From assembly GCF_004014775.2 (NCBI RefSeq), contig NZ_CP042808.1:186001-250000 (forward strand): 64,000 nt of DNA, in the 5' to 3' direction. The position numbers and the translations under genes are program-made. How positions within the stretch are numbered: the stretch's first letter is position 1; the number at the start of each line of letters is the position of its first letter. The DNA is from Acetobacter oryzoeni. Its GTDB lineage: Bacteria > Pseudomonadota > Alphaproteobacteria > Acetobacterales > Acetobacteraceae. Of the stretch, positions 1 through 64,000 are shown piece by piece. Below the pieces are notes generated by a model, which saw nothing but the letters and a program-made list of their open reading frames with translations, was not told where the DNA came from and did not search any database.

Positions 1-431
1 TGCCGGCGTTCTGTAATGGTTGGATCTGTAATGGCGTATTCAAGCCGCAATAGGTTACCCTGCCGTACAAGGCGCGTGTGCGTGCAGCTTTGATGATACA
101 TAAAGTGTGTTGCAAGATTATGAATGGCATCTTTTACCGTGGGGGAAAGAAGCGCCACAAACCCGATCAGCCCCAATGTTTGAGGTTGAAACTGCTGCCC
201 AAACCATAGGCCCAGATTGCCGTGCTGGGTTTCTTTTGCTGCTTCCGTAAACAGGCGGCAATATGCGTTCAGGCTCAGCATATCTGTGGGCAGGGCCAAC
301 TTGCCCGGAGCCAACCCCGCGCGGCCCGCAATGCGGTCAATATCGCCCCCATGGCTTGTAATAAAGCCTTCTGCGCCAGAAGCGGCGGCGGCCATAACGC
401 CAGAGGCAGAAAAGGCGGGCAGGGGAGACAT
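1..431 (-). CDS. AraC-type transcriptional regulator, N-terminal part (cut by window edge)
   Basis: Reading the minus strand from the ATG at 431 gives 143 open codons beginning MSPLPAFSASGVMAAAASG and running off the left edge. The pattern (DIDRIAGRAGL near the start, then LNAYCRLFTEAA and FQPQTLGLIGFVALLS) is typical of the arabinose-binding-like N-terminal domain (PF12625 type) of AraC/XylS regulators; the helix-turn-helix half would lie outside the window. It is divergent from eutB with 185 bases between, so it probably senses ethanolamine or a related amine and activates eutBC and the permease. That role is inferred from position only. The family call rests on motif appearance and not on the DNA-binding domain. 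Confidence 0.72.
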   Translation of the reverse strand, partial: MSPLPAFSASGVMAAAASGAEGFITSHGGDIDRIAGRAGLAPGKLALPTDMLSLNAYCRLFTEAAKETQHGNLGLWFGQQFQPQTLGLIGFVALLSPTVKDAIHNLATHFMYHQSCTHTRLVRQGNLLRLEYAITDPTITERR

Positions 432-616
432 TGCAATCCTTTGTCTGAAGCAGGTGTGTAATCTGCGGCCTTCTTTGTGGTGAAATGTTAAAAATATGTA
501 GCGAGCAGTCAAGTCGCAAATCATTTCTCTATGATATCATTCCGAAATAGATATAATTTGAATGCATGCAGAAAGTGAATCACATCTCTTTCGCGCGTAG
601 CTAAGGAGTTCCTGCA
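432..616. promoter_or_regulatory. Divergent intergenic region regulator/eutB
   Basis: 185 bases between the two divergent start codons. It is AT-rich in the middle (about 485-560) and ends with a strong Shine-Dalgarno (AAGGAG at 603-608) in front of eutB. It must hold the promoters of both genes and, if the model is right, the AraC-family operator. I could not define a convincing pair of operator half-sites by eye. Confidence 0.45.
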
Positions 617-2005
617 ATGGTGTATCGTTGCACTCTGGGGGGTGAAACATACAGCTTCGATGATCTGAAAACGTTGCTGGCAGTAGCATCGTCCGAGCGA
701 TCTGGGGACCAGTTGGCTGGTGTTGCGGCACAGTCGGATGTGCAGCGCATTGCAGCGCGCTATGCCTTGGCTGATCTGCCGTTGCAGACCTTTTTGGATG
801 TCGCTCTCGTTCCGTATGAGGAAGATGAAGTGACGCGCCTTATTATGGATACGCATGATAAGGCAGCCTTTGCGCCGCTAGCACATATGACAGTCGGGCA
901 GTTTCGGGATTGGCTGCTCTCGCATGAAGCTGATACCGCAACACTGGCGGCTGTTGCTCCGGGCATTACGCCAGAAATGGCTGCGGCGGTTAGCAAGCTG
1001 ATGCGTAATCAGGACTTAATGAGTGTTGCGAGCAAAATTCGTGTCATCACGGGTTTTAGAAATACCATTGGTTTGGAAGGGTGTTTGTCTTCCCGCTTGC
1101 AACCTAATCATCCTACGGATGATCTTAAAGGCATTGCTGCATCCACACTGGATGGTCTGCTGTATGGTATGGGGGATGCCGTTATTGGCATTAACCCGGC
1201 TACAGATAGTGTTGCAAATGGCATGGCCTTATTGGACATGTTGGATCATGCGCGCCAGCGTTATGATATTCCTACCCAGACCTGTGTGCTTACGCATGTG
1301 ACCAATACATTGGAAATCATGAATAAGGGCGGGGCGGTAGATCTGGTTTTTCAATCTATTGCGGGTACACAAAAGGCAAATGAAGGGTTTGGTATCAATC
1401 TTTCTATTCTGGCAGAAGCGCAAGATGCTGCGGTAGGGCTTAAGCGTGGCACGGTTGGCCAGAATGTCATGTATTTTGAAACAGGTCAGGGTGCGGCACT
1501 TTCAGCTAACGCGCATCATGGTATGGATCAGCAAACAGCAGAAGCACGCGCCTATGCAGTGGCCCGTTCGTATAATCCCTTACTGGTAAACACAGTTGTT
1601 GGATTTATCGGCCCTGAATATTTGTATGATGGAAAGCAGATTATCCGTGCCGGTTTGGAAGATCATTTCTGTGCCAAGCTGTTAGGTGTGCCAATGGGGT
1701 GTGATGCCTGTTACACCAACCATGCTGAAGCCGATCAGGATGATATGGATAATTTGATGGTGCTTCTTGGCACAGCGGGCATTACCTTTCTGATAGGTGT
1801 GCCAGGTGCTGATGATGTGATGCTGAATTATCAAAGTCTTTCGTTCCATGACATTCTGACACTGCGCAATTTGTTGGGTTTAAAACCTGCTCCAGAATTT
1901 GCTGCATGGTTGGAAAAAATGGAGCTGTACGATAGCAAGTACAACCGCATGAAAGAAATTGCACCGGGGCAAACCCGACTAGGGCAGTTGGTAGGTGCAG
2001 CATGA
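617..2005 (+). CDS. eutB: Ethanolamine ammonia-lyase large (alpha) subunit
   Basis: 462 residues, the normal EutB length. With EutC it forms the adenosylcobalamin-dependent enzyme that converts ethanolamine to acetaldehyde and ammonia in the cytoplasm. Family landmarks are visible: SSRLQPNHPTDD (substrate-binding Arg and Gln), INPATDS, MYFETGQGAALSANAHHG (Glu of the active site) and GCDACYTNHAEADQDDMDN. The ATG at 617 follows AAGGAG by eight bases. The stop overlaps the eutC start by four bases, so the subunits are translationally coupled. No shell-protein or EutA reactivase gene follows, so this is the short, microcompartment-free type. Acetaldehyde could feed the oxidative metabolism of an acetic acid bacterium (inference). 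Confidence 0.97.
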   Translation: MVYRCTLGGETYSFDDLKTLLAVASSERSGDQLAGVAAQSDVQRIAARYALADLPLQTFLDVALVPYEEDEVTRLIMDTHDKAAFAPLAHMTVGQFRDWLLSHEADTATLAAVAPGITPEMAAAVSKLMRNQDLMSVASKIRVITGFRNTIGLEGCLSSRLQPNHPTDDLKGIAASTLDGLLYGMGDAVIGINPATDSVANGMALLDMLDHARQRYDIPTQTCVLTHVTNTLEIMNKGGAVDLVFQSIAGTQKANEGFGINLSILAEAQDAAVGLKRGTVGQNVMYFETGQGAALSANAHHGMDQQTAEARAYAVARSYNPLLVNTVVGFIGPEYLYDGKQIIRAGLEDHFCAKLLGVPMGCDACYTNHAEADQDDMDNLMVLLGTAGITFLIGVPGADDVMLNYQSLSFHDILTLRNLLGLKPAPEFAAWLEKMELYDSKYNRMKEIAPGQTRLGQLVGAA

Positions 2006-2787
2006 CAGATAAAAAGCTGCTTTCTACAGGTTCAGCACCATTGGAAAAGCGTGATGACTGGCAGGATTTGCGGCAGTTCACGCGGGCCAGAATTGGTTTG
2101 AATCGTTCTGGAAATGCACAATGCACAAAAGATGTTTTGGCGTTTCAGGAATCTCATTCCAAAGCACGGGATGCTGTGCATATTCCTTTGGATGTTGCGC
2201 ATTTACAGGCAGAAATGGAAGATGTGCCTGTGATTTGCGTTTCTAGCCAAGCGCAAGATAGGCAAACGTATTTGCGCCGTCCAGATCTGGGGCGCAGGCT
2301 GAATGCTGCATCACTTGAGGCTTTGCCTCATGGGCAATGGGATGTGGTGTTTGTTGCTGCAGATGGACTATCTTCTATTGCAACGCAAAAGGAAGCCCTG
2401 CCGCTGTATAGGGTTATGTGCAAGCGGTTGGTTGGGTGGCGTATTGCACCTTTGGTTGTGGCAACGCAAAGCCGGGTAGCTCTGGGTGATGAAATTGCCC
2501 AGAAAATGGGTGCAAAAATTGTTGTCATGATGATTGGGGAGCGCCCCGGTCTAAGTGTAGCTGACAGTATGGGAGTGTATCTGACATACGCACCTTATGT
2601 GGGCTGTCCAGATTCTTCCAGAAACTGTCTGTCAAATATTCATTCATATGGTCTTTCAACGTCTGCTGCGGCCGATAAACTTACCTGGTTGATGCAGAAA
2701 GCCATGCGTTTGAAAGAAACAGGAATTGGTTTGAAAGATTCTTCCCCAGAGAATGGAATAATCGAAAATATACCGAAAATTTCTTGA
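2002..2787 (+). CDS. eutC: Ethanolamine ammonia-lyase small (beta) subunit
   Basis: 261 residues, matching EutC. The hallmarks are FTRARIGLNRSGNAQ near residue 32 (the conserved T-xARI-LGR-G motif), DVVFVAADGLSS, ERPGLSVADSMGVYLTY and the C-terminal NCLSNIH. EutC helps bind the cobalamin and stabilises the EutB core. It overlaps eutB by four bases (ATGA) and is followed after 32 bases by the permease, so eutB, eutC and the transporter read as one operon. The Ser-rich tail after about residue 245 is not conserved in character. Confidence 0.96.
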   Translation: MTDKKLLSTGSAPLEKRDDWQDLRQFTRARIGLNRSGNAQCTKDVLAFQESHSKARDAVHIPLDVAHLQAEMEDVPVICVSSQAQDRQTYLRRPDLGRRLNAASLEALPHGQWDVVFVAADGLSSIATQKEALPLYRVMCKRLVGWRIAPLVVATQSRVALGDEIAQKMGAKIVVMMIGERPGLSVADSMGVYLTYAPYVGCPDSSRNCLSNIHSYGLSTSAAADKLTWLMQKAMRLKETGIGLKDSSPENGIIENIPKIS

Positions 2788-2819
2788 TAATTCTCTGATA
2801 CAAAAGGATGTACTGAAGC

Positions 2820-4172
2820 ATGGGCGAGGGTTCAACGCATCTCAATAAATCTCTCAGCACGTTCCATTTATGGGGTATTGCTGTTGGTCTGGTTATTTCC
2901 GGCGAGTATTTTGGCTGGAGTTATGGCTGGGGCACGGCTGGAACTTTAGGGTTTTTGGTCGCCACAGTTTTTGTGGCCGTTATGTACACAGCGTTTATCT
3001 TTAGTTTTACGGAACTTACCTGCGCCATTCCGCACGCTGGTGGGCCATTTGCCTATAGTTTTCGGGCATTAGGGCGCTGGGGTGGTTTGTTGGCTGGGCT
3101 TGCCACATTGGTGGAATTTATTTTTGCACCACCGGCTATTGCGTTGGCTATTGGTGCATATCTGAATGTGCAGTTTCCACATCTTTCTCCAAAAGTTGCG
3201 GCATTGGGGGCATATTTGGTGTTCATGACACTGAATATTGTGGGGGTACATATTGCTGCGACATTTGAACTGTTTGTGACAATTGCAGCTATTATCGAAC
3301 TTCTTGTGTTTATGGGGGTCGTGGCCCCTGCGTTTTCATGGCACAACTTTCTTCAGAACGGCTGGGGTGTTGCACCGCATTTTGGCTGGGAAGCTATGGG
3401 CGGTATTTTTGCAGCCGTTCCATTTGCAATCTGGTTCTTTCTAGCTATCGAAGGCGTTGCCATGGCGGCAGAGGAGGCAAAAGATCCGCGCCGCTCTATC
3501 CCTATCGCATATATTGCGGGTGTGCTTACTCTCGTTTCATTGGCATTTGGTGTCATGCTTTTTGCTGGCGGCGTGGGGGATTGGCATACTCTTGCCAATC
3601 TGAATGACCCTTTGCCTCAGGCCATGAAGGCCGTAGTGGGCAGCAACAGCGGCTGGTTGCACATGCTGGTGTGGCTGGGGCTGTTTGGTCTGGTTGCGTC
3701 TTTGCATGGTATCATCATGGGGTATGGGCGGCAGATCTTTGCATTGGCACGCGCTGGGTTCCTGCCTACTGTATTGGGTAAACTGCATCCACGTTTCAAA
3801 ACGCCTTATACGGCCACGTTGGCTGGTGGCAGCATCGGAATTGCAGCGATTTTTTCGGATGACATTATCTCTATCAATGGGCAGTCTTTAACGGCCACAT
3901 TGGTAACTATGTCTGTGTTTGGTGCTTTGACCATGTATCTGCTGAGCATGGTCAGCCTGTTTCGCTTGCGTCTGAAAGAGCCCGCTTTGTCTCGCCCGTA
4001 TCGGGCACCGTTGTATCCGATTTTGCCTGCAATTGCGTTGCTGGGGGCCATTATCTCACTTGTGGCAGTTATCTATTATAATCTGACAATATTTTTCATC
4101 TATGTTGGGTTTATTGCGGTTATTACATGCCTTTTCATGGCCTTTTCGCGCAAACCACAGTCAGATTTTTAA
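2820..4172 (+). CDS. eat: Ethanolamine permease, APC superfamily
   Basis: 450 residues with about twelve hydrophobic segments. The sequence GEYFGWSYGWGTAG in the first membrane segment and ELTCAIPHAGGPFAYSFRALG are characteristic of the ethanolamine/amino-acid APC group; IEGVAMAAEEAKDPRR is the conserved loop after TM6. Together with eutBC this supports uptake of ethanolamine across the inner membrane, probably with protons. An AAAAGGA lies 13-14 bases before the ATG, a long spacing that suggests modest initiation. A distinct APC substrate cannot be excluded from sequence, but the operon context makes ethanolamine the best call. Confidence 0.9.
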   Translation: MGEGSTHLNKSLSTFHLWGIAVGLVISGEYFGWSYGWGTAGTLGFLVATVFVAVMYTAFIFSFTELTCAIPHAGGPFAYSFRALGRWGGLLAGLATLVEFIFAPPAIALAIGAYLNVQFPHLSPKVAALGAYLVFMTLNIVGVHIAATFELFVTIAAIIELLVFMGVVAPAFSWHNFLQNGWGVAPHFGWEAMGGIFAAVPFAIWFFLAIEGVAMAAEEAKDPRRSIPIAYIAGVLTLVSLAFGVMLFAGGVGDWHTLANLNDPLPQAMKAVVGSNSGWLHMLVWLGLFGLVASLHGIIMGYGRQIFALARAGFLPTVLGKLHPRFKTPYTATLAGGSIGIAAIFSDDIISINGQSLTATLVTMSVFGALTMYLLSMVSLFRLRLKEPALSRPYRAPLYPILPAIALLGAIISLVAVIYYNLTIFFIYVGFIAVITCLFMAFSRKPQSDF

Positions 4173-4669
4173 TGCTGCCAAATATTATACAGTAACGTAT
4201 TGTTAGATTATATTTTATTGGCCGTTTAGTGCTGTGTTATAACGTTTGGGCATATTCCAAGCGTTATAACATTTTTTGTTTTTAATTTTTATTCTCGCGT
4301 AAATGAGAATGTAAATGCATCTCAAGCCTTGCATGTACTGTCGTGCAAAGGCATATAATCACGCAAAAGTGATCATGACACGACAAGATGCAGACTGCTA
4401 TGCCGGAAGTTCCTAGAGCCCGGTAGCATTGTTGCGTTTCAGGCAAGCCAGATATGAATATAGTGTTTGACAAGCCGCAGATTTATGCAAGAAACAGGAC
4501 TAAAATGATCTTGTTTATGCGGCTTTGAATTGTATTCTGAATGGTTTGCATTGTTCAGGTAAAACATATGGTTTTTTGCAGGTGCAGGGTGAGTAAGATG
4601 TTATTTTAAAACAGTATCTGCAAATGTTGGAGCAACGATTATTTCAAAATTTCTTAAAAGGATTCCCAT
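4173..4669. other. Long intergenic region between eut operon and RND operon
   Basis: 497 AT-rich bases with no believable gene. It begins with a hairpin plus T-run (annotated separately). Further on are small inverted repeats: ATCAC/GTGAT around 4358-4373, nested inside TGTCGTG/CACGACA (about 4338-4385), and an imperfect GCCGCA...TGCGGC pair at about 4473-4525. The end carries AAAAGGA seven bases before the efflux adaptor ATG. The hairpin-rich 300 bases probably form the promoter and leader of the efflux operon; a small RNA is possible but not shown. Confidence 0.4.
4236..4280 (+). terminator. Probable terminator of the ethanolamine operon
   Basis: GTTATAACG (4236-4244) and CGTTATAAC (4262-4270) form a 9-base perfect inverted repeat, with TTTGG/CCAAG extending it through a G-T pair, followed by a run of T (ATTTTTTG, then TTTTTAATTTTT). 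This fits an intrinsic terminator 60 bases after the permease stop. GTTATAAC is itself a palindrome, so two copies 27 bases apart could alternatively be a repressor site. Confidence 0.6.
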
Positions 4670-5860
4670 ATGAAGCGGGAAGTCAGTAGTTTAACCCATG
4701 CTGCTGTTGTGGGTGTGCTCATAGGGCTGTCAGGATGCGATCAGAAGGCATCTACCCCTGAAATGCCACCGCAAAGTGTGCAGATTCAGGTTATGAAAAA
4801 GCAGCCTGTTGCGGTGCATACCACTCTTCCTGGTCGTACGGATGCTTTTGAAATTGCACAGGTTCGCCCCCAGGTTACAGGTGTTATTGAAAAACGCCTG
4901 TTCCGTGAAGGTGCGGATGTTGTTGTTGGCCAGCAGTTGTACCAAATTGATCCTTCACGTTATAAGGCGGTGTATGACACAGCTCGTGGGCAACTGGCAG
5001 AAGCCCAGGCAGCCGAAGTTACAGCGCGCGCCAAACTGAATCGCTATCGCGGGCTTGTGCAGTCTCATGCCATTAGCCAGCAGGATTACGATGATGCCGT
5101 GGCAGCGGAAAAGGAAGCGCAAGGGCGCATTCTGAACGCACAGGGGCAGGTAGAAAGTGCACAGGTAAATCTGGGCTATACAAAGATGTATGCGCCCATT
5201 TCTGGCCGGATCAGCCGTACGCTGATAACCGTTGGTGCGCTGGTAACAGCAAACCAGACAGACAATACGGCCATTATCACGCGGCTGGACCCTATATATG
5301 TTGACGTCAATTTGCCTGCCATCACGTTGCTGCGTCTTAAGCGTGAACTGGCAGAAGGACGTATTCAACGGCAGGAAGATGGTAAAGTTCCGGTAAGGGT
5401 CACGCTGGAAGATGGCTCTGTCTATGAACACACAGGCCAGATGGCGCTTTCTGAAGTGAATGTGGATACGGCTACGGCCACTGTTATTGTACGTGCCATT
5501 ATGCCCAACCCAGATAAGCTGTTGCTGCCCGGTATGTACGTGCATGCCCAATTGGATGAGGGGATAGACCCTGCAGCCCTTATGGTGCCGCAGGATGCCG
5601 TAATACGGAATACACATGGTGATCCTCAAGTATGGGTTGTTAAACCCGATAACACGGTGGATCTGCGCCAGATCACGACAGGGCAAACCGTTGGTACCAA
5701 TTGGATTGTGACATCTGGGCTGAAGGAAGGCGAACGCATTGTTGTGGAAGGGCTACAAAAAGTAATGCCCGGAGCCAAGGTTGATCCGCACGAAGAAGCC
5801 CCACAACCAGCAGCCAATGCCGCCAGCCCCGTAGATCAGAACTCTCAAAAGAGCCAGTAA
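4670..5860 (+). CDS. RND efflux periplasmic adaptor (MFP) subunit
   Basis: 396 residues. An N-terminal lipoprotein signal ends in LIGLSGC with the lipobox Cys at about residue 23, as in AcrA. Then follow the biotinyl-lipoyl half-motif (LPGRTDAFEIAQVRPQVTGVIEKRLF), a coiled-coil hairpin (about 95-165, Ala/Gln/Glu rich), the second lipoyl half (YTKMYAPISGRISRTLITVGALV) and the beta-barrel domain (LLPGMYVHAQL). It links the inner-membrane pump to the outer-membrane channel. AAGGA precedes the ATG by seven bases. The three genes at 4670-10510 are nearly abutting (5- and 4-base gaps) and form a complete tripartite pump. No regulator gene is adjacent. Confidence 0.95.
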   Translation: MKREVSSLTHAAVVGVLIGLSGCDQKASTPEMPPQSVQIQVMKKQPVAVHTTLPGRTDAFEIAQVRPQVTGVIEKRLFREGADVVVGQQLYQIDPSRYKAVYDTARGQLAEAQAAEVTARAKLNRYRGLVQSHAISQQDYDDAVAAEKEAQGRILNAQGQVESAQVNLGYTKMYAPISGRISRTLITVGALVTANQTDNTAIITRLDPIYVDVNLPAITLLRLKRELAEGRIQRQEDGKVPVRVTLEDGSVYEHTGQMALSEVNVDTATATVIVRAIMPNPDKLLLPGMYVHAQLDEGIDPAALMVPQDAVIRNTHGDPQVWVVKPDNTVDLRQITTGQTVGTNWIVTSGLKEGERIVVEGLQKVMPGAKVDPHEEAPQPAANAASPVDQNSQKSQ

Positions 5861-5865
5861 CCAGC

Positions 5866-8800
5866 ATGAGCCTTTCACGCTTCTTTATTGATCGGCCAAT
5901 TTTTGCGTGGGTGATCAGTCTTATTATTATGCTGGTTGGGGGGCTGTCTATTTTTCGGCTGCCTATTTCCCAGTACCCCAGCATTGCGCCGCCGCAAATT
6001 GCAATCAGTGTAACGTATCCGGGTGCTTCGGCTGATACGGTGAACGATACCGTTGTGCGCCCGATCTTGCAGCAGATGTTTGGGCTGGATCATCTGGAAT
6101 ATATTTCGGCTCAGTCCTACGCGTCTGGTCAGATGGAAATTGATCTGACCTTTGCGCAGGGAACAGATCCGGACATTGCGCAGGTGCAGGTGCAAAACAA
6201 GCTCCAGCTTGCGCAGCCCAAACTGCCAACGGAAGTTACTGCTCAGGGTTTGAGCATTACCAAAGCTGTTAAGAACTTCATGCTCGTGGTGGCCTTTATC
6301 TCCACCGATGGCAGCATGAACGGTGGCGATATTGCAGATTACGTGGCGTCCAATATTTCAGACCCGCTCAGCCGTGTTTCCGGCGTGGGTGACCATACGC
6401 TGTTTGGTTCTGAATACTCCATGCGTATCTGGATGGATCCGGCCAAGCTGTTTAACTATGGCCTGACAGTAAGAGATGTTGAAACAGCCATTCAAACCCA
6501 GAACATCCAGCTTTCATCTGGTGAACTTGGCGGTTTGCCGGCAACCAAGGGTATCCGGCTGGATGCCACCATTATTGGTCCGCAGCGTCTGACATCACCG
6601 GAAGAGTTTGAAAGAATTCTGCTGAAAGTGCAGCCTGATGGCTCGCAGGTGCGTATCCGCGATATTGCCAAGGTTGAGCTGGGCCCACAGACGTACAATA
6701 CCAATTCCTATTATAATAATATGCCGGCTTCGGGCATGGCGCTTAAACTCGCGCCGGGCGCAAACCAGATTGCAACAGAAGCCGCAGTGCGTGCCCAGTT
6801 GCATGAGCTGGAACAGTTTTTTCCACCGGGTTTGAAAACTGTTTATCCGCTGGATACCGAACCGTTTATTACCCTTTCTATTGAGGAAGTGGTTGAAACA
6901 CTGCTTGAAGCCATTGGTCTGGTCTTTTTGGTCATGCTGGTGTTTTTGCAGAACTTCCGCGCCACGCTTATTCCCACCATTGCGGTGCCCGTTGTGTTGC
7001 TGGGTACGTTCGGTTTGCTGAATGTGCTGGGCTATTCCATCAATACACTTACCATGCTGGCCATGGTGCTGGCTGTTGGTTTGCTGGTGGATGATGCCAT
7101 TGTGGTGGTGGAAAATGTTGAGCGTGTGATGACGGAAAAGCAGCTTTCCCCGCGTGAGGCTGCCCGTGTTTCCATGGATGAAATTTCGGGCGCGCTTGTG
7201 GGCATTGTGCTGGTTCTGTCTGCCGTGTTCCTGCCTATGGCTGCGTTTTCTGGGTCTGTTGGGGTTATTTACCGGCAGTTCTCCATTACTATTGTTTCGG
7301 CCATGTGGCTTTCCGTGCTGGTGGCTATGGTTCTTACACCAGCGCTGTGCGCCACTATGCTCAAGCCGGGGCAGCATGAAAAAACCAAAGGTTTGGCAGG
7401 GTGGTTTAACCGTAACTTTGCAAGGTTAACCAATGGGTATCTGGGTGGTGTAAACTATCTTTTGCGGCACTTTATGCTGGCAATGGGGGCTTTTGTTCTC
7501 ATTACAGCCGTAGTGGTGGTTTTGTTCCTACGGGTGCCCGGTGGCTTTTTGCCGGATGAAGATCAAGGGCTGATTTTTGGGCAGATCACTATGCCGCCCA
7601 ATGCCCCTATGGAAAAAACAGCCGAGATTAACCACGCTGTTGCAGATTATATTCTGAAGACGGAAGCTGATTCTGTTGAATCCGTTTATTCTGTAAACGG
7701 GTTTAACTTTGCCGGGCAGGGCCAGAACTCTGGTGCGTTCTTTATCCGTTTGAAAGATTGGTCTGTCCGTCCCAAGGCATCGCAATCTTCTGCTGCAATT
7801 GCCATGCGGATTATGATGCATTTCTGGGGGAGCCCCAAAGCGCAGATTCTGGCCTTTAACCCGCCAGCCGTTCTGGAGTTGGGTAACGCAACGGGCTTTG
7901 ACCTTGAGTTGGAAGATCGTGCGCATTTGGGCCATCAAAAACTTCTAGAAGCCCGCAACATGGTGTTGGGTATGGCGGCGCAAGACCCTAGCCTGCTGGC
8001 AGTACGCCCCAATGGCATGGAAGATGCTGGCCAGTATCATCTGGATATTGACCGGGAAAAAGCAAATGCCCTTGGTGTGACAATTGATGATATCAATACC
8101 ACTATTGAAGGGGCGTTGGGCTCTATTTACGTGAACCAGTTTACGCGGAATGACCGTGTGAAACAGGTATACATCCAAGGTGTTGCCAGCTCTCGCATGC
8201 AGCCGCAGGATCTGGATAAATGGTATATACGTAACTTTACGAACACATTGGTGCCGCTGAATGCCTTTGTAAGCGCTCACTGGATTTCTGGCCCGCAGAA
8301 GGTTGAAAACTATAACAGCTTCAATGCTTTTGAAATTTTGGGCCAACCCGCTGAGGGGTACAGTTCCGGGCAGGCATTGGCAACAATTACCAATATCCTG
8401 AAAAAGCTGCCCGCAGGTATTGGGTATGAATGGACTGGTCTCTCTTTCGAGCAGAATGCATCGGGGTCTTCTACTGGTCCACTTTATGCGCTGGCCATGA
8501 TTGTTATTTTGTTGTGTCTGGCAGCGTTGTACGAAAGTTGGGCTATTCCGCTGGCGGTTCTGCTGGTTATTCCGTTGGGGGTTGTTGGCGCAATTATTGC
8601 CACGTTGATGCGTGGCTTGGCGAATGACGTCTATTTCCAGGTAGGGCTCCTTACAACAGTTGGGTTGGCAGTTAAGAACGCCATTCTGATTGTTGAATTT
8701 GCCAAAATGGGTTTTGAACAAGGCAAATCCTTGGAAGAATCCGTTCTCACTGCTGCACGTGAACGTTTGCGCCCGATTTTGATGACATCTATTGCCTTTG

Positions 8801-9021
8801 TGGTGGGCGTATTTCCACTGGCTATTGCATCTGGTGCTGGATCTGCTGCGCGTGTTGCCATTGGCACAGCCGTGGTAGGTGGTATGGCATCAGCAACGTT
8901 GCTGGCTGTCTATTTTGTGCCTGTATTCTTTGTGGTTGTTCTTCGGCTTTTCAAGGTGAAGCGCATAAGCGAACGTACAGACCCGCACGCCCAGATTATG
9001 AATTCTAACGGACACGAGTAA
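5866..9021 (+). CDS. RND efflux transporter, HAE1/AcrB-type inner-membrane pump
   Basis: 1051 residues, the usual length for AcrB-type pumps. The N-terminus FIDRPIFAWVISLIIMLVGG is the typical TM1. Proton-relay residues are present: GLLVDDAIVVVENV (the two Asp of TM4) and VGLAVKNAILIVEFAKM (the Lys of TM10). It exchanges protons for drugs or other amphiphiles taken from the periplasm and outer leaflet of the inner membrane. It starts five bases after the adaptor stop. The substrate range cannot be read from sequence; solvent, bile-like or antibiotic efflux are all possible. Confidence 0.96.
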   Translation: MSLSRFFIDRPIFAWVISLIIMLVGGLSIFRLPISQYPSIAPPQIAISVTYPGASADTVNDTVVRPILQQMFGLDHLEYISAQSYASGQMEIDLTFAQGTDPDIAQVQVQNKLQLAQPKLPTEVTAQGLSITKAVKNFMLVVAFISTDGSMNGGDIADYVASNISDPLSRVSGVGDHTLFGSEYSMRIWMDPAKLFNYGLTVRDVETAIQTQNIQLSSGELGGLPATKGIRLDATIIGPQRLTSPEEFERILLKVQPDGSQVRIRDIAKVELGPQTYNTNSYYNNMPASGMALKLAPGANQIATEAAVRAQLHELEQFFPPGLKTVYPLDTEPFITLSIEEVVETLLEAIGLVFLVMLVFLQNFRATLIPTIAVPVVLLGTFGLLNVLGYSINTLTMLAMVLAVGLLVDDAIVVVENVERVMTEKQLSPREAARVSMDEISGALVGIVLVLSAVFLPMAAFSGSVGVIYRQFSITIVSAMWLSVLVAMVLTPALCATMLKPGQHEKTKGLAGWFNRNFARLTNGYLGGVNYLLRHFMLAMGAFVLITAVVVVLFLRVPGGFLPDEDQGLIFGQITMPPNAPMEKTAEINHAVADYILKTEADSVESVYSVNGFNFAGQGQNSGAFFIRLKDWSVRPKASQSSAAIAMRIMMHFWGSPKAQILAFNPPAVLELGNATGFDLELEDRAHLGHQKLLEARNMVLGMAAQDPSLLAVRPNGMEDAGQYHLDIDREKANALGVTIDDINTTIEGALGSIYVNQFTRNDRVKQVYIQGVASSRMQPQDLDKWYIRNFTNTLVPLNAFVSAHWISGPQKVENYNSFNAFEILGQPAEGYSSGQALATITNILKKLPAGIGYEWTGLSFEQNASGSSTGPLYALAMIVILLCLAALYESWAIPLAVLLVIPLGVVGAIIATLMRGLANDVYFQVGLLTTVGLAVKNAILIVEFAKMGFEQGKSLEESVLTAARERLRPILMTSIAFVVGVFPLAIASGAGSAARVAIGTAVVGGMASATLLAVYFVPVFFVVVLRLFKVKRISERTDPHAQIMNSNGHE

Positions 9022-9025
9022 AACT

Positions 9026-10510
9026 ATGACGCATCTTTCCGTATCACGTCAGTCGCGTTTGTATCGTCAGGTTGCATGTTTTGCAGTGTCTGTCGGGCTT
9101 TTGGGTGGCTGCACCATGATACCCAAATACAAGCGGCCACAGCCGCCGCTTGCACAAACATGGGCAGATTATCAGCACACAGATAATGTCATGCTGCAAA
9201 AAGCAGCATCCGATATTGGCTGGCGGGACTTCTTTATAGACCCGCGTTTGCAACAGCTGATTACCATTGCTCTGCGTGAAAACAGAGATATCAGGCAGGC
9301 TGCGGCCAGCATTGTAGAAGCCCAAGGGCGTTATGATATCCAGCATGCTGGCCTATTCCCCAGCATTGGGGCAACGGGTGGGCCAATGTATCAGGCTCCC
9401 TCTGATGCTGCGGGTTTGAGCTTTGCTCCGGGTTTGGATACCGATAAAACCAGTAATGGTATGGCGCGTGATCCGTTCCGTTTTTATCAGGGCGGTATTG
9501 GGTTTTCGGCTTACGAAATTGATATCTTTGGCCGTATTCGCTCCCTGAGCCGGGAGGCAGCGGAAGAAACACTTGCCCAGCGTGAAAACCTGCGCGGTGT
9601 TACCATCAGTATTATTGCACAGGTTGCTAATGCCTATATCGCATGGTTGGGTGACAGGCAGGCTGTTGCATTGGCACAGAATACCTTAAGCAGCCAGAAA
9701 AGCACATTGCAGCTGATTCAGGATAAATATAACCACGGAGAAGCTGATTTACTGACTGTTCGGCAGTCAGAAACGCAGGTTGCGCAAAGTGCTGGTTTGC
9801 TGGCTGATTCTCAAAGAAAAGTGGAGCAGGATGAAAACCTTATCAGCCTGCTGATAGGTGCGCCTATTCCTGCAGATTTACCTCCACCTTCTCTTTTGGG
9901 GCAGCAGACTGTTCTGGCAGATGTGCCAGCTGGTTTGCCATCGGATCTGTTAAACCGTCGGCCGGATATTGTGCAGGCTGAACATGATCTGTTGTCTGCG
10001 CAGGCGGATATTGGTGCGGCACGAGCTGCGTTTTTCCCGCGTATTACACTCACGGCGAGTGATGGTATTTCCAGCTTGCAGTTTCATAAGCTGTTTACAT
10101 CTGCGGCAACCACTTGGGGGGTTAACCCGAACATCCAGATTCCCTTGTGGACATGGGGGCAGAATTCAGGAAACCTGAAAGCCTCCAAAGCGCGCCGGGA
10201 TAGTAAAATTACGACGTATGAAAAAACAGTGCAGACAGCATTTCGGGAAGTTGCCGATGCGCTGGCTGGCAGAAAAGCCTATCTGGATGAGCAGAAAGAA
10301 GTGGATGCCTTGGTAAATGCTTCGGGAGATGCTTATCGTCTTGCCAAAATGCGTTATGAGGCAGGAATAGATTCCTACTTAACAACTTTGGAATCGCAGC
10401 GTTCTTATTTACAGGCACAGCAAAATCAAATTTCGGTAGATGTACTCAGATATCAAAATCTGGTCACGCTTTACCGGTCATTGGGCGGTGGCTGGAAGGA
10501 AAAAGGGTAA
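9026..10510 (+). CDS. Efflux outer-membrane channel, NodT/OprM family lipoprotein
   Basis: 494 residues. The signal peptide ends at the lipobox LLGGC (Cys at about 29), followed by PKYKRPQPP, typical of the OprM/NodT group. Two repeated outer-membrane efflux domains are recognisable; LLNRRPDIVQAEHDLLSAQADIGAARAAFFPRI and QNLVTLYRSLGGGW are family landmarks. As a trimer it would form the exit duct for the pump encoded just upstream (4-base gap). A strong hairpin terminator follows 16 bases after the stop. Confidence 0.95.
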   Translation: MTHLSVSRQSRLYRQVACFAVSVGLLGGCTMIPKYKRPQPPLAQTWADYQHTDNVMLQKAASDIGWRDFFIDPRLQQLITIALRENRDIRQAAASIVEAQGRYDIQHAGLFPSIGATGGPMYQAPSDAAGLSFAPGLDTDKTSNGMARDPFRFYQGGIGFSAYEIDIFGRIRSLSREAAEETLAQRENLRGVTISIIAQVANAYIAWLGDRQAVALAQNTLSSQKSTLQLIQDKYNHGEADLLTVRQSETQVAQSAGLLADSQRKVEQDENLISLLIGAPIPADLPPPSLLGQQTVLADVPAGLPSDLLNRRPDIVQAEHDLLSAQADIGAARAAFFPRITLTASDGISSLQFHKLFTSAATTWGVNPNIQIPLWTWGQNSGNLKASKARRDSKITTYEKTVQTAFREVADALAGRKAYLDEQKEVDALVNASGDAYRLAKMRYEAGIDSYLTTLESQRSYLQAQQNQISVDVLRYQNLVTLYRSLGGGWKEKG

Positions 10511-10525
10511 TACAAAATTGCAAAT

Positions 10526-10553
10526 AAAAAGCCGCCCCAAAGGGCGGCTTTTT
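10526..10553. terminator. Bidirectional intrinsic terminator
   Basis: A perfect 12-base inverted repeat, AAAAAGCCGCCC / GGGCGGCTTTTT with a 4-base loop, lies between the converging efflux operon and cold-shock gene. It has A-runs on one side and T-runs on the other, so it can terminate both transcripts. Confidence 0.92.
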
Positions 10554-10579
10554 ACAGCATCATATGCAGCTTAAAGCAA

Positions 10580-10786
10580 TTAGATTGCTTTAATGCTTAC
10601 TGCAGATGTCTTGCCGTTACGGCCAGCTTCAAGCTCGTAAGAAACCTGCTGACCTTCGGTAAGGGTATGCATACCGGCGCGCTCAAGCTCAGAGATATGA
10701 ACGAACGCGTCCTGTCCCCCATTGTCCGGCTGAATGAAACCAAAACCCTTTGTGGGGTTAAACCATTTTACGGTGCCTGTTGCCAT
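10580..10786 (-). CDS. Cold-shock domain protein (CspA family)
   Basis: 68 residues, a single cold-shock domain. It has the RNA-binding motifs GTVKWFNPTKGFGFIQPD (RNP1 KGFGFI) and DAFVHISEL (RNP2 VFVH-like), and ends in a GKTSAVSIKAI tail. It acts as an RNA chaperone that melts secondary structure and may antiterminate. An AAGGAGCC sits just before the ATG on the minus strand. The 280-base space upstream could hold a long structured leader as in cspA genes, although low-temperature regulation cannot be judged from sequence. Confidence 0.95.
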   Translation of the reverse strand: MATGTVKWFNPTKGFGFIQPDNGGQDAFVHISELERAGMHTLTEGQQVSYELEAGRNGKTSAVSIKAI

Positions 10787-11067
10787 AACAAGGCTCCTTT
10801 TTTACAACAGCGGTCGTGCACAAAATACACACGAAATCATAACTTTTAAGGAGAAAAACTGACGCAACATGCGCCGATGACTCAGATAAAAGCATCCGCT
10901 TGCGCTATCAATGTGCGCAAAACACAAGGAATGCAAGGATAAACTGAGGGCCACCCAAAATTAAATCATTATTTCTAGGCCAACAGGCTGTATAATAACG
11001 CTTTTATTATTTTTATTTTTGAATTTATAAAGTTAAATAAAACACCGGCATAAAATTTAATAAGGCA
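10787..11067. other. Upstream region of the cold-shock gene
   Basis: 281 bases, AT-rich beyond 10960, with no open frame that looks real. It should contain the promoter and leader of the cold-shock gene (minus strand). Several A/T runs (10994-11040) separate it from the remnant gene to the right. Confidence 0.4.
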
Positions 11068-11382
11068 TTATTTATGTCTCAGGATGGGGACGGGGCAGAC
11101 GTATAAGTCGCAAAAGGTACAAGCAGATCGGAAGACCCAGAGGTGTGAAACACCAGCAACAGGGACAAGTATCCACGAAAGCATGAAAACAAGAGGCCCA
11201 TGCGCATCAATATAGTCCCGATAAAGCCGATCACCATGCTGCATGGCGAGAACACCTAGAAAGTGCCCGGATTCATCGCTAAAAGGCAGGCCGCCAAAGC
11301 CTTCTATATTTCTGAATATGAAAAAACTGATGCAGATGGAAAATAGAACCAGCGGAGTTATCAACCTATTGGTCACGCGCAT
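11068..11382 (-). pseudogene. Truncated membrane glycosyltransferase (N-terminal fragment)
   Basis: About 104 residues from the ATG at 11382. A first membrane segment (LITPLVLFSICISFFIF) is followed by GGLPFSDESGHFLGVLAMQHGDRLYRDYIDAHGPLVFMLSW. The DE in a first loop and the 'G-LYRDYID-HGPL' pattern are those of large polyprenol-sugar-dependent glycosyltransferases (ArnT/PMT, GT39/GT83-like), which run to 450-600 residues. Here the frame becomes unlike the family after HLWVFRSA and stops 20 codons later, followed by AT-rich non-coding DNA. It lies 44 bases behind the TonB receptor. It is most likely a deletion remnant; a small membrane protein is the alternative. Confidence 0.6.
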
Positions 11383-11425
11383 GTTGGCTCTATTTTCCGT
11401 GCGTTTGTTTATGCGGAAAAAAGTA

Positions 11426-13780
11426 TCAGAACTCCGCAGAGAAAGTGAAGTGATAAACACGTGGCAACCCTGCATACAAGCTGGATGCAGCACCAGATGT
11501 ACCACTTGGCGCGCCTGTATAAACAGAGGCCCAGTAGCGTTCATTGGTTGCGTTGCTTACCCCAAAACGCACAACCCATGGAAACTGCGCCACATGGAAG
11601 GCATAGCGCGTGCCCAGATCCAACGTGGTGTAGGATCCGGTATGGAGTGTGTTGGTAACATTTGCTGCACGGTTGCCCATGTAATGAACATTGGCATTAA
11701 AGGCCCAGCCAGATGCGAATGATCCCATGGAAGCTGGTAGGCGGTAATCCAGCAACATATTGGCCTGCAAAGGTGCCGCGCCAACAATTTCCTTATTGTT
11801 GAGAGAAGCAGATGCAGCATGCACCAGTTCTGCATCCAACCATGTCATGCCAGCAAGTACAGAAAGGTTAGGTAGGACTTCGCCAGAAATCTGGGCTTCC
11901 ACACCATAGTTCCGCTGCGTGCCGCCATATTGATAGGTTTGGCAGTTGGTCATGGCAGCGCAGCCAGCGTTTGGATTCCGTGCAGCAACATACATTGCGT
12001 AAGGTGATGTCATACGGAAACCGGCAACGTTAAACTGCATTGTTTTATAACGCAGTTTATAACCCACTTCATATTCTTCGGAATGCGCAATGGGCAGCGC
12101 CATGTTGGTATTGGTGTAGCTTGCACTGTTAGGGGTAACAGGCCCAGCTTCAACAGAACGACCATAAGTGAAATAGATGGTCTGGTTATCTGTTGGTTTA
12201 TACATCACGCTGGCTGTCGGGCTGAAAGCTGCTGATGTATCAAATGTTTTTCTCAGAGGTGTTTTGGAATTAAGCGCACTTTCCTGATTGATCCAGCTCC
12301 ATGCAAGGGTGCCCATAACAGACCAATGTTTGTTAATGCGCATGGTGTCACCAATAATAAAAGACTGGCTGGTGACACTGCTGGATTTATAGCGCCCATG
12401 ATAATAAGGCTGTGTGCCCTTGGAGGGGGAGGCGCCGTAAAGGTTATATACCCCCAGGTTCTGCGCGCTTGTTACAGCTCCTGTAGGGTTGTAATTGCCC
12501 ATCATGTAGCCGTTGGTGCCAATCACCAGATCATGCTGCAAGGGGCCAGTGTGAACACGTCCGTTAAAATAGGCCATGTTACTGCCTACACGGAAATCAT
12601 TCGCCGTCGTTGTAGCTGTTGCTTTGGAGCTGAACCAGCCATCGCTGCCTCTCAGACCGCCACAGGTTTTACTGCCATCGCACAGCGTATCTGCCACACC
12701 AAAGGATTGTCTGGCGGCATCCTGGTACAGCCCACCCAGCGTGAAGCTCCAATCCTTGTTGATCTGGTGCTTGATTTTGGCAAGAAACGTATTGGTTTCC
12801 ATATTGTAGCCGCTCCATTCAGGAGCAAGCCGCTTGCTAAGATCCGGCGCTTCAGGAAGCTTATCTCCGCCTACACCAGTTGCAAGAATGCCAAACCCGG
12901 GCGCAGTGCCGCGCTGGTCAAAAGTGTAGTGGCTGGCGTCAATTTCGATAACCGTCTTGTCATCAAGGTGGATATCAAAATCACCGCTCACCATTTCACG
13001 GCGGACCATACTGCCTTGTGTATAAGCCGTGCCATTAGCATGCAGCATGTTCAGGCGGTAACCAAACCAGCCGTTTCGGCCTAAACGTCCAGAAATATCA
13101 CCATTCACAGTTGGTGTGCCGATGGAATCCACGCCAACGGAAAGGCGTTCAGTACGCCGATCTGTCGGGCGTTTAAGGGTGTATTCAAAAACACCGGCTG
13201 GGTTTTCTGGTCCATACATTGCGCCTGCCAAGCCGTTAAGAACCTGCAGGTTATCTACCCATTCTGCCGCATAAGGTGTGGTGGCAACAACGTTTAGACC
13301 ATCAAGGCGAGAGTTGGAGATAACATCAGCTTCAAACCCACGGGATTGAGGGCGAGATGTGTTGGGGTCCCCGCGAACTTCCAACTGCACGGATGGAAGA
13401 TATTGCGCCATATCATTGAGGTTGCGGATTTGCTGGTTCACCACAACATCATGCGGAACCCCCATAACGGAATAGGGCGTATCCAGAGTATCTCGGTTAC
13501 CTAATGGACCAAGATAAACAATTTTGTTCATGTATTTGGCGGCGGTGCCATCTGCTGCATGGTGGCCATGAACATTCACGGTTTCACCATTGGAGCCATC
13601 CAGTATCCCTGCAATAGGGGCCGCGGTGGCCTGTTTTTTGGGTGCTGCTGTTTTGATGGCAGTTTGTTTATTGCCTGTAGGCAGGTTTGTAGAAGCAGGC
13701 GTTGCAGCCAGTGCCGAGGTTGTCAACAAAAGGGCGCCAAACGTTCCGGCGGCGCAAAAAGTATGGAAACGATCGTGCAT
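11426..13780 (-). CDS. TonB-dependent outer-membrane receptor (siderophore type)
   Basis: 784 residues. A signal peptide (FCAAGTFGALLLTTSALA, about 1-26) precedes a Pro/Thr/Lys-rich linker. A plug domain follows from about residue 100 (DTPYSVMGVPHDVVVNQQIRN, SVQLEVRGDPNTSRPQSRGFE, NGLAGAMYGPENPAGVFEYT). A 22-strand-type barrel comes next and ends in an aromatic terminus (FTFSAEF). Two Cys pairs (CDGSKTC and CAAMTNC) lie in predicted outer loops. The architecture matches ferric-siderophore receptors, which import ligands with TonB-ExbBD energy. No synthesis, ExbB or regulator genes are adjacent, so the ligand is unknown. The plug lacks an N-terminal STN signalling domain. Confidence 0.93.
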   Translation of the reverse strand: MHDRFHTFCAAGTFGALLLTTSALAATPASTNLPTGNKQTAIKTAAPKKQATAAPIAGILDGSNGETVNVHGHHAADGTAAKYMNKIVYLGPLGNRDTLDTPYSVMGVPHDVVVNQQIRNLNDMAQYLPSVQLEVRGDPNTSRPQSRGFEADVISNSRLDGLNVVATTPYAAEWVDNLQVLNGLAGAMYGPENPAGVFEYTLKRPTDRRTERLSVGVDSIGTPTVNGDISGRLGRNGWFGYRLNMLHANGTAYTQGSMVRREMVSGDFDIHLDDKTVIEIDASHYTFDQRGTAPGFGILATGVGGDKLPEAPDLSKRLAPEWSGYNMETNTFLAKIKHQINKDWSFTLGGLYQDAARQSFGVADTLCDGSKTCGGLRGSDGWFSSKATATTTANDFRVGSNMAYFNGRVHTGPLQHDLVIGTNGYMMGNYNPTGAVTSAQNLGVYNLYGASPSKGTQPYYHGRYKSSSVTSQSFIIGDTMRINKHWSVMGTLAWSWINQESALNSKTPLRKTFDTSAAFSPTASVMYKPTDNQTIYFTYGRSVEAGPVTPNSASYTNTNMALPIAHSEEYEVGYKLRYKTMQFNVAGFRMTSPYAMYVAARNPNAGCAAMTNCQTYQYGGTQRNYGVEAQISGEVLPNLSVLAGMTWLDAELVHAASASLNNKEIVGAAPLQANMLLDYRLPASMGSFASGWAFNANVHYMGNRAANVTNTLHTGSYTTLDLGTRYAFHVAQFPWVVRFGVSNATNERYWASVYTGAPSGTSGAASSLYAGLPRVYHFTFSAEF

Positions 13781-14023
13781 AGATCTGGCAGGTCCGGGGT
13801 TAAAGTAAAATTAAAGGGGTGAGCCTCTTTTGCCGGGCCTGATATCAGTTTGTCTATATATATTGGTACATAAATCTGTATATGCATAAATATGGATGGA
13901 GAGTGATGCCAAAATAATACAGTTATGCGGAAGAGGTTGCAGCGCGCTAAGAGATGCAGCCTTTTTATTTAAGGTTTTGCTTTTGCAGCCTGCTTTAGAG
14001 GTGATGGGCGGCAATGCCGCAAT
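13781..14023. other. Non-coding space upstream of the TonB receptor
   Basis: About 240 bases that should hold the receptor promoter (minus strand), with AT-rich stretches at 13850-13890. I see no clear Fur box. A 76-codon minus-strand frame here has no recognisable features and I do not call it a gene. Confidence 0.35.
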
Positions 14024-14059
14024 AAAAAACAGGCTCCACATACAAAGTAGAGCCTGTTT
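14024..14059 (-). terminator. Terminator of the heptosyltransferase/Hint operon
   Basis: AAACAGGCTC (14027-14036) pairs with GAGCCTGTTT (14050-14059) around a 13-base loop. Read on the minus strand, the hairpin is followed by a T-run (TTTTTTATT). It lies 24 bases after the stop of the Hint-domain frame. Confidence 0.85.
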
Positions 14060-14082
14060 GAAATAATTATTACGCCAGTTTA

Positions 14083-15411
14083 TCAGGCAGAACGTTTGGT
14101 ATCCACGTTTTGATGATTGATCAAAAAGGGACCTGCTGCACGAAGAGTGATAGACAGGGTGCCAATATTGCCGGGAGAGAGATAGCCCTCCAAAGGGAGT
14201 TCAGCGTTACCATTGGTCCATGCACAATCAGTCCAATCGGTATCATGCCAACCATCTGGCTTTTGGGCCTGAAGGTGAGCCGTGATTTTATGTTGTTGTT
14301 GTGCCGACAGCAGAAGCACATCGCTCACAGCAACACCCATCAGACGACGGTCATCTACAAATGGCCCAATGACGTCTGCTGGACGGTTGGCACGCGAAAC
14401 AATGCGTACGGAATGTGTATTGACTGGCAGCATGAAGTTGTAGCGCTGCCCATCCTGCCGGATAGGGCGGAGCATGGTTCCGTTGTCTGTTATGAGATGC
14501 AGATAAGGATTATCTGTGCGTTCAGAAGATGTTATGGGCGTTTCGGAAAAATTATTGCGTGCTGCTAGTTTGTGGAACAAGGGTTCAACAAAAGCACGCT
14601 CCACGCATAAAGGTGCTGCGGCATCTTTTTCCCAATCGCGACGAGCACTACCAAAACGGATCACTGTTCCTTCCTGATGGAACACACGACGGTTGCCCGT
14701 ATCCAGATAACTTTCTGTCAACATGCCATCAGCAGTTATGACAGAGTGCTGCGCAGTTTCCACGTGGTAGTAATCGTAAGAAGTGATGGATTTATCGTAA
14801 AAAATGGAAACTCCATTTACCAGCATACGCACGGGTACAAATTTACCATCAAAGAACAAGCAGTGTTCGGCAGTAATCAGCATATCCTTATAAGGTACGC
14901 CATCTGCAATGGCATTTTTGCACACACGTACAGGATACCCAGCTTCATCATCAGGTAGATGAGAGCGAACGCAGCATTGAGCTTTTCCTACCCATACCAC
15001 TGGGCGTGTGATTTTCTGTTGGGTGTTGCTGTCATAGGCAATAACTTCATCACCAGTCAGAAGATTTTCGACAGCAACATCTCCTTTAGGCGTACGGATC
15101 ATACTTCCACGCAAGAAGCAGACCTCGTAAATCAGGTTGCCATCATCGCCAACAACTAGGGCATTACCGTGCTTCGATACACCATCAATAGTTAAACCTA
15201 TGGAGTGGCCATTTTTCAGGTTAATCCATACTTTATTAGTATCATTGGCATCATAGGTTACGTTTTTGACATCTCCCTCTTTTATGCCGTCCAGCACAAT
15301 GCCATCTGAATCTCCACCAGATGTGCCGTTAAAACCAGAAATAACAGTACTGACAATGCCGCCTTCTGCCAGCCCAGAGATAATCAGGCCGGTATTTGTA
15401 TCACCATCCAT
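14083..15411 (-). CDS. Hint-domain C-terminal part of a strand-loop-strand protein (separated by a frameshift)
   Basis: 442 residues from the first ATG, but the same frame is open further upstream (to at least 15565) and encodes more repeats, so this is the 3' half of one gene with 15537-17231. After the last repeats comes a Hint_2-type (hedgehog/intein-like) domain starting CFLRGSMIRTPKGDVAVENL about 100 residues in: a nucleophile-type Cys followed by the GD-V block, then ITAEHCLFFDGKFVPVRMLVNG. A further domain of about 200 residues with beta-rich character follows and ends without a membrane barrel. Hint domains can self-cleave or ligate; activity here is unknown. A terminator follows 24 bases after the stop. 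Confidence 0.8.
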   Translation of the reverse strand: MDGDTNTGLIISGLAEGGIVSTVISGFNGTSGGDSDGIVLDGIKEGDVKNVTYDANDTNKVWINLKNGHSIGLTIDGVSKHGNALVVGDDGNLIYEVCFLRGSMIRTPKGDVAVENLLTGDEVIAYDSNTQQKITRPVVWVGKAQCCVRSHLPDDEAGYPVRVCKNAIADGVPYKDMLITAEHCLFFDGKFVPVRMLVNGVSIFYDKSITSYDYYHVETAQHSVITADGMLTESYLDTGNRRVFHQEGTVIRFGSARRDWEKDAAAPLCVERAFVEPLFHKLAARNNFSETPITSSERTDNPYLHLITDNGTMLRPIRQDGQRYNFMLPVNTHSVRIVSRANRPADVIGPFVDDRRLMGVAVSDVLLLSAQQQHKITAHLQAQKPDGWHDTDWTDCAWTNGNAELPLEGYLSPGNIGTLSITLRAAGPFLINHQNVDTKRSA

Positions 15412-15536
15412 AACAATGGTGCCGCCAGCATTGGAATAAATGGATACTGTGCCGCCATTCTGCAGAGTTACGGTGCCACTGAGTGTGCCGCTATTTTGAA
15501 CATTGAGTGATGCACCATTTTGAATTGTTGCATCAC

Positions 15537-17231
15537 TTAAAATGCCTTGACCATCAACGGTAATGGCCCCACATTTTCAGCAGTAGGATTGATAATTGTA
15601 GCGCCTGCATTGGCGTATTCATTACCTCCATCACTTATAATGGCATTAAGAGAGCTTCCACCCGCAGAAACAGCTTCAAAGGCATTTGTGCCGCGTATAA
15701 CTGTATTGTTTGTTGTGGCACCATCATAAACAACCAAATTGCCATTTGCGTTAATTATCGTGCTTGTTAAAGTTGCATTAGAAGCAAAGCCATAACCATT
15801 GCTATTGAACGTAACGTTCTGAATTGTTCCGCCTGTGGCGCTTAAAGTACTTCCATCCTGAAAAGATGCGCTTGTAAGTGTACCACCAAAAACGTTTATC
15901 CCCCCATTTCCATCTGCAAGATTGCTTCCGCTGCCGGTAATATCCGTAGCAGAGCCACCATCAGAAAGATTTATAAAACCTCCTGTGTTGATATGCAGGG
16001 CAGAAACAGTGCCGCCAGAAACATCAAAACCGCCGCCATTATCAGCATTTATATTGGTAACACGCCCACCAAAAACGGTTATGATCCCGCTTTGTATGGA
16101 GCCATTAGCCATTGCTCCGTTATCATAAACTGTTGCATAGCCACTGATAATTTTAGTACCACTGGCAACACCACCACCCGATACAATGATATTTGCATTT
16201 GATGTTAAAATTTGAGCAGAAATACTGCTGCCGCCATTGTCTACATACTCTGTGCCGCCGCTTGAAACGATATCAGAAGTTGCAGTGCCACCAGCAGAAA
16301 TATGAACATATCCCCCGCTTGCTAGCGTTGCAGAGGTTAAACTGCCACCGTTATTAACAATAATGCCGCCACTGCCATCTGTTGCGCTTACAACTGTAGC
16401 ACTGCCGCCAGATAGATTGATAATACCACTTTGAACTGTTGTATCTGTAAGTGTAGCGCTGGCAAAAACATTTACGGCACCAGCAGAAAGAATTGTGTCT
16501 GATGCAGTGCCAGCGGAAAGATTCAGCGTGGCATCAGGTTCTTTCAGGGTGGCAGATATACTGGTGCCACCACTGTAAACATCCATATTGCTGTTGGCGC
16601 CAATAAAGCTTTGTTGTGCTGTGCCGCCGCCCGAAACTTGAATATTTCCGCCCGATATGGCGCTGATAACAGAAACTGTTACACCGCGTTCAATCTGAAG
16701 GGTTCCGCCACTTGTGACGGTAGCGCTCGTGACCTGGCCGCCCGAAACGTCAACGAATGTACCTGAATCCGTAATTCCAATGCTCGTTAACGTGGCGCCA
16801 TCATATACACCTACCCAACCACCGTCTTTATCGGTCCAATTTGCACCACTTCCGCCTGCACTCAGGTAGGCGTGAGCCCCACTTCCTGAAAGGGTGAGAT
16901 TATTGGCTGTTCCCCAAACAGTTTCCTGCCCATTTACACCAATAGTATCGTTATCGCTTATGCCGCCAGAGGAAACGAGGATATTCCCGCCGGCGGTTGC
17001 TGATGTAAAAGAAACGTCTCCAACAGTCTCAAGCGTGCCGCCAGAAATTAACGAGCTGGTGGCAGACCCATTATTGTAAACATGTATATATCCTCCCGCT
17101 TCAGCAGTCACACCATTGGCTGTGCCTCCTGAGCTTACAAAAAGGCCCACACCATTTATAACGGTTCCGCCATTTTGCTCGGTGCTGCTGCTATCGCCAC
17201 CAATAGTAGTATTTTGAGAAATATCAGACAT
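15537..17231 (-). CDS. Strand-loop-strand (AIDA/TibA-type) repeat protein, N-terminal part; frameshifted before its Hint domain
   Basis: 564 residues made almost entirely of repeats of roughly 20 residues with the pattern GG-T----V-SGG---V--GG, the heptosylation-substrate repeats of AIDA-I/TibA passenger domains. The N-terminus MSDISQNTTIGGDSSST is polar: there is no Sec or Tat signal. The frame ends in an unrelated tail after NVGPLPLMVKAF. One extra base in the C4 run at 15567-15570 (plus strand) restores NVGAITVDGQG and joins the frame to the Hint half, giving about 1049 residues in total. It starts five bases after the heptosyltransferase stop, so the two are one operon. It is probably an exported, glycosylated adhesin or matrix protein (inference). 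Confidence 0.82.
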   Translation of the reverse strand: MSDISQNTTIGGDSSSTEQNGGTVINGVGLFVSSGGTANGVTAEAGGYIHVYNNGSATSSLISGGTLETVGDVSFTSATAGGNILVSSGGISDNDTIGVNGQETVWGTANNLTLSGSGAHAYLSAGGSGANWTDKDGGWVGVYDGATLTSIGITDSGTFVDVSGGQVTSATVTSGGTLQIERGVTVSVISAISGGNIQVSGGGTAQQSFIGANSNMDVYSGGTSISATLKEPDATLNLSAGTASDTILSAGAVNVFASATLTDTTVQSGIINLSGGSATVVSATDGSGGIIVNNGGSLTSATLASGGYVHISAGGTATSDIVSSGGTEYVDNGGSSISAQILTSNANIIVSGGGVASGTKIISGYATVYDNGAMANGSIQSGIITVFGGRVTNINADNGGGFDVSGGTVSALHINTGGFINLSDGGSATDITGSGSNLADGNGGINVFGGTLTSASFQDGSTLSATGGTIQNVTFNSNGYGFASNATLTSTIINANGNLVVYDGATTNNTVIRGTNAFEAVSAGGSSLNAIISDGGNEYANAGATIINPTAENVGPLPLMVKAF

Positions 17232-17236
17232 GGTTT

Positions 17237-18508
17237 TTATCTTTTATGAGCAAGAGGTTTTATTGTTTCAATGACCTGCTGGGCCGTAATAAGCCGCGTA
17301 CATTCAAACTGGCGTGGTGTATTGGCATGCCGCGGACACCACAGGAAATCGTGATGATCAAATCGCTCTTTCGGATCATTCCAGCAGGAATTGCAGGTGT
17401 GCCAGTTAATGACACGGAAAGGCGTTTCAAATTCGGTTGTGGGATGACTAAAGCCCGCAATCATCACCACAGGGGTTCCGGTTGACCATGCCAACCAAGA
17501 TAAGCCAGAGCCTAACCCGATAAAAAAGTCTGCATGTTTTAGCCAGCGCGCTCGTTCTGTTAGCGGGCGGCTGCCGGTTTGGTCTTCTGCGCCATAAGGA
17601 ATGTGGTTCCAGACAATGCCAGTGCCATGTACGGTTTTTTGATCAATGCAGATCACCCGGTATCCCTGGGCTTTAAGCCATTTGATAACTTCGTCCCATC
17701 CTGTTGGATTGTTCCAGTATTTGCATTGCGATGAAGCTTGGGCCGCAATACAGACATAGGGTTCCTTAATGGGGCGTCCTTCATCTGAAAAACTGATTTT
17801 TGCTGGCTCCTCCTTGGGGTTTACGCCCAAAATATATGCTGCGGTCTTATGGAGCCCGACCAAGCGGAAGTCAGAAGGTTGCCAGTCACACGTTGCGTCA
17901 TCAAAAAAGAGGCCTAGGTAATAAGTTGCGTAGGCCTGATCTGTTAGTTTTTGGGCCCGCACATCATCATGCGTCACAAAATTGATGTGAGGGTAAGCAT
18001 CCTTAAATAATGGAATCAGAAGTTCGGACATGGCGCATGTCACTTGTGCTTGTCGCACCTCAGCAAAGCGTGCTGCATACGGCATCCATGCCAATGTATC
18101 TCCCAATGTTCCAACAGGAAATACGATGAGTACCTGCTTATCTTTTGAATCGTAAGCGTAGGAGAAAACCTGCGTACTGGTAGTTTTTCCGTCTTCTGCT
18201 TTAGAATCCTGCCAAATGGTGATGCCAAATCGTACATACCAACGTTTGGATGAGCGCACGAGAGCTTGGTTTAATCCTGCCTGTGCAAATAAAATATTTC
18301 CGGTATCCAAATCTGTGAGCTCAATACGCCACGTACCTTCAGCTTCTTCCAGTAAAGGGAGATGGACCCGACATCCTTCATTAAAATCAAACCGAATATT
18401 CTTTGGAGCCTGCTGTGTAGGCAATGCTGCGGCTGTGGGATATGGAGGCGCTTGCGTTGTTTGCGACTGATTAGTTGAATTACTTGTTGTGTTTGGTTGA
18501 TTGTTCAT
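17237..18508 (-). CDS. Autotransporter strand-loop-strand O-heptosyltransferase (TibC/BAHT family)
   Basis: 423 residues. It transfers heptose from an ADP-heptose donor to Ser/Thr in strand-loop-strand repeats, in the cytoplasm. Residues 1-36 are a low-complexity N/T/Q/P tail. Next comes a family-specific N-terminal domain (FDFNEGCRVHL, WYVRFGITIW). The GT-B catalytic part follows (VFPVGTLGDTLAWMPYAARF, IAAQASSQCKYW, DFFIGLGSGLSWLAWSTGTPVVMI). A C-terminal iron-finger has Cys at 372, 375, 391 and 403, spacing C-x2-C-x15-C-x11-C as known for TibC. It is the first gene of the operon with the repeat protein. The start is the ATG at 18508, with GGTGG about ten bases before it. Confidence 0.93.
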   Translation of the reverse strand: MNNQPNTTSNSTNQSQTTQAPPYPTAAALPTQQAPKNIRFDFNEGCRVHLPLLEEAEGTWRIELTDLDTGNILFAQAGLNQALVRSSKRWYVRFGITIWQDSKAEDGKTTSTQVFSYAYDSKDKQVLIVFPVGTLGDTLAWMPYAARFAEVRQAQVTCAMSELLIPLFKDAYPHINFVTHDDVRAQKLTDQAYATYYLGLFFDDATCDWQPSDFRLVGLHKTAAYILGVNPKEEPAKISFSDEGRPIKEPYVCIAAQASSQCKYWNNPTGWDEVIKWLKAQGYRVICIDQKTVHGTGIVWNHIPYGAEDQTGSRPLTERARWLKHADFFIGLGSGLSWLAWSTGTPVVMIAGFSHPTTEFETPFRVINWHTCNSCWNDPKERFDHHDFLWCPRHANTPRQFECTRLITAQQVIETIKPLAHKR

Positions 18509-18905
18509 ATGTTTTGGCCACCAGGAGAGAGTTTTTGACTATATTTGATCTGGAAATGCAAAATATGTTTCCATTTCATTAACCATGTGTGTGCATAAGG
18601 ACGGGTCTTTGCTCATTAATTTGTTAGATAATTGTTGGAGAAAATTATAACATTTAATTGTGTTTGTGCAATAGAAACATAAATATCCATAAAAAACATA
18701 TAAATGTTAGGTATATAAACGGAGAATTTCCGTAATATTTTTGGGATGTTTATTTGTGTGGGGTAATCTTCTGTAAAAAACATATATAAAGCATGTTCAT
18801 GTGGAAAGTGTTTTAAATTATATATGATATATTCTTGGTTATTGGAAAATTAAGCACTGTTTGATAAAATTAATTGTGAACGCTCATCTCCAGTTAAAGA
18901 GTGAG
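18509..18905. other. AT-rich intergenic region
   Basis: About 400 very AT-rich bases (for example repeated AAAAAACATAT motifs near 18692 and 18777) without a gene. It holds the promoter of the heptosyltransferase operon on the minus strand. The composition differs sharply from the GC-rich housekeeping DNA to the right and supports horizontal origin. Confidence 0.45.
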
Positions 18906-19157
18906 CTATGATACTGGGAGATACCTTTGCGCCTTGGCCAGCCCAATTCTCATGGTGGCCCGTATGATACCGGCGGTGCGCATAAACAGTCCCATCTGTG
19001 ATTTCTGATCGGCAAAGACATGTTCAGACCAAAGAAAGGCATGAACAACAGGCGAAATCGTCCTTCGTATGGTGACTGCAGGTTCAGTGTGTGGGCAAGC
19101 TCGTGGGGCAGTTAAAAAGCTAGCGTGGTAATCTGAATGACCGGTGTAATCCGACAT
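18906..19157 (-). pseudogene. IS5-type transposase remnant (C-terminal end)
   Basis: In an 83-codon minus-strand frame, residues about 45-74 read EHVFADQKSQMGLFMRTAGI followed by IRATMRIGLA. This matches the C-terminal 'VEHVFA-QK--MGLFIRTIGI-RA--KIGLANLAYN' signature of IS5-family DDE transposases. The match stops at IGLA, where the expected NLAYN is replaced by unrelated residues and a stop. The residues before about 40 do not resemble a transposase. No inverted repeats could be identified, so this is only a relic of an insertion sequence. Confidence 0.7.
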
Positions 19158-19264
19158 GGCTTGAATTGGAAATAAGCGATCATATTGAGAAAGCGAGTTT
19201 TACAGGTAAATTATAAGCATTTCTCGCTTGGAGAAATGTAATTGCTCTGAAAGTCTGAACAATA

Positions 19265-20080
19265 ATGACACCAGTAATGCCTCGAGTAGCTGTAATGACC
19301 AAAGCTTATCAAGAGCGCACTATGCTGCCTCTTTGGGTAAGGCATTATGAAAAGTTAGTTGGTCGTGAAAATCTCCTGGTGCTCGATCATGGCAGCAGTC
19401 CTGCTATCAGCATTGGCGGTGTACGTACTGAGCGTTTACCTCGTGGCCAAGTTGATGAGTATGACTATATCGAGATATTATCAGTTTGGCAGCGCAAACT
19501 GCTTTCTGAATATGACTGGGTTATCACGACAGACACGGACGAATTTATCGTTCCTAACCCACAACTCTTTTCGAGCCTCACCGCAATGCTACGGGATACC
19601 CCGTCTGGGACGCGTCGCTGTGTAGGCTGCGAAGTAATTGATCCTGGTAATCCCACTCAGCCACTTGATTGGTCTTTACCAATTTTGCGTCAGAGACCGC
19701 TAGGTGTCTTGTCAAAATGGTCTTCTAAGCCCGCCGTTTCTTCTGTTCCAACTGACTGGATGCCAGGCCTTCATACGGCACATACACCATCGATCTTTGA
19801 TCATGCTCTATGGCTATTTCATCTAAAATACGCCGATGAACAGTATCTTATGGAACGGCTAGCACTCACTCGTGCACTAGACTGGAGTGCCAGATCAGTA
19901 GCAGAAGGTTTGGGAGGATCTCATCGAGTGCCAGACATAGCCATGCGTCGTGCCATGGAGCATTATCGATCAACTATAGCGCCGGGAACTCTTGATGATG
20001 TTTTGAGCAAACAATCAGATCCCGATACGCTTACTTCTCCAATGATGGCAATTCCCGATGTTTTTCTTGATTGTCTTTAA
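19265..20080 (+). CDS. Glycosyltransferase family 2-like protein
   Basis: 271 residues. The N-terminus PRVAVMTKAYQERTMLPLWVRHYEKLVG, then LLVLDHGSS and the DxD-type motif ITTDTDEFIVP (about residue 90), fit the Glyco_tranf_2_4 type of GT-A enzymes, which act from the cytoplasm on an unknown acceptor. There is no signal peptide or membrane segment. No good Shine-Dalgarno precedes the ATG at 19265; the ATG four codons later is an alternative. It sits alone between the IS remnant and the broken integrase. It could modify the same surface protein or a surface polysaccharide, but nothing in the sequence decides this. Confidence 0.8.
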   Translation: MTPVMPRVAVMTKAYQERTMLPLWVRHYEKLVGRENLLVLDHGSSPAISIGGVRTERLPRGQVDEYDYIEILSVWQRKLLSEYDWVITTDTDEFIVPNPQLFSSLTAMLRDTPSGTRRCVGCEVIDPGNPTQPLDWSLPILRQRPLGVLSKWSSKPAVSSVPTDWMPGLHTAHTPSIFDHALWLFHLKYADEQYLMERLALTRALDWSARSVAEGLGGSHRVPDIAMRRAMEHYRSTIAPGTLDDVLSKQSDPDTLTSPMMAIPDVFLDCL

Positions 20081-20158
20081 TTTTGATCAAACGCTTTGAG
20101 TGCCTCAAGCTAGAGGAGAGAATGTGCGGTGTATAATGTGATGTAGTCTTGATCAAAA
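20081..20158. repeat. Inverted repeat with TTGATCAA cores
   Basis: TTTTGATCAA (20081-20090) and TTGATCAAAA (20149-20158) are perfect reverse complements. They lie directly after the glycosyltransferase stop and before the integrase remnant. It may be a terminator-like structure or part of a former element end; the loop of 58 bases is too long for a simple hairpin. Confidence 0.4.
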
Positions 20159-20178
20159 AGAGGAAAGAAAGAGAATAG

Positions 20179-20546
20179 CTAGCTGTCCAACACAAAGCGT
20201 TTCAGAGCACCCGACAGCATAAGAGGAGCAGCTTTGGCCGGTTTGATTTGTCGTTGGGGTTTTGGCATCGGTGCTGACACCGTTTCCTGAGCAAATGAAG
20301 GTGGAATCACATTCGGCAAATCCCGCAGTCCCTCAAGCCTGCTTAAAGTGTCCGGTTCAGGCAGCACAGAATGGGCGTGCATCAACAGTTCTAGGTTCTG
20401 GTATGAAGTAAAGAAGCACGTTTGCGGGCTTCATTCTGGTAGCCGGTTTTCAGGGAAAACCATATTTTCCGCCGGTTTAAGGCTGTTCGCAGGGATGAGG
20501 GAACGATATGACCGAAGCGGTAGGTGGTACCTCGGACACATAGCAT
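20179..20546 (-). pseudogene. Tyrosine recombinase (integrase) N-terminal remnant, frameshifted
   Basis: From an ATG at 20546 the minus strand reads MLCVRGTTYRFGHIVPSSLR, then RRKIWFSLKTGYQNEARKRA and LLHTRT before a TAG. This is the N-terminal (DUF6538-like) domain common in integrases of alphaproteobacterial islands ('RG-TY-FR--VP--LR--LGRREI--SL-T----A--RA'). Shifting frame by one base near 20397 continues as LELLMHAHSVLPEPDTLSRL and ends LMLSGALKRFVLDS at 20179. The last part resembles the start of the core-binding domain ('LS-A--RF'). The catalytic domain is absent. It lies 90 bases from the 3' end of tRNA-Leu, the classic position of an island integrase. Confidence 0.68.
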
Positions 20547-20635
20547 AAAATTTTTCCGCAGTGGGGAAGTTCAGTGGAGCAAAGACAGCCTTTGCCCCTC
20601 ATTCAGCCGAAAAATCGTTCTATTTCAGGTGTCTG

Positions 20636-20722
20636 TGGTGCGAACTGCGGGACTCGAACCCGCACGCCCTTTACGGGCTGGAGATTTTAAGTCTCCTGCG
20701 TCTACCATTCCGCCAAGTTCGC
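20636..20722 (-). tRNA. tRNA-Leu (UAA)
   Basis: The minus strand gives GCGAACTTGGCGGAATGG at the 5' end, a long variable arm, the T-arm GGTTCGAGTC and acceptor AGTTCGC followed by A and an encoded CCA. The anticodon loop CTTAAAA gives anticodon TAA. The length of 87 with CCA and the class II variable arm fit tRNA-Leu. Its 3' end points towards the integrase remnant. Confidence 0.95.
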
Positions 20723-20794
20723 GTAGATGCAATGGGTGCATCTAAAGTAGTTGGAAGCGTTTTAGCATGGTCGGCAAGAACTGCAACAGGATGT

Positions 20795-21511
20795 TTATCG
20801 AACAGCCTGTAAAATAGCCCCAAAATGTCGCAGCCAACTTTCAGCTTGCTGTCTATGAGGGGTTAATCTGTCAACCATTTTCCAGAATTGGAGACTATGA
20901 TTCATATGTTGTAGATGGCTTAATTCATGGGCAATCAAATAATGGCGTACAAAAAATGGTGCCATTACGAGCCGCCAAGACAACATGATACGCCCAGAAG
21001 AAGAACAACTGCCCCAGCGGCTTGATGTGTCACGAATATCCAAGCGTGTAGGGTGTAGCCCGACAGTTTGGGCCATCTGGTGTATTTCTTCAGCGAGAAC
21101 TTTGGTTGCGTATTGTTTGAGAAAGTTTTCTACCCGGCGGGCAAGAAAAGAGGGGTCTCCGCTTACAAAAAGGCACTCATTTTCTAGCCATGCACCTCCT
21201 TTGCGATCAGGCGCATGGCAAATGAGATAATCTTTGTCTTGAATGGAAATTTTGGAGCCAATTGTAAAGCGCGGCGTCTGTACTAATTTTTCAAGTCGCG
21301 TTGTTATCCAGTGTGCTTGTTTATGTAAAAATGCCAAGGCCTGTGTGTGCGGAAAATTTTTTGGTAAAGTAACAAGCACAGCCTGTTCTTTTGCAGAAAT
21401 GCGTATGATGCAGCGTTTGGCTTTTGTTGAAATACGCCAGATTATTTTTGCAGCACCATACCCTTGCAACATCACGTGGTCTGGCCAGGAGGAATTCTCT
21501 TTATAATTCAA
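20795..21511 (-). CDS. YgjP-like (DUF45/SprT-like) zinc metallopeptidase
   Basis: 238 residues of the YgjP/DUF45 family (COG1451). The zinc-binding motif HELSHLQHMNHSLQFW (about 195-210) and the strands DTSSRWGSCSSSGRIMLSWRLVMAP are diagnostic. It is a predicted soluble metal-dependent hydrolase; the substrate is unknown. It stands next to the tRNA-Leu and is followed upstream by a YcgN-family gene on the same strand with 30 bases between. Confidence 0.9.
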   Translation of the reverse strand: MNYKENSSWPDHVMLQGYGAAKIIWRISTKAKRCIIRISAKEQAVLVTLPKNFPHTQALAFLHKQAHWITTRLEKLVQTPRFTIGSKISIQDKDYLICHAPDRKGGAWLENECLFVSGDPSFLARRVENFLKQYATKVLAEEIHQMAQTVGLHPTRLDIRDTSSRWGSCSSSGRIMLSWRLVMAPFFVRHYLIAHELSHLQHMNHSLQFWKMVDRLTPHRQQAESWLRHFGAILQAVR

Positions 21512-21541
21512 GAAAACATCCTTTCTGGGTAAAGATTTTTA

Positions 21542-21994
21542 CTAAGATTCCTCAGCAGGAAGGCCGGGCCAACTGACAATGTAGTCTTCCAGTGCACCTG
21601 CACGTCTTTCACTTACGCAGCGTCCTGCAGCAGATTCACCGGCAGTGATAACAGATTCAGCAGTATGCGTCAGCAATGGGTGCCATTGTGGCAGGCCTCG
21701 ACCTTCTGAAAGGCGGCGATACGCACAGTCTGGTGGCAGCCAATCAAGTTCAGGAATCATTTTCGGTGTCAGAGTAATACAGTCTTGCACTTTGCGGTGG
21801 CGTTGCGCGTAGTCAGTGCATTGGCAGGTTTTTACATCTAGCAGGCGGCATGCAACAGATGTGTAATGCAGTTCTTCTGTGTCATCATCACGCAGTTTAT
21901 GCAAACAGCAGCGCCCACAGCCATCGCACAGGCTTTCCCATTGCTCTGTGCTCATTTCTGCAAGTGGAGTGGTTTCCCAAAAAGGTTCTGTCAT
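21542..21994 (-). CDS. YcgN family cysteine-cluster protein (UPF0260)
   Basis: 150 residues. The cluster LCDGCGRCCLHKL near residue 27, a second set (ACRLLDVKTCQCTDY) and PDCAYR are the conserved Cys of UPF0260, probably a metal site. The molecular function is unknown. Its ATG overlaps the stop of the upstream permease fragment by four bases (ATGA), so it is translationally coupled to the decayed ABC-transporter genes. Confidence 0.93.
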   Translation of the reverse strand: MTEPFWETTPLAEMSTEQWESLCDGCGRCCLHKLRDDDTEELHYTSVACRLLDVKTCQCTDYAQRHRKVQDCITLTPKMIPELDWLPPDCAYRRLSEGRGLPQWHPLLTHTAESVITAGESAAGRCVSERRAGALEDYIVSWPGLPAEES

Positions 21995-22428
21995 TGTGCA
22001 ATGCCAAAAAAGAGGGAGAGAAAAAAGCTTGTGAATAAAGGTTTTTTAAGAAGAGGCCAGATAATGAGCCGTAGGCAGGTGCTGCGGTTGGCTCCTAGCT
22101 CATGCGCTGTTGGCCCCCATGCTTCTGGTAGGGTTTGAAGTTTAGCCAGCGGCCAGAGGGCAAGTAAAGGCAAGCTTAAAGCGCCCTGTAAAAAAGGAGT
22201 ATAGGATGCGTTGGTGATAACGGGCAGGAAAATACCCAGAACTGATGTAGGAATAAATAGCATAAAGAATGAAATATAAAAAATACGCCCAGCATGTGTG
22301 GCAAATGCCAGAATAAGCAGAACAAACATCAGAAATATGCTTGTCATACTTATACTGACAAATCCCCACCAAAAAGAATAAGGCAACGCGATGTGCATGA
22401 GAGAAGGGATCACTTGCGGAGCGCCCAT
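21991..22428 (-). CDS. Short ABC-transporter permease (PotB/PotC-like), probably truncated
   Basis: 145 residues with about four membrane segments and a recognisable cytoplasmic EAA loop (EAWGPTAHELGANRSTCLRLIIWPLL). Permeases of this type normally have 260-290 residues and 80-100 residues after the EAA motif; here only about 35 remain. The N-terminal part is also short. It overlaps the solute-binding protein gene by 19 bases. With the motif-less ATPase at 23558-24673 this argues that the transporter is degenerate. Confidence 0.7.
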   Translation of the reverse strand: MGAPQVIPSLMHIALPYSFWWGFVSISMTSIFLMFVLLILAFATHAGRIFYISFFMLFIPTSVLGIFLPVITNASYTPFLQGALSLPLLALWPLAKLQTLPEAWGPTAHELGANRSTCLRLIIWPLLKKPLFTSFFLSLFFGIAQ

Positions 22429-23522
22429 TGTTCAAAATGTTCTGCAATGATGTTTAAGTGATTTATCCAAAAGATATCATCAACAACAAGCGGAGCTGCC
22501 AGGTGGCGTAAGTTGTTATCTACGGCCATATCTCTCATAGAGGGTAGAGAAGGCCATGCATTGGAAAAAGCCTGTTGCTGCTGTGCCTGATCAAGCCATG
22601 ATACAAAACTGAGCGCGGCAGCCGTGGAAGCGGAGCTATGAGGCACCCCCCATCCATAGCGTATCTGTAGGCGTTGCTGCCAGCATATGCCAAACCGTTT
22701 GGTGTCTCCTACGGTTGTGTTCAGCATTTCTCCTGTGGGGGCCAGTCCCATCAGGGCGCCTCCACTTTTTAAAATCTGTCCGGCTTCTTCCGGGGTGGAC
22801 CACCACACAATGTAAGGGCGCAACTGATCCAGTTTTCGGAAGGCGCGCATTAACCCGTCTTGGGTATTGAGTGTGCGGTACACCATTTCAGATGGCACAC
22901 CGTCAGCCAGCAGGGCAATTTCCAAGGTTGTGCGCGGGTCACGTCGTAAGCTGCGGCGGCCCGGATGGCGGGCAACATCCCAAAAGTCACCCCAGTTGGG
23001 GGGCGTATCAAAACGTGAGCTATCCCACGCAATGGCATAATCAATGCTGGTTGAATAATTAGGTTCTGCGGCATCTTCAGGTAAAGGGGCAAGTAAGCCT
23101 GCGCTGCCACCTAGCGCCAGGCTGCTATTTTCCATCATGACGGCAGCCCAATGTTTGGGATTGGTTTTTTCCTGCTGCTGAAGAGCAGTGAGAGATCCGT
23201 CCCACCCGGAAGTTATGATGCGATGATGTGTCTGACGCGTGTATCCGGCAAAAAGGATTTTTTTCTGTGTCTCACAAATCTTGCCCGAGAATGTCAGAAC
23301 CCTTAGGGCGGCGTCTGTATGCGCAACCGCGTGTTTACGTGCAGAGCGTGCCAGAACCGTGTGGGGAGCAAGAGAGATTACACCGCCGCCCAACCCAGCT
23401 AGCAGGGCTTTCCGTCGGGAGATGGTCCCGGCAGAAGGCTCTTGTTTCTGAGAGTGGGGTGACGGAGTCCCGCTGGAGCGACCGTGCAGGAAAGAAAAAG
23501 AAAACAGGGTAACCTCGCGCAT
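22410..23522 (-). CDS. ABC-transporter solute-binding protein (PotD-like), Tat-type signal
   Basis: 370 residues. A twin-arginine leader (ISRRKALLAGLGGGVISLAPHTVLA, about 35-60) is followed by a spermidine/putrescine-type binding fold: LRVLTFSGKI, YAIAWDSSRFDTPPNWGDFWDV and ALSFVSWLDQAQQQQAFSNA. The start at 23522 leaves a 33-residue basic pre-sequence, so a later start is possible. It lies between the ATPase and permease genes of the same operon. The substrate is inferred only from family resemblance. Confidence 0.82.
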   Translation of the reverse strand: MREVTLFSFSFLHGRSSGTPSPHSQKQEPSAGTISRRKALLAGLGGGVISLAPHTVLARSARKHAVAHTDAALRVLTFSGKICETQKKILFAGYTRQTHHRIITSGWDGSLTALQQQEKTNPKHWAAVMMENSSLALGGSAGLLAPLPEDAAEPNYSTSIDYAIAWDSSRFDTPPNWGDFWDVARHPGRRSLRRDPRTTLEIALLADGVPSEMVYRTLNTQDGLMRAFRKLDQLRPYIVWWSTPEEAGQILKSGGALMGLAPTGEMLNTTVGDTKRFGICWQQRLQIRYGWGVPHSSASTAAALSFVSWLDQAQQQQAFSNAWPSLPSMRDMAVDNNLRHLAAPLVVDDIFWINHLNIIAEHFEQWALRK

Positions 23523-23557
23523 ATAGTGCAGCCAGATGAAGGCAGGTTAGTTTAGCC

Positions 23558-24673
23558 TTATTTTGCATCCATCGGAAAGGCGATAGCGTTCTGTGGTTGC
23601 CAGGCCAAGATGGCTTTGTTGCCTGGGCGTAGCTCACGCGGCAAATGTACCAGTGGCCGGTGGGCTATAATTTCTGTTCCATCCAAAGTGCGAAAGCGCA
23701 TGGCAATGGCGTGGCCAATGTGGTGGGCCGAAACAAGAGTGCAGGCAATATCAGTTTTGTCTTCTATTTCAAACCCGCCAGAGCGTGGAAATAAAACAGA
23801 AAGACGGTCTGGCAGGATGCAGATGCTGGCAAGGTCATTTTCTTCCAGATTGTAATCGGCCACAGCCTTTACTGTCTCGCCTGATGGTAGGCGTAGTTCG
23901 GCAATGTCATCTTCTATAAGAAGTACCTTGCCGCTGATCACATTGGCATCGCCAAACTGTTCCGCCACGCTCAGGCAAGCTGGGCGGTTTAGAAGGGTGG
24001 CAACATCTCCTATTTGTAACAGGGTGCCATTTTGCATAATGCCAATCTGGTCTGCCGCCATCATGCAATCCTGTTTCTGTCGTGAAAGCAGTAGAATGCT
24101 CAATCCTATGGCATGGCGTAACCGGTCCAGAAACGTGATTGCACGGCGGATGGTTGGCTGATCCATTTTTTCGAAAGGCTGGTTCAGAACCATAACATCA
24201 GGCTGTGTAATCAGGGCACGGGCGAGCTGTGTCCGAAAGATCTGTTCTGCATTGAGTGTGCGTGCCGGTTGGGCGCGCAGGGCTTCCAATCCGGTTAGGG
24301 CCAGTATTTCAGCCCCGCGGTGTGAGACCTCTGTTTTATGGAATGTGCCATTGGCGCGGAGGGGCAGGAGAATATTGTCCAAAACGGAAATATGCGGAAA
24401 CAAGGGCGCATGCGGACCTATTGTTGCCAGTTTTTTATGGCCTGATGTGCCTAAGTTATATGGTGTGCCATTAATTTCTATCTGCTCAACCGTGCAGGGG
24501 CGTCTGCCGGCCAATGTTTCTGCCAGATAGGTCAGATCCTCATTGTCCTGCCCGATTCCCAGTATGGCTGTGCAGCTTCCCGCCGGTAGAGAAAGCGTGA
24601 GGGGTTGTGCGTTGTGAAAGAACGCTAGATTGTGAACCGCCAGTGCTGTGGATGAGCCATGCGTGGTATGCAT
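23558..24673 (-). CDS. PotA-like ABC protein with all ATPase motifs lost
   Basis: 371 residues in the layout of polyamine/thiamine-type ABC ATPases, with a C-terminal TOBE-like part (LRPGNKAILAWQPQNAIAF). Walker A is GIGQDNEDLTYL with no GKS/T, the signature is LNAEQIFRTQLARAL instead of LSGGQ, Walker B is VMVLNQPFEKMD where DEP would be expected (Asp to Asn and Glu to Gln), and the H-loop His is Arg (LLLSRQKQD). The frame is open over its full length. It therefore should not hydrolyse ATP. It may be a decaying gene or a protein kept for another role, such as assembly or regulation. Confidence 0.85.
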   Translation of the reverse strand: MHTTHGSSTALAVHNLAFFHNAQPLTLSLPAGSCTAILGIGQDNEDLTYLAETLAGRRPCTVEQIEINGTPYNLGTSGHKKLATIGPHAPLFPHISVLDNILLPLRANGTFHKTEVSHRGAEILALTGLEALRAQPARTLNAEQIFRTQLARALITQPDVMVLNQPFEKMDQPTIRRAITFLDRLRHAIGLSILLLSRQKQDCMMAADQIGIMQNGTLLQIGDVATLLNRPACLSVAEQFGDANVISGKVLLIEDDIAELRLPSGETVKAVADYNLEENDLASICILPDRLSVLFPRSGGFEIEDKTDIACTLVSAHHIGHAIAMRFRTLDGTEIIAHRPLVHLPRELRPGNKAILAWQPQNAIAFPMDAK

Positions 24674-24746
24674 GCAACTATGTCCCTTTCCGTGGGTTAG
24701 AAGTAAAGTGCACTATATTTCAGGCAGGTAAACGGAGGTTTCTTTC

Positions 24747-25049
24747 ATGTCTTCAGATAAAATCAAAGAAGTAAAAGCAGCAGGCGAAGCCGCAGCAGAC
24801 ACGGCACGGGACGAATTGGAAGCCGTAAAAGCACATCTTGAACGCCTTGTGACCCAGCATCTGGTGCCCGCACTGGGCCGCGCAGGGGATAAAGCCGGTA
24901 CGCTGAAAGAGCAGGCGGTTGCCAATGCGCGCGAACTGGCCGATCATGCACAAAGCGATCTTGCTAAGCGTAATCGTGGTCAGTCTTCCTGGTTGTCCAT
25001 TGCCATTTCCGGCGTGGTGGGCTTTATCCTTGGGCGTCTGTCACGCTGA
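24747..25049 (+). CDS. DUF883/ElaB-YqjD-like membrane-anchored protein
   Basis: 100 residues: a charged, Ala-rich helical N-terminal part (about 1-75, coiled-coil-like) and one C-terminal membrane segment ending SIAISGVVGFILGRLSR, the usual end of the DUF883 family. In E. coli such proteins are inner-membrane, stress-related and bind ribosomes. A strong GGAGG precedes the ATG. It is followed by a holin-like membrane protein gene, the same pairing as yqjD-yqjE. Confidence 0.88.
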   Translation: MSSDKIKEVKAAGEAAADTARDELEAVKAHLERLVTQHLVPALGRAGDKAGTLKEQAVANARELADHAQSDLAKRNRGQSSWLSIAISGVVGFILGRLSR

Positions 25050-25088
25050 CGCTTGTGCGTCATCTGAACAAAGGTAGCCTCGGAGCCC

Positions 25089-25514
25089 ATGCGTATCTTT
25101 GATCTTGGTAAATCCGCCCTGAATGCTCAGTCCAACCTGATGCAACAGATGGCCATACGATACGGCAAGCAGGCCGTATTGTTGGCAATGGCGGCAGTAT
25201 TTGGACTATTTGCCCTGATTACAGGGCATGGGCTCCTTTGGGTGCTTCTGGTTTTTGTGGGGCATTTTGGCCCAGTAGGCGCGGCCTTTACGGTATTCGG
25301 CCTGGATCTCTTTGTAGCTCTGGTTTGTGTACTGTTTGGCCGCCGCTCTTACCTGACAGTTCAGGAAGTGGAAGCCCGCATCGCCCGTGACCGCAACATC
25401 ACCATGATGCGCGACTCCATGACCATGGCAGCTGTAACAGCAACCGTTGCAACAGCCATGGGCCGCGGCGGATCCCGCAAAGTGTGGGACGTTGTGCGGC
25501 GGAAAAAGGACTGA
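25089..25514 (+). CDS. YqjE/holin-superfamily III-like membrane protein
   Basis: 141 residues with two hydrophobic segments (about 30-50 and 53-80) and a basic, Met-rich C-terminal helix ending VWDVVRRKKD. This is the layout of the phage-holin-family/YqjE proteins that accompany DUF883 genes. It starts 39 bases after the DUF883 stop. The function is unknown, probably an envelope stress role. Confidence 0.75.
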   Translation: MRIFDLGKSALNAQSNLMQQMAIRYGKQAVLLAMAAVFGLFALITGHGLLWVLLVFVGHFGPVGAAFTVFGLDLFVALVCVLFGRRSYLTVQEVEARIARDRNITMMRDSMTMAAVTATVATAMGRGGSRKVWDVVRRKKD

Positions 25515-25647
25515 AATCGTCCACTCTGGACGAAACCATAGGTTCCATTCCAAATTTGCATTGGCGCGCAGGATTTTTTCTGTAAATGATGGCGCTGTCT
25601 TTCGTGAGTGTGCAAATTGTTTGCACGCTCACTAGTGTGGGTAGGGA

Positions 25648-26142
25648 ATGGAACCGAATCATCATCCCGTTATGGCCAATGAGCCCCGCCGTTTCTTTGG
25701 ATACAGGCTGGCGCGTCTTGCTGCTGTGTGGCGGCGGGAGATTGATGCCGATCTGCGGGCCTTTGGCCTGACAGATGCCACATGGCGGCCCATTTATTAT
25801 CTAAACTTCTCCAAAACACCTATGCGCCAGACAGATCTGGCCCGCTCCCTCTCTTTGGAAGCCCCTTCACTTGTGCGGCTTTTGGATGTGTTGGAAAAGC
25901 GCGGCTACGTGGTGCGTGAAACGGATGAAGAAGATCGCCGCTCCAAATTGGTCAGCATTACGGAAGAAGGGCGCAGTGTTGCTGCTCTTGTCAGCCGCGT
26001 GGCTGATGAAGTGACAGCCCGCCTGACGGAAGATGTTTCCAGCCAGGAGTTGGAAGAATGCTGCGGCGTTCTTGACCGGGTTGAGCAAGCCGCCCAAAAC
26101 CACCGGGATACTGTTGGTGGTGATAAAAGAGGCGTGCGGTAA
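25648..26142 (+). CDS. MarR-family transcriptional regulator
   Basis: 164 residues with the winged-helix layout: MRQTDLARSLSLEAPSLVRLLDVLEKRGYV (helix-turn-helix at about 50-80) and the wing ETDEEDRRSKLVSITEEGR. It probably represses the efflux genes that follow immediately (23-base gap to the DUF1656 gene) and releases DNA on binding a phenolic ligand. A start at the ATG 25672 is an alternative to 25648. Confidence 0.92.
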   Translation: MEPNHHPVMANEPRRFFGYRLARLAAVWRREIDADLRAFGLTDATWRPIYYLNFSKTPMRQTDLARSLSLEAPSLVRLLDVLEKRGYVVRETDEEDRRSKLVSITEEGRSVAALVSRVADEVTARLTEDVSSQELEECCGVLDRVEQAAQNHRDTVGGDKRGVR

Positions 26143-26164
26143 TGCCAGTTTCCAGAACAGTGCC

Positions 26165-26359
26165 ATGCTAGCTGAATTCAATATTTTTGGTGTTTTTATT
26201 GCACCTATTGTCGTGTACGCCCTAGCGGCGCTGCCGATTACAATGTTTGTTCGCTTCGTGTTGTGGTGGAGCGGCCTTCTGGGCTGGTTCTGGCATATCG
26301 CGTTGTTTGAAGTATCGTTATACGTCAGTATCCTTTGCCTGCTGATCCTCTACGTCTGA
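26165..26359 (+). CDS. DUF1656 small membrane protein (AaeX-like)
   Basis: 64 residues, MLAEFNIFGVFIAPIVVYAL at the start and two membrane segments, as in AaeX. The in-frame extension back to 26033 overlaps the MarR gene and has no membrane character, so the ATG at 26165 is chosen. In related clusters it sits between a FUSC/AaeB pump and an HlyD adaptor. Here it directly precedes the adaptor, but no FUSC gene is present. Confidence 0.85.
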   Translation: MLAEFNIFGVFIAPIVVYALAALPITMFVRFVLWWSGLLGWFWHIALFEVSLYVSILCLLILYV

Positions 26360-26385
26360 CCCGAAAAGGCTTTTGAGTCTCCGCA

Positions 26386-27297
26386 ATGCCCCTTCTGCGC
26401 ACCCTGATACGAGTTGTTCTGACCCTTGCGGTCGTCTCACTGGCCATCGTTCTGGGGATTACCCTGTGGAACGTGTATATGATTGCACCCTGGACCCGAG
26501 ATGGCCGTGTGCGTGTGTACGTTGTGGACGTGGCACCTGAAGTTTCCGGCACCGTGGTGCAGATTCCCATCGTGGATAACCAGTTCGTGCATAAGGGTGA
26601 CCCCCTGTTTGTGCTCGATCCGGTGCGTTTCCGTCTTGCTATCCGTGAGGCACAGGCCCGGCTTGACGGTGCTTTGGAAGATTTGAAGCTGAAACGCAAC
26701 GATGCCCGCCGCCGTATGGGCTTGGGTGGCATTGTGTCGGCCGAAGAACAGGAAGTCTTTAACTCTAATGTGGCAACGCAGATTGCATCTGTTGATGCCG
26801 CACGCGCTGCCTTGGATGTGGCTAAACTGAACTTGCAGCGTTCGGTTCTGTATTCTCCGGTAAATGGCTACATCACTAACCTGAACTTGCGAGTGGGTGA
26901 TTACGCGTCTGCCGGGCAGGCCCGTATGGCCGTTATCGATTCCGACTCCTACTGGGTTTACGGGTATTTCGAAGAAACAAAGATGTGGGGCGTGCACGTG
27001 GGTGATGAAGCCCGCGTTAAGCTGATGGGCTACAAGCCTATTCTTACAGGCCACGTTGTCAGCATTGCGCGCGGTATTAATGATACCAACGGCACACCAG
27101 ATAAACTTGGGCTGCAGGATGTGAACCCGATCTTTACCTGGGTGCGTCTGGCGCAGCGTATTCCTGTGCGTATTCACATTGACCATGTGCCCGATAGTGT
27201 CACGCTGGCGGCAGGCATGACGGCAACTGTCAGCGTAGGCCCTGAACCCAGAGGCCGCCGCGGAAAGTTGACGACCTGGCTGCAAGATCATCTGTAA
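26386..27297 (+). CDS. HlyD-family efflux adaptor (AaeA/EmrA-like)
   Basis: 303 residues. It has one N-terminal membrane anchor (VVLTLAVVSLAIVLGITLW), the lipoyl motif (VYVVDVAPEVSGTVVQIPIVDNQ), a short alpha-hairpin and YSPVNGYITNLNLRVGDYAS. It is a periplasmic adaptor that would connect an inner-membrane pump to the outer-membrane channel encoded ten bases downstream. It is likely used for aromatic acid efflux as in the aae system (inference). Confidence 0.93.
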   Translation: MPLLRTLIRVVLTLAVVSLAIVLGITLWNVYMIAPWTRDGRVRVYVVDVAPEVSGTVVQIPIVDNQFVHKGDPLFVLDPVRFRLAIREAQARLDGALEDLKLKRNDARRRMGLGGIVSAEEQEVFNSNVATQIASVDAARAALDVAKLNLQRSVLYSPVNGYITNLNLRVGDYASAGQARMAVIDSDSYWVYGYFEETKMWGVHVGDEARVKLMGYKPILTGHVVSIARGINDTNGTPDKLGLQDVNPIFTWVRLAQRIPVRIHIDHVPDSVTLAAGMTATVSVGPEPRGRRGKLTTWLQDHL

Positions 27298-27306
27298 GCG
27301 CAGGAT

Positions 27307-28833
27307 ATGAGACAGAACATGAAGGGTCGTCGTCGCCTTGGGCTGTTTCTGGCAACATCCATGTTGTTGTCAGCCTGTACCGTAGGGCCAAATTATCAGC
27401 CAGACCGCATGAAGGTTCCGGCCGCGTTCAAGGAGACGGAGGAAGAGCATCCGGCTACACCTGAAGAAATTGAACGCACCAATAAGGAAATGACAGAGTG
27501 GTGGTCTTTGTTCAAAGACCCCATTCTAACCCGCTTGGTTGAGGATGCCATTAAAGGCAACTATGACCTGCAAATTGCCGGGCAGCGTATTTTGGCTGAG
27601 CGGGCTATTCGTGATCGGTCTGCCGCGCAGTGGTATCCGCAAATGGATGCCAATATGGGCGGTGGTGATGTGCGCTATTCCATCAACATCGATAACTGGC
27701 CAATCCGCCCGGGCAACCCTCAGAACCGGCCAGAAGCCTCCATGCTTACATATGGTGTGATGGCATCGTGGGAGCTGGACATGTTCGGGCGTATCCGTCG
27801 TGATGTGGAAGCGCATGAACATCAGGTGGAAGCCAATATTGAAGGCCGCCGTGCACTGCTGATGGGGCTTTTGTCCGAGCTTGCGTCTGACTATATGTTG
27901 CTGCGCGTGACACAGCTGCAGATCAAGATTGCCACAGATAACATTCGCGTTGCCAAGGATGCGCTGGACCTAACCAACAAGCTGTATCTGGAAGGTGTGG
28001 GTAACACCCTGCAGATTGCACAGGCGCAGGCAGAAATGGATGCGCAGATTGCTGCGCGTGAGCCGCTCAAAACGCGTGTTTCCCAAGTGACACACGCCAT
28101 TGCGGTGTTGTTGGGCAAAATGCCGGGTGAACTGGAAGAGGAGCTGAAGATACCGCGGCCTCTGCCAATTGTGCCGGAATTTCCTGCCACACTGCCATCC
28201 ATTGTTATTGCCAACCGTCCGGATATCCGTATGGCAGAGCGGCAATACGCCGTGGCTACGGCTCAGATTGGCGTAGCTGTTGCCAACCTGTACCCACACT
28301 TTGTGGTGCCGCTCACCTTTAACCCCAATGCATCCGCCATGTATCAGGCGTTTCAGGCAAATGCGATGAGCTGGCAGTTCCTGCTGATGGCCAGTATGCC
28401 ATTGATGCACGGCGGCAAGATGACAGCGGAAGTTCGTGCAGCACAGGCTGCGGCAGAAGCTGCACGTCTGACATATCGCCAGACAGTGCTGCAGGGCTTT
28501 AAGGAAGTGGAAGATGCCATGGCTGCATGGCATGATGACATTGAATATGCCGAACAACTGCATAAAGCCGCAGAAGATAGTGCAACTGCCAGTGAGCGCG
28601 CGCGTAAACTCTATGGTGCCGGTCTGGTAGGATTTTTGGAAGTGCTGACAACGGAACGCACAACCTTGAACGCGCAGAACATGGAGGCGCTTGCCAAGCT
28701 CGAGCGTCTGCGTGATGCGGTAAACTTGTACACGGCTCTGGGTGCTGGGTGGAAAGGCGTTGCCCTTACCAACACCACGTTGCCCGTATCACTTGAAACG
28801 CAGAACTTCCTTGCCCGCGCCTTCAAACAGTAA
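27307..28833 (+). CDS. Efflux outer-membrane channel, NodT-family lipoprotein
   Basis: 508 residues. The lipobox LLSAC is at about 23, followed by TVGPNYQPD. The outer-membrane efflux repeats are clear (WELDMFGRIRRDVEAHE, IANRPDIRMAERQYAVATAQIGVAVANLYPHF, LYTALGAGWKG). It is a different paralogue from the channel at 9026-10510. The cluster MarR-DUF1656-HlyD-NodT is co-directional and tightly spaced. Confidence 0.94.
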   Translation: MRQNMKGRRRLGLFLATSMLLSACTVGPNYQPDRMKVPAAFKETEEEHPATPEEIERTNKEMTEWWSLFKDPILTRLVEDAIKGNYDLQIAGQRILAERAIRDRSAAQWYPQMDANMGGGDVRYSINIDNWPIRPGNPQNRPEASMLTYGVMASWELDMFGRIRRDVEAHEHQVEANIEGRRALLMGLLSELASDYMLLRVTQLQIKIATDNIRVAKDALDLTNKLYLEGVGNTLQIAQAQAEMDAQIAAREPLKTRVSQVTHAIAVLLGKMPGELEEELKIPRPLPIVPEFPATLPSIVIANRPDIRMAERQYAVATAQIGVAVANLYPHFVVPLTFNPNASAMYQAFQANAMSWQFLLMASMPLMHGGKMTAEVRAAQAAAEAARLTYRQTVLQGFKEVEDAMAAWHDDIEYAEQLHKAAEDSATASERARKLYGAGLVGFLEVLTTERTTLNAQNMEALAKLERLRDAVNLYTALGAGWKGVALTNTTLPVSLETQNFLARAFKQ

Positions 28834-29140
28834 TCTCGATCAGAAAAACGCCCTGGCGTCACCTTACGTCAGGCGCGTTCTGCTTATTGCTTTGTTAGTG
28901 GGCGGTGGTTTTACGCTGATGTGCGTTACCGGCTGGCTGGCGGTAGCATATAGCCACCCGCAAGATAGCTGGGCCATGCTGGCTTTGCGATGGGTGTTCC
29001 CTGTTTCAGGCGCTATCATGGTAGCGGCCGGGTTTGTGTTTCTCAATCGCCCGGTAGCACAGAATGTCTGGGAAAGTTTTGAAGCATCCTCAGATGATGA
29101 GGACGCAGATGAAATTGTATCCGATATGAATGGGCGCTAA
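28811..29140 (+). CDS. Small membrane protein of unknown function
   Basis: About 110 residues with two hydrophobic segments (RVLLIALLVGGGFTLMCVTGW and WVFPVSGAIMVAAGFVFL) and an acidic tail (SSDDEDADEIVSDMNGR). There is no ATG: the frame is open upstream to a GTG at 28742, and TTG at 28811 is an alternative, so the start is uncertain and overlaps the NodT gene. It might be the last gene of the efflux operon. I do not recognise the family. Confidence 0.55.
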   Translation: MPAPSNSNLDQKNALASPYVRRVLLIALLVGGGFTLMCVTGWLAVAYSHPQDSWAMLALRWVFPVSGAIMVAAGFVFLNRPVAQNVWESFEASSDDEDADEIVSDMNGR

Positions 29141-29145
29141 GCGAA

Positions 29146-29859
29146 TCAGCTGCCAGCAAGCCGTTTGAAAGCTGGCGTTTGTGCCCGCGCTGTTAGAAAC
29201 GAGATCATGGCCTTACGTGCCAGAGCGGCATCCTGCCCAAGGTGAATAAGCCCACCAATCTGTGTAGGGTGGCGTAAGACATCACATATCAACTTGCCGA
29301 TTTGCAGCCCCCCTTCAGGGGAAAGAACCGATCCTGCAATAGGGGGCAGGGAACGGTCTGCTGGATCGCACACAACCCGCAGTACCGCAAAAGGTAGACC
29401 AGCTTCTTCTGCTGCTTTGGCAAGAAAACCACTTTCCATATCCAATGCAGGGCAGTGAGATTGCGCAAAAAGCTCTGCCTTATGGGCTGCATCCATCACA
29501 ACAGTATCACTATGCAGCAACGTACCGCCCTGCACACCGGTCTGATCTCCACCTAAAATATGGCGCAAGGTGGCATCGCACACGGCATCTGCACCCCAGC
29601 AAGAGACTTTCTCGGGGATAACAATGGTGCCAGCAGATAATGCAGGGTTGAGCCCGGCAGCCAAACCAAAGGAAAGCAGGCAATCAGCCCCGCTGGCCAC
29701 TAATCTGGCAGCCTCCCGCTTTGCTCCGGCATGTGTGGCACCACTGGCTGCAATGGCAGCATGAGGGAAAATAGAACGTATAAGGCGTGCTTCCGCTTTT
29801 AACCCCACCAAGATGCCGGGGCGAGATGGGGAAGGCTGCGCAGAAACTGATGATGTCAT
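29146..29859 (-). CDS. hpnG: Hopanoid-associated phosphorylase HpnG
   Basis: About 237 residues from the ATG at 29859; an upstream ATG at 29904 would overlap shc by 41 bases. It resembles nucleoside phosphorylases: GILVGLKAEARLIRSIF, LLSFGLAAGLNPALSAGTIVIPE, ALDMESGFLAKAAEEAGLPFAVLRVVCDPADR. HpnG removes adenine from adenosylhopane to give ribosylhopane, an early step in making the C35 side chain. It is the last gene of the hpn operon. The partner enzyme HpnH (adenosylhopane synthase) is not in this window. Confidence 0.92.
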   Translation of the reverse strand: MTSSVSAQPSPSRPGILVGLKAEARLIRSIFPHAAIAASGATHAGAKREAARLVASGADCLLSFGLAAGLNPALSAGTIVIPEKVSCWGADAVCDATLRHILGGDQTGVQGGTLLHSDTVVMDAAHKAELFAQSHCPALDMESGFLAKAAEEAGLPFAVLRVVCDPADRSLPPIAGSVLSPEGGLQIGKLICDVLRHPTQIGGLIHLGQDAALARKAMISFLTARAQTPAFKRLAGS

Positions 29860-29863
29860 TGAT

Positions 29864-31834
29864 TTAGAACCCAAAGGAAACGCGTCGGCTATTGCTGTTT
29901 TCAAGGTTGCGGTATCGGGCTAACGCCATCAGTGGGAAGAACTGCTTGTAGCCGTGGTAACGCAGGTAAAACACTTTGGGGAAGCCAACAGCATTATAGG
30001 GGTCTTCGTGCCATTCCCCGTTAGCATCCTGCTGGTCTGCCAACCATGAGATCCCGCGCGCTACGGCCGGATCATCCCGACGTCCTGCAGCCATAAGGCC
30101 CAGAACAGCCCATGCGGTTTGTGAGGGCAGGCTTTCACCATATGTACCGTGTGGGCCGCCTTCATAAGATTCACATCCTTCACCCCAGCCACCATCTGCA
30201 CGCTGAACGGAACGTAGCCATTCCACGGCTTTCACCACGGCTGGGTCATCGTGAGAAACGCCAGCAGCATTCAGGGCGCACAGGGCAGACCATGTGCCGT
30301 AAATATAGTTTGTGCCCCATCGTCCAAACCAGGAGCCATCTTTTTCCTGCTCTTTGCGCAGATACTCCAGCCCGCGCTGGATAACGGGCTCATCTTCCGG
30401 GTTGCGCAACTGGGCTAAAAAGGAAATGCAGCGCGCAGTGACATCTGCTGTCGGTGGGTCCAGCAACGCGCCATGATCGGCAAAGGGAATGTGGTTGAGC
30501 ACATCCTTGTTGTTGTCGATATCAAAAGCGCCCCAGCCGCCATCTGTGCTTTGCATGCCCACAATCCATGTGCGCGCGCGCTCAATGGAGTCAGCATTTG
30601 CAGGGTCGCCTTCACGGTGCAGCAACATGCCCACTACGGCTGTATCATCCACATCTGGATAATAGTCGTTTCCGTATTGAAAAGCCCATCCGCCGGGAGC
30701 CAGATTGGGGTTACGAACAGCCCAATCTCCCTTCACGTTCAGGATCTGCTTGCTACGAAGCCATGCACAGGCTGTTTTCAGCTTACTAAGGGTTTTTTCT
30801 GGTGCAATTCCATCGGGGCCGGAAGCCGCCTCAATCATGGCATGGCCAGAAAGCCCGGTATCCCAAATGGGGGAAACACAGGGCTGGCAGTAAGCTTCAT
30901 CGTCTTTTTCAACAATGAGGGCCTGCACGGCTTCCCACGCTGTTTTTGCACGTGGGTCTTCATCTGGCACGCCCATGGCCCGATACATCATCACCACGTT
31001 GGCCATGGCGGGGTAAATGGCCCCCAATCCATCTTTGCCATTCAGGCGAGGCTCGATAAAATCAAGGGCGGCTTGAATAGCCTTTTTATGTGTTTTTTCG
31101 GGAATAAACGGCACAACTGGCCGCAAAACGCTATCCAGCCCTTTAAAAACATATCCCCATGCAGAGCGATAAGGGCCGCGGATCCAGTCCTGCACTTTTT
31201 CTGGTGGCGTTACAAACAACTCCCGCACATGGACCTGGCGCGGGTTTGCAGCCACAGGGCGCAGGGCTGCCAGCACCAGAAGCGGGGCAATAACCGTGCG
31301 CGACCAGTAAGACATATTCCATACGGAAAAGAATGCCTTGGCAGGCAGAAGCATCAATTCCACCGGCATAACCGGGGTTGCACGCCACGGCACTTCCCCA
31401 AACAGAGCAAGCTGGGAGCGTGTGAACACGTTTGAGCGTTCTGCGCCGCCATGATCCAGAATGGCTTCTCGCGCACGTTGCATATGGGGGGCGTTAATAT
31501 CATCTCCCACAGCTTTGAGCGCGAAATAGGCTTTTACAGTGGCCGAAAGGTCAAACTTGCCATTGTGGTAAAGGGGCCAGCCGCCGTGTTCTTCGCTTTG
31601 GATGCGGCGCAGGTAGATGGCAATTTTCTGCTCCAGCGCATCGTCAATCCTGTCCATGAAATGTTCGAGCAGGATATATTCAGCAGGAATGGTGGCATCG
31701 GCTTCCAGTTCATAAACCCAATGCCCATCATCTTGTTGGGCCTGACTGAGCGCCGTATGCGCACTAAGGACCGCACGATCCAGAGCCTCTGAAGAAAGGC
31801 GTGATTCGGAAAGAGCACTCCCATCGGCGGCCAT
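29864..31834 (-). CDS. shc: Squalene-hopene cyclase
   Basis: 656 residues, the usual SHC length. The catalytic acid motif DVDDTAVV (at about 400) and several QW repeats (for example DGGWGAFDIDNN, DGSWFGRWG, DGGWGEGCESY) are present. The enzyme cyclises squalene to hopene and diplopterol as a monotopic membrane protein. AAAGGA precedes the ATG at 31834 by eight bases. Operon order on the minus strand is hpnA-B-C-D-E-shc-hpnG. Confidence 0.97.
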   Translation of the reverse strand: MAADGSALSESRLSSEALDRAVLSAHTALSQAQQDDGHWVYELEADATIPAEYILLEHFMDRIDDALEQKIAIYLRRIQSEEHGGWPLYHNGKFDLSATVKAYFALKAVGDDINAPHMQRAREAILDHGGAERSNVFTRSQLALFGEVPWRATPVMPVELMLLPAKAFFSVWNMSYWSRTVIAPLLVLAALRPVAANPRQVHVRELFVTPPEKVQDWIRGPYRSAWGYVFKGLDSVLRPVVPFIPEKTHKKAIQAALDFIEPRLNGKDGLGAIYPAMANVVMMYRAMGVPDEDPRAKTAWEAVQALIVEKDDEAYCQPCVSPIWDTGLSGHAMIEAASGPDGIAPEKTLSKLKTACAWLRSKQILNVKGDWAVRNPNLAPGGWAFQYGNDYYPDVDDTAVVGMLLHREGDPANADSIERARTWIVGMQSTDGGWGAFDIDNNKDVLNHIPFADHGALLDPPTADVTARCISFLAQLRNPEDEPVIQRGLEYLRKEQEKDGSWFGRWGTNYIYGTWSALCALNAAGVSHDDPAVVKAVEWLRSVQRADGGWGEGCESYEGGPHGTYGESLPSQTAWAVLGLMAAGRRDDPAVARGISWLADQQDANGEWHEDPYNAVGFPKVFYLRYHGYKQFFPLMALARYRNLENSNSRRVSFGF

Positions 31835-31900
31835 GTCAGAAAATCCTTTCTGCTTGCAAGCGTAAAGCTGTTTAGAGCGCAGTGCGTTTTAAGGGATAGT

Positions 31901-33199
31901 TTACCGTGGGTGTTTGATGCCCAGAGTATGAACAGCCTGCACGCCAGACCGCATGGCCCCTTCAAGGGTTGCGGGCAGGCCGGTGTTTGTCCAGTCTCCG
32001 GCCAGAGCCAGATTTACCAAAGGTGTGGCTGGGCCGCAGCGCAAGCGGTTTTGTTCTGGCGTGGCGGCAAAGGTTGCGCGTTTTTCCCACACAACGCGTT
32101 GGGCTGCCGGTGCGGCCGGGAGGGGTTGCTCCAGCACGGCATCACAAGCGCGGCAGACTTCCTGCCAGATGGTGCGGGCCAGATCATCCTGATTCTGGTC
32201 TGCATAGCGGTTGGCGGCACTTACGGTAACGGACAGAATATTTTCACGCAGGAAAACCCATTCCGTTACACCACCAATAACGCCCATAAATCCACATTGC
32301 GCAAAAGAGCCTTGTGGAATGGGGCGCTCATCCAGCCGGAAATGCAGGTTTAGAATACTTTCAAATTCCGTTGGGGCAGTTATGCCAGCAATCTTGTTGG
32401 CCAACAGCGTGTGCGCTACAGGGGCGGGCACAGCCATGATGATGGAATCATCAGGCCCCAAGATAATGTCTTCTTCGGGGGTATGCAGGGTTGTAATGCG
32501 GCCGCGCGCTTCTTGCACGCCGGTAATACGGCTTTGGGTGCGTACTTCTACATTCATATCCTGCAGGTGCTTGAGGGCCGGATCTACCAAGGTTTCGGAA
32601 AGACCATCCTTGGCAAACCACGGAATACAGGCTTTCCCACCCAAGGAAAGGGATTCACGGATAACAGCGCCCAGCAATGCGGCACTTCCGGTATCTGTAA
32701 GTGTATTGAGGGCCGAAATAGCAAACGGTTCTAAAAGCCGCCGGGCCAGGGCACCGGGTAGCAGGCAATCTGCAACGGTTTCGTTTTCATCTGCATTCAT
32801 CAGCCGGTAAAGGCTGCGCAAATCTGGAAGGCGCATATCCGGCACACGCCGATGCGGCTGGAACACCCACCACGGCATACGCCCGCGGGAGAGGTTTAAT
32901 GTCCAGCGGGCATCTTCGGCAAGATCAACAAAGGGGAAGAGCGGTGCGTGGGGGCCTGTTAAGGTATCCAGCGCACCAGTAAGCCCCAGGTAACGGAAAA
33001 CGGTTTTGTTGGCAGAAAGCAGCAGGTGGTTGCCGTTATCAATCCGGCAACCAAGCTGACGGTCCATATAAGAGCGTGCACGCCCACCACAGGCGCGGCC
33101 AGCTTCGTGCACGATAATACGAGGGCCGGAGCCAGCGGCTTCTACCGCAGCAGCCAAACCGGCCATGCCCGCGCCAATAATATGCAAAGTGCCTGTCAT
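31901..33199 (-). CDS. hpnE: Squalene-associated FAD-dependent desaturase HpnE
   Basis: 432 residues. The N-terminal FAD-binding motif IIGAGMAGLAAAVEAAGSG and the C-terminal NLALAGDWTNTGLPATLEGAMRSG are typical of phytoene-desaturase-like flavoproteins. HpnE reduces hydroxysqualene, made by HpnC from presqualene diphosphate, to squalene. The ATG at 33199 is preceded by AAGGA with seven-base spacing; a GTG directly before it is an alternative start. It lies 18-21 bases after hpnD. Confidence 0.95.
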   Translation of the reverse strand: MTGTLHIIGAGMAGLAAAVEAAGSGPRIIVHEAGRACGGRARSYMDRQLGCRIDNGNHLLLSANKTVFRYLGLTGALDTLTGPHAPLFPFVDLAEDARWTLNLSRGRMPWWVFQPHRRVPDMRLPDLRSLYRLMNADENETVADCLLPGALARRLLEPFAISALNTLTDTGSAALLGAVIRESLSLGGKACIPWFAKDGLSETLVDPALKHLQDMNVEVRTQSRITGVQEARGRITTLHTPEEDIILGPDDSIIMAVPAPVAHTLLANKIAGITAPTEFESILNLHFRLDERPIPQGSFAQCGFMGVIGGVTEWVFLRENILSVTVSAANRYADQNQDDLARTIWQEVCRACDAVLEQPLPAAPAAQRVVWEKRATFAATPEQNRLRCGPATPLVNLALAGDWTNTGLPATLEGAMRSGVQAVHTLGIKHPR

Positions 33200-33220
33200 C
33201 ACCGTTTCCTTGTCGTGCGA

Positions 33221-34120
33221 TCAGGGAAGATAAGAGCAGGCGAGTGCGTAAACCTTACCCACGGTGGAGCTTTCTGGTAGCTGACGCAGCACATCAGGCC
33301 CCCAGCCACGTTTGCGCAGGTTTTTCAGCACCGTTTCATAGCTGGCGCCCATAATGCGGGCTGGCAACATGGTGCGTGGGCGGCAGAGCTTCATGGTGGC
33401 AAATGCCGTGGTGAAGTGGTCTTGCGCGCGGGCTGCGATAATTTTGGTAACTTCCTGCAAGCCGGGGGCGGTAAGCGCCTTTACCGGATCATGCGGCACG
33501 TTAAACCGGTCCAGCAGATCGGATGGCAGATACAGGCGGCCACGGGCGGCATCTTCTGGCAAATCACGCAGGATATTGGTCAGTTGCAGGGCGCGGCCCA
33601 GATGATAGGCAACTTTATTACCTTCATCGGAACATTCACCAAAAATACGCACAGACAAACGGCCAACAGCTGCGGCCACGCGGTCACAGTAAAGGTCCAG
33701 CGTTTTTTCATCCGGCGCCACAATTGGGCTAGAGGTATCCATCAGCATACCATCAATGATGGCATCAAAATCCGCCTGTTGCAGGGCAAAGAACGGAATG
33801 GCGGCCAGCAGAACGCGTTCTAGCGGTTCATGTGGGGTTTCAAGCCTGTCCTGATACAGGTGGGCAATCTTTTTATGCCACTCTTCCAACGCCTGCGTGC
33901 GTTCTGCCAATGGGGCGAGCCCGTCGGCAATATCGTCCACCACACGGCAGAAAGCGTAAATGGCATACATGCCGTAACGGCGCATGGGCGGCAGGATGCG
34001 CATGCCAGCGGCAAAGGATGTTCCTGCCTGTTTGACCGTGCTTTCCACCCAGGCAAGATCAGCAGGATCACACCCAAGGGGGGTCGGCTCGTCATGCATC
34101 TGGATGTCTGGGGTTGTCAC
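33221..34120 (-). CDS. hpnD: Presqualene diphosphate synthase HpnD
   Basis: 299 residues of the squalene/phytoene synthase family. The first Asp-rich motif is CRVVDDIADG (about 56) and the second is LTNILRDLPEDAARGRLYLP (about 180). It condenses two farnesyl diphosphates to presqualene diphosphate. The start is GTG at 34120 with GAGAAG in front; an ATG seven codons later is an alternative. It lies between hpnC and hpnE. Confidence 0.95.
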   Translation of the reverse strand: MTTPDIQMHDEPTPLGCDPADLAWVESTVKQAGTSFAAGMRILPPMRRYGMYAIYAFCRVVDDIADGLAPLAERTQALEEWHKKIAHLYQDRLETPHEPLERVLLAAIPFFALQQADFDAIIDGMLMDTSSPIVAPDEKTLDLYCDRVAAAVGRLSVRIFGECSDEGNKVAYHLGRALQLTNILRDLPEDAARGRLYLPSDLLDRFNVPHDPVKALTAPGLQEVTKIIAARAQDHFTTAFATMKLCRPRTMLPARIMGASYETVLKNLRKRGWGPDVLRQLPESSTVGKVYALACSYLP

Positions 34121-34197
34121 GCGCTTCTCACTTGTTGTTCGATTGTCAAAGTTATTTGGTCAGGCTCTTTTTACAGAAGTTCTGCCATTCGGGAAGG

Positions 34198-35058
34198 TCA
34201 TGCCCATGCCCGCAGGGCCGCAATGGCTGCATGCATGCCGTCTGCCCGGCGCAAGGCCACACGTCCTGCCAAGGGGTCTTCACGCCGTAGGCGGCGGGTC
34301 AGGCAGTGTGCTAGCTCTACAATAGCGGCGCATTCCATACGGAACCTGCGGTCACGGATATGGGCCGCTAAGGCGGATGCCTGCTGGTTCAGGGCATCCA
34401 CGCCATCTAGCATGGTGTTGAAAACACGCCTCATGGCAGGGGAGGTGCTGCCCGCCAGCAGATCATCTTGCGATGTGCCACAGCGTTGCATCATGTCTGC
34501 CGGAATATAGCAGCGTTTCAGGCGTTTGAGGTCTCCCGCGCAATCCTGAAGGTGGTTCAGAATTTGCAATGATGTGCAAAGTGCATCGGAAGGAACAAAG
34601 GCTGCGGAAGATTCTTCATGCAGGCCTATCAGATAACGGCCCACAGGGTTGGCGGAATATCGGCAGTATTGCAGCAGATCATCCCATGTCTGATAGACAT
34701 GCCCGCGCGAATCGTCACGGAAGGCAATCAGCAGATCGGTTGCTGTTTCAAACGGCACATGTGTTTGCAGCAAAGACCGGCGCAGTGTGGCCGCACTCTG
34801 GGCATCGGGCCGGTTGATAGGTTCGCGCTTGCCCAGCAGAACCTCTTCCATGGCATTCAGGCGTGTAATCTTGTCATCGGGGGCAAGAGCTTCGCTGTCT
34901 GCAATGTCATCAATAACGCGCGCATAGTCATAATAGGCATGCACATGCGGACGCAGCCTTTTGCTGATGAGCAGGGAGCCGACGGGAAAGTTTTCATCGG
35001 AAGCTCCCTTCCCGGATGAAACGTCTGCTGTTCCCCATACGCTGGTTGTGTTGGTCAT
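34198..35058 (-). CDS. hpnC: Hydroxysqualene synthase HpnC
   Basis: 286 residues, a second squalene/phytoene synthase-like protein. The motifs are YYDYARVIDDIADS (about 42) and LNHLQDCAGDLKRLKRCYIPADMM (about 155), the latter with the HpnC-type variant of the second Asp motif. It turns presqualene diphosphate into hydroxysqualene. It starts at the ATG at 35058 and is followed by hpnD after 77 bases. Confidence 0.95.
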   Translation of the reverse strand: MTNTTSVWGTADVSSGKGASDENFPVGSLLISKRLRPHVHAYYDYARVIDDIADSEALAPDDKITRLNAMEEVLLGKREPINRPDAQSAATLRRSLLQTHVPFETATDLLIAFRDDSRGHVYQTWDDLLQYCRYSANPVGRYLIGLHEESSAAFVPSDALCTSLQILNHLQDCAGDLKRLKRCYIPADMMQRCGTSQDDLLAGSTSPAMRRVFNTMLDGVDALNQQASALAAHIRDRRFRMECAAIVELAHCLTRRLRREDPLAGRVALRRADGMHAAIAALRAWA

Positions 35059-35170
35059 GCCTGGCTCAATATGATTGCGCGATAAGGGCAGCCCCGTGAT
35101 TTACATGAGGCTGCCGGGAATGCCTATCCCTTAACTGCGGCCCTGCCCAGAGGGGAACTTCAGATATATT

Positions 35171-36367
35171 TCAGGCACGCCGGCTTTTTTGTTCCAGCGT
35201 ACGCCCATCATTGGGGATAGCTTCGGTGTAAGCACGGTCTTTCCAGACCACACCTTTGCCCCGGTGATGGTTAAGGGCAGACCCGATAGTGGCGGCTGTA
35301 TAAAACAGTGCGATAAACGGCAGCGCCAATGCCCATAAGGGCGAAAGGCGAAAGCGCCGAAGTGTAGGGATAAAGGCGCAAAGAGAAACCACAAGTGTGG
35401 CTGCTCCCACCCATTGTGCAGGCCCATGCGCCAGAAGAGCAAGTGCCGCAGGGGCAAGCCACACCACAATCATGGCCAATACTGTCAGCACCAATAGCGT
35501 AGGGGAAAAGCGTAACTGCACATAGGCCGTGCGCGCAATCATACGCCAGATATCACCAGCGGTTGGATAGGGGCGCACAGATTTGGCCAGACAGGAATGG
35601 CCTAGATATAAATGGCCGCCCGCCTGTTTAACGCAGCTTGCCAATGTGCAGTCATCTATCAGGGCGCCACGCAGGGCTTCAATGCCACCAATCTGGCGGA
35701 GCATATCGCGGCGCAGCAAAATGGTGCCTCCGGCTGCACCGGCAGTTTTGTCCTTGGGGTTATTTACCTTGGCAAAGGGGTAAAGCAGGGCAAAAAAGAA
35801 CACAAAGGCTGGCACCAGAGCGCGCTCGGCAAGACTTTCGCACTGAAGTTCCACCATTTCGGAAACCATGTGCAGGCGGTCTGTTTGTGCCTTGGCTACC
35901 AAGGTGGAAACATGTGCAGGCGCATGAAGGATGTCTGCATCTGTAAACAGCATGTAGCCGCTGCCATCTGCGCATTGGCGTTCGGCTTCTGCCACACCTT
36001 GGGCAACGGCCCATAGCTTGCCGCTCCACCCGGCAGAAGGATCTGCCCCATCTATAACTGTCAGCCGGTTATGGGGGTCTGGCAATGCACGTGCCAATCC
36101 CCCGGTATTATCCGTGCTGCGATCATTTACTAAAATAACGGAAAGACGGCCCACGTAATCCTGCGCCAGCAGGGAGGAAAGGGCTGGTTGAATGGAGTCA
36201 GCTTCATCTCGGGCAGGCACAACCACCGTAACATCTGGCGCAATGTCCATATGCGTTCGGCCTGCTTCTGCGGGGCGCAGAATGGGGCCAGCCTGCCAAA
36301 ACTTTCCATGAAAAAATATCAGCCCGATCCAGATAATGGCGCATAAAATAGCCAGAGCCAGTATCAC
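35171..36367 (-). CDS. hpnB: Hopene-associated glycosyltransferase HpnB
   Basis: 398 residues. An N-terminal membrane segment is followed by a GT2 domain (TVVVPARDEADSIQPALSSL, VILVNDRSTDNTGG, LFTDADILHAP). C-terminal membrane segments end in AATIGSALNHHRGKGVVWKDR. It belongs to the hopanoid-associated GT2 family; its acceptor is not established. The start is GTG at 36367, ten bases after the hpnA stop, so the genes are coupled. The gap to hpnC is 112 bases without a clear terminator. Confidence 0.92.
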   Translation of the reverse strand: MILALAILCAIIWIGLIFFHGKFWQAGPILRPAEAGRTHMDIAPDVTVVVPARDEADSIQPALSSLLAQDYVGRLSVILVNDRSTDNTGGLARALPDPHNRLTVIDGADPSAGWSGKLWAVAQGVAEAERQCADGSGYMLFTDADILHAPAHVSTLVAKAQTDRLHMVSEMVELQCESLAERALVPAFVFFFALLYPFAKVNNPKDKTAGAAGGTILLRRDMLRQIGGIEALRGALIDDCTLASCVKQAGGHLYLGHSCLAKSVRPYPTAGDIWRMIARTAYVQLRFSPTLLVLTVLAMIVVWLAPAALALLAHGPAQWVGAATLVVSLCAFIPTLRRFRLSPLWALALPFIALFYTAATIGSALNHHRGKGVVWKDRAYTEAIPNDGRTLEQKSRRA

Positions 36368-36377
36368 CGCTGCTCTC

Positions 36378-37373
36378 CTATTTCAGCATGCCATTATTGC
36401 GGAACCAGGTAATGGCATCTTCTACCGCCTTGCGTGCAGGGCGTGGGTTATACCCCAGTTCACGCTTGGCTTTATCAGATGAGAAGAACATTTTTTTGCG
36501 GGACATGGCCAGCATCTCACGCGTAACGCGCGGATTGATGCCAAAGGAGCGGGAAAGCCATTCAGACACAATAGCTACAGGCCAGATTACTTCCTGCGGC
36601 AGTTTGATTTTTGGCGGCGGCACGTGGGCAATTTCTGAAACCATGGCGAACAGATCACCCAGCAGGTAGTTCTCTCCACCCAGAATGTATTTTTCGCCAA
36701 TTGTGCCACGTTCCAGCGCCAGTGCATGGCCTTCTGCAACGTCATCTACATGCACAATGTTCACGCCTGTATCTACATAGGCCGGCATGCGGCCAGCGGC
36801 GCAATCCAGAATCATCTGCCCGGTGGGGGTGGGTTTGATGTCTCGCGGGCCAACGGGGGTGGAGGGGTTAACGATAACAGCCGGCAGCCCCTGATCGCGC
36901 ACCAGTTGCAGCACTTCCTGCTCGGCCCGGTATTTGGAGCGCTTGTAAATGCCAATAACGGCATGTTCCTGCACTGGTGTGTTTTCATCGGCAATGGAGC
37001 CATCACCAATCAGGCCCAATGCCGCGACAGAAGAGCAATACACAATTTTTTCAACACCAGCCGCTTGTGCGGCAAGCATAAGCTGGCGCGTGCCCTCTAC
37101 GTTTGCCGTCATCATGGGGGCGGGGTCTGGCACCCACAGGCGGTAATCAGCCGCAACATGAAACACGTAGCGGCAGCCTTCTACCGCACGGGCAAAGGTT
37201 TCGGGGCGCGAAAGGTCACCGTCCACCAGATCGGCAGGAATGTCCGCAATATTGCGTCTGTCGCTGCCGTCGCGCACCATTAGCCGCAGGGAATGCCCCC
37301 GTTCCAGCAAAGTGCGGGCTACGGCGGAACCAACAAAGCCTGTTGCGCCGGTTACGAGGGTATGGGCAGTCAT
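36378..37373 (-). CDS. hpnA: Hopanoid-associated sugar epimerase HpnA
   Basis: 331 residues, an extended short-chain dehydrogenase. LVTGATGFVGSAVARTLLERGH is the NAD-binding motif and YKRSKYRAEQEVL holds the catalytic YxxxK. The frame is open to 37556, but that extension has no family resemblance, so the ATG at 37373 (MTAHTLVTG) is the start and gives normal family length. It is the first gene of the minus-strand hpn operon; its promoter must lie in 37374-37566, shared with hpnL. Confidence 0.94.
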   Translation of the reverse strand: MTAHTLVTGATGFVGSAVARTLLERGHSLRLMVRDGSDRRNIADIPADLVDGDLSRPETFARAVEGCRYVFHVAADYRLWVPDPAPMMTANVEGTRQLMLAAQAAGVEKIVYCSSVAALGLIGDGSIADENTPVQEHAVIGIYKRSKYRAEQEVLQLVRDQGLPAVIVNPSTPVGPRDIKPTPTGQMILDCAAGRMPAYVDTGVNIVHVDDVAEGHALALERGTIGEKYILGGENYLLGDLFAMVSEIAHVPPPKIKLPQEVIWPVAIVSEWLSRSFGINPRVTREMLAMSRKKMFFSSDKAKRELGYNPRPARKAVEDAITWFRNNGMLK

Positions 37374-37566
37374 GAGAATATACGCTCCCCCAGAGGTACG
37401 ATACGTAAATAAAAGTGGTAAGGACGTTAATCCCGAACGGCAGGTCTGTTTCTTTATCCTGCTGTCCGAGGTGGCGCCAGACCCCGTGGTGGTGTAAGGG
37501 GACGGACCAATCACACACACACACTGATGCGCCGGTTGCTTTTTACCACATGGCAAAGGGCCTTGG
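37374..37566. promoter_or_regulatory. Divergent promoter region of the hopanoid genes
   Basis: 193 bases between hpnA (minus) and hpnL (plus). It carries a CACACACACAC run at 37514-37524 and the Shine-Dalgarno-like AAAGGG before the hpnL GTG. Both transcripts must start here. I could not assign -35/-10 boxes with confidence. Confidence 0.4.
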
Positions 37567-38658
37567 GTGTGCTGGACAGACAGAGCTGGGGCCTTGAAGA
37601 AGCTTACGGTTTTTCTTACTTTTCTCGGGCTTGTGGCCGTTACGGCAGCAATGGCATGGAGCGGTTTCGATTCCGTTTTGCATGCTGTTATGCGTATAGG
37701 TCTGGGCGGCTTTCTTGTAATGGTATGCTGCCAGTTGCTGGTAGATGGCGTTCTGGGGCTGGCCTGGCATGCGGCTTTTCCCGAACTGGGCTATTTCCGG
37801 CTGCTGTCCGCCCGTATGGTGCGCGATGCGGCGGCTACATGTCTGCCTTTTTCTCAGCTTGGTGGCATTGTTATCGGGATTCGGGCCACGTGTTCATCGC
37901 ATGGGTTTTATAAAGGCGATAAGCGGGAAGTGGCGTTGCCAGAGGCGGCTTGCGCCAATCTGGTAGATATCACCACGGAAGTGATGGGGCAGGTGGCTTT
38001 TGTGCTGCTGGCCGTTGCTTTTCTGGTGGCGCATCAGCGTTCCAGCCCGTTTGTTGTGCCCGTGGTGTGTGGCGCGGTGTTTCTGATTGCGGGTACGGCC
38101 GGGTTTATCTGGACCCAGCGGCATGGTGGTAATTTGTTCCGCAAATTTGGTGGCACATTTACCCGCAGCCTTGCTTCCCAATGGCATGAAAACCTCACAC
38201 AAGGCGCAGATGATCTGCAAGAGCAGATGGAAGCCGCATGGAGCCGCCCGTGGCATATTTGCCGCTCTGCGCTGTACCATTTTGTGGGGTGGCTGGGCAG
38301 TGCGGCCATGCTGTGGCTGACGGCGCGTTTTCTGGGGGCGCATCTTTCCTTCCCCAATGCCATTGCTGTGGAAGGTGTTACCTGCGCCATCATGTCTTTG
38401 GGCTTTTTAGTGCCCGGTAGCTTGGGGGTGCAGGAAGGGGCCTACATGGCGTTGGGCCATGCTTTTGGCATTGATCCTTCTGTGTCTCTTGGGCTTTCTC
38501 TGCTGCGTCGCGGACGTGAAATTATCATCGGCATTCCCGTTCTGCTGGCATGGCAGTTCATGGAAATGCACGGCCTGCGCGGTAATGACAAAAATGATGA
38601 GGACAAGGCCGCTTATCCTCCATCTTCTTCAGTGGTGAAGGATACCCACCTTGGCTGA
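37567..38658 (+). CDS. hpnL: Hopanoid-associated membrane protein HpnL (LPG synthase TM-like)
   Basis: 363 residues with about seven or eight membrane segments, in the lysylphosphatidylglycerol-synthase transmembrane (UPF0104-like) fold. ATCLPFSQLGGIVIGIRA and MSLGFLVPGSLGVQEGAYMALGHAF are the conserved blocks. The start is GTG at 37567 (AAAGGG six bases before) or TTG at 37594. In the HpnL group it is linked to hopanoid transport or modification without a defined reaction. It overlaps the next gene by eight bases. Confidence 0.85.
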   Translation: MCWTDRAGALKKLTVFLTFLGLVAVTAAMAWSGFDSVLHAVMRIGLGGFLVMVCCQLLVDGVLGLAWHAAFPELGYFRLLSARMVRDAAATCLPFSQLGGIVIGIRATCSSHGFYKGDKREVALPEAACANLVDITTEVMGQVAFVLLAVAFLVAHQRSSPFVVPVVCGAVFLIAGTAGFIWTQRHGGNLFRKFGGTFTRSLASQWHENLTQGADDLQEQMEAAWSRPWHICRSALYHFVGWLGSAAMLWLTARFLGAHLSFPNAIAVEGVTCAIMSLGFLVPGSLGVQEGAYMALGHAFGIDPSVSLGLSLLRRGREIIIGIPVLLAWQFMEMHGLRGNDKNDEDKAAYPPSSSVVKDTHLG

Positions 38659-39547
38659 GGATACAGTACCTGTTTTTGATACACTGGCTGTTATTGGGCC
38701 GGGGCTTATCGGGTCTTCCGTGCTGCGGCGCGCGCAGGCGGAGGGCAATCTGGCCCGCAAGCTTATAGCGGTGGATCAAAGCCCGGATGTATGCGCCCGT
38801 GTGGCAGAACTGGGTATTGCGGATGAAGTGACAACAGATGCCGCAGCCGCAGCCGCACAGGCAGATTGTGTGATGTTATGCGTGCCGGTAGGCGCTATGG
38901 GGCCAGTGGCCGCACAGGTTATTCCGGCCATGAAGCCCGGCGCAGTGTTAACGGATGTCGGCTCTACCAAAGTATCGGTTATTGAAGCCATCAGCCCTTC
39001 ACTTCGGGCAGATGTGCCATATGTGCCCACGCACCCCATGGCAGGCACGGAGTTTTCTGGCCCAGATGCCGGGCTGGCAGATTTGTTTGAGAATCGCTGG
39101 TGCCTGATTACGCCGTTAGACTGCACCACCACAGAAGCGCTGGAAAAAGTGTGTACCTTGTGGGAGCGTTGCGGTGCCCGCTTGCGGGAAATGACACCTG
39201 CACATCATGATCGTGTTTGTGCGATTGTAAGCCATTTGCCGCATTTGCTGGCCTTTACCATTTGCGGCACAGCAGATGATCTGGCGAGTGAAACCCGGTC
39301 TGAAGTGCTGGATTTTGCGGCATCCGGCTTTCGGGATTTTACGCGCATTGCGGCATCAGACCCCATTATGTGGCGGGATATTTTTCTTTCTAACCGTGAA
39401 GCACTGCTGGAAATGCTGGGCCGGTTTATGGAAGATGCACAGGCTATGGCGCGCGCCATCCGGTGGGGAGATTCTGATTACATTGTGGATCGGATTGAGC
39501 GGGGCCGCAAAATTCGCAAAAGCCTGATTGAGAACAAGCAGGCCTAA
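38651..39547 (+). CDS. tyrA: Prephenate/arogenate dehydrogenase family protein
   Basis: 298 residues. TLAVIGPGLIGSSVLRRAQA is the NAD(P)-binding motif, and VPTHPMAGTEFSGPDAG with HHDRVCAIVSHLPHLLAF are TyrA family landmarks. It catalyses oxidative decarboxylation of prephenate or arogenate in tyrosine synthesis. The TTG start at 38651 overlaps the hpnL stop, so translation is coupled to a hopanoid gene. No ACT or chorismate mutase domain is attached. Confidence 0.92.
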   Translation: MAEDTVPVFDTLAVIGPGLIGSSVLRRAQAEGNLARKLIAVDQSPDVCARVAELGIADEVTTDAAAAAAQADCVMLCVPVGAMGPVAAQVIPAMKPGAVLTDVGSTKVSVIEAISPSLRADVPYVPTHPMAGTEFSGPDAGLADLFENRWCLITPLDCTTTEALEKVCTLWERCGARLREMTPAHHDRVCAIVSHLPHLLAFTICGTADDLASETRSEVLDFAASGFRDFTRIAASDPIMWRDIFLSNREALLEMLGRFMEDAQAMARAIRWGDSDYIVDRIERGRKIRKSLIENKQA

Positions 39548-39562
39548 CGCCCTGCCTCCTTC

Positions 39563-40210
39563 TCAGGTGGGTTGCCCGTAGGCTTTAATGTGCAGCGCAT
39601 CCAGCCGCTTGTGGTTGCGGTCTGTCATGGGGCTGAGTTCCAGCACTTTCTGCCATGCCTTCAGGGCGGCTTTGCCATCATTCCGATGTTCTTCAACGCT
39701 CGCCAACAGACTCCAGCTTTCCACGTCTAGTGGATCACGCTGCAAGGCTTCACCAATGTCGGTGATAGCCCCTTTTAGGTCTCCAGCTACAAGGCGCATC
39801 TGGGCGCGTGTGCGCCACAGAATGGCTTGGTCAGGTTGCAGGGCCAGTGCATCGCCTATGTCTTCCACTGCATCATCTGGCTTATCGGTTGTCAGGTCTT
39901 TTTCAGCCCGACGCACCAGAAGCTGCGTGGTGGGGGAGAGTTTGGCAGAGCGGCGGGCTTCCAGCTTTTCTTGCAGATCATGAGCTTCTTCTGGCGTTTT
40001 GGCATGAGCCAAGGCCGTGGAGAGCTGTTTGATCTGCTCAGCAACGCTGTTGGGATGCTGTGCTGCCGTATTTGCTTGTAAGGGAGCAGAGGTAGCCGGT
40101 GGCGTGCTGGCTTGTGCCCACACCGTAGTGGGAAAGCCCAGATGTATTGCGCAGAGGCCGACAAACAAAAACCCGTTTCTCCGGCAAGCGGAAAAACGGG
40201 TTTTACGCAT
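39563..40210 (-). CDS. Exported tetratricopeptide-repeat protein
   Basis: 215 residues from the ATG at 40210, with a signal peptide (RRNGFLFVGLCAIHLGFPTTVWAQA). A Gln/Ala-rich segment and three TPR units follow (KPDDAVEDIGDALALQPD, GDLKGAITDIGEALQRDP, GKAALKAWQKVLELSPM). An upstream ATG at 40252 would add 14 residues. It is likely periplasmic and scaffold-like. Oddly, the first 14 codons coincide with a strong hairpin that looks like the rpmJ terminator. Confidence 0.75.
   Translation of the reverse strand: MRKTRFSACRRNGFLFVGLCAIHLGFPTTVWAQASTPPATSAPLQANTAAQHPNSVAEQIKQLSTALAHAKTPEEAHDLQEKLEARRSAKLSPTTQLLVRRAEKDLTTDKPDDAVEDIGDALALQPDQAILWRTRAQMRLVAGDLKGAITDIGEALQRDPLDVESWSLLASVEEHRNDGKAALKAWQKVLELSPMTDRNHKRLDALHIKAYGQPT
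40164..40207 (-). terminator. Hairpin/T-run downstream of rpmJ, inside the TPR gene start
   Basis: AAAACCCGTTT-TCCG (from 40167) pairs with CGGA-AAACGGGTTTT (to 40204) with one mismatch and a 5-base loop. On the minus strand it ends in TTTTTGTTTG, as an intrinsic terminator for rpmJ would. It overlaps codons 2-14 of the TPR protein. Confidence 0.7.
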
Positions 40211-40256
40211 GACATGCGTGTTCAGCCAGCCAAAAAGGGCCGGATGACGCATGCAA

Positions 40257-40382
40257 TTAGCCCTGACGAGCTTTCATGCGAGGGTTCTTCTTGTTGATAA
40301 CATAAACCCGGCCGCGACGACGCACTACACGGCAGTCTTTATCGCGCACTTTGGCCGACTTCAGGCTGTTTCTGATTTTCAT
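40257..40382 (-). CDS. rpmJ: 50S ribosomal protein L36
   Basis: 41 residues, [20 protein letters not shown] at the start and [13 protein letters not shown] at the end. This is the zinc-free 'C-minus' type of L36 common in alphaproteobacteria, with only one Cys and none of the C-x2-C...H ligands. It is a rapidly translated component of the large subunit. A hairpin terminator begins 50 bases downstream. Confidence 0.95.
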
Positions 40383-40490
40383 GGCCCGTTTTCTCCGCCG
40401 ATGCTGATGGACGTACAAAATAAGTTGGCTCGGCACATACCGGGTGCGTGCGTTAGAGTCAATATTTCTCGCAGTTTCGGGCGCATTTTC

Positions 40491-41453
40491 TTACAATTTA
40501 ACGGCTTTATTTGTTTTGCGAGAGGTAGATACAGGTGGAGCCAATGCCGCAAAGGTTGCGGCGAGTGTCTGAAAATCTGCGGCGCGGGGAGATCTCGGCC
40601 GCCATGCCAGCCCAATGGTGCGCCGCGCCAGATCACTGGTGAGAGGCCGTGCAATAAGATTGCGCCCCTGCAGAATGCCGGCATGAATGGCCAGTTCGGG
40701 CATGATGGCAATGCCCAACCCCAGTTCTACCATTTCTGCCATGGAGTGGAGAGACATGGCGGTAAAAGTGGAGTCGCTTTCTCCTTCAGATCCGCTACGG
40801 CTTGGGCTCTGGCGGCAAATGGCCAAAGTTTGATCACGCAGGCAGTGCCCATCTTCCATCATGATCATACTGTGTTCGGATAACTGAGAAGCGGGCACGG
40901 CAGATAAGGCAGAAAATGGGTGATCAGGCCGCATAATCACCCGGAAAGGATCTTGCCATAATGGGTGTGTTTCCGTGCCATCACACAGGCAGGGCATGGC
41001 CAGCACCAGTATGTCCAACTGGCCGAGGGAGAGTTTTTCTAGCAGATGTTCTGTGGTGTCTTCCGTAATGGAGAGTAAAAGGCGCGGAAAATGCTCTCGC
41101 AGGTTACGCACAAGTTGCGGAATCAGAAACGGCCCGATGGTTGGAATAATGCCGACTCGTAATGGCCCTGTCAGTGGTGTGCGGGCTGCGGCGGCCAGTT
41201 GTGGCACGGCTTCCAGCGCGGCCAGTGCCTGCCGGGCTTTGAGGGCAATTTCGTGCCCCAAAGGGGTGAACACCACTTTCTTGCCTACGGTGCGGTCCAG
41301 CAAAGGGGCATCAAGCTGGCGTTCCAGTGCCATAATTCCGGCGGAAAGGGTGGATTGCGTTACAGCACAAGCGGCAGCGGCCCGCCCGAAATGGCGCAGT
41401 TCTGAAAGGGTGATCAGATAGCGTAATTGCTGGGCAGAAGGCAGCGGCAGCAC
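40491..41453 (-). CDS. oxyR: OxyR-type LysR regulator of peroxide response
   Basis: 320 residues from the GTG at 41453 (AGGA nine bases before); a TTG at 41489 would add 12 residues. It has an N-terminal LysR helix-turn-helix (LRYLITLSELRHFGRAAAAC) and a substrate-type domain with both redox cysteines, in DGHCLRDQTLAIC. The spacing between them is the OxyR disulfide spacing. It is divergent from the peroxiredoxin ahpC, its probable target; a candidate site lies between (41515-41542). Confidence 0.93.
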   Translation of the reverse strand: MLPLPSAQQLRYLITLSELRHFGRAAAACAVTQSTLSAGIMALERQLDAPLLDRTVGKKVVFTPLGHEIALKARQALAALEAVPQLAAAARTPLTGPLRVGIIPTIGPFLIPQLVRNLREHFPRLLLSITEDTTEHLLEKLSLGQLDILVLAMPCLCDGTETHPLWQDPFRVIMRPDHPFSALSAVPASQLSEHSMIMMEDGHCLRDQTLAICRQSPSRSGSEGESDSTFTAMSLHSMAEMVELGLGIAIMPELAIHAGILQGRNLIARPLTSDLARRTIGLAWRPRSPRAADFQTLAATFAALAPPVSTSRKTNKAVKL

Positions 41454-41633
41454 GGCATGATTTCCTGATGCAATGTATCTGAGAGGCAAATCTTCGGCAT
41501 TTCATCGAATACTTCAATGATTTTGATATAAAATATTCATTGGCTTAAATGAAAAAGCCGCGCCATACAGGATACCACAGCCGGTGGCACGTTGGTGCTG
41601 CATGGCGTGTGCCAAGCTATAAGGAGCAAGATT
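41454..41633. promoter_or_regulatory. Divergent oxyR/ahpC control region
   Basis: CAATGA (41515-41520) and TCATTG (41537-41542) form an inverted repeat with centres 22 bases apart, two helical turns, in an AT-rich context. This is the geometry of OxyR tetramer sites, although the classic ATAG motifs are not clear. A further ATCGAATAC element lies just to the left. AAGGAG lies seven bases before ahpC. Confidence 0.55.
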
Positions 41634-42176
41634 ATGCTGACAGTTGGCGATAAATTTCCAAGCTTTGATCTGACCGCCGTTCCTGGTGGCCCGGAAGGCC
41701 TGAAGGGCGATTTCGTTCAGATTTCTGACAAGAGCGATGCCGGTAAGTGGAAGATCGTATTCTTCTGGCCGATGGACTTCACGTTCGTCTGCCCGACAGA
41801 AATCGTGGCTTTCGGTAAGCTGGCCAAAGACTTCGCTGATCGTGATGCCGTTGTGTACGGTGTGTCCATCGACAGCCAGTTCGTGCACCTTAACTGGCGC
41901 CTGCATCATGATGACCTGAAGGATCTGCCGATCCCGATGCTGGCTGACATCAAGCGTGAGCTGACAGAAAGCACAGGCGTTCTGGCTAAAGAAGCCGGCG
42001 TTGCCCTGCGCGCGACCTTTGTTGTGGACCCGCATGGCGTGATCCGCCACGTGTCCGTTAACGATCTGTCCGTTGGTCGTAACCCTCAGGAAATCCTGCG
42101 TATTCTGGATGGTCTGCAGAGCGACGAACTGTGCCCATGTAACTGGAAGAAGGGTGACGACTTTATTAAAGTCTGA
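41634..42176 (+). CDS. ahpC: Peroxiredoxin AhpC
   Basis: 180 residues, a 2-Cys peroxiredoxin. The peroxidatic Cys is in DFTFVCPTE (about 46) and the resolving Cys in DELCPCNWKKGDDF near the C-terminus. The open frame extends to 41592, but the AAGGAG at 41621 points to the ATG at 41634 (MLTVGDKFP). It reduces peroxides using AhpD, encoded 203 bases downstream. There is no ahpF gene, so reduction by AhpD with lipoamide is expected. Confidence 0.95.
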   Translation: MLTVGDKFPSFDLTAVPGGPEGLKGDFVQISDKSDAGKWKIVFFWPMDFTFVCPTEIVAFGKLAKDFADRDAVVYGVSIDSQFVHLNWRLHHDDLKDLPIPMLADIKRELTESTGVLAKEAGVALRATFVVDPHGVIRHVSVNDLSVGRNPQEILRILDGLQSDELCPCNWKKGDDFIKV

Positions 42177-42379
42177 GCCTGAAAATTTCATCTGGCCTAC
42201 GGGCCGGATGAGGCGGTTGCGGGTGGCATTTGTCACCCGTTGCCTTCTTCCAGAAGGGGAAGGCGGTAGCCCTGATGTGGTTACCATTTGTGCCAAATAA
42301 TGGTGCAGCTTACGCGGCAAAAACCGTAATGACGCTATGCGTCTGATTTTTCCGAATAACCTGAAAACTGGAAAACGCT
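42177..42379. other. Spacer ahpC-ahpD with two hairpins
   Basis: CATCTGGCC-TAC-GGCCGGATG (about 42189-42211) and CGGGTG...CACCCG (about 42221-42240) can form hairpins, but neither has a T-run. They may stabilise the ahpC message or reduce read-through into ahpD. Confidence 0.45.
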
Positions 42380-42907
42380 ATGTCCATTGATTCAATCAAG
42401 GATCGTATTCCCGATTACGCCAAAGACCTGCGGCTGAATCTCAGCTCCTTGGCCAATGATGTTACGCTGACACCGCAGCAGCTTGCGGGTACATTTGTGG
42501 CATCTGCACTGGCAGCCCGGAATGATGAAGTGACATCAGCCATTGTGGCGCAGTTTGCTTCAACACTTTCCCCCGAAGCACTGACGGCGGCTAAATCAGC
42601 CAACGCCATCATGGCCATGAACAATATTTACTATCGCTTTGTGCACATGGCGGGTGGTGAATATTCCAAAATGCCTGCACAGCTGCGCATGAGCGTGATT
42701 GCCAAGCCCGGTGTGGAAAAAGCTGATTTTGAGCTGTGGTGTCTGGCGGTTTCCGTGATTAACGGGTGTGATCTGTGCGTAACCAGCCATGAAAAGATCG
42801 TGCGCGAAGCGTTGGGGGCATCTGCTGTGCAAACAGCTGCGCGTATTGCTGCCACAGTGCATGCCGTTGCAGTTATTCTGCAAGGTGCCAGCGCTTTAGG
42901 TGATTGA
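42380..42907 (+). CDS. ahpD: Alkylhydroperoxidase AhpD
   Basis: 175 residues. [12 protein letters not shown] contains the CxxC and the His of the AhpD catalytic site, and the N-terminal [21 protein letters not shown] is typical of the family. It couples lipoamide reduction to AhpC and has weak peroxidase activity of its own. It is co-directional with ahpC and most likely part of the OxyR regulon. Confidence 0.95.
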
Positions 42908-43005
42908 AGCTGAAAAGCCTTGCTTCCGGCTGCTTGGCAGCCGGACAAAAGCAGGCCGCACCACTTTGTGTTCCTAAAAGAAATTAAATTTTTAAGGAAA
43001 TAAAG

Positions 43006-43082
<77 letters not shown>

Positions 43083-43231
43083 AGTTTCAACGCGCTTTCG
43101 TGCGTTGGTATGTCGCGCTTTATAGCGATGTTTTCGCGTTTGGCAACAGGGTTTTCATAAAAAAATTCATTTCAGGAAAATTTTCTCTCGCCAAGCCCAG
43201 AAAAGCGGCAATTTCTTTTGAAAGGAATGGC

Positions 43232-43840
43232 TTATTTTGCCTTTTCAAATGCCCCAGCAATGGAAAGCTCCACTTTGTCTGCCACCAGAGGCACATAGGT
43301 TTTTATGCCATAGGCACTGCGTTTCAGCTCTCCCGTAGCCTGAAAGCCCACAGTATAGGTTTTGTTCATGGGGTTTTGCCCAGCACCTATAAAGCGTGCA
43401 TGCAGGGTGAGCGGCTGTGTAATGCCATGTAGCGTGAATTGCCCCTCAATATCAGCCGTGTCTGTGCCGGTTTGTGTGATTTTGGAGGAAACAAATTCAG
43501 CCTTGGGGTAGCGGGCCACATCAAACCACTCAGATGTTTTGAGCTCTTCGGTCAGTTTGGTGCTGGGTGTCAGGATGCTGCCAACAGGAATGGAAACGCT
43601 CAGCCGGGATTGGGCTGGCTGGGCAGGATCCAGCGCAAGCGTGCCCGATGCGTTGGAGAAAAAGCCAGCATAATTGGTAAAGCCCAGATGGAGCACAGAA
43701 AACACCACTTGTGTGTGGTTGGGATCTACAGCGTAGTTTCCCTGTTCAACGGCAGAAAAGGCTGGAGCAGCTTGAGCTGTGGAGAGAACAACGGTTAATC
43801 CCACAAGTGTCAGGAAAGGGCGCGGGAAAGAGGTGCTCAT
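43232..43840 (-). CDS. YceI-family periplasmic protein
   Basis: 202 residues from the ATG at 43840, preceded by AAGGAA; an ATG five codons earlier is possible. The signal peptide FLTLVGLTVVLSTAQAAPAFS is followed by a lipocalin-like YceI domain: NYAVDPNHTQVVFSVLHLGF, FDVARYPKAEFVSSKITQ and FTLHGITQPLTLHARF. It probably binds an isoprenoid or other lipophilic molecule. It stands alone between tRNA-Asp and the dioxygenase gene. Confidence 0.93.
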   Translation of the reverse strand: MSTSFPRPFLTLVGLTVVLSTAQAAPAFSAVEQGNYAVDPNHTQVVFSVLHLGFTNYAGFFSNASGTLALDPAQPAQSRLSVSIPVGSILTPSTKLTEELKTSEWFDVARYPKAEFVSSKITQTGTDTADIEGQFTLHGITQPLTLHARFIGAGQNPMNKTYTVGFQATGELKRSAYGIKTYVPLVADKVELSIAGAFEKAK

Positions 43841-43921
43841 AAGCTGTTCCTTCAAAAACGAGAGCTTTTAGAGGCATAGCTCCTGAGCAAACAGAAAGTT
43901 TCCGGTAAGTTTTTTCCGCCT

Positions 43922-44740
43922 CTAACCGAAGCGGAATCCAGATAGCGCTTTACCCAAAACTATATCGCTATACGTGCGCACGCCTTCATCCTGTCCGGCA
44001 GCACCTGCTGCCACCATAAGTGGCAGTAAATGTTCCTCTCGCGGGTGGCAGACGCGTGCGCCGGGTGCAGAGGTCCAGTGTATGAGCTGTGTATTGCGTT
44101 CAACTGGTGGGGTGGTCACCGCTTTTGCCAGCCATGTATCAAATTCTTGTGCAGCCTGATTGGTAGCAGGAGAGCCGTTCATGAAGTGGCGTAGGTTATG
44201 ATAGGTCATGCCCGTGCCAACAATCAGCACATTCTGGGCACGCAGAGGTTCCAGAGCAGCTCCAAGGGCAATATGGGCTGCGGGATCCATGCTTTTCAGC
44301 AGGGATAGCTCCACAATCGGAATATTGGCGTCTTCAAACGCCAGCATAAAGGGGATGAAAACGCCGTGGTCGAACCCGCGTTCTTCGTCTGTGGCACATG
44401 GCATGCCAACTTCATGCAAAAGGTTGCAAACAGTGCTGGCCAGCGCAGGACTGCCTGGTGCCGAGTATTGCAACTGATAGGTATGTGGTGGAAAGCCATA
44501 GTAATCATAAATGAGCGGTGGATTGGGCGCAGCCGTAACGGTGGGGATGTCTTCTTCCCAATGGCCAGAAACCACCACAATGGCATCGGGTTTGCGGGGC
44601 AGGGTGTTTTGCGTACTGCGGAGATATTCCGCCATCCGGTCCCACGTATCGGGCCAATCCATAAAAAAGCAGGGGCCACCACCATGAGGGAGAAAGAGAA
44701 CGGGCTGACGTGAGGGAAGGGAAGACCCCGTGATGGGCAT
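43922..44740 (-). CDS. DODA-type (LigB-like) extradiol ring-cleavage dioxygenase
   Basis: 272 residues from the ATG at 44740, which has GGAGA in front; the open frame runs further upstream without homology. Landmarks are LFLPHGGGPCFFMD, VVSGHWEED, ERGFDHGVFIPFMLAFEDANI, VGTGMTYHNL and HPREEHLLPLMVAAGA, including metal-binding His residues. It belongs to the YgiD group, which opens the ring of DOPA-like catechols; the physiological substrate is unknown. Confidence 0.9.
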   Translation of the reverse strand: MPITGSSLPSRQPVLFLPHGGGPCFFMDWPDTWDRMAEYLRSTQNTLPRKPDAIVVVSGHWEEDIPTVTAAPNPPLIYDYYGFPPHTYQLQYSAPGSPALASTVCNLLHEVGMPCATDEERGFDHGVFIPFMLAFEDANIPIVELSLLKSMDPAAHIALGAALEPLRAQNVLIVGTGMTYHNLRHFMNGSPATNQAAQEFDTWLAKAVTTPPVERNTQLIHWTSAPGARVCHPREEHLLPLMVAAGAAGQDEGVRTYSDIVLGKALSGFRFG

Positions 44741-44841
44741 GCTGGTTTTCTCCAATATCCGTGTCTCATATTGGAGGGGAAGGGCATGCTTGATAAGCCG
44801 TTTTCTGGAAGAACTCTTTTTACGCAGGGTATGAGGCAAGA

Positions 44842-44876
44842 AAAAAGCTGCGGGGCAGAAGCCACCGCAGCTTTTT
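44842..44876. terminator. Intrinsic terminator between ppa and the dioxygenase gene
   Basis: AAAAAGCTGCGG / CCGCAGCTTTTT form a perfect 12-base stem with an 11-base loop, 22 bases after the ppa stop on the minus strand. It would end ppa transcription before the dioxygenase gene. Confidence 0.92.
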
Positions 44877-44898
44877 GTAAGCAGAGTGCAAAGGCGGC

Positions 44899-45426
44899 TT
44901 ATTTGCCTTTTGCAGCTTCCAGAGCTTTTACAATGAACTCGCCTGCTTCTTCCTTGGTGCCCCAACCGGTCACTTTCACCCATTTGCCTTTTTCGAGGTC
45001 TTTATAGCGGGTGAAGAAGTGTTCAATGGCCTGCACGGTAATTTCCGGCAGATCGCTCACGCTTTCCACTTTGGTAAACTGCGGGTGCACTTTGTCGTGC
45101 GGGACGCAGATGATTTTTTCGTCCTGACCGGATTCGTCTTCCATCTTCAGAACGCCAATCGGGCGGGCGCGAATCACGCAGCCGGGCACAACATTGTGCG
45201 GGGTCAGCACCAGAGCGTCCGTCGGGTCGCCATCAGCTGCCAGCGTGTTGGGGATAAAGCCGTAAGCCGTGGGGTAAGCCATGGGTGTGAACAGGAAACG
45301 GTCTACCACAAGGGCGCCGCTTTCTTTGTCAATTTCGTATTTGACTGAAGAACCCTGCGGAATTTCGATCACGACGTTAATATCAAACGGCACATCTTTG
45401 CCGGGGGAAAGTTTTGAAACGTCCAT
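44899..45426 (-). CDS. ppa: Inorganic pyrophosphatase
   Basis: 175 residues, a family I soluble pyrophosphatase. The signature DGDPTDALVL (about 67) holds the metal-binding Asp residues, and YGFIPNTLA and the C-terminal KVTGWG are family blocks. It hydrolyses pyrophosphate to drive biosynthesis. It is monocistronic, with its own terminator. Confidence 0.97.
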   Translation of the reverse strand: MDVSKLSPGKDVPFDINVVIEIPQGSSVKYEIDKESGALVVDRFLFTPMAYPTAYGFIPNTLAADGDPTDALVLTPHNVVPGCVIRARPIGVLKMEDESGQDEKIICVPHDKVHPQFTKVESVSDLPEITVQAIEHFFTRYKDLEKGKWVKVTGWGTKEEAGEFIVKALEAAKGK

Positions 45427-45582
45427 TGAAGACTGCTCCAGAGCTGAAAAATTAAAGGCGGCAAACCCTATCTGGCAGATGCCCGCTTGCCAAGAGTAAT
45501 GCGTTTTTCATGCCAACTGGCAGTTTTCAGCACAGAAACCCTTGCCAAATCGCTCAGGTTGCGTAATCAGGAACCCGCCTGC

Positions 45583-45656
45583 GCGCCCGTAGCTCAATTG
45601 GTTAGAGCGGGCCGCTCATAACGGCTTGGTTGCGGGTTCAAGTCCTGCCGGGCGCA
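45583..45656 (+). tRNA. tRNA with CAU anticodon, probably tRNA-Ile2 (lysidine type)
   Basis: The 5' end is GCGCCCGTAGCTCAATTGG, the anticodon stem is GGCCG/CGGCT with loop CTCATAA, then TTGGTTGCGGGTTCAAGTCC and acceptor CGGGCGC plus A; CCA is not encoded. It lacks the GGG/CCC anticodon stem of initiator tRNA. The CTCATAA loop followed by CTTGGT resembles tRNA-Ile(CAU), which TilS modifies. Elongator tRNA-Met is the alternative. Confidence 0.88.
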
Positions 45657-45736
45657 GGCGATAACAGCTTGCTGCGCCGATGTGGTCGCACCCGCCAGTT
45701 TTATCTTACCCATCCGCATTACGGGAGTTCATTATC

Positions 45737-47416
45737 ATGGCATCCTATCAATACGTTTATGTCATGAAGGATCTGACAAAGTCCTATCCCGGCGGGCGTG
45801 AAGTGTTCAAAGGCATCACGCTGTCCTTCATGCCGGGTGCCAAAATTGGCATTCTGGGTGTGAACGGTGCTGGTAAGTCTACCCTGCTGAAAATCATGGC
45901 TGGCATCGATAAGGAATTCGGTGGTGAGGCATGGGCCGCAGAAGGTGTGCGTGTTGGCTATCTGGAGCAGGAACCGCAGCTAGACCCCAAGCTGACCGTG
46001 GGTGAGAACGTGGCTCTGGGCTTTGGTGATCTCAAAAAGGCCGTAGATCGGTTTAACGAGATTTCCGCCCGCTTTGCCGAACCCATGGAAGATGAGGAAA
46101 TGAATGCCCTGCTGGCCGAACAGGCCGAATTGCAGGAAAAGATTGATGCCGGTGATGGCTGGGAGCTGGACCGCAAGCTGGATATTGCGCTGGACGCCCT
46201 ACGCTGCCCGCCGGCAGATAGCCCGGTCGATAAGCTTTCCGGTGGTGAGCGCCGCCGCGTGGCCCTGTGCCGCCTGTTGCTGGAAAAGCCCGATCTGCTG
46301 CTGTTGGACGAACCCACCAACCATCTGGATGCTGAAAGTGTTGCGTGGCTTGAACGCACGCTGAAGGATTACGATGGCACCGTGATGGTCATTACCCATG
46401 ACCGTTACTTCCTGGACAACGTGACCAACTGGATTCTGGAAATCGAGCGTGGCCGCGGTATTCCGTTCGAGGGTAACTATTCCTCCTGGCTGGAACAGAA
46501 GCGTAAGCGTCTGGCTCAGGAAGAAAAGGAAGAAAGTGCCCGCCAACGCGCATTGGCTGCGGAACAGGAATGGATTAACGCCAGCCCCAAAGCCCGGCAG
46601 ACCAAAAGCAAAGCCCGTATTACCAAATATGAGGAAATGCTGGCTGCTAGTGCTGAAAAAGTTAGCGGCGTGGCAGACATTGTTATTCCGCCTGGCCCAC
46701 GCCTTGGTGGCACTGTTATTGAAGCCGAAAACCTAACCAAGGGTTTTGGTGAGCGCCTGCTGATTGATAACCTCAACTTTAAGCTGCCACCGGGTGGCAT
46801 TGTGGGGGTTATTGGCCCGAACGGTGCTGGTAAATCCACCTTGTTCAAAATGATTATTGGGCAGGAAAAGCCAGATGCGGGTGATCTGAAGATTGGTGAA
46901 ACCGTCAAGCTTGGCTACGTAGACCAGTCTCGTGATGATCTCGATGCAGACAAAACCGTGTGGGAAGAAATTTCCGGCGGCACAGATGTGATCTATCTTG
47001 GCAAACGGGCTGTGCCTTCACGTGCCTATGTTGGGGCCTTTAACTTCAAAGGGTCTGACCAGCAGAAGAAGGTAGGCGTGCTTTCTGGTGGTGAGCGCAA
47101 CCGCGTGCATCTGGCCAAGATGCTCCGTCAGGAAAGCAACGTGATCCTGTTGGACGAACCGACCAACGATCTGGACGTAGATACTCTGCGTGCGTTGGAA
47201 GATGCACTGGCAGAATTTCCTGGTTGTGCTGTGGTCATCTCGCATGATCGCTGGTTCCTGGACCGTCTGGCAACGCATATTCTGGCCTTTGAAGGCGATT
47301 CCCACGTGGAATGGTTTGAAGGGAACTTCCAGGCATATGAAGAAGACAAGCGCCGTCGTCTGGGCCCGGAGGCTACAGAACCAGGCCGTATCCAGTACAA
47401 ACCTCTTGCGCGCTAA
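45737..47416 (+). CDS. ettA: Energy-dependent translational throttle EttA (ABC-F)
   Basis: 559 residues with two ABC cassettes. Walker A motifs are GVNGAGKST (about 38) and GPNGAGKST (about 365), signatures are [11 protein letters not shown] and [11 protein letters not shown], and Walker B motifs are [11 protein letters not shown] and [11 protein letters not shown]. The linker with [13 protein letters not shown] is the P-site tRNA-interaction motif. There is no membrane domain. It gates the first elongation step on the ribosome according to the ATP/ADP ratio. The ATG at 45737 (GGGAG before it) is preferred over the upstream in-frame ATG at 45680. Confidence 0.96.
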
Positions 47417-47426
47417 GTAAGGTTAA

Positions 47427-47458
47427 TAGGAGCCCTGAGTTTACTGGGCTCCTATCTT
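47427..47458 (+). terminator. Terminator after ettA
   Basis: TAGGAGCCC (47427-47435) and GGGCTCCTA (46-54 of the same block) pair around a 10-base loop, followed by TCTTG. The T-run is weak, but the position 11 bases after the stop fits termination. Confidence 0.7.
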
Positions 47459-47539
47459 GATGAAGGCACCATGTATTACCGGCAGCATGTGCAATTAAAG
47501 GAAGGGTACCTGCCTTTTCTTTGCTGCAAGGTGTGAATT

Positions 47540-48043
47540 GTGGATTCGCGTTCGGTCAGAACTCCGCGCTTACTGCTTAAGCCCGTAACTTGGCGGGATA
47601 TGGAAGATATGGTGCGCCTGAAGGCAGATGGAGGTGCCTTTGGTCGCATGCTTGGTGGTGTGCGCAGCCGCCAACAGGCGGAACTGGAAATGGCGGATGA
47701 TATCGCTTTCTGGGCCTGCCATCGGGTAGGTATTTTCACTATTCATGAAAAAGGCCGCTTTGTAGGGATGACCGGTATTCATGACCGGCCAGATGGACGC
47801 GGCTTTGCCCTGCGTTTTGCACTTTTTCCGTGGGCCAGTGGCCGTGGCATTGCGCGAGAGGCCGCAGGGGCAGCCCTTAACTTTGCGCATGACGCCGGGA
47901 TTAATAAAGTGATTGCCGTTGCGGCAGAAAGCAATGTGGCATCCCGCACTATTCTGGGCGGCATTGGGATGCGGGTGGAAGAAACGTTTCAGAGAGATGG
48001 CCAGACAATGCTGGTTTATGAAAGCGTTTGGCCCAAGCCATAA
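47540..48043 (+). CDS. GNAT-family N-acetyltransferase (RimJ/RimL-like)
   Basis: 167 residues. TPRLLLKPVTWRDMEDMVRL is the typical RimJ/RimL opening, and ASGRGIAREAAGAALNFAHDAG with AAESNVASRTILGGIGMR are the acetyl-CoA-binding and C-terminal blocks. The start is GTG at 47540 after AAGGTG. The acceptor (protein N-terminus or small amine) is unknown. A perfect palindromic terminator begins at the stop codon. Confidence 0.9.
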   Translation: MDSRSVRTPRLLLKPVTWRDMEDMVRLKADGGAFGRMLGGVRSRQQAELEMADDIAFWACHRVGIFTIHEKGRFVGMTGIHDRPDGRGFALRFALFPWASGRGIAREAAGAALNFAHDAGINKVIAVAAESNVASRTILGGIGMRVEETFQRDGQTMLVYESVWPKP

Positions 48044-48076
48044 AAAAGGGGTGTTCCATATGGAACACCCCTTTTT
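48043..48076. terminator. Perfect palindromic terminator, GNAT/mlaC
   Basis: The 34 bases from AAAAAGGGG to CCCCTTTTT are fully self-complementary, centred on CATATG. The site has an A-run and a T-run at either end and serves both converging genes. Confidence 0.93.
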
Positions 48077-48095
48077 AAATTGGAATATGTTTGCG

Positions 48096-48722
48096 TTAGT
48101 TAGCCGGTGCGTTGTGGTGGCTCAGCTGGCGCTGCAAGGCATCCAGCAGGGCACCTACGTTACCGCCATTGCGTGCGATGTAGGATGAATAGTCATTCCG
48201 CTGTGTCAGGCGCAGGCTTGCACCTTCACCAATAACGTCCACCACTTTGGGGCTGCCAGAGGTATCGCTTACAATCCACTGCATGGCAGCGGCAGGCTGC
48301 TGTGGGCGCACCAGCGTGCTGTCTACGGCGTATTCACCAGCACCAGTGCTGGTAACATTGCCCAGCGTAAAGTTTACGCCGCGGTATTCACCCAGCTTGT
48401 CCGTAATGGCGTTAACCAGAACCTGATGGAACAGGCCCAGATAACGCTGCTGCTGATCTGGAGAAGCGGTTTTCCAGTAACGGCCCAGACAGTAACGACC
48501 GATTCCATCAATATCGACGTTTTTCTGCACCAAAGGCAGCACTTTTTCTTTCTTTTCAGCCAACGGAATAGGGCTGTTGACGATGGCAACAAGCTGATTG
48601 CCAAACACCTGAATAAACTGTTTTGCGTTTTCCGCAGCGCGTGCAGGAGCGGAAAAAAGGCCACCAGCGCAAAGCAGGGCAAAGGCACCCAGAACAACAC
48701 GGCGGCTTGAAAGAAATTTCAT
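48096..48722 (-). CDS. mlaC: MlaC-type phospholipid-binding periplasmic protein
   Basis: 208 residues. The signal peptide RVVLGAFALLCAGGLFSAPARA is followed by the Ttg2/MlaC fold: AKQFIQVFGNQLVAIV, DIDGIGRYCLGRYWKTASPDQQQRYLGLF and DYSSYIARNGGNVGALLDAL. It shuttles phospholipids between the outer-membrane MlaA complex and the inner-membrane MCE transporter. Related proteins in hopanoid producers are called HpnM. It lies 27 bases after mlaA. Confidence 0.93.
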   Translation of the reverse strand: MKFLSSRRVVLGAFALLCAGGLFSAPARAAENAKQFIQVFGNQLVAIVNSPIPLAEKKEKVLPLVQKNVDIDGIGRYCLGRYWKTASPDQQQRYLGLFHQVLVNAITDKLGEYRGVNFTLGNVTSTGAGEYAVDSTLVRPQQPAAAMQWIVSDTSGSPKVVDVIGEGASLRLTQRNDYSSYIARNGGNVGALLDALQRQLSHHNAPAN

Positions 48723-48749
48723 GTCTGTGTACCCTTTTGGCTGTTTTTC

Positions 48750-49598
48750 TTAATGGTACCAGTCTGGCACGGTCGCACGGTTATCATTCTTGATGGCTTC
48801 GGCCTGCGCCCGGCGCTGTTGCTGATAGGCACTGCGGATGGTGGCATAAGGATCCAACGCATCACGTTCCAGCGCATCAAGCTCATCCAGATGCTCAGAA
48901 CGGGCATGAACCACCCCAAACAGGTTATACGCCCAGTTGAAGCTGACCAACCCGTATCCGCGTGGCACATAGTCCCATGGAGAAAGGCCTTGGTCAATGG
49001 CGTAGCCAATACCATCACGGATAGAAGATGGCCCCATTGGTAGGAACAGATAAGGCCCTGCGGGAATGCCCCAGTTGGCCAATGTCATGCCGGCATCGTT
49101 ATCATGGTGCGGGAACCCGGCCATTTTAGCCACGTCAATCAAACCACCCAAGCCGACAGTCATGTTCACGCACCAGCGTACAAACATATCGCCTGCGCGG
49201 CGTGGTTTGCCGGCCCCTACATCGTTAAAGAACACGGAGGGCTCGTTCATGGTTCTGACAAGGTTGCCCAAAGAATTACGCACCGGGCGCGGTACGGCCC
49301 ATACGTAAGCCTTGGCCATGGGGCGAAGGGCCCACTTATCGAACTTCATGGTCATGTTGAACATTTTGCGGTTCAACGGTTCGTAGGGATCGTTCGCAGC
49401 CTTGTATTCAGCCAGAGCATCCGGGTCCTTGGGCACAGGTGCCTTAATGGCGCTGCATCCTGCCGTGCCCAGCAAAGTGGCGGCCAGGCAGAATGTGCCC
49501 AGACGAAAACGGCGCTGTGCCGAGGAACCTTCCCGCGTTTGACTTTTTTTTGCCTGCGCGCGAGGGCGGAGCCTTGAGCCGTTCCGTCCTGAAATCAT
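48750..49598 (-). CDS. mlaA: MlaA (VacJ) outer-membrane lipoprotein
   Basis: 282 residues from the ATG at 49598, which has AAAGGTGG in front; an upstream ATG at 49655 is less likely. A basic N-terminus leads to the lipobox LLGTAGC. The VacJ fold follows: NDPYEPLNRKMFNMTMKFD, RNSLGNLVRTMNEPSVFFND, GIPAGPYLFLPMGPSSIRDG. It removes mislocalised phospholipids from the outer leaflet. It is paired with mlaC; the MCE component (mlaD) is 13 kb away in this window. Confidence 0.95.
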   Translation of the reverse strand: MISGRNGSRLRPRAQAKKSQTREGSSAQRRFRLGTFCLAATLLGTAGCSAIKAPVPKDPDALAEYKAANDPYEPLNRKMFNMTMKFDKWALRPMAKAYVWAVPRPVRNSLGNLVRTMNEPSVFFNDVGAGKPRRAGDMFVRWCVNMTVGLGGLIDVAKMAGFPHHDNDAGMTLANWGIPAGPYLFLPMGPSSIRDGIGYAIDQGLSPWDYVPRGYGLVSFNWAYNLFGVVHARSEHLDELDALERDALDPYATIRSAYQQQRRAQAEAIKNDNRATVPDWYH

Positions 49599-49842
49599 TG
49601 CCACCTTTACCTTTGCTCTGTGACGACTGTCTGGCCCATGCTGTATGCAGGCCAATTGCTGTCGCTTTCTCTACCACGAGAAACCAGCGGCGCAATGGCA
49701 GGGCTTACTTGCATAACAAACAGGGGCGTAAAATAGACCTGTGTGCGCGACCTTTGACAGCGGAGTGAGAGATTTTTGTGCAACCTGTTGCTAGAAAGTC
49801 GCACTTTCTATCTTGCTTCAAAAAGAAAAGAGAATCCTGAAA
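49599..49842. other. Intergenic region upstream of mlaA
   Basis: 244 bases. It must carry the mlaA-mlaC promoter (minus strand) and the end of the DjlA-like gene. Apart from GAAAGTCGCACTTTC around 49795-49809, which can form a small hairpin, nothing stands out. Confidence 0.35.
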
Positions 49843-50670
49843 TCAAAGACCACGATCACGCTTGATGATATCCCACGCAGCGTTAATGCGTGAAATCTTG
49901 ACGGATGCGGCTTCAATTTCAACGGCGCTGGCATTCCGGGCCAGAAGGATATCCGGGTGATATTGCCGCACCAGCTTTTTCCAGACAGCGCGCAGTTCTT
50001 CGTTTGAAAGATCAGGCGAGGCCCCCATAACAGCATAGGCATCATCTTCAGCCATTGCTGGGGTAGACCGCCCATGGGCTGCACGCTCCCAAGCGCCACG
50101 GCTCAGGCCAAACAGGGCATGCACGCGCTTGAGAAAGCGCTCTTCCTCTGGAGCCAGCGGTTCATCCGCAGCCAGATCAGCCCGTGCAATTGTAAACAGA
50201 ATCCCCATCAGGTCTTCCAACGGGCGTTTGTCTGTTGCGTAAACCTGCCCCAGTTCGCGCGCAAAAGCCTCGTAGTCATCCGTGCGCTGGCGGGCCATAT
50301 CAAACAGGCGGCCAACTTCACGCATGTTTTCATCAGGCACGCGAAAACGAGATTTAAAGGCGTTGATTTCACGCCGGTTAACGGGTGCATCGCACTTGGC
50401 CAGCTTGGCGCTTAAAATAACGCAGGACAGCCCATAAAGCTGTTCCTTCTTGCCAAGGGCAGCAGCCAGCTTGGCGGCCACAAAGGTGGCTGCACCATTA
50501 GGGTCTGGCCGTGCACGCGCAGCCCATTTATCGCTCCAACCGCCTGTAGGGGGCTGAAGAATCGCACCTGTATCTGCTGCGTGGCCCAGTGCTGTGCCAA
50601 CCGCTGCGCCAACCGGGCCGCCTACGGCAAAACCGGCTACGCCACCAAAAATTTTACCCCAGATCGCCAT
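49843..50670 (-). CDS. DjlA-like co-chaperone (TerB domain plus J-domain)
   Basis: 275 residues. A Gly-rich hydrophobic N-terminus (FGGVAGFAVGGPVGAAVGTALG) leads to a TerB-like helical domain (about 70-185). The C-terminal J-domain is DAYAVMGASPDLSNEELRAVWKKLVRQYHPD, with the HPD motif needed to stimulate DnaK. This is the order seen in DjlA, although the membrane anchor is only weakly hydrophobic. It presumably recruits DnaK for envelope-related folding. Confidence 0.88.
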   Translation of the reverse strand: MAIWGKIFGGVAGFAVGGPVGAAVGTALGHAADTGAILQPPTGGWSDKWAARARPDPNGAATFVAAKLAAALGKKEQLYGLSCVILSAKLAKCDAPVNRREINAFKSRFRVPDENMREVGRLFDMARQRTDDYEAFARELGQVYATDKRPLEDLMGILFTIARADLAADEPLAPEEERFLKRVHALFGLSRGAWERAAHGRSTPAMAEDDAYAVMGASPDLSNEELRAVWKKLVRQYHPDILLARNASAVEIEAASVKISRINAAWDIIKRDRGL

Positions 50671-50749
50671 AAAAGCAGTTTATCACGTTCTGGCAGCGTG
50701 CCCAAACAACCTGATGCGTTAAAGCGGGCACAGCAGTTCTGCGTTGTTT

Positions 50750-50995
50750 TCAGGTGCCGGGAGTCGCGCTTGCGGCAAGTTGGTGTGTCAGCCATTCCAG
50801 CGCATAAACCCGCAAGGCAGAGGCCAGTGATTGCTCGGGGGAACGTGCTGCATCCACCTTTGTAACCAGTTGAGGCAACGTTTGTTTTTGCTGGTTTGCA
50901 ATATCTTCCAGCGCGTTCCAGAAGCTGGGTTCCAGTGCCACGCTGGTATCATGGCCTGCCAGAATTAGGCTGCGTTTGCGTAAATGGCGGCTCAA
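50750..50995 (-). CDS. Ribbon-helix-helix domain protein
   Basis: 81 residues from a TTG at 50995 overlapping the queG stop (TTGA), with GGGAGAGG just before it. The core, RSLILAGHDTSVALEPSFWNALEDIA and SLASALRVYALEWLTHQL, is the RHH_4-type domain common in alphaproteobacteria, a predicted small DNA-binding protein. The open frame extends to 51028 inside queG, so the coupled TTG start is preferred. The target is unknown. Confidence 0.85.
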   Translation of the reverse strand: MSRHLRKRSLILAGHDTSVALEPSFWNALEDIANQQKQTLPQLVTKVDAARSPEQSLASALRVYALEWLTHQLAASATPGT

Positions 50996-52062
50996 GTTGC
51001 CTCTCCCATCAGGCACTGCGTGGCCCAATTTGCGGCTTCCGCCACCACAGAATCCGGGTCTTGCTGCAAGGATTGTGCGTAGGGCAGCAGTGCCGGGTGG
51101 CCGGAATTGCCAATGGCTATCAGCACATTCCGTATAAACCGATTGCGGCCAATGCGTTTGATGGGAGAGCCAGAAAACATGGTGCGAAAAGCGGCATCAT
51201 CAAGCTGGCTGAGCGTTGCCAGTTCTGGCGCTATCAAATCTGGCCGCGGTTGTAGCTTGATGTGGCGGGATGCCTGAGCAAAGCGGTTCCACGGGCATAC
51301 GGCCAGACAATCATCGCACCCATAGATATGTGTGCCAATGGCTTTGCGTAGTGGGGCAGGAATAGGGCCTGCATGTTCAATGGTCAGATAGGAAATGCAC
51401 TTGCGTGCATCCATTTGATAAGGAGCAGGAAAAGCCTGTGTGGGGCATGCATTCAGGCAACGGGTACAGCTGCCGCAACTGCCCCCAGAATCGGCAGATG
51501 TTGGTAGTTCCAGCGTGGTGTAGATTTCACCTAGAAAAAGCCAGCTTCCGTGTTGTCGGGAAACCAGATTGGTGTGTTTGCCTTGCCAGCCTAGCCCGGC
51601 CTGTGCGGCCAAAGGCTTTTCTGCCACGGGGGCTGTATCAACAAATACTTTCACATCCGGGGGTGTATCCAGCACCATGCGGGCTTCACGCACAACAAAC
51701 TGTGCCAGATGCTTGAGCATGCCCTTAACAACATCGTGATAATCACGGTGGCGCGCATAAACGGAAATATTCCCGCATGTGCGATTCTGAAGTGTGTTTA
51801 ATGGATTCTCTGCCGGTGCATAGTTCAGGCCCAATGCAATAACACTGCGGGCTTCTGGCCATAGAGCGGTGGGTTGACTGCGCTGCTCTGTGCGGTCTGC
51901 CAGCCAGCCCATTTCACCATGATATCCTTCAGCCAAAAAGTCTTTCAGCCGCGCACGCACTTCTGGCCTCAGATGAGCGGGGCAGAAGCCAATGGCATCA
52001 AACCCCAGTTCCAGCGCCTTGATGCGTATTTTTTCCGCCAGTTTTGCTGCGGGTGCAGTCAT
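50992..52062 (-). CDS. queG: Epoxyqueuosine reductase
   Basis: 356 residues. It carries two 4Fe-4S motifs (CGSCTRCLNACPTQAF and CDDCLAVCPWNRF) and the cobalamin-binding N-terminal part typical of QueG; the C-terminal HEAT-like helices are short. It reduces epoxyqueuosine in tRNA to queuosine, the last step of the pathway. It follows tgt by 12 bases in the queA-tgt-queG operon. Confidence 0.96.
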   Translation of the reverse strand: MTAPAAKLAEKIRIKALELGFDAIGFCPAHLRPEVRARLKDFLAEGYHGEMGWLADRTEQRSQPTALWPEARSVIALGLNYAPAENPLNTLQNRTCGNISVYARHRDYHDVVKGMLKHLAQFVVREARMVLDTPPDVKVFVDTAPVAEKPLAAQAGLGWQGKHTNLVSRQHGSWLFLGEIYTTLELPTSADSGGSCGSCTRCLNACPTQAFPAPYQMDARKCISYLTIEHAGPIPAPLRKAIGTHIYGCDDCLAVCPWNRFAQASRHIKLQPRPDLIAPELATLSQLDDAAFRTMFSGSPIKRIGRNRFIRNVLIAIGNSGHPALLPYAQSLQQDPDSVVAEAANWATQCLMGEAT

Positions 52063-52074
52063 GGAAGCACTTGT

Positions 52075-53235
52075 TCAGGGAACAGGCGGAATGGTGGGTT
52101 GTGGCATTTCATCTTCCGTCCAGTCCTCTGCTGCCCATTCTGCACGCAAAGTGGTGGCCAACGCATCTAGCCGTTTTTCAATAATCGCCTGCCGAATCTG
52201 GCGCATCAGGCGCTGGTAATAGGCAATATTATGCCATGTCAGCAGCATGGGGCCGAGAATTTCATTGGCGCGGAATAAATGGTGCAGATAGGCGCGGCTA
52301 TGGCGTGAACAGGCCAGACAGTCACAATGCGGAGAAATGGGGCGTGCATCTGTGGCATGGCGTGCATTGCGCAGGTTGAGCGTACCGCGCTCGGTATAGG
52401 CGCGGGCGGTGCGGCCTGCGCGTGTGGGCATCACGCAGTCAAACATATCCACGCCGCGTTGCACGCTGCCCAGCAGATCATCTGGGGTGCCTACGCCCAT
52501 CAGGTAGCGCGGCTTGTCCTGCGGCATGATGGGGGTGGTGGTGTCCAGCGTGGCGAACATCAGTTCCTGCCCTTCGCCAACTGCTAGGCCCCCAATGGCG
52601 TAGCCTTCAAACCCAATATCGGTGAGCGCCTTTACGCTTTCTGCCCGCAGTTCAGGTTCCGTGCCGCCTTGCACAATACCGAACTGACCATACCCTTCGC
52701 GCTGCACATAAGCCTGGCGGGAGCGCGCAGCCCAGCGCATGGAAAGCCGCATGGAAGCCGCAATGGCTTCCGGCGGTGCAGGTAGGGCTGGGCATTCATC
52801 AAAACACATGGTGATGGTGGCATCCAGCGCGTGCTGGATGTCTGTTGAACTTTCAGGCGTGAGCCGATGTTCAGAACCATCAATATGGGAGCGGAAGGTG
52901 ACGCCGTCCTGATCCAAGCGTCGCAGCGCGCCAAGGGACATAACCTGAAAGCCCCCTGAATCTGTCAGAATCGGGCCAGACCAATCCATAAACTTATGCA
53001 GGCCACCCAAGGCGCGTATGCGTTCTGCCCCCGGCCGCAGCATGAGGTGATAGGTATTGCCCAGAACAATGCCAGCACCGGTGGAGCGCACGGCATCCAT
53101 GGTCATGGCTTTTACCGTGCCAACGGTGCCAACCGGCATAAAGGTTGGGGTGGCCACAGGGCCGTGGGCTGTGTGCAGCATGCCTGCGCGCGCGGCGCCA
53201 TCTGTGCTTTCACACGTCCAGTTAAAGCGGGTCAT
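52075..53235 (-). CDS. tgt: tRNA-guanine transglycosylase
   Basis: 386 residues. The active-site motifs [14 protein letters not shown] (about 90-103), GGLAVGEG and [16 protein letters not shown] are present, and the zinc site [16 protein letters not shown] lies near 305-320. It exchanges guanine-34 for preQ1 in GUN-anticodon tRNAs. It overlaps the queA stop by four bases. Confidence 0.97.
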
Positions 53236-54314
53236 TCTACTGTTCCGAGGTGGTGGGCATGGATGGAGTGGGCGCAGCGCAGCAGGCAGGCATCGCCGTA
53301 GGAATAAAAGCGGTAACCGCTGGCAACGGCATGGGCATAAATCTGCCGGGCACGCTCAACCCCTGCAAAGGCGGAAACCAGCATGAAAAGCGTAGAGCGC
53401 GGCAGGTGGAAATTGGTGAGCAGCATATCCACAGCGCGGAATTGATAGCCGGGCCGAATGAAAATGGAGGTTGTGCCATCAAACGGATGCACAATGCCGT
53501 TTTCATCTGTTGCGGTTTCCAACAGGCGCAGGCTGGTGGTGCCAATGGCAATAATACGCCCGCCAGCCTTACGGGTGGCGTTGATACGTTCTGCTGTTTC
53601 CGGGGTGATGATGCCGCGTTCTGAATGCATTTTGTGTTCAGAAATTTCGGCTTCACGCACAGGCAAAAAGGTGCCGGCCCCTACATGCAGGGTAAGTGTG
53701 CAGCGCTGGGCGCCTGTGGCATCTATGGCCTTCAGCAGCGCAGGTGTAAAATGCAACCCGGCAGTAGGTGCGGCCACGGCCCCTTTGTTGCGCTCAAAAA
53801 TAGTGGCGTAATCACTGGTATCCTGCGCCGTTGGTCCTTCCGGGCGATGAATATAGGGAGGCAATGCCAATGCGCCTGCTTTTTGCAAAAACGCATCAAA
53901 AGCATCCCCTTCCGCACTGAACCGAAGGACCGCCCCCCCGCCGGGTTCTAACGCCTGCACGCGGGCTGTGTCCTGCACACCGGGGAATGCAATAGTATCG
54001 CCCACCTTGAGCCTGCGCGCATTGCGCACCAACACATGCCAACTGCCATCTGGCTGAATCTGGTCCAGCGTAATGCCAATTTTGGCTTCTCCACGCAGGC
54101 CATGAAGCTGGGCACGAATAACGGCCGTATTGTTTGCAACCAGCAAATCTCCCCGCTTCAGAAGCGAGGGCAGATCACGGATATGCCTGTCAGCAAACAT
54201 GTCGGGCTGTGTGGCATCCAGAAGGCGCGCGGCTTCTCGCGGGCGGGCGGGTTCCTGCGCGATCAGGCTTTCTGGAAGGTGAAAATCAAAATCTTCGGTG
54301 CGGTCACTGCTCAT
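53232..54314 (-). CDS. queA: S-adenosylmethionine:tRNA ribosyltransferase-isomerase
   Basis: 360 residues. [24 protein letters not shown] at the N-terminus, [15 protein letters not shown] and [13 protein letters not shown] in the middle and [21 protein letters not shown] are family signatures. It adds the epoxycyclopentandiol from AdoMet to preQ1-tRNA. It is the first gene of the queuosine operon and starts at the ATG at 54314. Confidence 0.96.
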
Positions 54315-54484
54315 GATGGCACCGTTTACGCAATAGGTTGGGCCAAGGCCAGAGGCAAAGGCGCAGTTCTGCAGGTGGCATGCAGCCTGTAGGGGTTGAA
54401 GAGAGGGCGCTTAGGGGCCAGATTCCCCTTTCAGTAACGCCGGAGGGTATTCCGGTGCACAGATATTTTAAAGGATGACAATTT

Positions 54485-54697
54485 ATGTCTTACGCACTTC
54501 TGGATGCAGCACGTGTTGCCAAGGCCGCTGAAGTTTCTTTGGGTGTGCTGAAAACCAGCGATGAAACCACAGAAGCGCATCAGCGTAAGGTTATTATGAT
54601 TGAACGGATTGAAGCTCTGGCCAAAGCAGCAGCAGAATCCAAAGCAGGCGTTACGCTGACATCTGAAGAATTCTGGCTGATCAGCCGTAACTGGTAA
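54485..54697 (+). CDS. Small helical protein of unknown function
   Basis: 70 residues, MSYALLDAARVAKAAEVSLG at the start, Ala/Glu/Lys-rich and probably all helical, ending FWLISRNW. AAAGGA lies eight bases before the ATG, and the PEBP gene starts 20 bases downstream, so translation is plausible. No family recognised. Confidence 0.65.
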   Translation: MSYALLDAARVAKAAEVSLGVLKTSDETTEAHQRKVIMIERIEALAKAAAESKAGVTLTSEEFWLISRNW

Positions 54698-54716
54698 CAG
54701 CACGGGAGCCGCTTTT

Positions 54717-55214
54717 ATGGCATTTGTTCTTACAAGCCCGGCCTTTGTAAATGGTGATACACTGCCGCAGGCACAGGTTTACAATGGCATGGGGCAGCAC
54801 GGGCAGAATCTTTCCCCCGCGTTGGAATGGAAAGATGCCCCCGCAGGCACCAAAAGCTTTGTGGTAACGGTATATGACCCCGATGCCCCAACTGGTTCGG
54901 GCTGGTGGCACTGGGTGGTGGTGAATATTCCCGCTACTATTACAGCACTGCCAGAAGGTGCCGGTTCGGCCGGGGATAAGCTGCCAAAAGGTGCCATGCA
55001 GGTGCGCACAGATTTTGGCGTGCCGGGTTATGGTGGGGCTGCCCCTCCGCTGGGGCGTGTGCACCGTTATGTCTTTACGGTTTATGCGCTGGATGTGCCT
55101 ACGTTGGATGTGCAGGAAGATTCCAGCCCGGCATTGGTTGGTTTTATGGTCAACCATCACAAGTTGGCTTCTGCCAGCCTGACAGCTCTATATGGTAGTG
55201 GCTCCCGCGACTAA
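54717..55214 (+). CDS. YbhB/YbcL-type phosphatidylethanolamine-binding (PEBP) protein
   Basis: 165 residues. LSPALEWKDAPAGTKSFVVTVYDPDAPTGSGWWHWVVVNIP and PPLGRVHRYVFTVYALD contain the conserved DPDAP and HRY ligand-pocket blocks of bacterial PEBP (Raf-kinase-inhibitor-like) proteins. There is no signal peptide. The physiological ligand is unknown. A long hairpin follows the stop. Confidence 0.93.
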   Translation: MAFVLTSPAFVNGDTLPQAQVYNGMGQHGQNLSPALEWKDAPAGTKSFVVTVYDPDAPTGSGWWHWVVVNIPATITALPEGAGSAGDKLPKGAMQVRTDFGVPGYGGAAPPLGRVHRYVFTVYALDVPTLDVQEDSSPALVGFMVNHHKLASASLTALYGSGSRD

Positions 55215-55219
55215 GTTTT

Positions 55220-55256
55220 CATTCCCCTGAACCTTTTTATCAGGTTCAGGGGAATG
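55220..55256. terminator. Hairpin between the PEBP gene and the 700-residue gene
   Basis: CATTCCCCTGAACC / GGTTCAGGGGAATG form a perfect 14-base stem with a 9-base T-rich loop, between two converging genes. It lacks a clear T-run, but the stability and position fit termination in both directions. Confidence 0.75.
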
Positions 55257-55259
55257 TCC

Positions 55260-57362
55260 CTAGCGTGTGTAGGCTTTCAGATCGTTTAAAACATCATCTG
55301 GTGTCACAAGCCCTGTTTGCTCATGCTGCGGCATAACCAGAAGGGGCGGACCATCATTTAAGAACCGGATGGAAAGTTGCGCCCAGCGAGACCTGACAAA
55401 CCGACGAAAGACCTGAGCCAATGCACAGCGGTCCATGTCTGTATGATACGGATTGCTGGGTGAGCAGACAGTATTCAAATAATCACTCATAAAAGCGGCA
55501 ATGGCGGGTACAAGTTCGGCTTCGCCAAAATAGGCCAAAGCCGTATTCATGCTCCACGGCGTGCCATATTGCTGCTGACCGTTGTCATCAAACTGGGTCA
55601 GATCAAAGCCATATGTTGCATGGGCTTTCATATCCCGCAGCAGGCTTACAAAATTGGCAGGAAAATAGCCTGCGCAATCTCCTATCAAAACCGGCACCCT
55701 AAACTGGGCGGCAATATCGGGCAGAATCAGATAGCGTAATGCCGGTTCCAGCGCGGTGGCATCTGATCTGGTCTCTCCGTGCCCAAAGCTGAGCCGCAAT
55801 GTTGTGGCATGGCTTTCTAACCACTCTGAAACAGTGGAAAGAAAGGTAAGCTGATCCACCGTTGGGTTGGCAACACCAAGGCAAAGCTGGATTTTGCCAG
55901 CAGAACGATCTTCCCGGCACGCATGGAGAAGGGAAAGAACAAGCCCCGGAACCAGATCAAAATGTTGCCCCGTGCAGGCAAAAGCCAAGCAGGTGGAAGG
56001 TTGTTCTTCTGGCATGCTGAAGTGCCATTGCCAGTTTGCCACACCCGTTACATCCGGTATGGCGCGGCTGGCCAAGCGCCCGCATTCCTGCATGCTGAGC
56101 CATGAAAATACCCCTTGATCATACGAGGCAGGGGCCATGTTATCCTGCACAGCCAGTTTGCGGGCAATGGCGTAATGCTCATCCGCTTCGGCCTGTAGGC
56201 CAGCTAGCCAGCTTGTATGGCCCAAGCCTAGTTCTTCCCACCAGCTCAGGCCATTTAACCGCGCTTCTGTTGTTAACAGGCGCAGGCGGTTTTCTGTATC
56301 CAGTTTCTGGAAAGCCTGCTCAAACAAAGAGCTATAAACGCGCCGAATATCGGGGCCATTTTTGGCTGCAAGGCGCATAGGCACCAGCAGCGTATCAAAC
56401 GGTGTTTCAAAAGCAGGAAGGCCGACGCTGCTTAAAACGCCAGGCACCAGCAAAAGAGCACTTTCTCCAGCTTTTTGCCGTGCCACCAATGGGGCAAGCA
56501 GTGTGCTGATATCTCGGTCAGGATAACGAGTGGTAAGAGACTGCTCCATGAGCATGGCGGCAGTATCGTAATTTTTAGTGCGCAGCGCCAGAATGGCGGC
56601 CATCCATTGCTGTTCGGGCCGTGGGTCATGCTGGCGGGCAAGGGTTAGAAAGCCGTCAGCCAGCTCCCATTGTCCAAAAAGAGCGCATAAACGCGCCAAT
56701 TGCACGCATGTACCTGTATCACGCGGGGTAACACTTAAGCGCAGAATCTGTTCGCGCAGGTCATCCAGCGTTGCCCAAGGTGTTGTGGCAGGGCGCAATG
56801 TGTTTGTTTGCAGAAGATGCAGCACATCTTCCATCAGCCCAGATAAAATATGGGAAGGGCACACAGTAAAGGTGACCTTTTCTGGTGCAGCTTCACTCCA
56901 TAGCGTTATGGTGTCTTTTGTGCGTGTGGCTTGCAGTTGTTCTGCTGGCCATTTGTGGCCACCCAATTGCAGATGATGTTCTGCACAGGTGGCGCGGCCA
57001 ACAAAACGTGTGCCCAGATACCATTCCTGTTCTGTAAGATCGCGCAGGATGGAAAGCAACTCTGACGGCAAAAGCAGAAAACGTTCCCATGTGGCGCAAA
57101 GCGGCACAACGTCAAATACAGTTTGTTCTCGGCTGGAAAGATAACCTTTACCAGCCCGGAGAGACACAAGCGGGCGGCCAGCAAAGTTTTCGACCGCTTC
57201 TGCTTGGGCAAATATTCCACCGGGGTTTAATACCCCAGATTGCGCATCCAGCGTGGCTGGAGTTGTGCCACGCATAAAGGATCGCGCAAAGGAAACCGCG
57301 TGCAGGCGCAGCCCCGAGTAACCCACCAGAGCACCATGCCAAGAGAGAAGATAGAACGGCAT
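55260..57362 (-). CDS. Large protein of unknown function (TPR-like middle, possible GT-A-like C-terminus)
   Basis: 700 residues, no signal peptide. The N-terminal part (1-185) has the beta-rich GALVGYSGLRLHAV pattern. A middle helical part (about 200-320, CVQLARLCALFGQWELADGFL) looks TPR-like. The C-terminal part contains ALRYLILPDIAAQFRVPVLIGDCAGYFPANF, reminiscent of the metal-binding strand of nucleotide-sugar transferases but with DCAG in place of a DxD. I do not recognise a family. The gene is unbroken, monocistronic and bracketed by hairpins. Glycosyltransferase relationship is only a suggestion. Confidence 0.7.
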   Translation of the reverse strand: MPFYLLSWHGALVGYSGLRLHAVSFARSFMRGTTPATLDAQSGVLNPGGIFAQAEAVENFAGRPLVSLRAGKGYLSSREQTVFDVVPLCATWERFLLLPSELLSILRDLTEQEWYLGTRFVGRATCAEHHLQLGGHKWPAEQLQATRTKDTITLWSEAAPEKVTFTVCPSHILSGLMEDVLHLLQTNTLRPATTPWATLDDLREQILRLSVTPRDTGTCVQLARLCALFGQWELADGFLTLARQHDPRPEQQWMAAILALRTKNYDTAAMLMEQSLTTRYPDRDISTLLAPLVARQKAGESALLLVPGVLSSVGLPAFETPFDTLLVPMRLAAKNGPDIRRVYSSLFEQAFQKLDTENRLRLLTTEARLNGLSWWEELGLGHTSWLAGLQAEADEHYAIARKLAVQDNMAPASYDQGVFSWLSMQECGRLASRAIPDVTGVANWQWHFSMPEEQPSTCLAFACTGQHFDLVPGLVLSLLHACREDRSAGKIQLCLGVANPTVDQLTFLSTVSEWLESHATTLRLSFGHGETRSDATALEPALRYLILPDIAAQFRVPVLIGDCAGYFPANFVSLLRDMKAHATYGFDLTQFDDNGQQQYGTPWSMNTALAYFGEAELVPAIAAFMSDYLNTVCSPSNPYHTDMDRCALAQVFRRFVRSRWAQLSIRFLNDGPPLLVMPQHEQTGLVTPDDVLNDLKAYTR

Positions 57363-57422
57363 GGGCTGATCCTATAAAACGATCGGGCTGGTGGAAATAA
57401 TGTAGAACAATGGCACGACTTT

Positions 57423-58172
57423 TTATGCCACAGCATCCAGCAGGTGGGGAAGATACTGTTCCAGCTTGATGCGCACCGGCATCAGGTAGGCCTTGCCTTT
57501 TTCCTGCGCCAGTTCCTTAAGCACCGTTTGTGCAAACTGGATATTGGCATCCAGCGTAGGAGAAAAATCACGCGGGAAAACAATGTGGTTTGTTGTTTCC
57601 CAATACGAGCGTGATTTGGGGCCAATAACGGGGGAAAGCCCCCAGAACACGCATTCGCCCAGCATCCATTCCCGGCACAGGTCAAACAGTTTTAGGTCAA
57701 ATACAGGCTGCGTGAAGAAACCAATGGCTCCGGCTTCTTTCTTGCGGGCCACATCTTCCAGCTCTTTCCACGGTGCGCGACGGTAAGGGTCAAACGCCGC
57801 ATAAACTTTCAGGTGTGGTGCTTCACGCCGGTAGCGGCGGATAATGCTTTCCGTACTGTTGGGGTATGTACGGTGGCTGAGATCTGCCGGAGGGTCACCA
57901 TGCACAACCAGAATCTCTTCCAACCCCGGTTGGTCTGCTCCGGGCAGGGGGGCATCTGGTGCAATATCTATGGCCCGGATGTGTGGAATAACATTTCCGA
58001 ACTGTGGGCGTACAAGTGCCGCGGCATCCCAACTGCGGAGGGGAAAGCGCATCAGGTCAGGAATGTTCAGCGTATCTGCAACGGAAAATGTGGCTTTAAC
58101 TGTAGCCACATCTGTTGCCAGAGCCTCAGCAGAACGTGGGATTAGCTCAACCGAAAGGCGAGAAAGGCTCAT
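57423..58172 (-). CDS. metF: Short methylenetetrahydrofolate reductase-like protein
   Basis: 249 residues, against about 290 for E. coli MetF. Recognisable blocks: SVELIPRS (Glu of the N-terminal strand), [37 protein letters not shown] and [21 protein letters not shown]. It would reduce methylene- to methyl-tetrahydrofolate for methionine synthesis. It overlaps folD by four bases, which supports a one-carbon role. The region after [18 protein letters not shown] diverges from the standard enzyme, so a specialised variant is possible. Confidence 0.8.
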
Positions 58173-59083
58173 TCCGCACTCCCCTCAAGCTGCAATTTGG
58201 CTGCGGTGAGTGTGTTTTTCAGCAGGCAGGCAATGGTCATTGGGCCAACGCCACCGGGAACCGGCGTAATGCGGCCTGCCACTTTAACAGCTTCATCAAA
58301 CGCAACGTCGCCCACAAGGCGGGTTTTGCCATCATCGGTTTTGATACGGGTGATACCAACGTCAATTACGGTGGCTCCGGGTTTAATCCAGTCTCCACGC
58401 ACCAGTTCACGGCAACCCGTGGCCACAACCAGAATATCGGCTTGCCGTGCAAGAGCTGCCGTATCGCGCGTGTGAATATGCGCAATAGAAACCGTGCAGC
58501 CTTCTGCCAGCAGCAGCAGGGCCATAGGTTTGCCCACAAGGTTGGAAGCCCCGATAACCACGGCATGCTGGCCTTTCATATCTCCCAACTGGTCACGCAG
58601 CAGTAGCAGGCAGCCCAGCGGCGTGCAGGGAATGAGCGAGGGCAGACCTACAGCCAAACGGCCAGCGTTGATTTCACCCAGACCATCCACATCCTTTTCA
58701 GGCAGAATGGCATTGGTTACGCGGCGGCCATCCAGCCCGTTTGGCAGGGGAAGCTGTACCAGAATGCCATGAATTTCGGGGTCTTTGTTCAGGCGGTCTA
58801 TCAGCGCCAGAAGTTCGGCTTCCGATGTGTTTTCGGGCAGCATATGCATGAAGGAGCGCATACCAGCATGATGGGTCTGCACCGCCTTGTTGCGCACATA
58901 CACTTCGCTGGCAGGATCATTCCCAACAAGAATAACTGCTAGACCGGGCGTTACGCCATGTTTCTCGTGAAACGCCAGAACATCCTCACGGATATGCTGA
59001 CGCATTTTGGCGGCAAAGCCTTTGCCATCAATCAGGGAAGCCTGATGATCGGAGGGAAGGGAGGATGAAGATGCGTTGGTCAT
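58169..59083 (-). CDS. folD: Bifunctional methylenetetrahydrofolate dehydrogenase/cyclohydrolase
   Basis: 304 residues. [51 protein letters not shown] and [19 protein letters not shown] are the FolD signatures, including the NADP-binding loop. It interconverts methylene-, methenyl- and formyl-tetrahydrofolate. It forms a coupled operon with the metF-like gene. The N-terminal 15 residues are a Ser-rich extension. Confidence 0.97.
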
Positions 59084-59201
59084 GGAGCTGCCAGTTGATC
59101 ATGCAGAAGCGTGTGGGGTTTCAAGCCGGGGCATACGCAAAAAAACGCCAAACGACAACGTTTTCACCCGTATATGCCCGGTATGCGCAAGAAATTTCAG
59201 G

Positions 59202-60350
59202 TCATGTTTCACTCTGCCGATAGGGAGAAAGCACGTTAAGGGCCTCGGCTTCCGCCAATATGGCGGGGCGTTCTGCCTGAAGGAAAGCCCCAACACCATT
59301 GCGAAGAGAGGGGTTTTCCAGCCAATGGGCAGAATGTGTGAGAGCAGGCAAATAGCCGCGCTGGATTTTATGTTCACCCTGCGCTCCGGCTTCTACTCGT
59401 TTGAGGCCGTGGGCAATGGCAAAATCTATGGCGCGGTAATAGCATAGCTCAAAATGCAAAAATGGCCAGTTGCCAACACAGCCCCAGTTGCGGCCATACA
59501 ATGTATCGCTTCCCAAAAGGTTGAGGGCAGCGGCAACGGGTGTGCCTTCATGCCGTGCTGTCATCAGCACAACGCGGTCTTGCAAGCGTTCAGAAAGTAG
59601 CGGGAAAAAATCTGGCGTCAGGTAGGCGTTGCCCCACTTTTTATCAATCGTGTTCTGGTAAAATGTGTAAAAGGCTTGCCAGTCTTCCGGCGTAATGTCT
59701 GACCCGCGTAGGGTATGAAAGCTCAGGCCAGCGGCATTGGCATCACGCCGCTCTCGCCGGATGGCTTTGCGCTTGCGTGATGAAAGTGTTTCCAGAAAAT
59801 CATCAAAACAGGCGTAATTCTGATTGTGCCAGTGATACTGTAAACCAAGGCGCGGGAGCCACCCTCGTTCAGCCAGAACATTGCTTTCCCGCTCAGTGCA
59901 GAATGTTACATGGGCGGAGGAAAGACCCGTATCATGGCAGATCTGGCGTAGGGCATCCGCCATAACTTTTTGGGTTTCTGCCGGTGCATCGGGGCGCGTT
60001 AAAAGGCGCGGGCCCGGTGCTGGGGTAAAGGGGACGGCAATTTGCAGTTTGGGGTAATAGCGCCCACCAGCGGCTTCAAAGGCGCGTGCCCACCCTTGGT
60101 CGAACACATACTCACCCCACGAATGGCCTTTAATATAGGCAGGGCAAGTGGCGGCCAGTTGCCCATCTGGCGCGTGCAGGCTGACATGCTGTGGCAGCCA
60201 GCCTGTTTCTTTGCGTACGGAACCGCTGTCTTCTAATGCAGAAAGAAAAGCATGGCTGACAAATGGGTTATCCGCCCCCGCACAGGCATCCCACTCCGTT
60301 GCCGGAATGGCGTGAATACTGTTGTGCAGAGATACGGACCAGTCAGCCAT
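59202..60350 (-). CDS. FemAB/GNAT-like protein (DUF482, COG3146)
   Basis: 382 residues. WDACAGADNPFVSHAFLSALEDSG, GEYVFDQGWARAFEAAGGRYYPKLQIAVPFTPAPGPRLL and KRVEAGAQGEHKIQRGYLP are the conserved blocks of the COG3146 family, predicted N-acyltransferases with two GNAT folds. Substrate unknown. It starts 19 bases after the RidA stop, so the two are probably co-transcribed. Confidence 0.9.
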   Translation of the reverse strand: MADWSVSLHNSIHAIPATEWDACAGADNPFVSHAFLSALEDSGSVRKETGWLPQHVSLHAPDGQLAATCPAYIKGHSWGEYVFDQGWARAFEAAGGRYYPKLQIAVPFTPAPGPRLLTRPDAPAETQKVMADALRQICHDTGLSSAHVTFCTERESNVLAERGWLPRLGLQYHWHNQNYACFDDFLETLSSRKRKAIRRERRDANAAGLSFHTLRGSDITPEDWQAFYTFYQNTIDKKWGNAYLTPDFFPLLSERLQDRVVLMTARHEGTPVAAALNLLGSDTLYGRNWGCVGNWPFLHFELCYYRAIDFAIAHGLKRVEAGAQGEHKIQRGYLPALTHSAHWLENPSLRNGVGAFLQAERPAILAEAEALNVLSPYRQSET

Positions 60351-60369
60351 GTCTGTCTTTCCTGCAATC

Positions 60370-60834
60370 TCAGCCGATTTCGAACAGCCCTTCTACTTCA
60401 ACCGGGGCATCCAGCGGCAGGGAGGGCACGCCAACGGTGGAGCGCGCATGGCGCCCGGCATCACCAAATACGGCAACAGCCAGATCAGATGCACCATTCA
60501 TGGCGGCTGCGTGTGAGGTGAACTCTGGCGTGCAGGCAATAAAGCCACCCAGACGCACCACGCGTTTCACGCGGGAAAGATCGCCCACAGCGGCGCGCAC
60601 CTGTGCGATCACATTGATCATGCTGTAACGCGCAGCTTCAACCGCTGTTTCAACAGAAACGGCATCACCCAGCTTGCCGGTAGCAAACAGCTTGCCATCT
60701 TTAAGTGGCAACTGGCCGGAAACCACCAGAAGAGAACCTGTTTGAACGCAGGCTACATAGTTGGCAACAGGTGCAGCAGGTGTAGGCAGTTCGATACCAA
60801 GTTCAGCCAGACGGGATTCAGGAGTGCTCATCAC
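60370..60834 (-). CDS. RidA family protein (reactive imine deaminase)
   Basis: 154 residues. VANYVACVQTGSLLVVSGQLPLKDGK, IACTPEFTSHAAAMNGASDL and ARSTVGVPSLPLDAPVEVEGLFEI hold the conserved Arg and Glu of YjgF/RidA proteins. It hydrolyses reactive enamine/imine intermediates. This is the longer RidA subgroup (about 150 residues) often found beside COG3146 proteins. Confidence 0.92.
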   Translation of the reverse strand: MMSTPESRLAELGIELPTPAAPVANYVACVQTGSLLVVSGQLPLKDGKLFATGKLGDAVSVETAVEAARYSMINVIAQVRAAVGDLSRVKRVVRLGGFIACTPEFTSHAAAMNGASDLAVAVFGDAGRHARSTVGVPSLPLDAPVEVEGLFEIG

Positions 60835-60910
60835 GCTGTATTCCTTGTGTTAAAAAGCTGGGCAAGAAGCAGAAACTTGCCTCTTGCCCAGCAGAATGGA
60901 CCGTATGCCT

Positions 60911-62467
60911 TTAGCAGACAAGCCGCAGATTACGGCGCTTGCGCCCGGTGGGGGGCGTATCATCTGCTTCTGGCAGGTCCAGCGGCAGAAGCGGGTCGGG
61001 GTCAGATTGTGCATCTTGGTGCGGGCCATCTGGCAGCCGCACACCCAGATACGTGTCTGATAAGGCGCGGAAGGCGTAATCCAACATGGATGTGGCGTAG
61101 GAGGCAACCGGGTCTCCCTCCACCGTGCCAGCCGGGCCAAAACAGGTGTAGGCAAAGTTTTCCACAAAGGCTTCCAGCGGAGCGCCGTATTGCAGGCCAA
61201 TGCTCACGGCTTCACCCAGGCTTTCCATCAGCCCGCGCACCATGCCGCTTTCCCGCGTGGGGGTAAGGGCGAGTTCACCCAGCGTGCCATCTTCATATTC
61301 CCCCGTGCGCAGGAACAGCCGGTGGCCACCAATAGTGGTTTTTTGCGTAAAACCGCCGTGCCGAGGGGGCAAAGTGCGGCGTATGCCACGCTCCAGCTTG
61401 TTGCGGATTGGCTGGTTCTGCACTTCTGGCCGGGCGGGCATGCGGTCTACAAACCCAGTCAGAGCGCGATACATGGCCAAATGCGCGTTAGGGCCGGGTT
61501 GAGGTAAAACAGTTTCACCCGCCAGCGCCGCAGCCAAAGCGGTTTCAACCGTAAAGCCGCGTGCTTCCAACCGCAGCAAAGCGCTTCTGGAAAGTTTGCC
61601 ATCTGGCCGCAACATGGAAAAAGCCGGAGCCAGCCCGCAGGCTTCTACCCCCAAAAGCCCGTCTATCGGGTTGGAGGCAGAAAAGCCGGTTTCAATCGGG
61701 GCCAACGGCGTTTCTGTTTCCACTGCTGCTTCGTTCCAGACAGCGCGCAGGGTTTCCCCCAATCCGGGCAGAACGGTGCGCACTGGTGGCAACGGGAGAG
61801 ATTCCGGCCCACGGCCAGCATGGGCAGTGAGTGTGGCCAGAGCAGCTATGGCGCATGCGGCGGCACGGCCATCTTCGCTATCATAATCCAGCCCAACGCC
61901 TGCAAGGCATGCGTCCAGATTGGTTAGCAGAATATCACCAGCCAAAGGGGTGGGGGCAAGCGTATCGGCAGGTGCAGTGGGGGCTGCTTCTGTTTGTTCT
62001 GGTGCAAATAAATCTGGCAGCGGCAGTTCCCCATTGCGCTGGTTGGCCAGCGTGCTGGCGGCATGGCGCAATACGGAACAGATCAGCCGCAGAGCCGCAA
62101 CAAACGTGCGCGCAGCAAACCCTTCACCGGGGGAAACAAAGGCCGCCAGATTAACAATAAAGCCCGGCGGACGGTCAAAACGGCAATGCCATACGGCTTC
62201 TGTTGGGGCGGCCTGCCGCGTAAGCAGCATCCACACCAAAGATCGGGCCGTGGCATCATCTGGTGCCAGCGCATCAATCCAGCGGGAGGCAAGGCTGGGC
62301 AGATCCAGCGCTTCATCTCCTGGTACAAGCTGGGCCAATGCCGTTGCGGCATCTGTATCCCATTCTGCGGGCAGCGTAACGGAGCGAAGGGGAGCGTCCG
62401 GGTCTGCTGCGGCCTCTAGCGTGCTCATCAGCACGCCATTCCAGTGGCGTCTGGCTGTTGCGTTCAT
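60911..62467 (-). CDS. Standalone TSCPD-domain protein, related to B12-dependent ribonucleotide reductase C-terminus
   Basis: 518 residues. The C-terminal part (about 355-475) is a TSCPD domain: LPPRHGGFTQKTTIGGHRLFLRTGEYEDGTLGELAL, ESLGEAVSIGLQYGAPLEAFVENF and ATSMLDYAFRALSDTYLG, the block that follows the catalytic barrel in NrdJ. The middle (DGLLGVEACGLAPAFS, LSRSALLRLEARGFTVE) also resembles the late part of NrdJ. The N-terminal 200 residues do not, and no catalytic Cys loop is seen. It is probably not a reductase by itself; a regulatory or vestigial role is possible. The ATG at 62428 is an alternative start. Confidence 0.75.
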   Translation of the reverse strand: MNATARRHWNGVLMSTLEAAADPDAPLRSVTLPAEWDTDAATALAQLVPGDEALDLPSLASRWIDALAPDDATARSLVWMLLTRQAAPTEAVWHCRFDRPPGFIVNLAAFVSPGEGFAARTFVAALRLICSVLRHAASTLANQRNGELPLPDLFAPEQTEAAPTAPADTLAPTPLAGDILLTNLDACLAGVGLDYDSEDGRAAACAIAALATLTAHAGRGPESLPLPPVRTVLPGLGETLRAVWNEAAVETETPLAPIETGFSASNPIDGLLGVEACGLAPAFSMLRPDGKLSRSALLRLEARGFTVETALAAALAGETVLPQPGPNAHLAMYRALTGFVDRMPARPEVQNQPIRNKLERGIRRTLPPRHGGFTQKTTIGGHRLFLRTGEYEDGTLGELALTPTRESGMVRGLMESLGEAVSIGLQYGAPLEAFVENFAYTCFGPAGTVEGDPVASYATSMLDYAFRALSDTYLGVRLPDGPHQDAQSDPDPLLPLDLPEADDTPPTGRKRRNLRLVC

Positions 62468-62649
62468 GCGGGCAGTTTATCGTTTCCGCCTATCGCGTCG
62501 GAACCCGGAATCGTGCAGCCAAAAGGCAGTTAACACTCTGCATAATGAGGATATGGGGGATAACTTTTTGTGAGGTTGTGTTTCCCGTCCCAATACCGGC
62601 TGCTCGAGCGCAGTTGATCGGAAACACGTGCATATTTCATGGACCGGGC

Positions 62650-63045
62650 ATGGCGCGGAGTCCTATCATCCACAACATGGCAAACTTTGGAACATGGCTG
62701 CATACGCGCCGGAAGGGGCGGCTGGTTGGCAAGGATGCCGATGGCCGCTGCTATTACGAATCAACAGGCCCGGCCCGTCAGGGTGGTGGGGTGGAACGGC
62801 CCGAACGCTGGGTGATCTACCTGAAAGGGGAGGATCCTTCTGCCGTGCCGCCAGAATGGTGGGGGTGGCTGCACCACACGCTGGATGCGCCTATTCCGGC
62901 AGAAGAACGCAAGCCGTGGCAGCTTCCGCATAAGCCAAATATGACAGGTACGGCACAAGCTTACAGGCCACCGGGAAGCCTGTATTCCACTGGTCAGCAC
63001 CCTCCCGCAACGGGAGATTACGAGGCATGGACACCTGATGCGTGA
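62650..63045 (+). CDS. NADH:ubiquinone oxidoreductase accessory subunit NDUFA12-like
   Basis: 131 residues from the ATG at 62650, or 122 from 62677 (MANFGTWLHTRRKG). The blocks GRLVGKDADGRCYYES, PERWVIYLKGEDPSAVPPEWWGWLHHTLD and WQLPHKPNMTGTAQAYRPPGSL are typical of the alphaproteobacterial relative of the mitochondrial B17.2 subunit. It is divergent from the TSCPD gene and followed by mlaD, a conserved alphaproteobacterial arrangement. Confidence 0.92.
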   Translation: MARSPIIHNMANFGTWLHTRRKGRLVGKDADGRCYYESTGPARQGGGVERPERWVIYLKGEDPSAVPPEWWGWLHHTLDAPIPAEERKPWQLPHKPNMTGTAQAYRPPGSLYSTGQHPPATGDYEAWTPDA

Positions 63046-63093
63046 TCTGCTGCGCATTTCCTGCTAAACCGAACAGGCAATACAGGGAGTGCG

Positions 63094-63639
63094 ATGCGGC
63101 TTATGGCTTCAGCAATGGCAGAAAAATCTCGGCGTAGTCTTACAGAACTGCTTACAGGCACTTTTGTGTTGGTGGCTATTGGCGGCATGCTGGTGGCTGC
63201 CGTGGTGGGCGAAGGCCGCAAGACAGACACAACCGGTTACCAGCTTAATGCTGATTTTACGCACATAGACGGGCTGGATATTGGCTCTGACGTGCGGCTG
63301 GCAGGCGTGACAGTCGGGCAGGTGGTGCGTGAAACCGTAGATCCGCACACCTTTAAGGCGCATGTCACCTTCACTGTGCGGTCCGATATTCATCTTTCAG
63401 ATGATACGGCAGCTATTATCACCAGTGATAGCCTGCTGGGTGGCAAGTATATTGCCCTCTCCCCCGGTGGGGATGACAAAACCCTTAAACCCGGTGAAAC
63501 AGTTGGGCAGACACAGGGCTCCATCAGTCTGGAGCAGTTGCTCAGCAAGTTTATTTTCTCGGTTACGGATACCCTCACACGTGCCAACAAGGCAGCACCT
63601 GCAAATGGTGGTGGCACGGGCGGGAATGATCTGCCCTGA
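63094..63639 (+). CDS. mlaD: MlaD-type MCE-domain lipid transport protein
   Basis: 181 residues. It has an N-terminal membrane segment (LLTGTFVLVAIGGMLVAAVV), then one MCE domain: LNADFTHIDGLDIGSDVRLAGVTVGQV and AIITSDSLLGGKYIALSPGGDDKTLKPG. As a hexamer it forms the periplasmic ring of the Mla transporter and accepts lipids from MlaC. GGGAG precedes the ATG at 63094. mlaE and mlaF are not next to it here. Confidence 0.95.
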   Translation: MRLMASAMAEKSRRSLTELLTGTFVLVAIGGMLVAAVVGEGRKTDTTGYQLNADFTHIDGLDIGSDVRLAGVTVGQVVRETVDPHTFKAHVTFTVRSDIHLSDDTAAIITSDSLLGGKYIALSPGGDDKTLKPGETVGQTQGSISLEQLLSKFIFSVTDTLTRANKAAPANGGGTGGNDLP

Positions 63640-63690
63640 AACAGACATAAAAATCCGTTAATTCAAAATTGAAGCCGGGAAACAAACAGC

Positions 63691-63912
63691 ATGGAAAAGC
63701 CACGCTTCTGGCCACAGGATGATGGAGACCCCATAACCTGCCATGAAAAACTGCGTGTTCTGGAAGAAAACTGGCAGGAAGTGCAGGACATTGTGCGCGA
63801 TGCGTTTGAGGATGCCATGCTGATGGGGGTGAGTGAGCAGTTTATGCGGGCGCGTTTGAAAGATATGGTTGATAGCCTTGCTTCTCCTAAAAACGGAGGG
63901 CAGGCAGTATGA
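63691..63912 (+). CDS. Small protein of unknown function downstream of mlaD
   Basis: 73 residues, MEKPRFWPQDDGDPITCHEK at the start, acidic and probably helical (LRVLEENWQEVQDIVRDAFEDAMLM), with no membrane segment. It overlaps the next gene by four bases (ATGA), so it is translated with the secreted protein that follows. No function recognised. Confidence 0.75.
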   Translation: MEKPRFWPQDDGDPITCHEKLRVLEENWQEVQDIVRDAFEDAMLMGVSEQFMRARLKDMVDSLASPKNGGQAV

Positions 63913-64000
63913 GGCGCACAGTACCTAAAGCCGTGGCCTGTGGAGTTGTTCTGGCTGCAATGCCTATGCTGGCGCAGGCTGCCGGTACTGCTCTGGCACC
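63909..64000 (+). CDS. Secreted protein, N-terminal fragment cut by window edge
   Basis: 30 residues only: a basic start (MRRTVPK) and a hydrophobic signal core ending MPMLAQAAG, typical of a Sec signal peptide with AQA cleavage. In other alphaproteobacteria the NDUFA12-mlaD context continues with a DUF2155 periplasmic protein; that identity is inferred from context only. Confidence 0.6.
   Translation, partial: MRRTVPKAVACGVVLAAMPMLAQAAGTALA

Follow-up and report, generated by a model that had tools for sequence, protein, structure and literature searches.

Protein O-heptosylation by enzymes of the BAHT family (TIGR04414) is known from autotransporter adhesins. The closest described systems are the enzyme/target pairs TibC/TibA and Aah/AIDA-I (PMC4358343). 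The locus described here lies in a stretch of 64,000 nucleotides (the window; G000:C1:186001-250000, in a genome of 3.15 Mb on four contigs). It shares with these systems the enzyme family TIGR04414, the iron finger, the catalytic residues and the strand-loop-strand repeats, and the enzyme gene is again placed directly upstream of that for its target. Unlike TibA and AIDA-I, the target in the window has no β-barrel and, by crude hydropathy, no apparent signal peptide, and it ends in a Hint_2 domain with a tail of about 204 residues. Judged from sequence, the combination of a heptosylation-type enzyme with an adjacent repeat-Hint target lacking an autotransporter barrel recurs in other genomes, and the main point of the earlier note on this DNA holds. 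Databases already label the pieces (TIGR04414, TIGR04415, 'Hint domain-containing protein' and, once, 'Adhesin/invasin TibA autotranspor...'); no paper on the pair was found in a literature search.

The putative protein O-heptosyltransferase of the window, referred to as HepT, scored 626.5 bits against TIGR04414 (cut-off 200). In Pfam, PF21129 (TibC_1st, 73.2 bits) and PF01075 were both above their cut-offs, and the TibC structures 4rap and 4rb4 matched HepT with E of about 2e-127. As the earlier note had claimed for a TibC-like O-heptosyltransferase, the iron finger C-x2-C-x15-C-x11-C is present with exact spacing, beginning at residue 372; the corresponding cysteines of TibC are Cys339/342/358/370 (PMC4358343). 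When relatives were collected as the best 80 of 216 HepT matches, from named genomes, the same spacing was observed in 79 of these 80, the exception (L032) ending at a contig end. HepT residues D137, K263, R319 and W338 are identical to D110, K230, R286 and W305 of TibC (catalytic base and donor-binding residues), and T226 of TibC is replaced by serine. Unlike TibC, in which the stereoselectivity residue is Pro300, HepT has Gly333 at this position; the roles of the residues compared are those given in PMC4358343. The closest named relative among the matches listed, near-identical records possibly being absent from them, is that of Acetobacter pasteurianus LMG 1262, with 91% identity. By these features HepT is a predicted member of the BAHT family and a complete enzyme of the TibC/Aah type. 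A GT2-like gene at 19265-20080, earlier suggested as a source of further sugars, is not part of the module: a search of the ORFs at the best 80 of 216 HepT loci yielded no homolog of it (E ≤ 1e-5).

Table 1. Features of the HepT/repeat-Hint locus (window positions)
Feature	Positions	Strand	Basis
Conserved C-terminal tail, about 204 aa; helical part, then β-rich domain	14086..14697	-	Conserved among paralogs
Hint_2 domain (Hedgehog/intein fold) with Cys1, TxxH and Ser at the intein terminal-Asn position	14698..15123	-	Pfam and alignment
442-aa ORF: end of repeat part, Hint_2 and C-terminal tail	14083..15411	-	ORF list, Pfam; frame differs from that of 15537-17231
Strand-loop-strand (AIDA/TibA-like) repeat part of target, 564-aa ORF	15537..17231	-	TIGR04415; frame stops ahead of the Hint part
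TibC/Aah-type protein O-heptosyltransferase (HepT), 423 aa; predicted function	17237..18508	-	TIGR04414, PF21129, PF01075, TibC structures

The repeat ORF begins five bases past the HepT stop, a spacing described before and verified on the sequence. It matched TIGR04415 in five stretches (34.3 bits; cut-off 30), and the AIDA/TibA-type strand-loop-strand repeats that had been described are thus present. A Hint_2 domain (PF13403, 114.8 bits; cut-off 28.4) and a further C-terminal region of 204 residues follow the repeats, also in agreement with the earlier description. The single repeat protein of about 1049 residues could not be upheld for the window, where the ORFs of 564 and 442 residues lie in different frames. 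When these were compared with the uninterrupted ortholog of A. pasteurianus LMG 1262 (1051 aa; L013:11278-14433), residues 1-552 of the latter aligned with the 564-residue ORF in a single frame (88% identity), and residues 555-1051 aligned with another frame of the window, that holding the 442-residue ORF (80% identity). As the repeat and Hint parts match the intact ortholog in different frames, a frame change at about 15.54-15.58 kb interrupts the target gene, and the protein of 1049 residues is therefore that of the unbroken gene and not of an ORF in the window sequence. The frame change may be a true mutation or a sequence error. A paralog of 1077 residues in the same genome (L104:10037-13270, equal to C3:106037-109270) is also uninterrupted, and its own intact HepT (L104:8760-10031) lies five bases upstream. 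Repeats and Hint in one chain are real in both intact copies.

We lean, with slightly better than even confidence, towards a protein O-heptosylation unit consisting of HepT and a repeat target that is not an autotransporter, with export that would not involve a barrel and with release or transfer through a Hint_2 thioester. The direct observations are the pairing and domain content of the genes, the conservation of catalytic residues, the lack of a barrel and, in this genome, target repeats on Hint_2 genes only. Heptose transfer by TibC-type enzymes takes place in the cytoplasm. By analogy with TibC, HepT would move heptose from ADP-heptose to Ser/Thr residues of the strand-loop-strand repeats before export; an HldE-type match, a gene of the ADP-heptose pathway, is present in the genome (rfaE domain I, 381.8 bits; cut-off 345). 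The repeat protein, having no barrel or apparent Sec signal, would be exported otherwise, most likely by type I secretion. The C-terminal Hint_2 would fold and form a thioester at the bond before Cys1, so that the heptosylated repeat part would be freed or passed to a surface nucleophile, with Hint and tail staying behind. The copy in the window is frame-broken; the intact one on C3 could carry the function.

A different reading of the window locus, which we regard as a real possibility though short of probable, is that it is a decaying copy, in which the frame change is real, the repeat-Hint gene is a pseudogene and HepT serves other repeat-Hint proteins in trans. The separate frames of the two ORFs, the HepT remnants at C1:448525 and C3:938 (the former abutting a repeat-Hint gene) and the intact paralog on C3 with its own HepT all favour this. 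Both pieces nevertheless remain open outside the break, with 80-88% identity to the ortholog, as would fit a break of recent date or an error in the sequence. It may be noted that decay of this copy and a heptosylation unit of HepT and a repeat-Hint target can both hold.

The target class is, as had been proposed, not a barrel-bearing autotransporter. Pfam detected no autotransporter barrel in the target pieces of the window. When 18 Hint partners from HepT loci of relatives were scanned, Hint_2 was found in 18, TIGR04415 in 15 and PF03797 in none (one of the 18, L018, ends at a contig end). The genome as a whole gave no PF03797 match, E. coli and Caulobacter controls being positive in the same search. 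A type Va (AIDA-type) autotransporter was rejected on these grounds, although passenger repeats are present: PF03797 is absent from the pieces, the 18 partners and the genome. No signal peptide was apparent by eye at the N-terminus of the repeat protein. Its crude hydropathy was 1.49, against 1.95 for a TonB receptor and 2.29 for an efflux protein used as controls; among 13 relatives, L073 (1.95) and L075 (1.78) were two overlapping a control.

Type I secretion would be the most likely route for export of the repeat-Hint protein, co-occurrence speaking for it and gene linkage against it. Among 200 sampled Acetobacteraceae genomes, a type I ABC gene (E ≤ 1e-90) and Hint_2 were both present in 135, Hint_2 only in 21, the ABC gene only in 17 and neither in 27. 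The ABC gene was found in 55/55 genomes with HepT and in 97/145 without it. These co-occurrence statistics ignore descent and are confounded by it. Like type I secreted RTX proteins, the target has no apparent N-terminal signal, and RTX-like motifs were seen in 3 of the 12 Hint_2 ORFs read, from two genomes of another family (f23). Unlike RTX proteins, the window has no RTX family match in its ORFs (Pfam) and no ABC or HlyD genes beside the pair; only weak, distant ABC-like (45680-47416) and HlyD-like (26386-27297) ORFs are present.

Exit of the protein by a path other than type I secretion (an unrecognised outer-membrane channel or lysis, for instance) seems rather doubtful. It agrees with the absence of a transporter gene from the locus, and with 20 conserved type I loci (20 kb each), at none of which was a Hint gene found among the ORFs kept. 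Against it, at least five Hint_2 copies occurred in 83 of the 152 genomes with the type I ABC gene and in 2 of the 48 without it, not corrected for descent (a copy number of 18 stands for at least 18). ABC and HlyD genes also lie at 5 of the best 80 of 216 HepT loci (L044, L059, L069, L071, L074). At L044, L069 and L071 the repeat protein carries target repeats without a barrel; at L059, where a contig end truncates it, it matched no family.

In Acetobacteraceae the conserved type I loci share a block of five genes, for the type I ABC protein, HlyD, a protein with Sel1 repeats, a TPR glycosyltransferase (two GT domains) and a small ChW-like protein. All five were recognised at 11/20 loci and the glycosyltransferase at 19/20, some being hidden by ORF overlap filtering. 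The copy in the own genome is at L170:1-20000 (G000:C1:2534001-2554000), with 19 further loci in the family. C39-type ABC and HlyD genes lie near two closely similar Hint proteins (L142:7218-12715, L143:4498-13615); the second copy of this pair seems to be ringed by transposase-like ORFs.

The fold matches of Hint_2 were intein-like and Hedgehog domains; for the tail after it no confident fold match was obtained. In the Hint alignment (A3; 47 of 49 prepared rows used), catalytic residues were retained among relatives: Cys1 and the His of TxxH were each present in 46/47 sequences and the Thr/Ser in 47/47, the window having C, T and H. The tail alignment (A4) comprised 43 of 44 rows with tails of at least 170 aa, the Cys-less paralog being left out. 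At the position of the intein terminal Asn, 44 sequences have Ser and three have Thr; Asn occurs in 0/47. With Cys1 and His conserved and the terminal Asn absent from all 47, the predicted reaction is cleavage or transfer at the N-terminus rather than splicing. The missing Asn speaks against assignment as a splicing intein.

The domain differs from inteins in this position and has its own C-terminal tail, which may set it apart from BIL and Hedgehog autoprocessing domains. The pretoxin Hint of polymorphic toxins (PT-HINT) gave a weak match, of 21 bits, under its cut-off of 27.7. Unlike PT-HINT, the window Hint is preceded by a repeat region resembling an adhesin and has a tail conserved among paralogs, and no toxin domain was named by Pfam in the window ORFs.

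It is unlikely that Hint_2 is a structural or sorting domain with the fold kept and no active self-cleavage. Consistent with inactivity, the terminal Asn is missing throughout, and Pro occupies the position before Cys1 (-1) in 9/47 sequences. Pro at this position would disfavour the N-S shift and speaks against cleavage in these nine at the least. The literature search gave no description of Hint_2 activity, and PMC11999647 lists a Hint domain protein without an assigned function. The near-complete retention of Cys1 and the TxxH His speaks against inactivity, as does the single paralog without Cys1 (C1:517065), which has also lost the TxxH His and three other conserved residues; such joint loss is expected if the residues are needed together.

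In the own genome, Hint_2 is matched 21 times, and HepT is present as two full genes and two fragments. The Hint_2 genes encode between 37 and 889 residues ahead of the domain and a tail of 192-211 aa after it. TIGR04415 matched this genome 22 times (E ≤ 0.001), always within five intact Hint_2 genes or the broken one of the window, so that the known target repeats of the enzyme family are found only on Hint genes here. A HepT or HepT remnant lies within about 1.1 kb of four of the six repeat-bearing Hint_2 genes, compared with none of the 15 others (Fisher p 0.0025, in a test devised post hoc and with one HepT, on C3, serving two of the four). One remnant (L100:5528-5707), comprising about the last 54 codons of a HepT, abuts an intact repeat-Hint gene of 937 aa. 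This is the remnant on C1; the second is at G000:C3:938-1036.

In relatives, Hint domains were sought with a custom profile built on the 21 domains of the own genome (E ≤ 1e-6), and Pfam confirmed 18/18 of those scanned. The pairing recurs elsewhere: among the best 80 of 216 HepT loci, the ORF directly downstream of HepT carried Hint_2 at 19, including 16 of the 49 Acetobacteraceae-named loci, a name used in a broad sense that includes Acidisoma and Roseomonas. An alignment of partners (A1) was made from 17 of these 19 (without L015 and L026) and the own paralog. Ten other loci of the 80 stop at a contig end, four have a truncated partner and four have Hint elsewhere in the flank. A long downstream partner without Hint was found at 14/80 (0/49 Acetobacteraceae-named), and 29/80 (21/49) had neither Hint in the flank examined nor a long downstream partner. 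A scan of 25 Hint-less downstream ORFs, some clearly encoding unrelated enzymes, detected PF03797 in three, including L046 (Paraburkholderia).

In a tree of 82 HepT proteins, built by a quick method with no bootstrap, Hint pairing spans several HepT clades and needs at least five changes on starred branches; its clustering was matched by 0/500 shuffles. HepT was above its cut-off in 55 of the 200 sampled Acetobacteraceae genomes and Hint_2 was present in 156, that is, in 55/55 genomes with HepT and 101/145 others (not corrected for descent). In a sample of the class, Hint_2 was found in 7/190 genomes, three of them from the family of the window genome and five above the cut-off. It is very improbable that HepT modifies LPS or another protein and lies beside Hint by chance: the 29 loci just mentioned are in its favour, but the adjacency recurs in several lineages, and in the own genome the target repeats occur only on Hint genes and HepT genes and remnants adjoin only repeat-bearing ones.

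A heptosylation unit of HepT and a repeat-Hint target would mean that surface proteins which do not use autotransport for their export may carry such a sugar coating as well. If true, the sugar code would be separable from the export route, a BAHT enzyme being tied to barrel-less targets in acetic acid bacteria. Hint_2 of Acetobacteraceae gains a concrete context, namely repeat proteins in which a Hedgehog-like processing domain is conserved. A bolder proposal, which we consider quite improbable, is that Hint_2 and its tail serve acetic acid bacteria as a C-terminal processing tag present in multiple copies, carried here by 21 dispersed proteins and read by one conserved type I secretion/glycosyltransferase locus. 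Among those that are heptosylated, the sugar-coated adhesin would be anchored covalently to a surface nucleophile through a Hedgehog-like thioester, in a bacterial counterpart of Hedgehog C-terminal modification.

Some further loci may be mentioned. In other Acetobacter clades, seven HepT loci (L048, L061, L063, L064, L042, L047, L051) have no Hint in the flanks examined, and their neighbourhoods are similar by ORF length only. Near HepT, L026:5491-8946, L031:6669-11456 and L052:1900-9819 combine AIDA repeats, Hint and a C-terminal GT4-type glycosyltransferase in one chain. A HepT gene occurs in a Solirubrobacterales (Actinomycetota) record (L070), perhaps through a binning error. Two Hint proteins labelled Lactiplantibacillus plantarum (P0050, P0051) are 67% identical to the window protein and perhaps reflect Acetobacter contamination.
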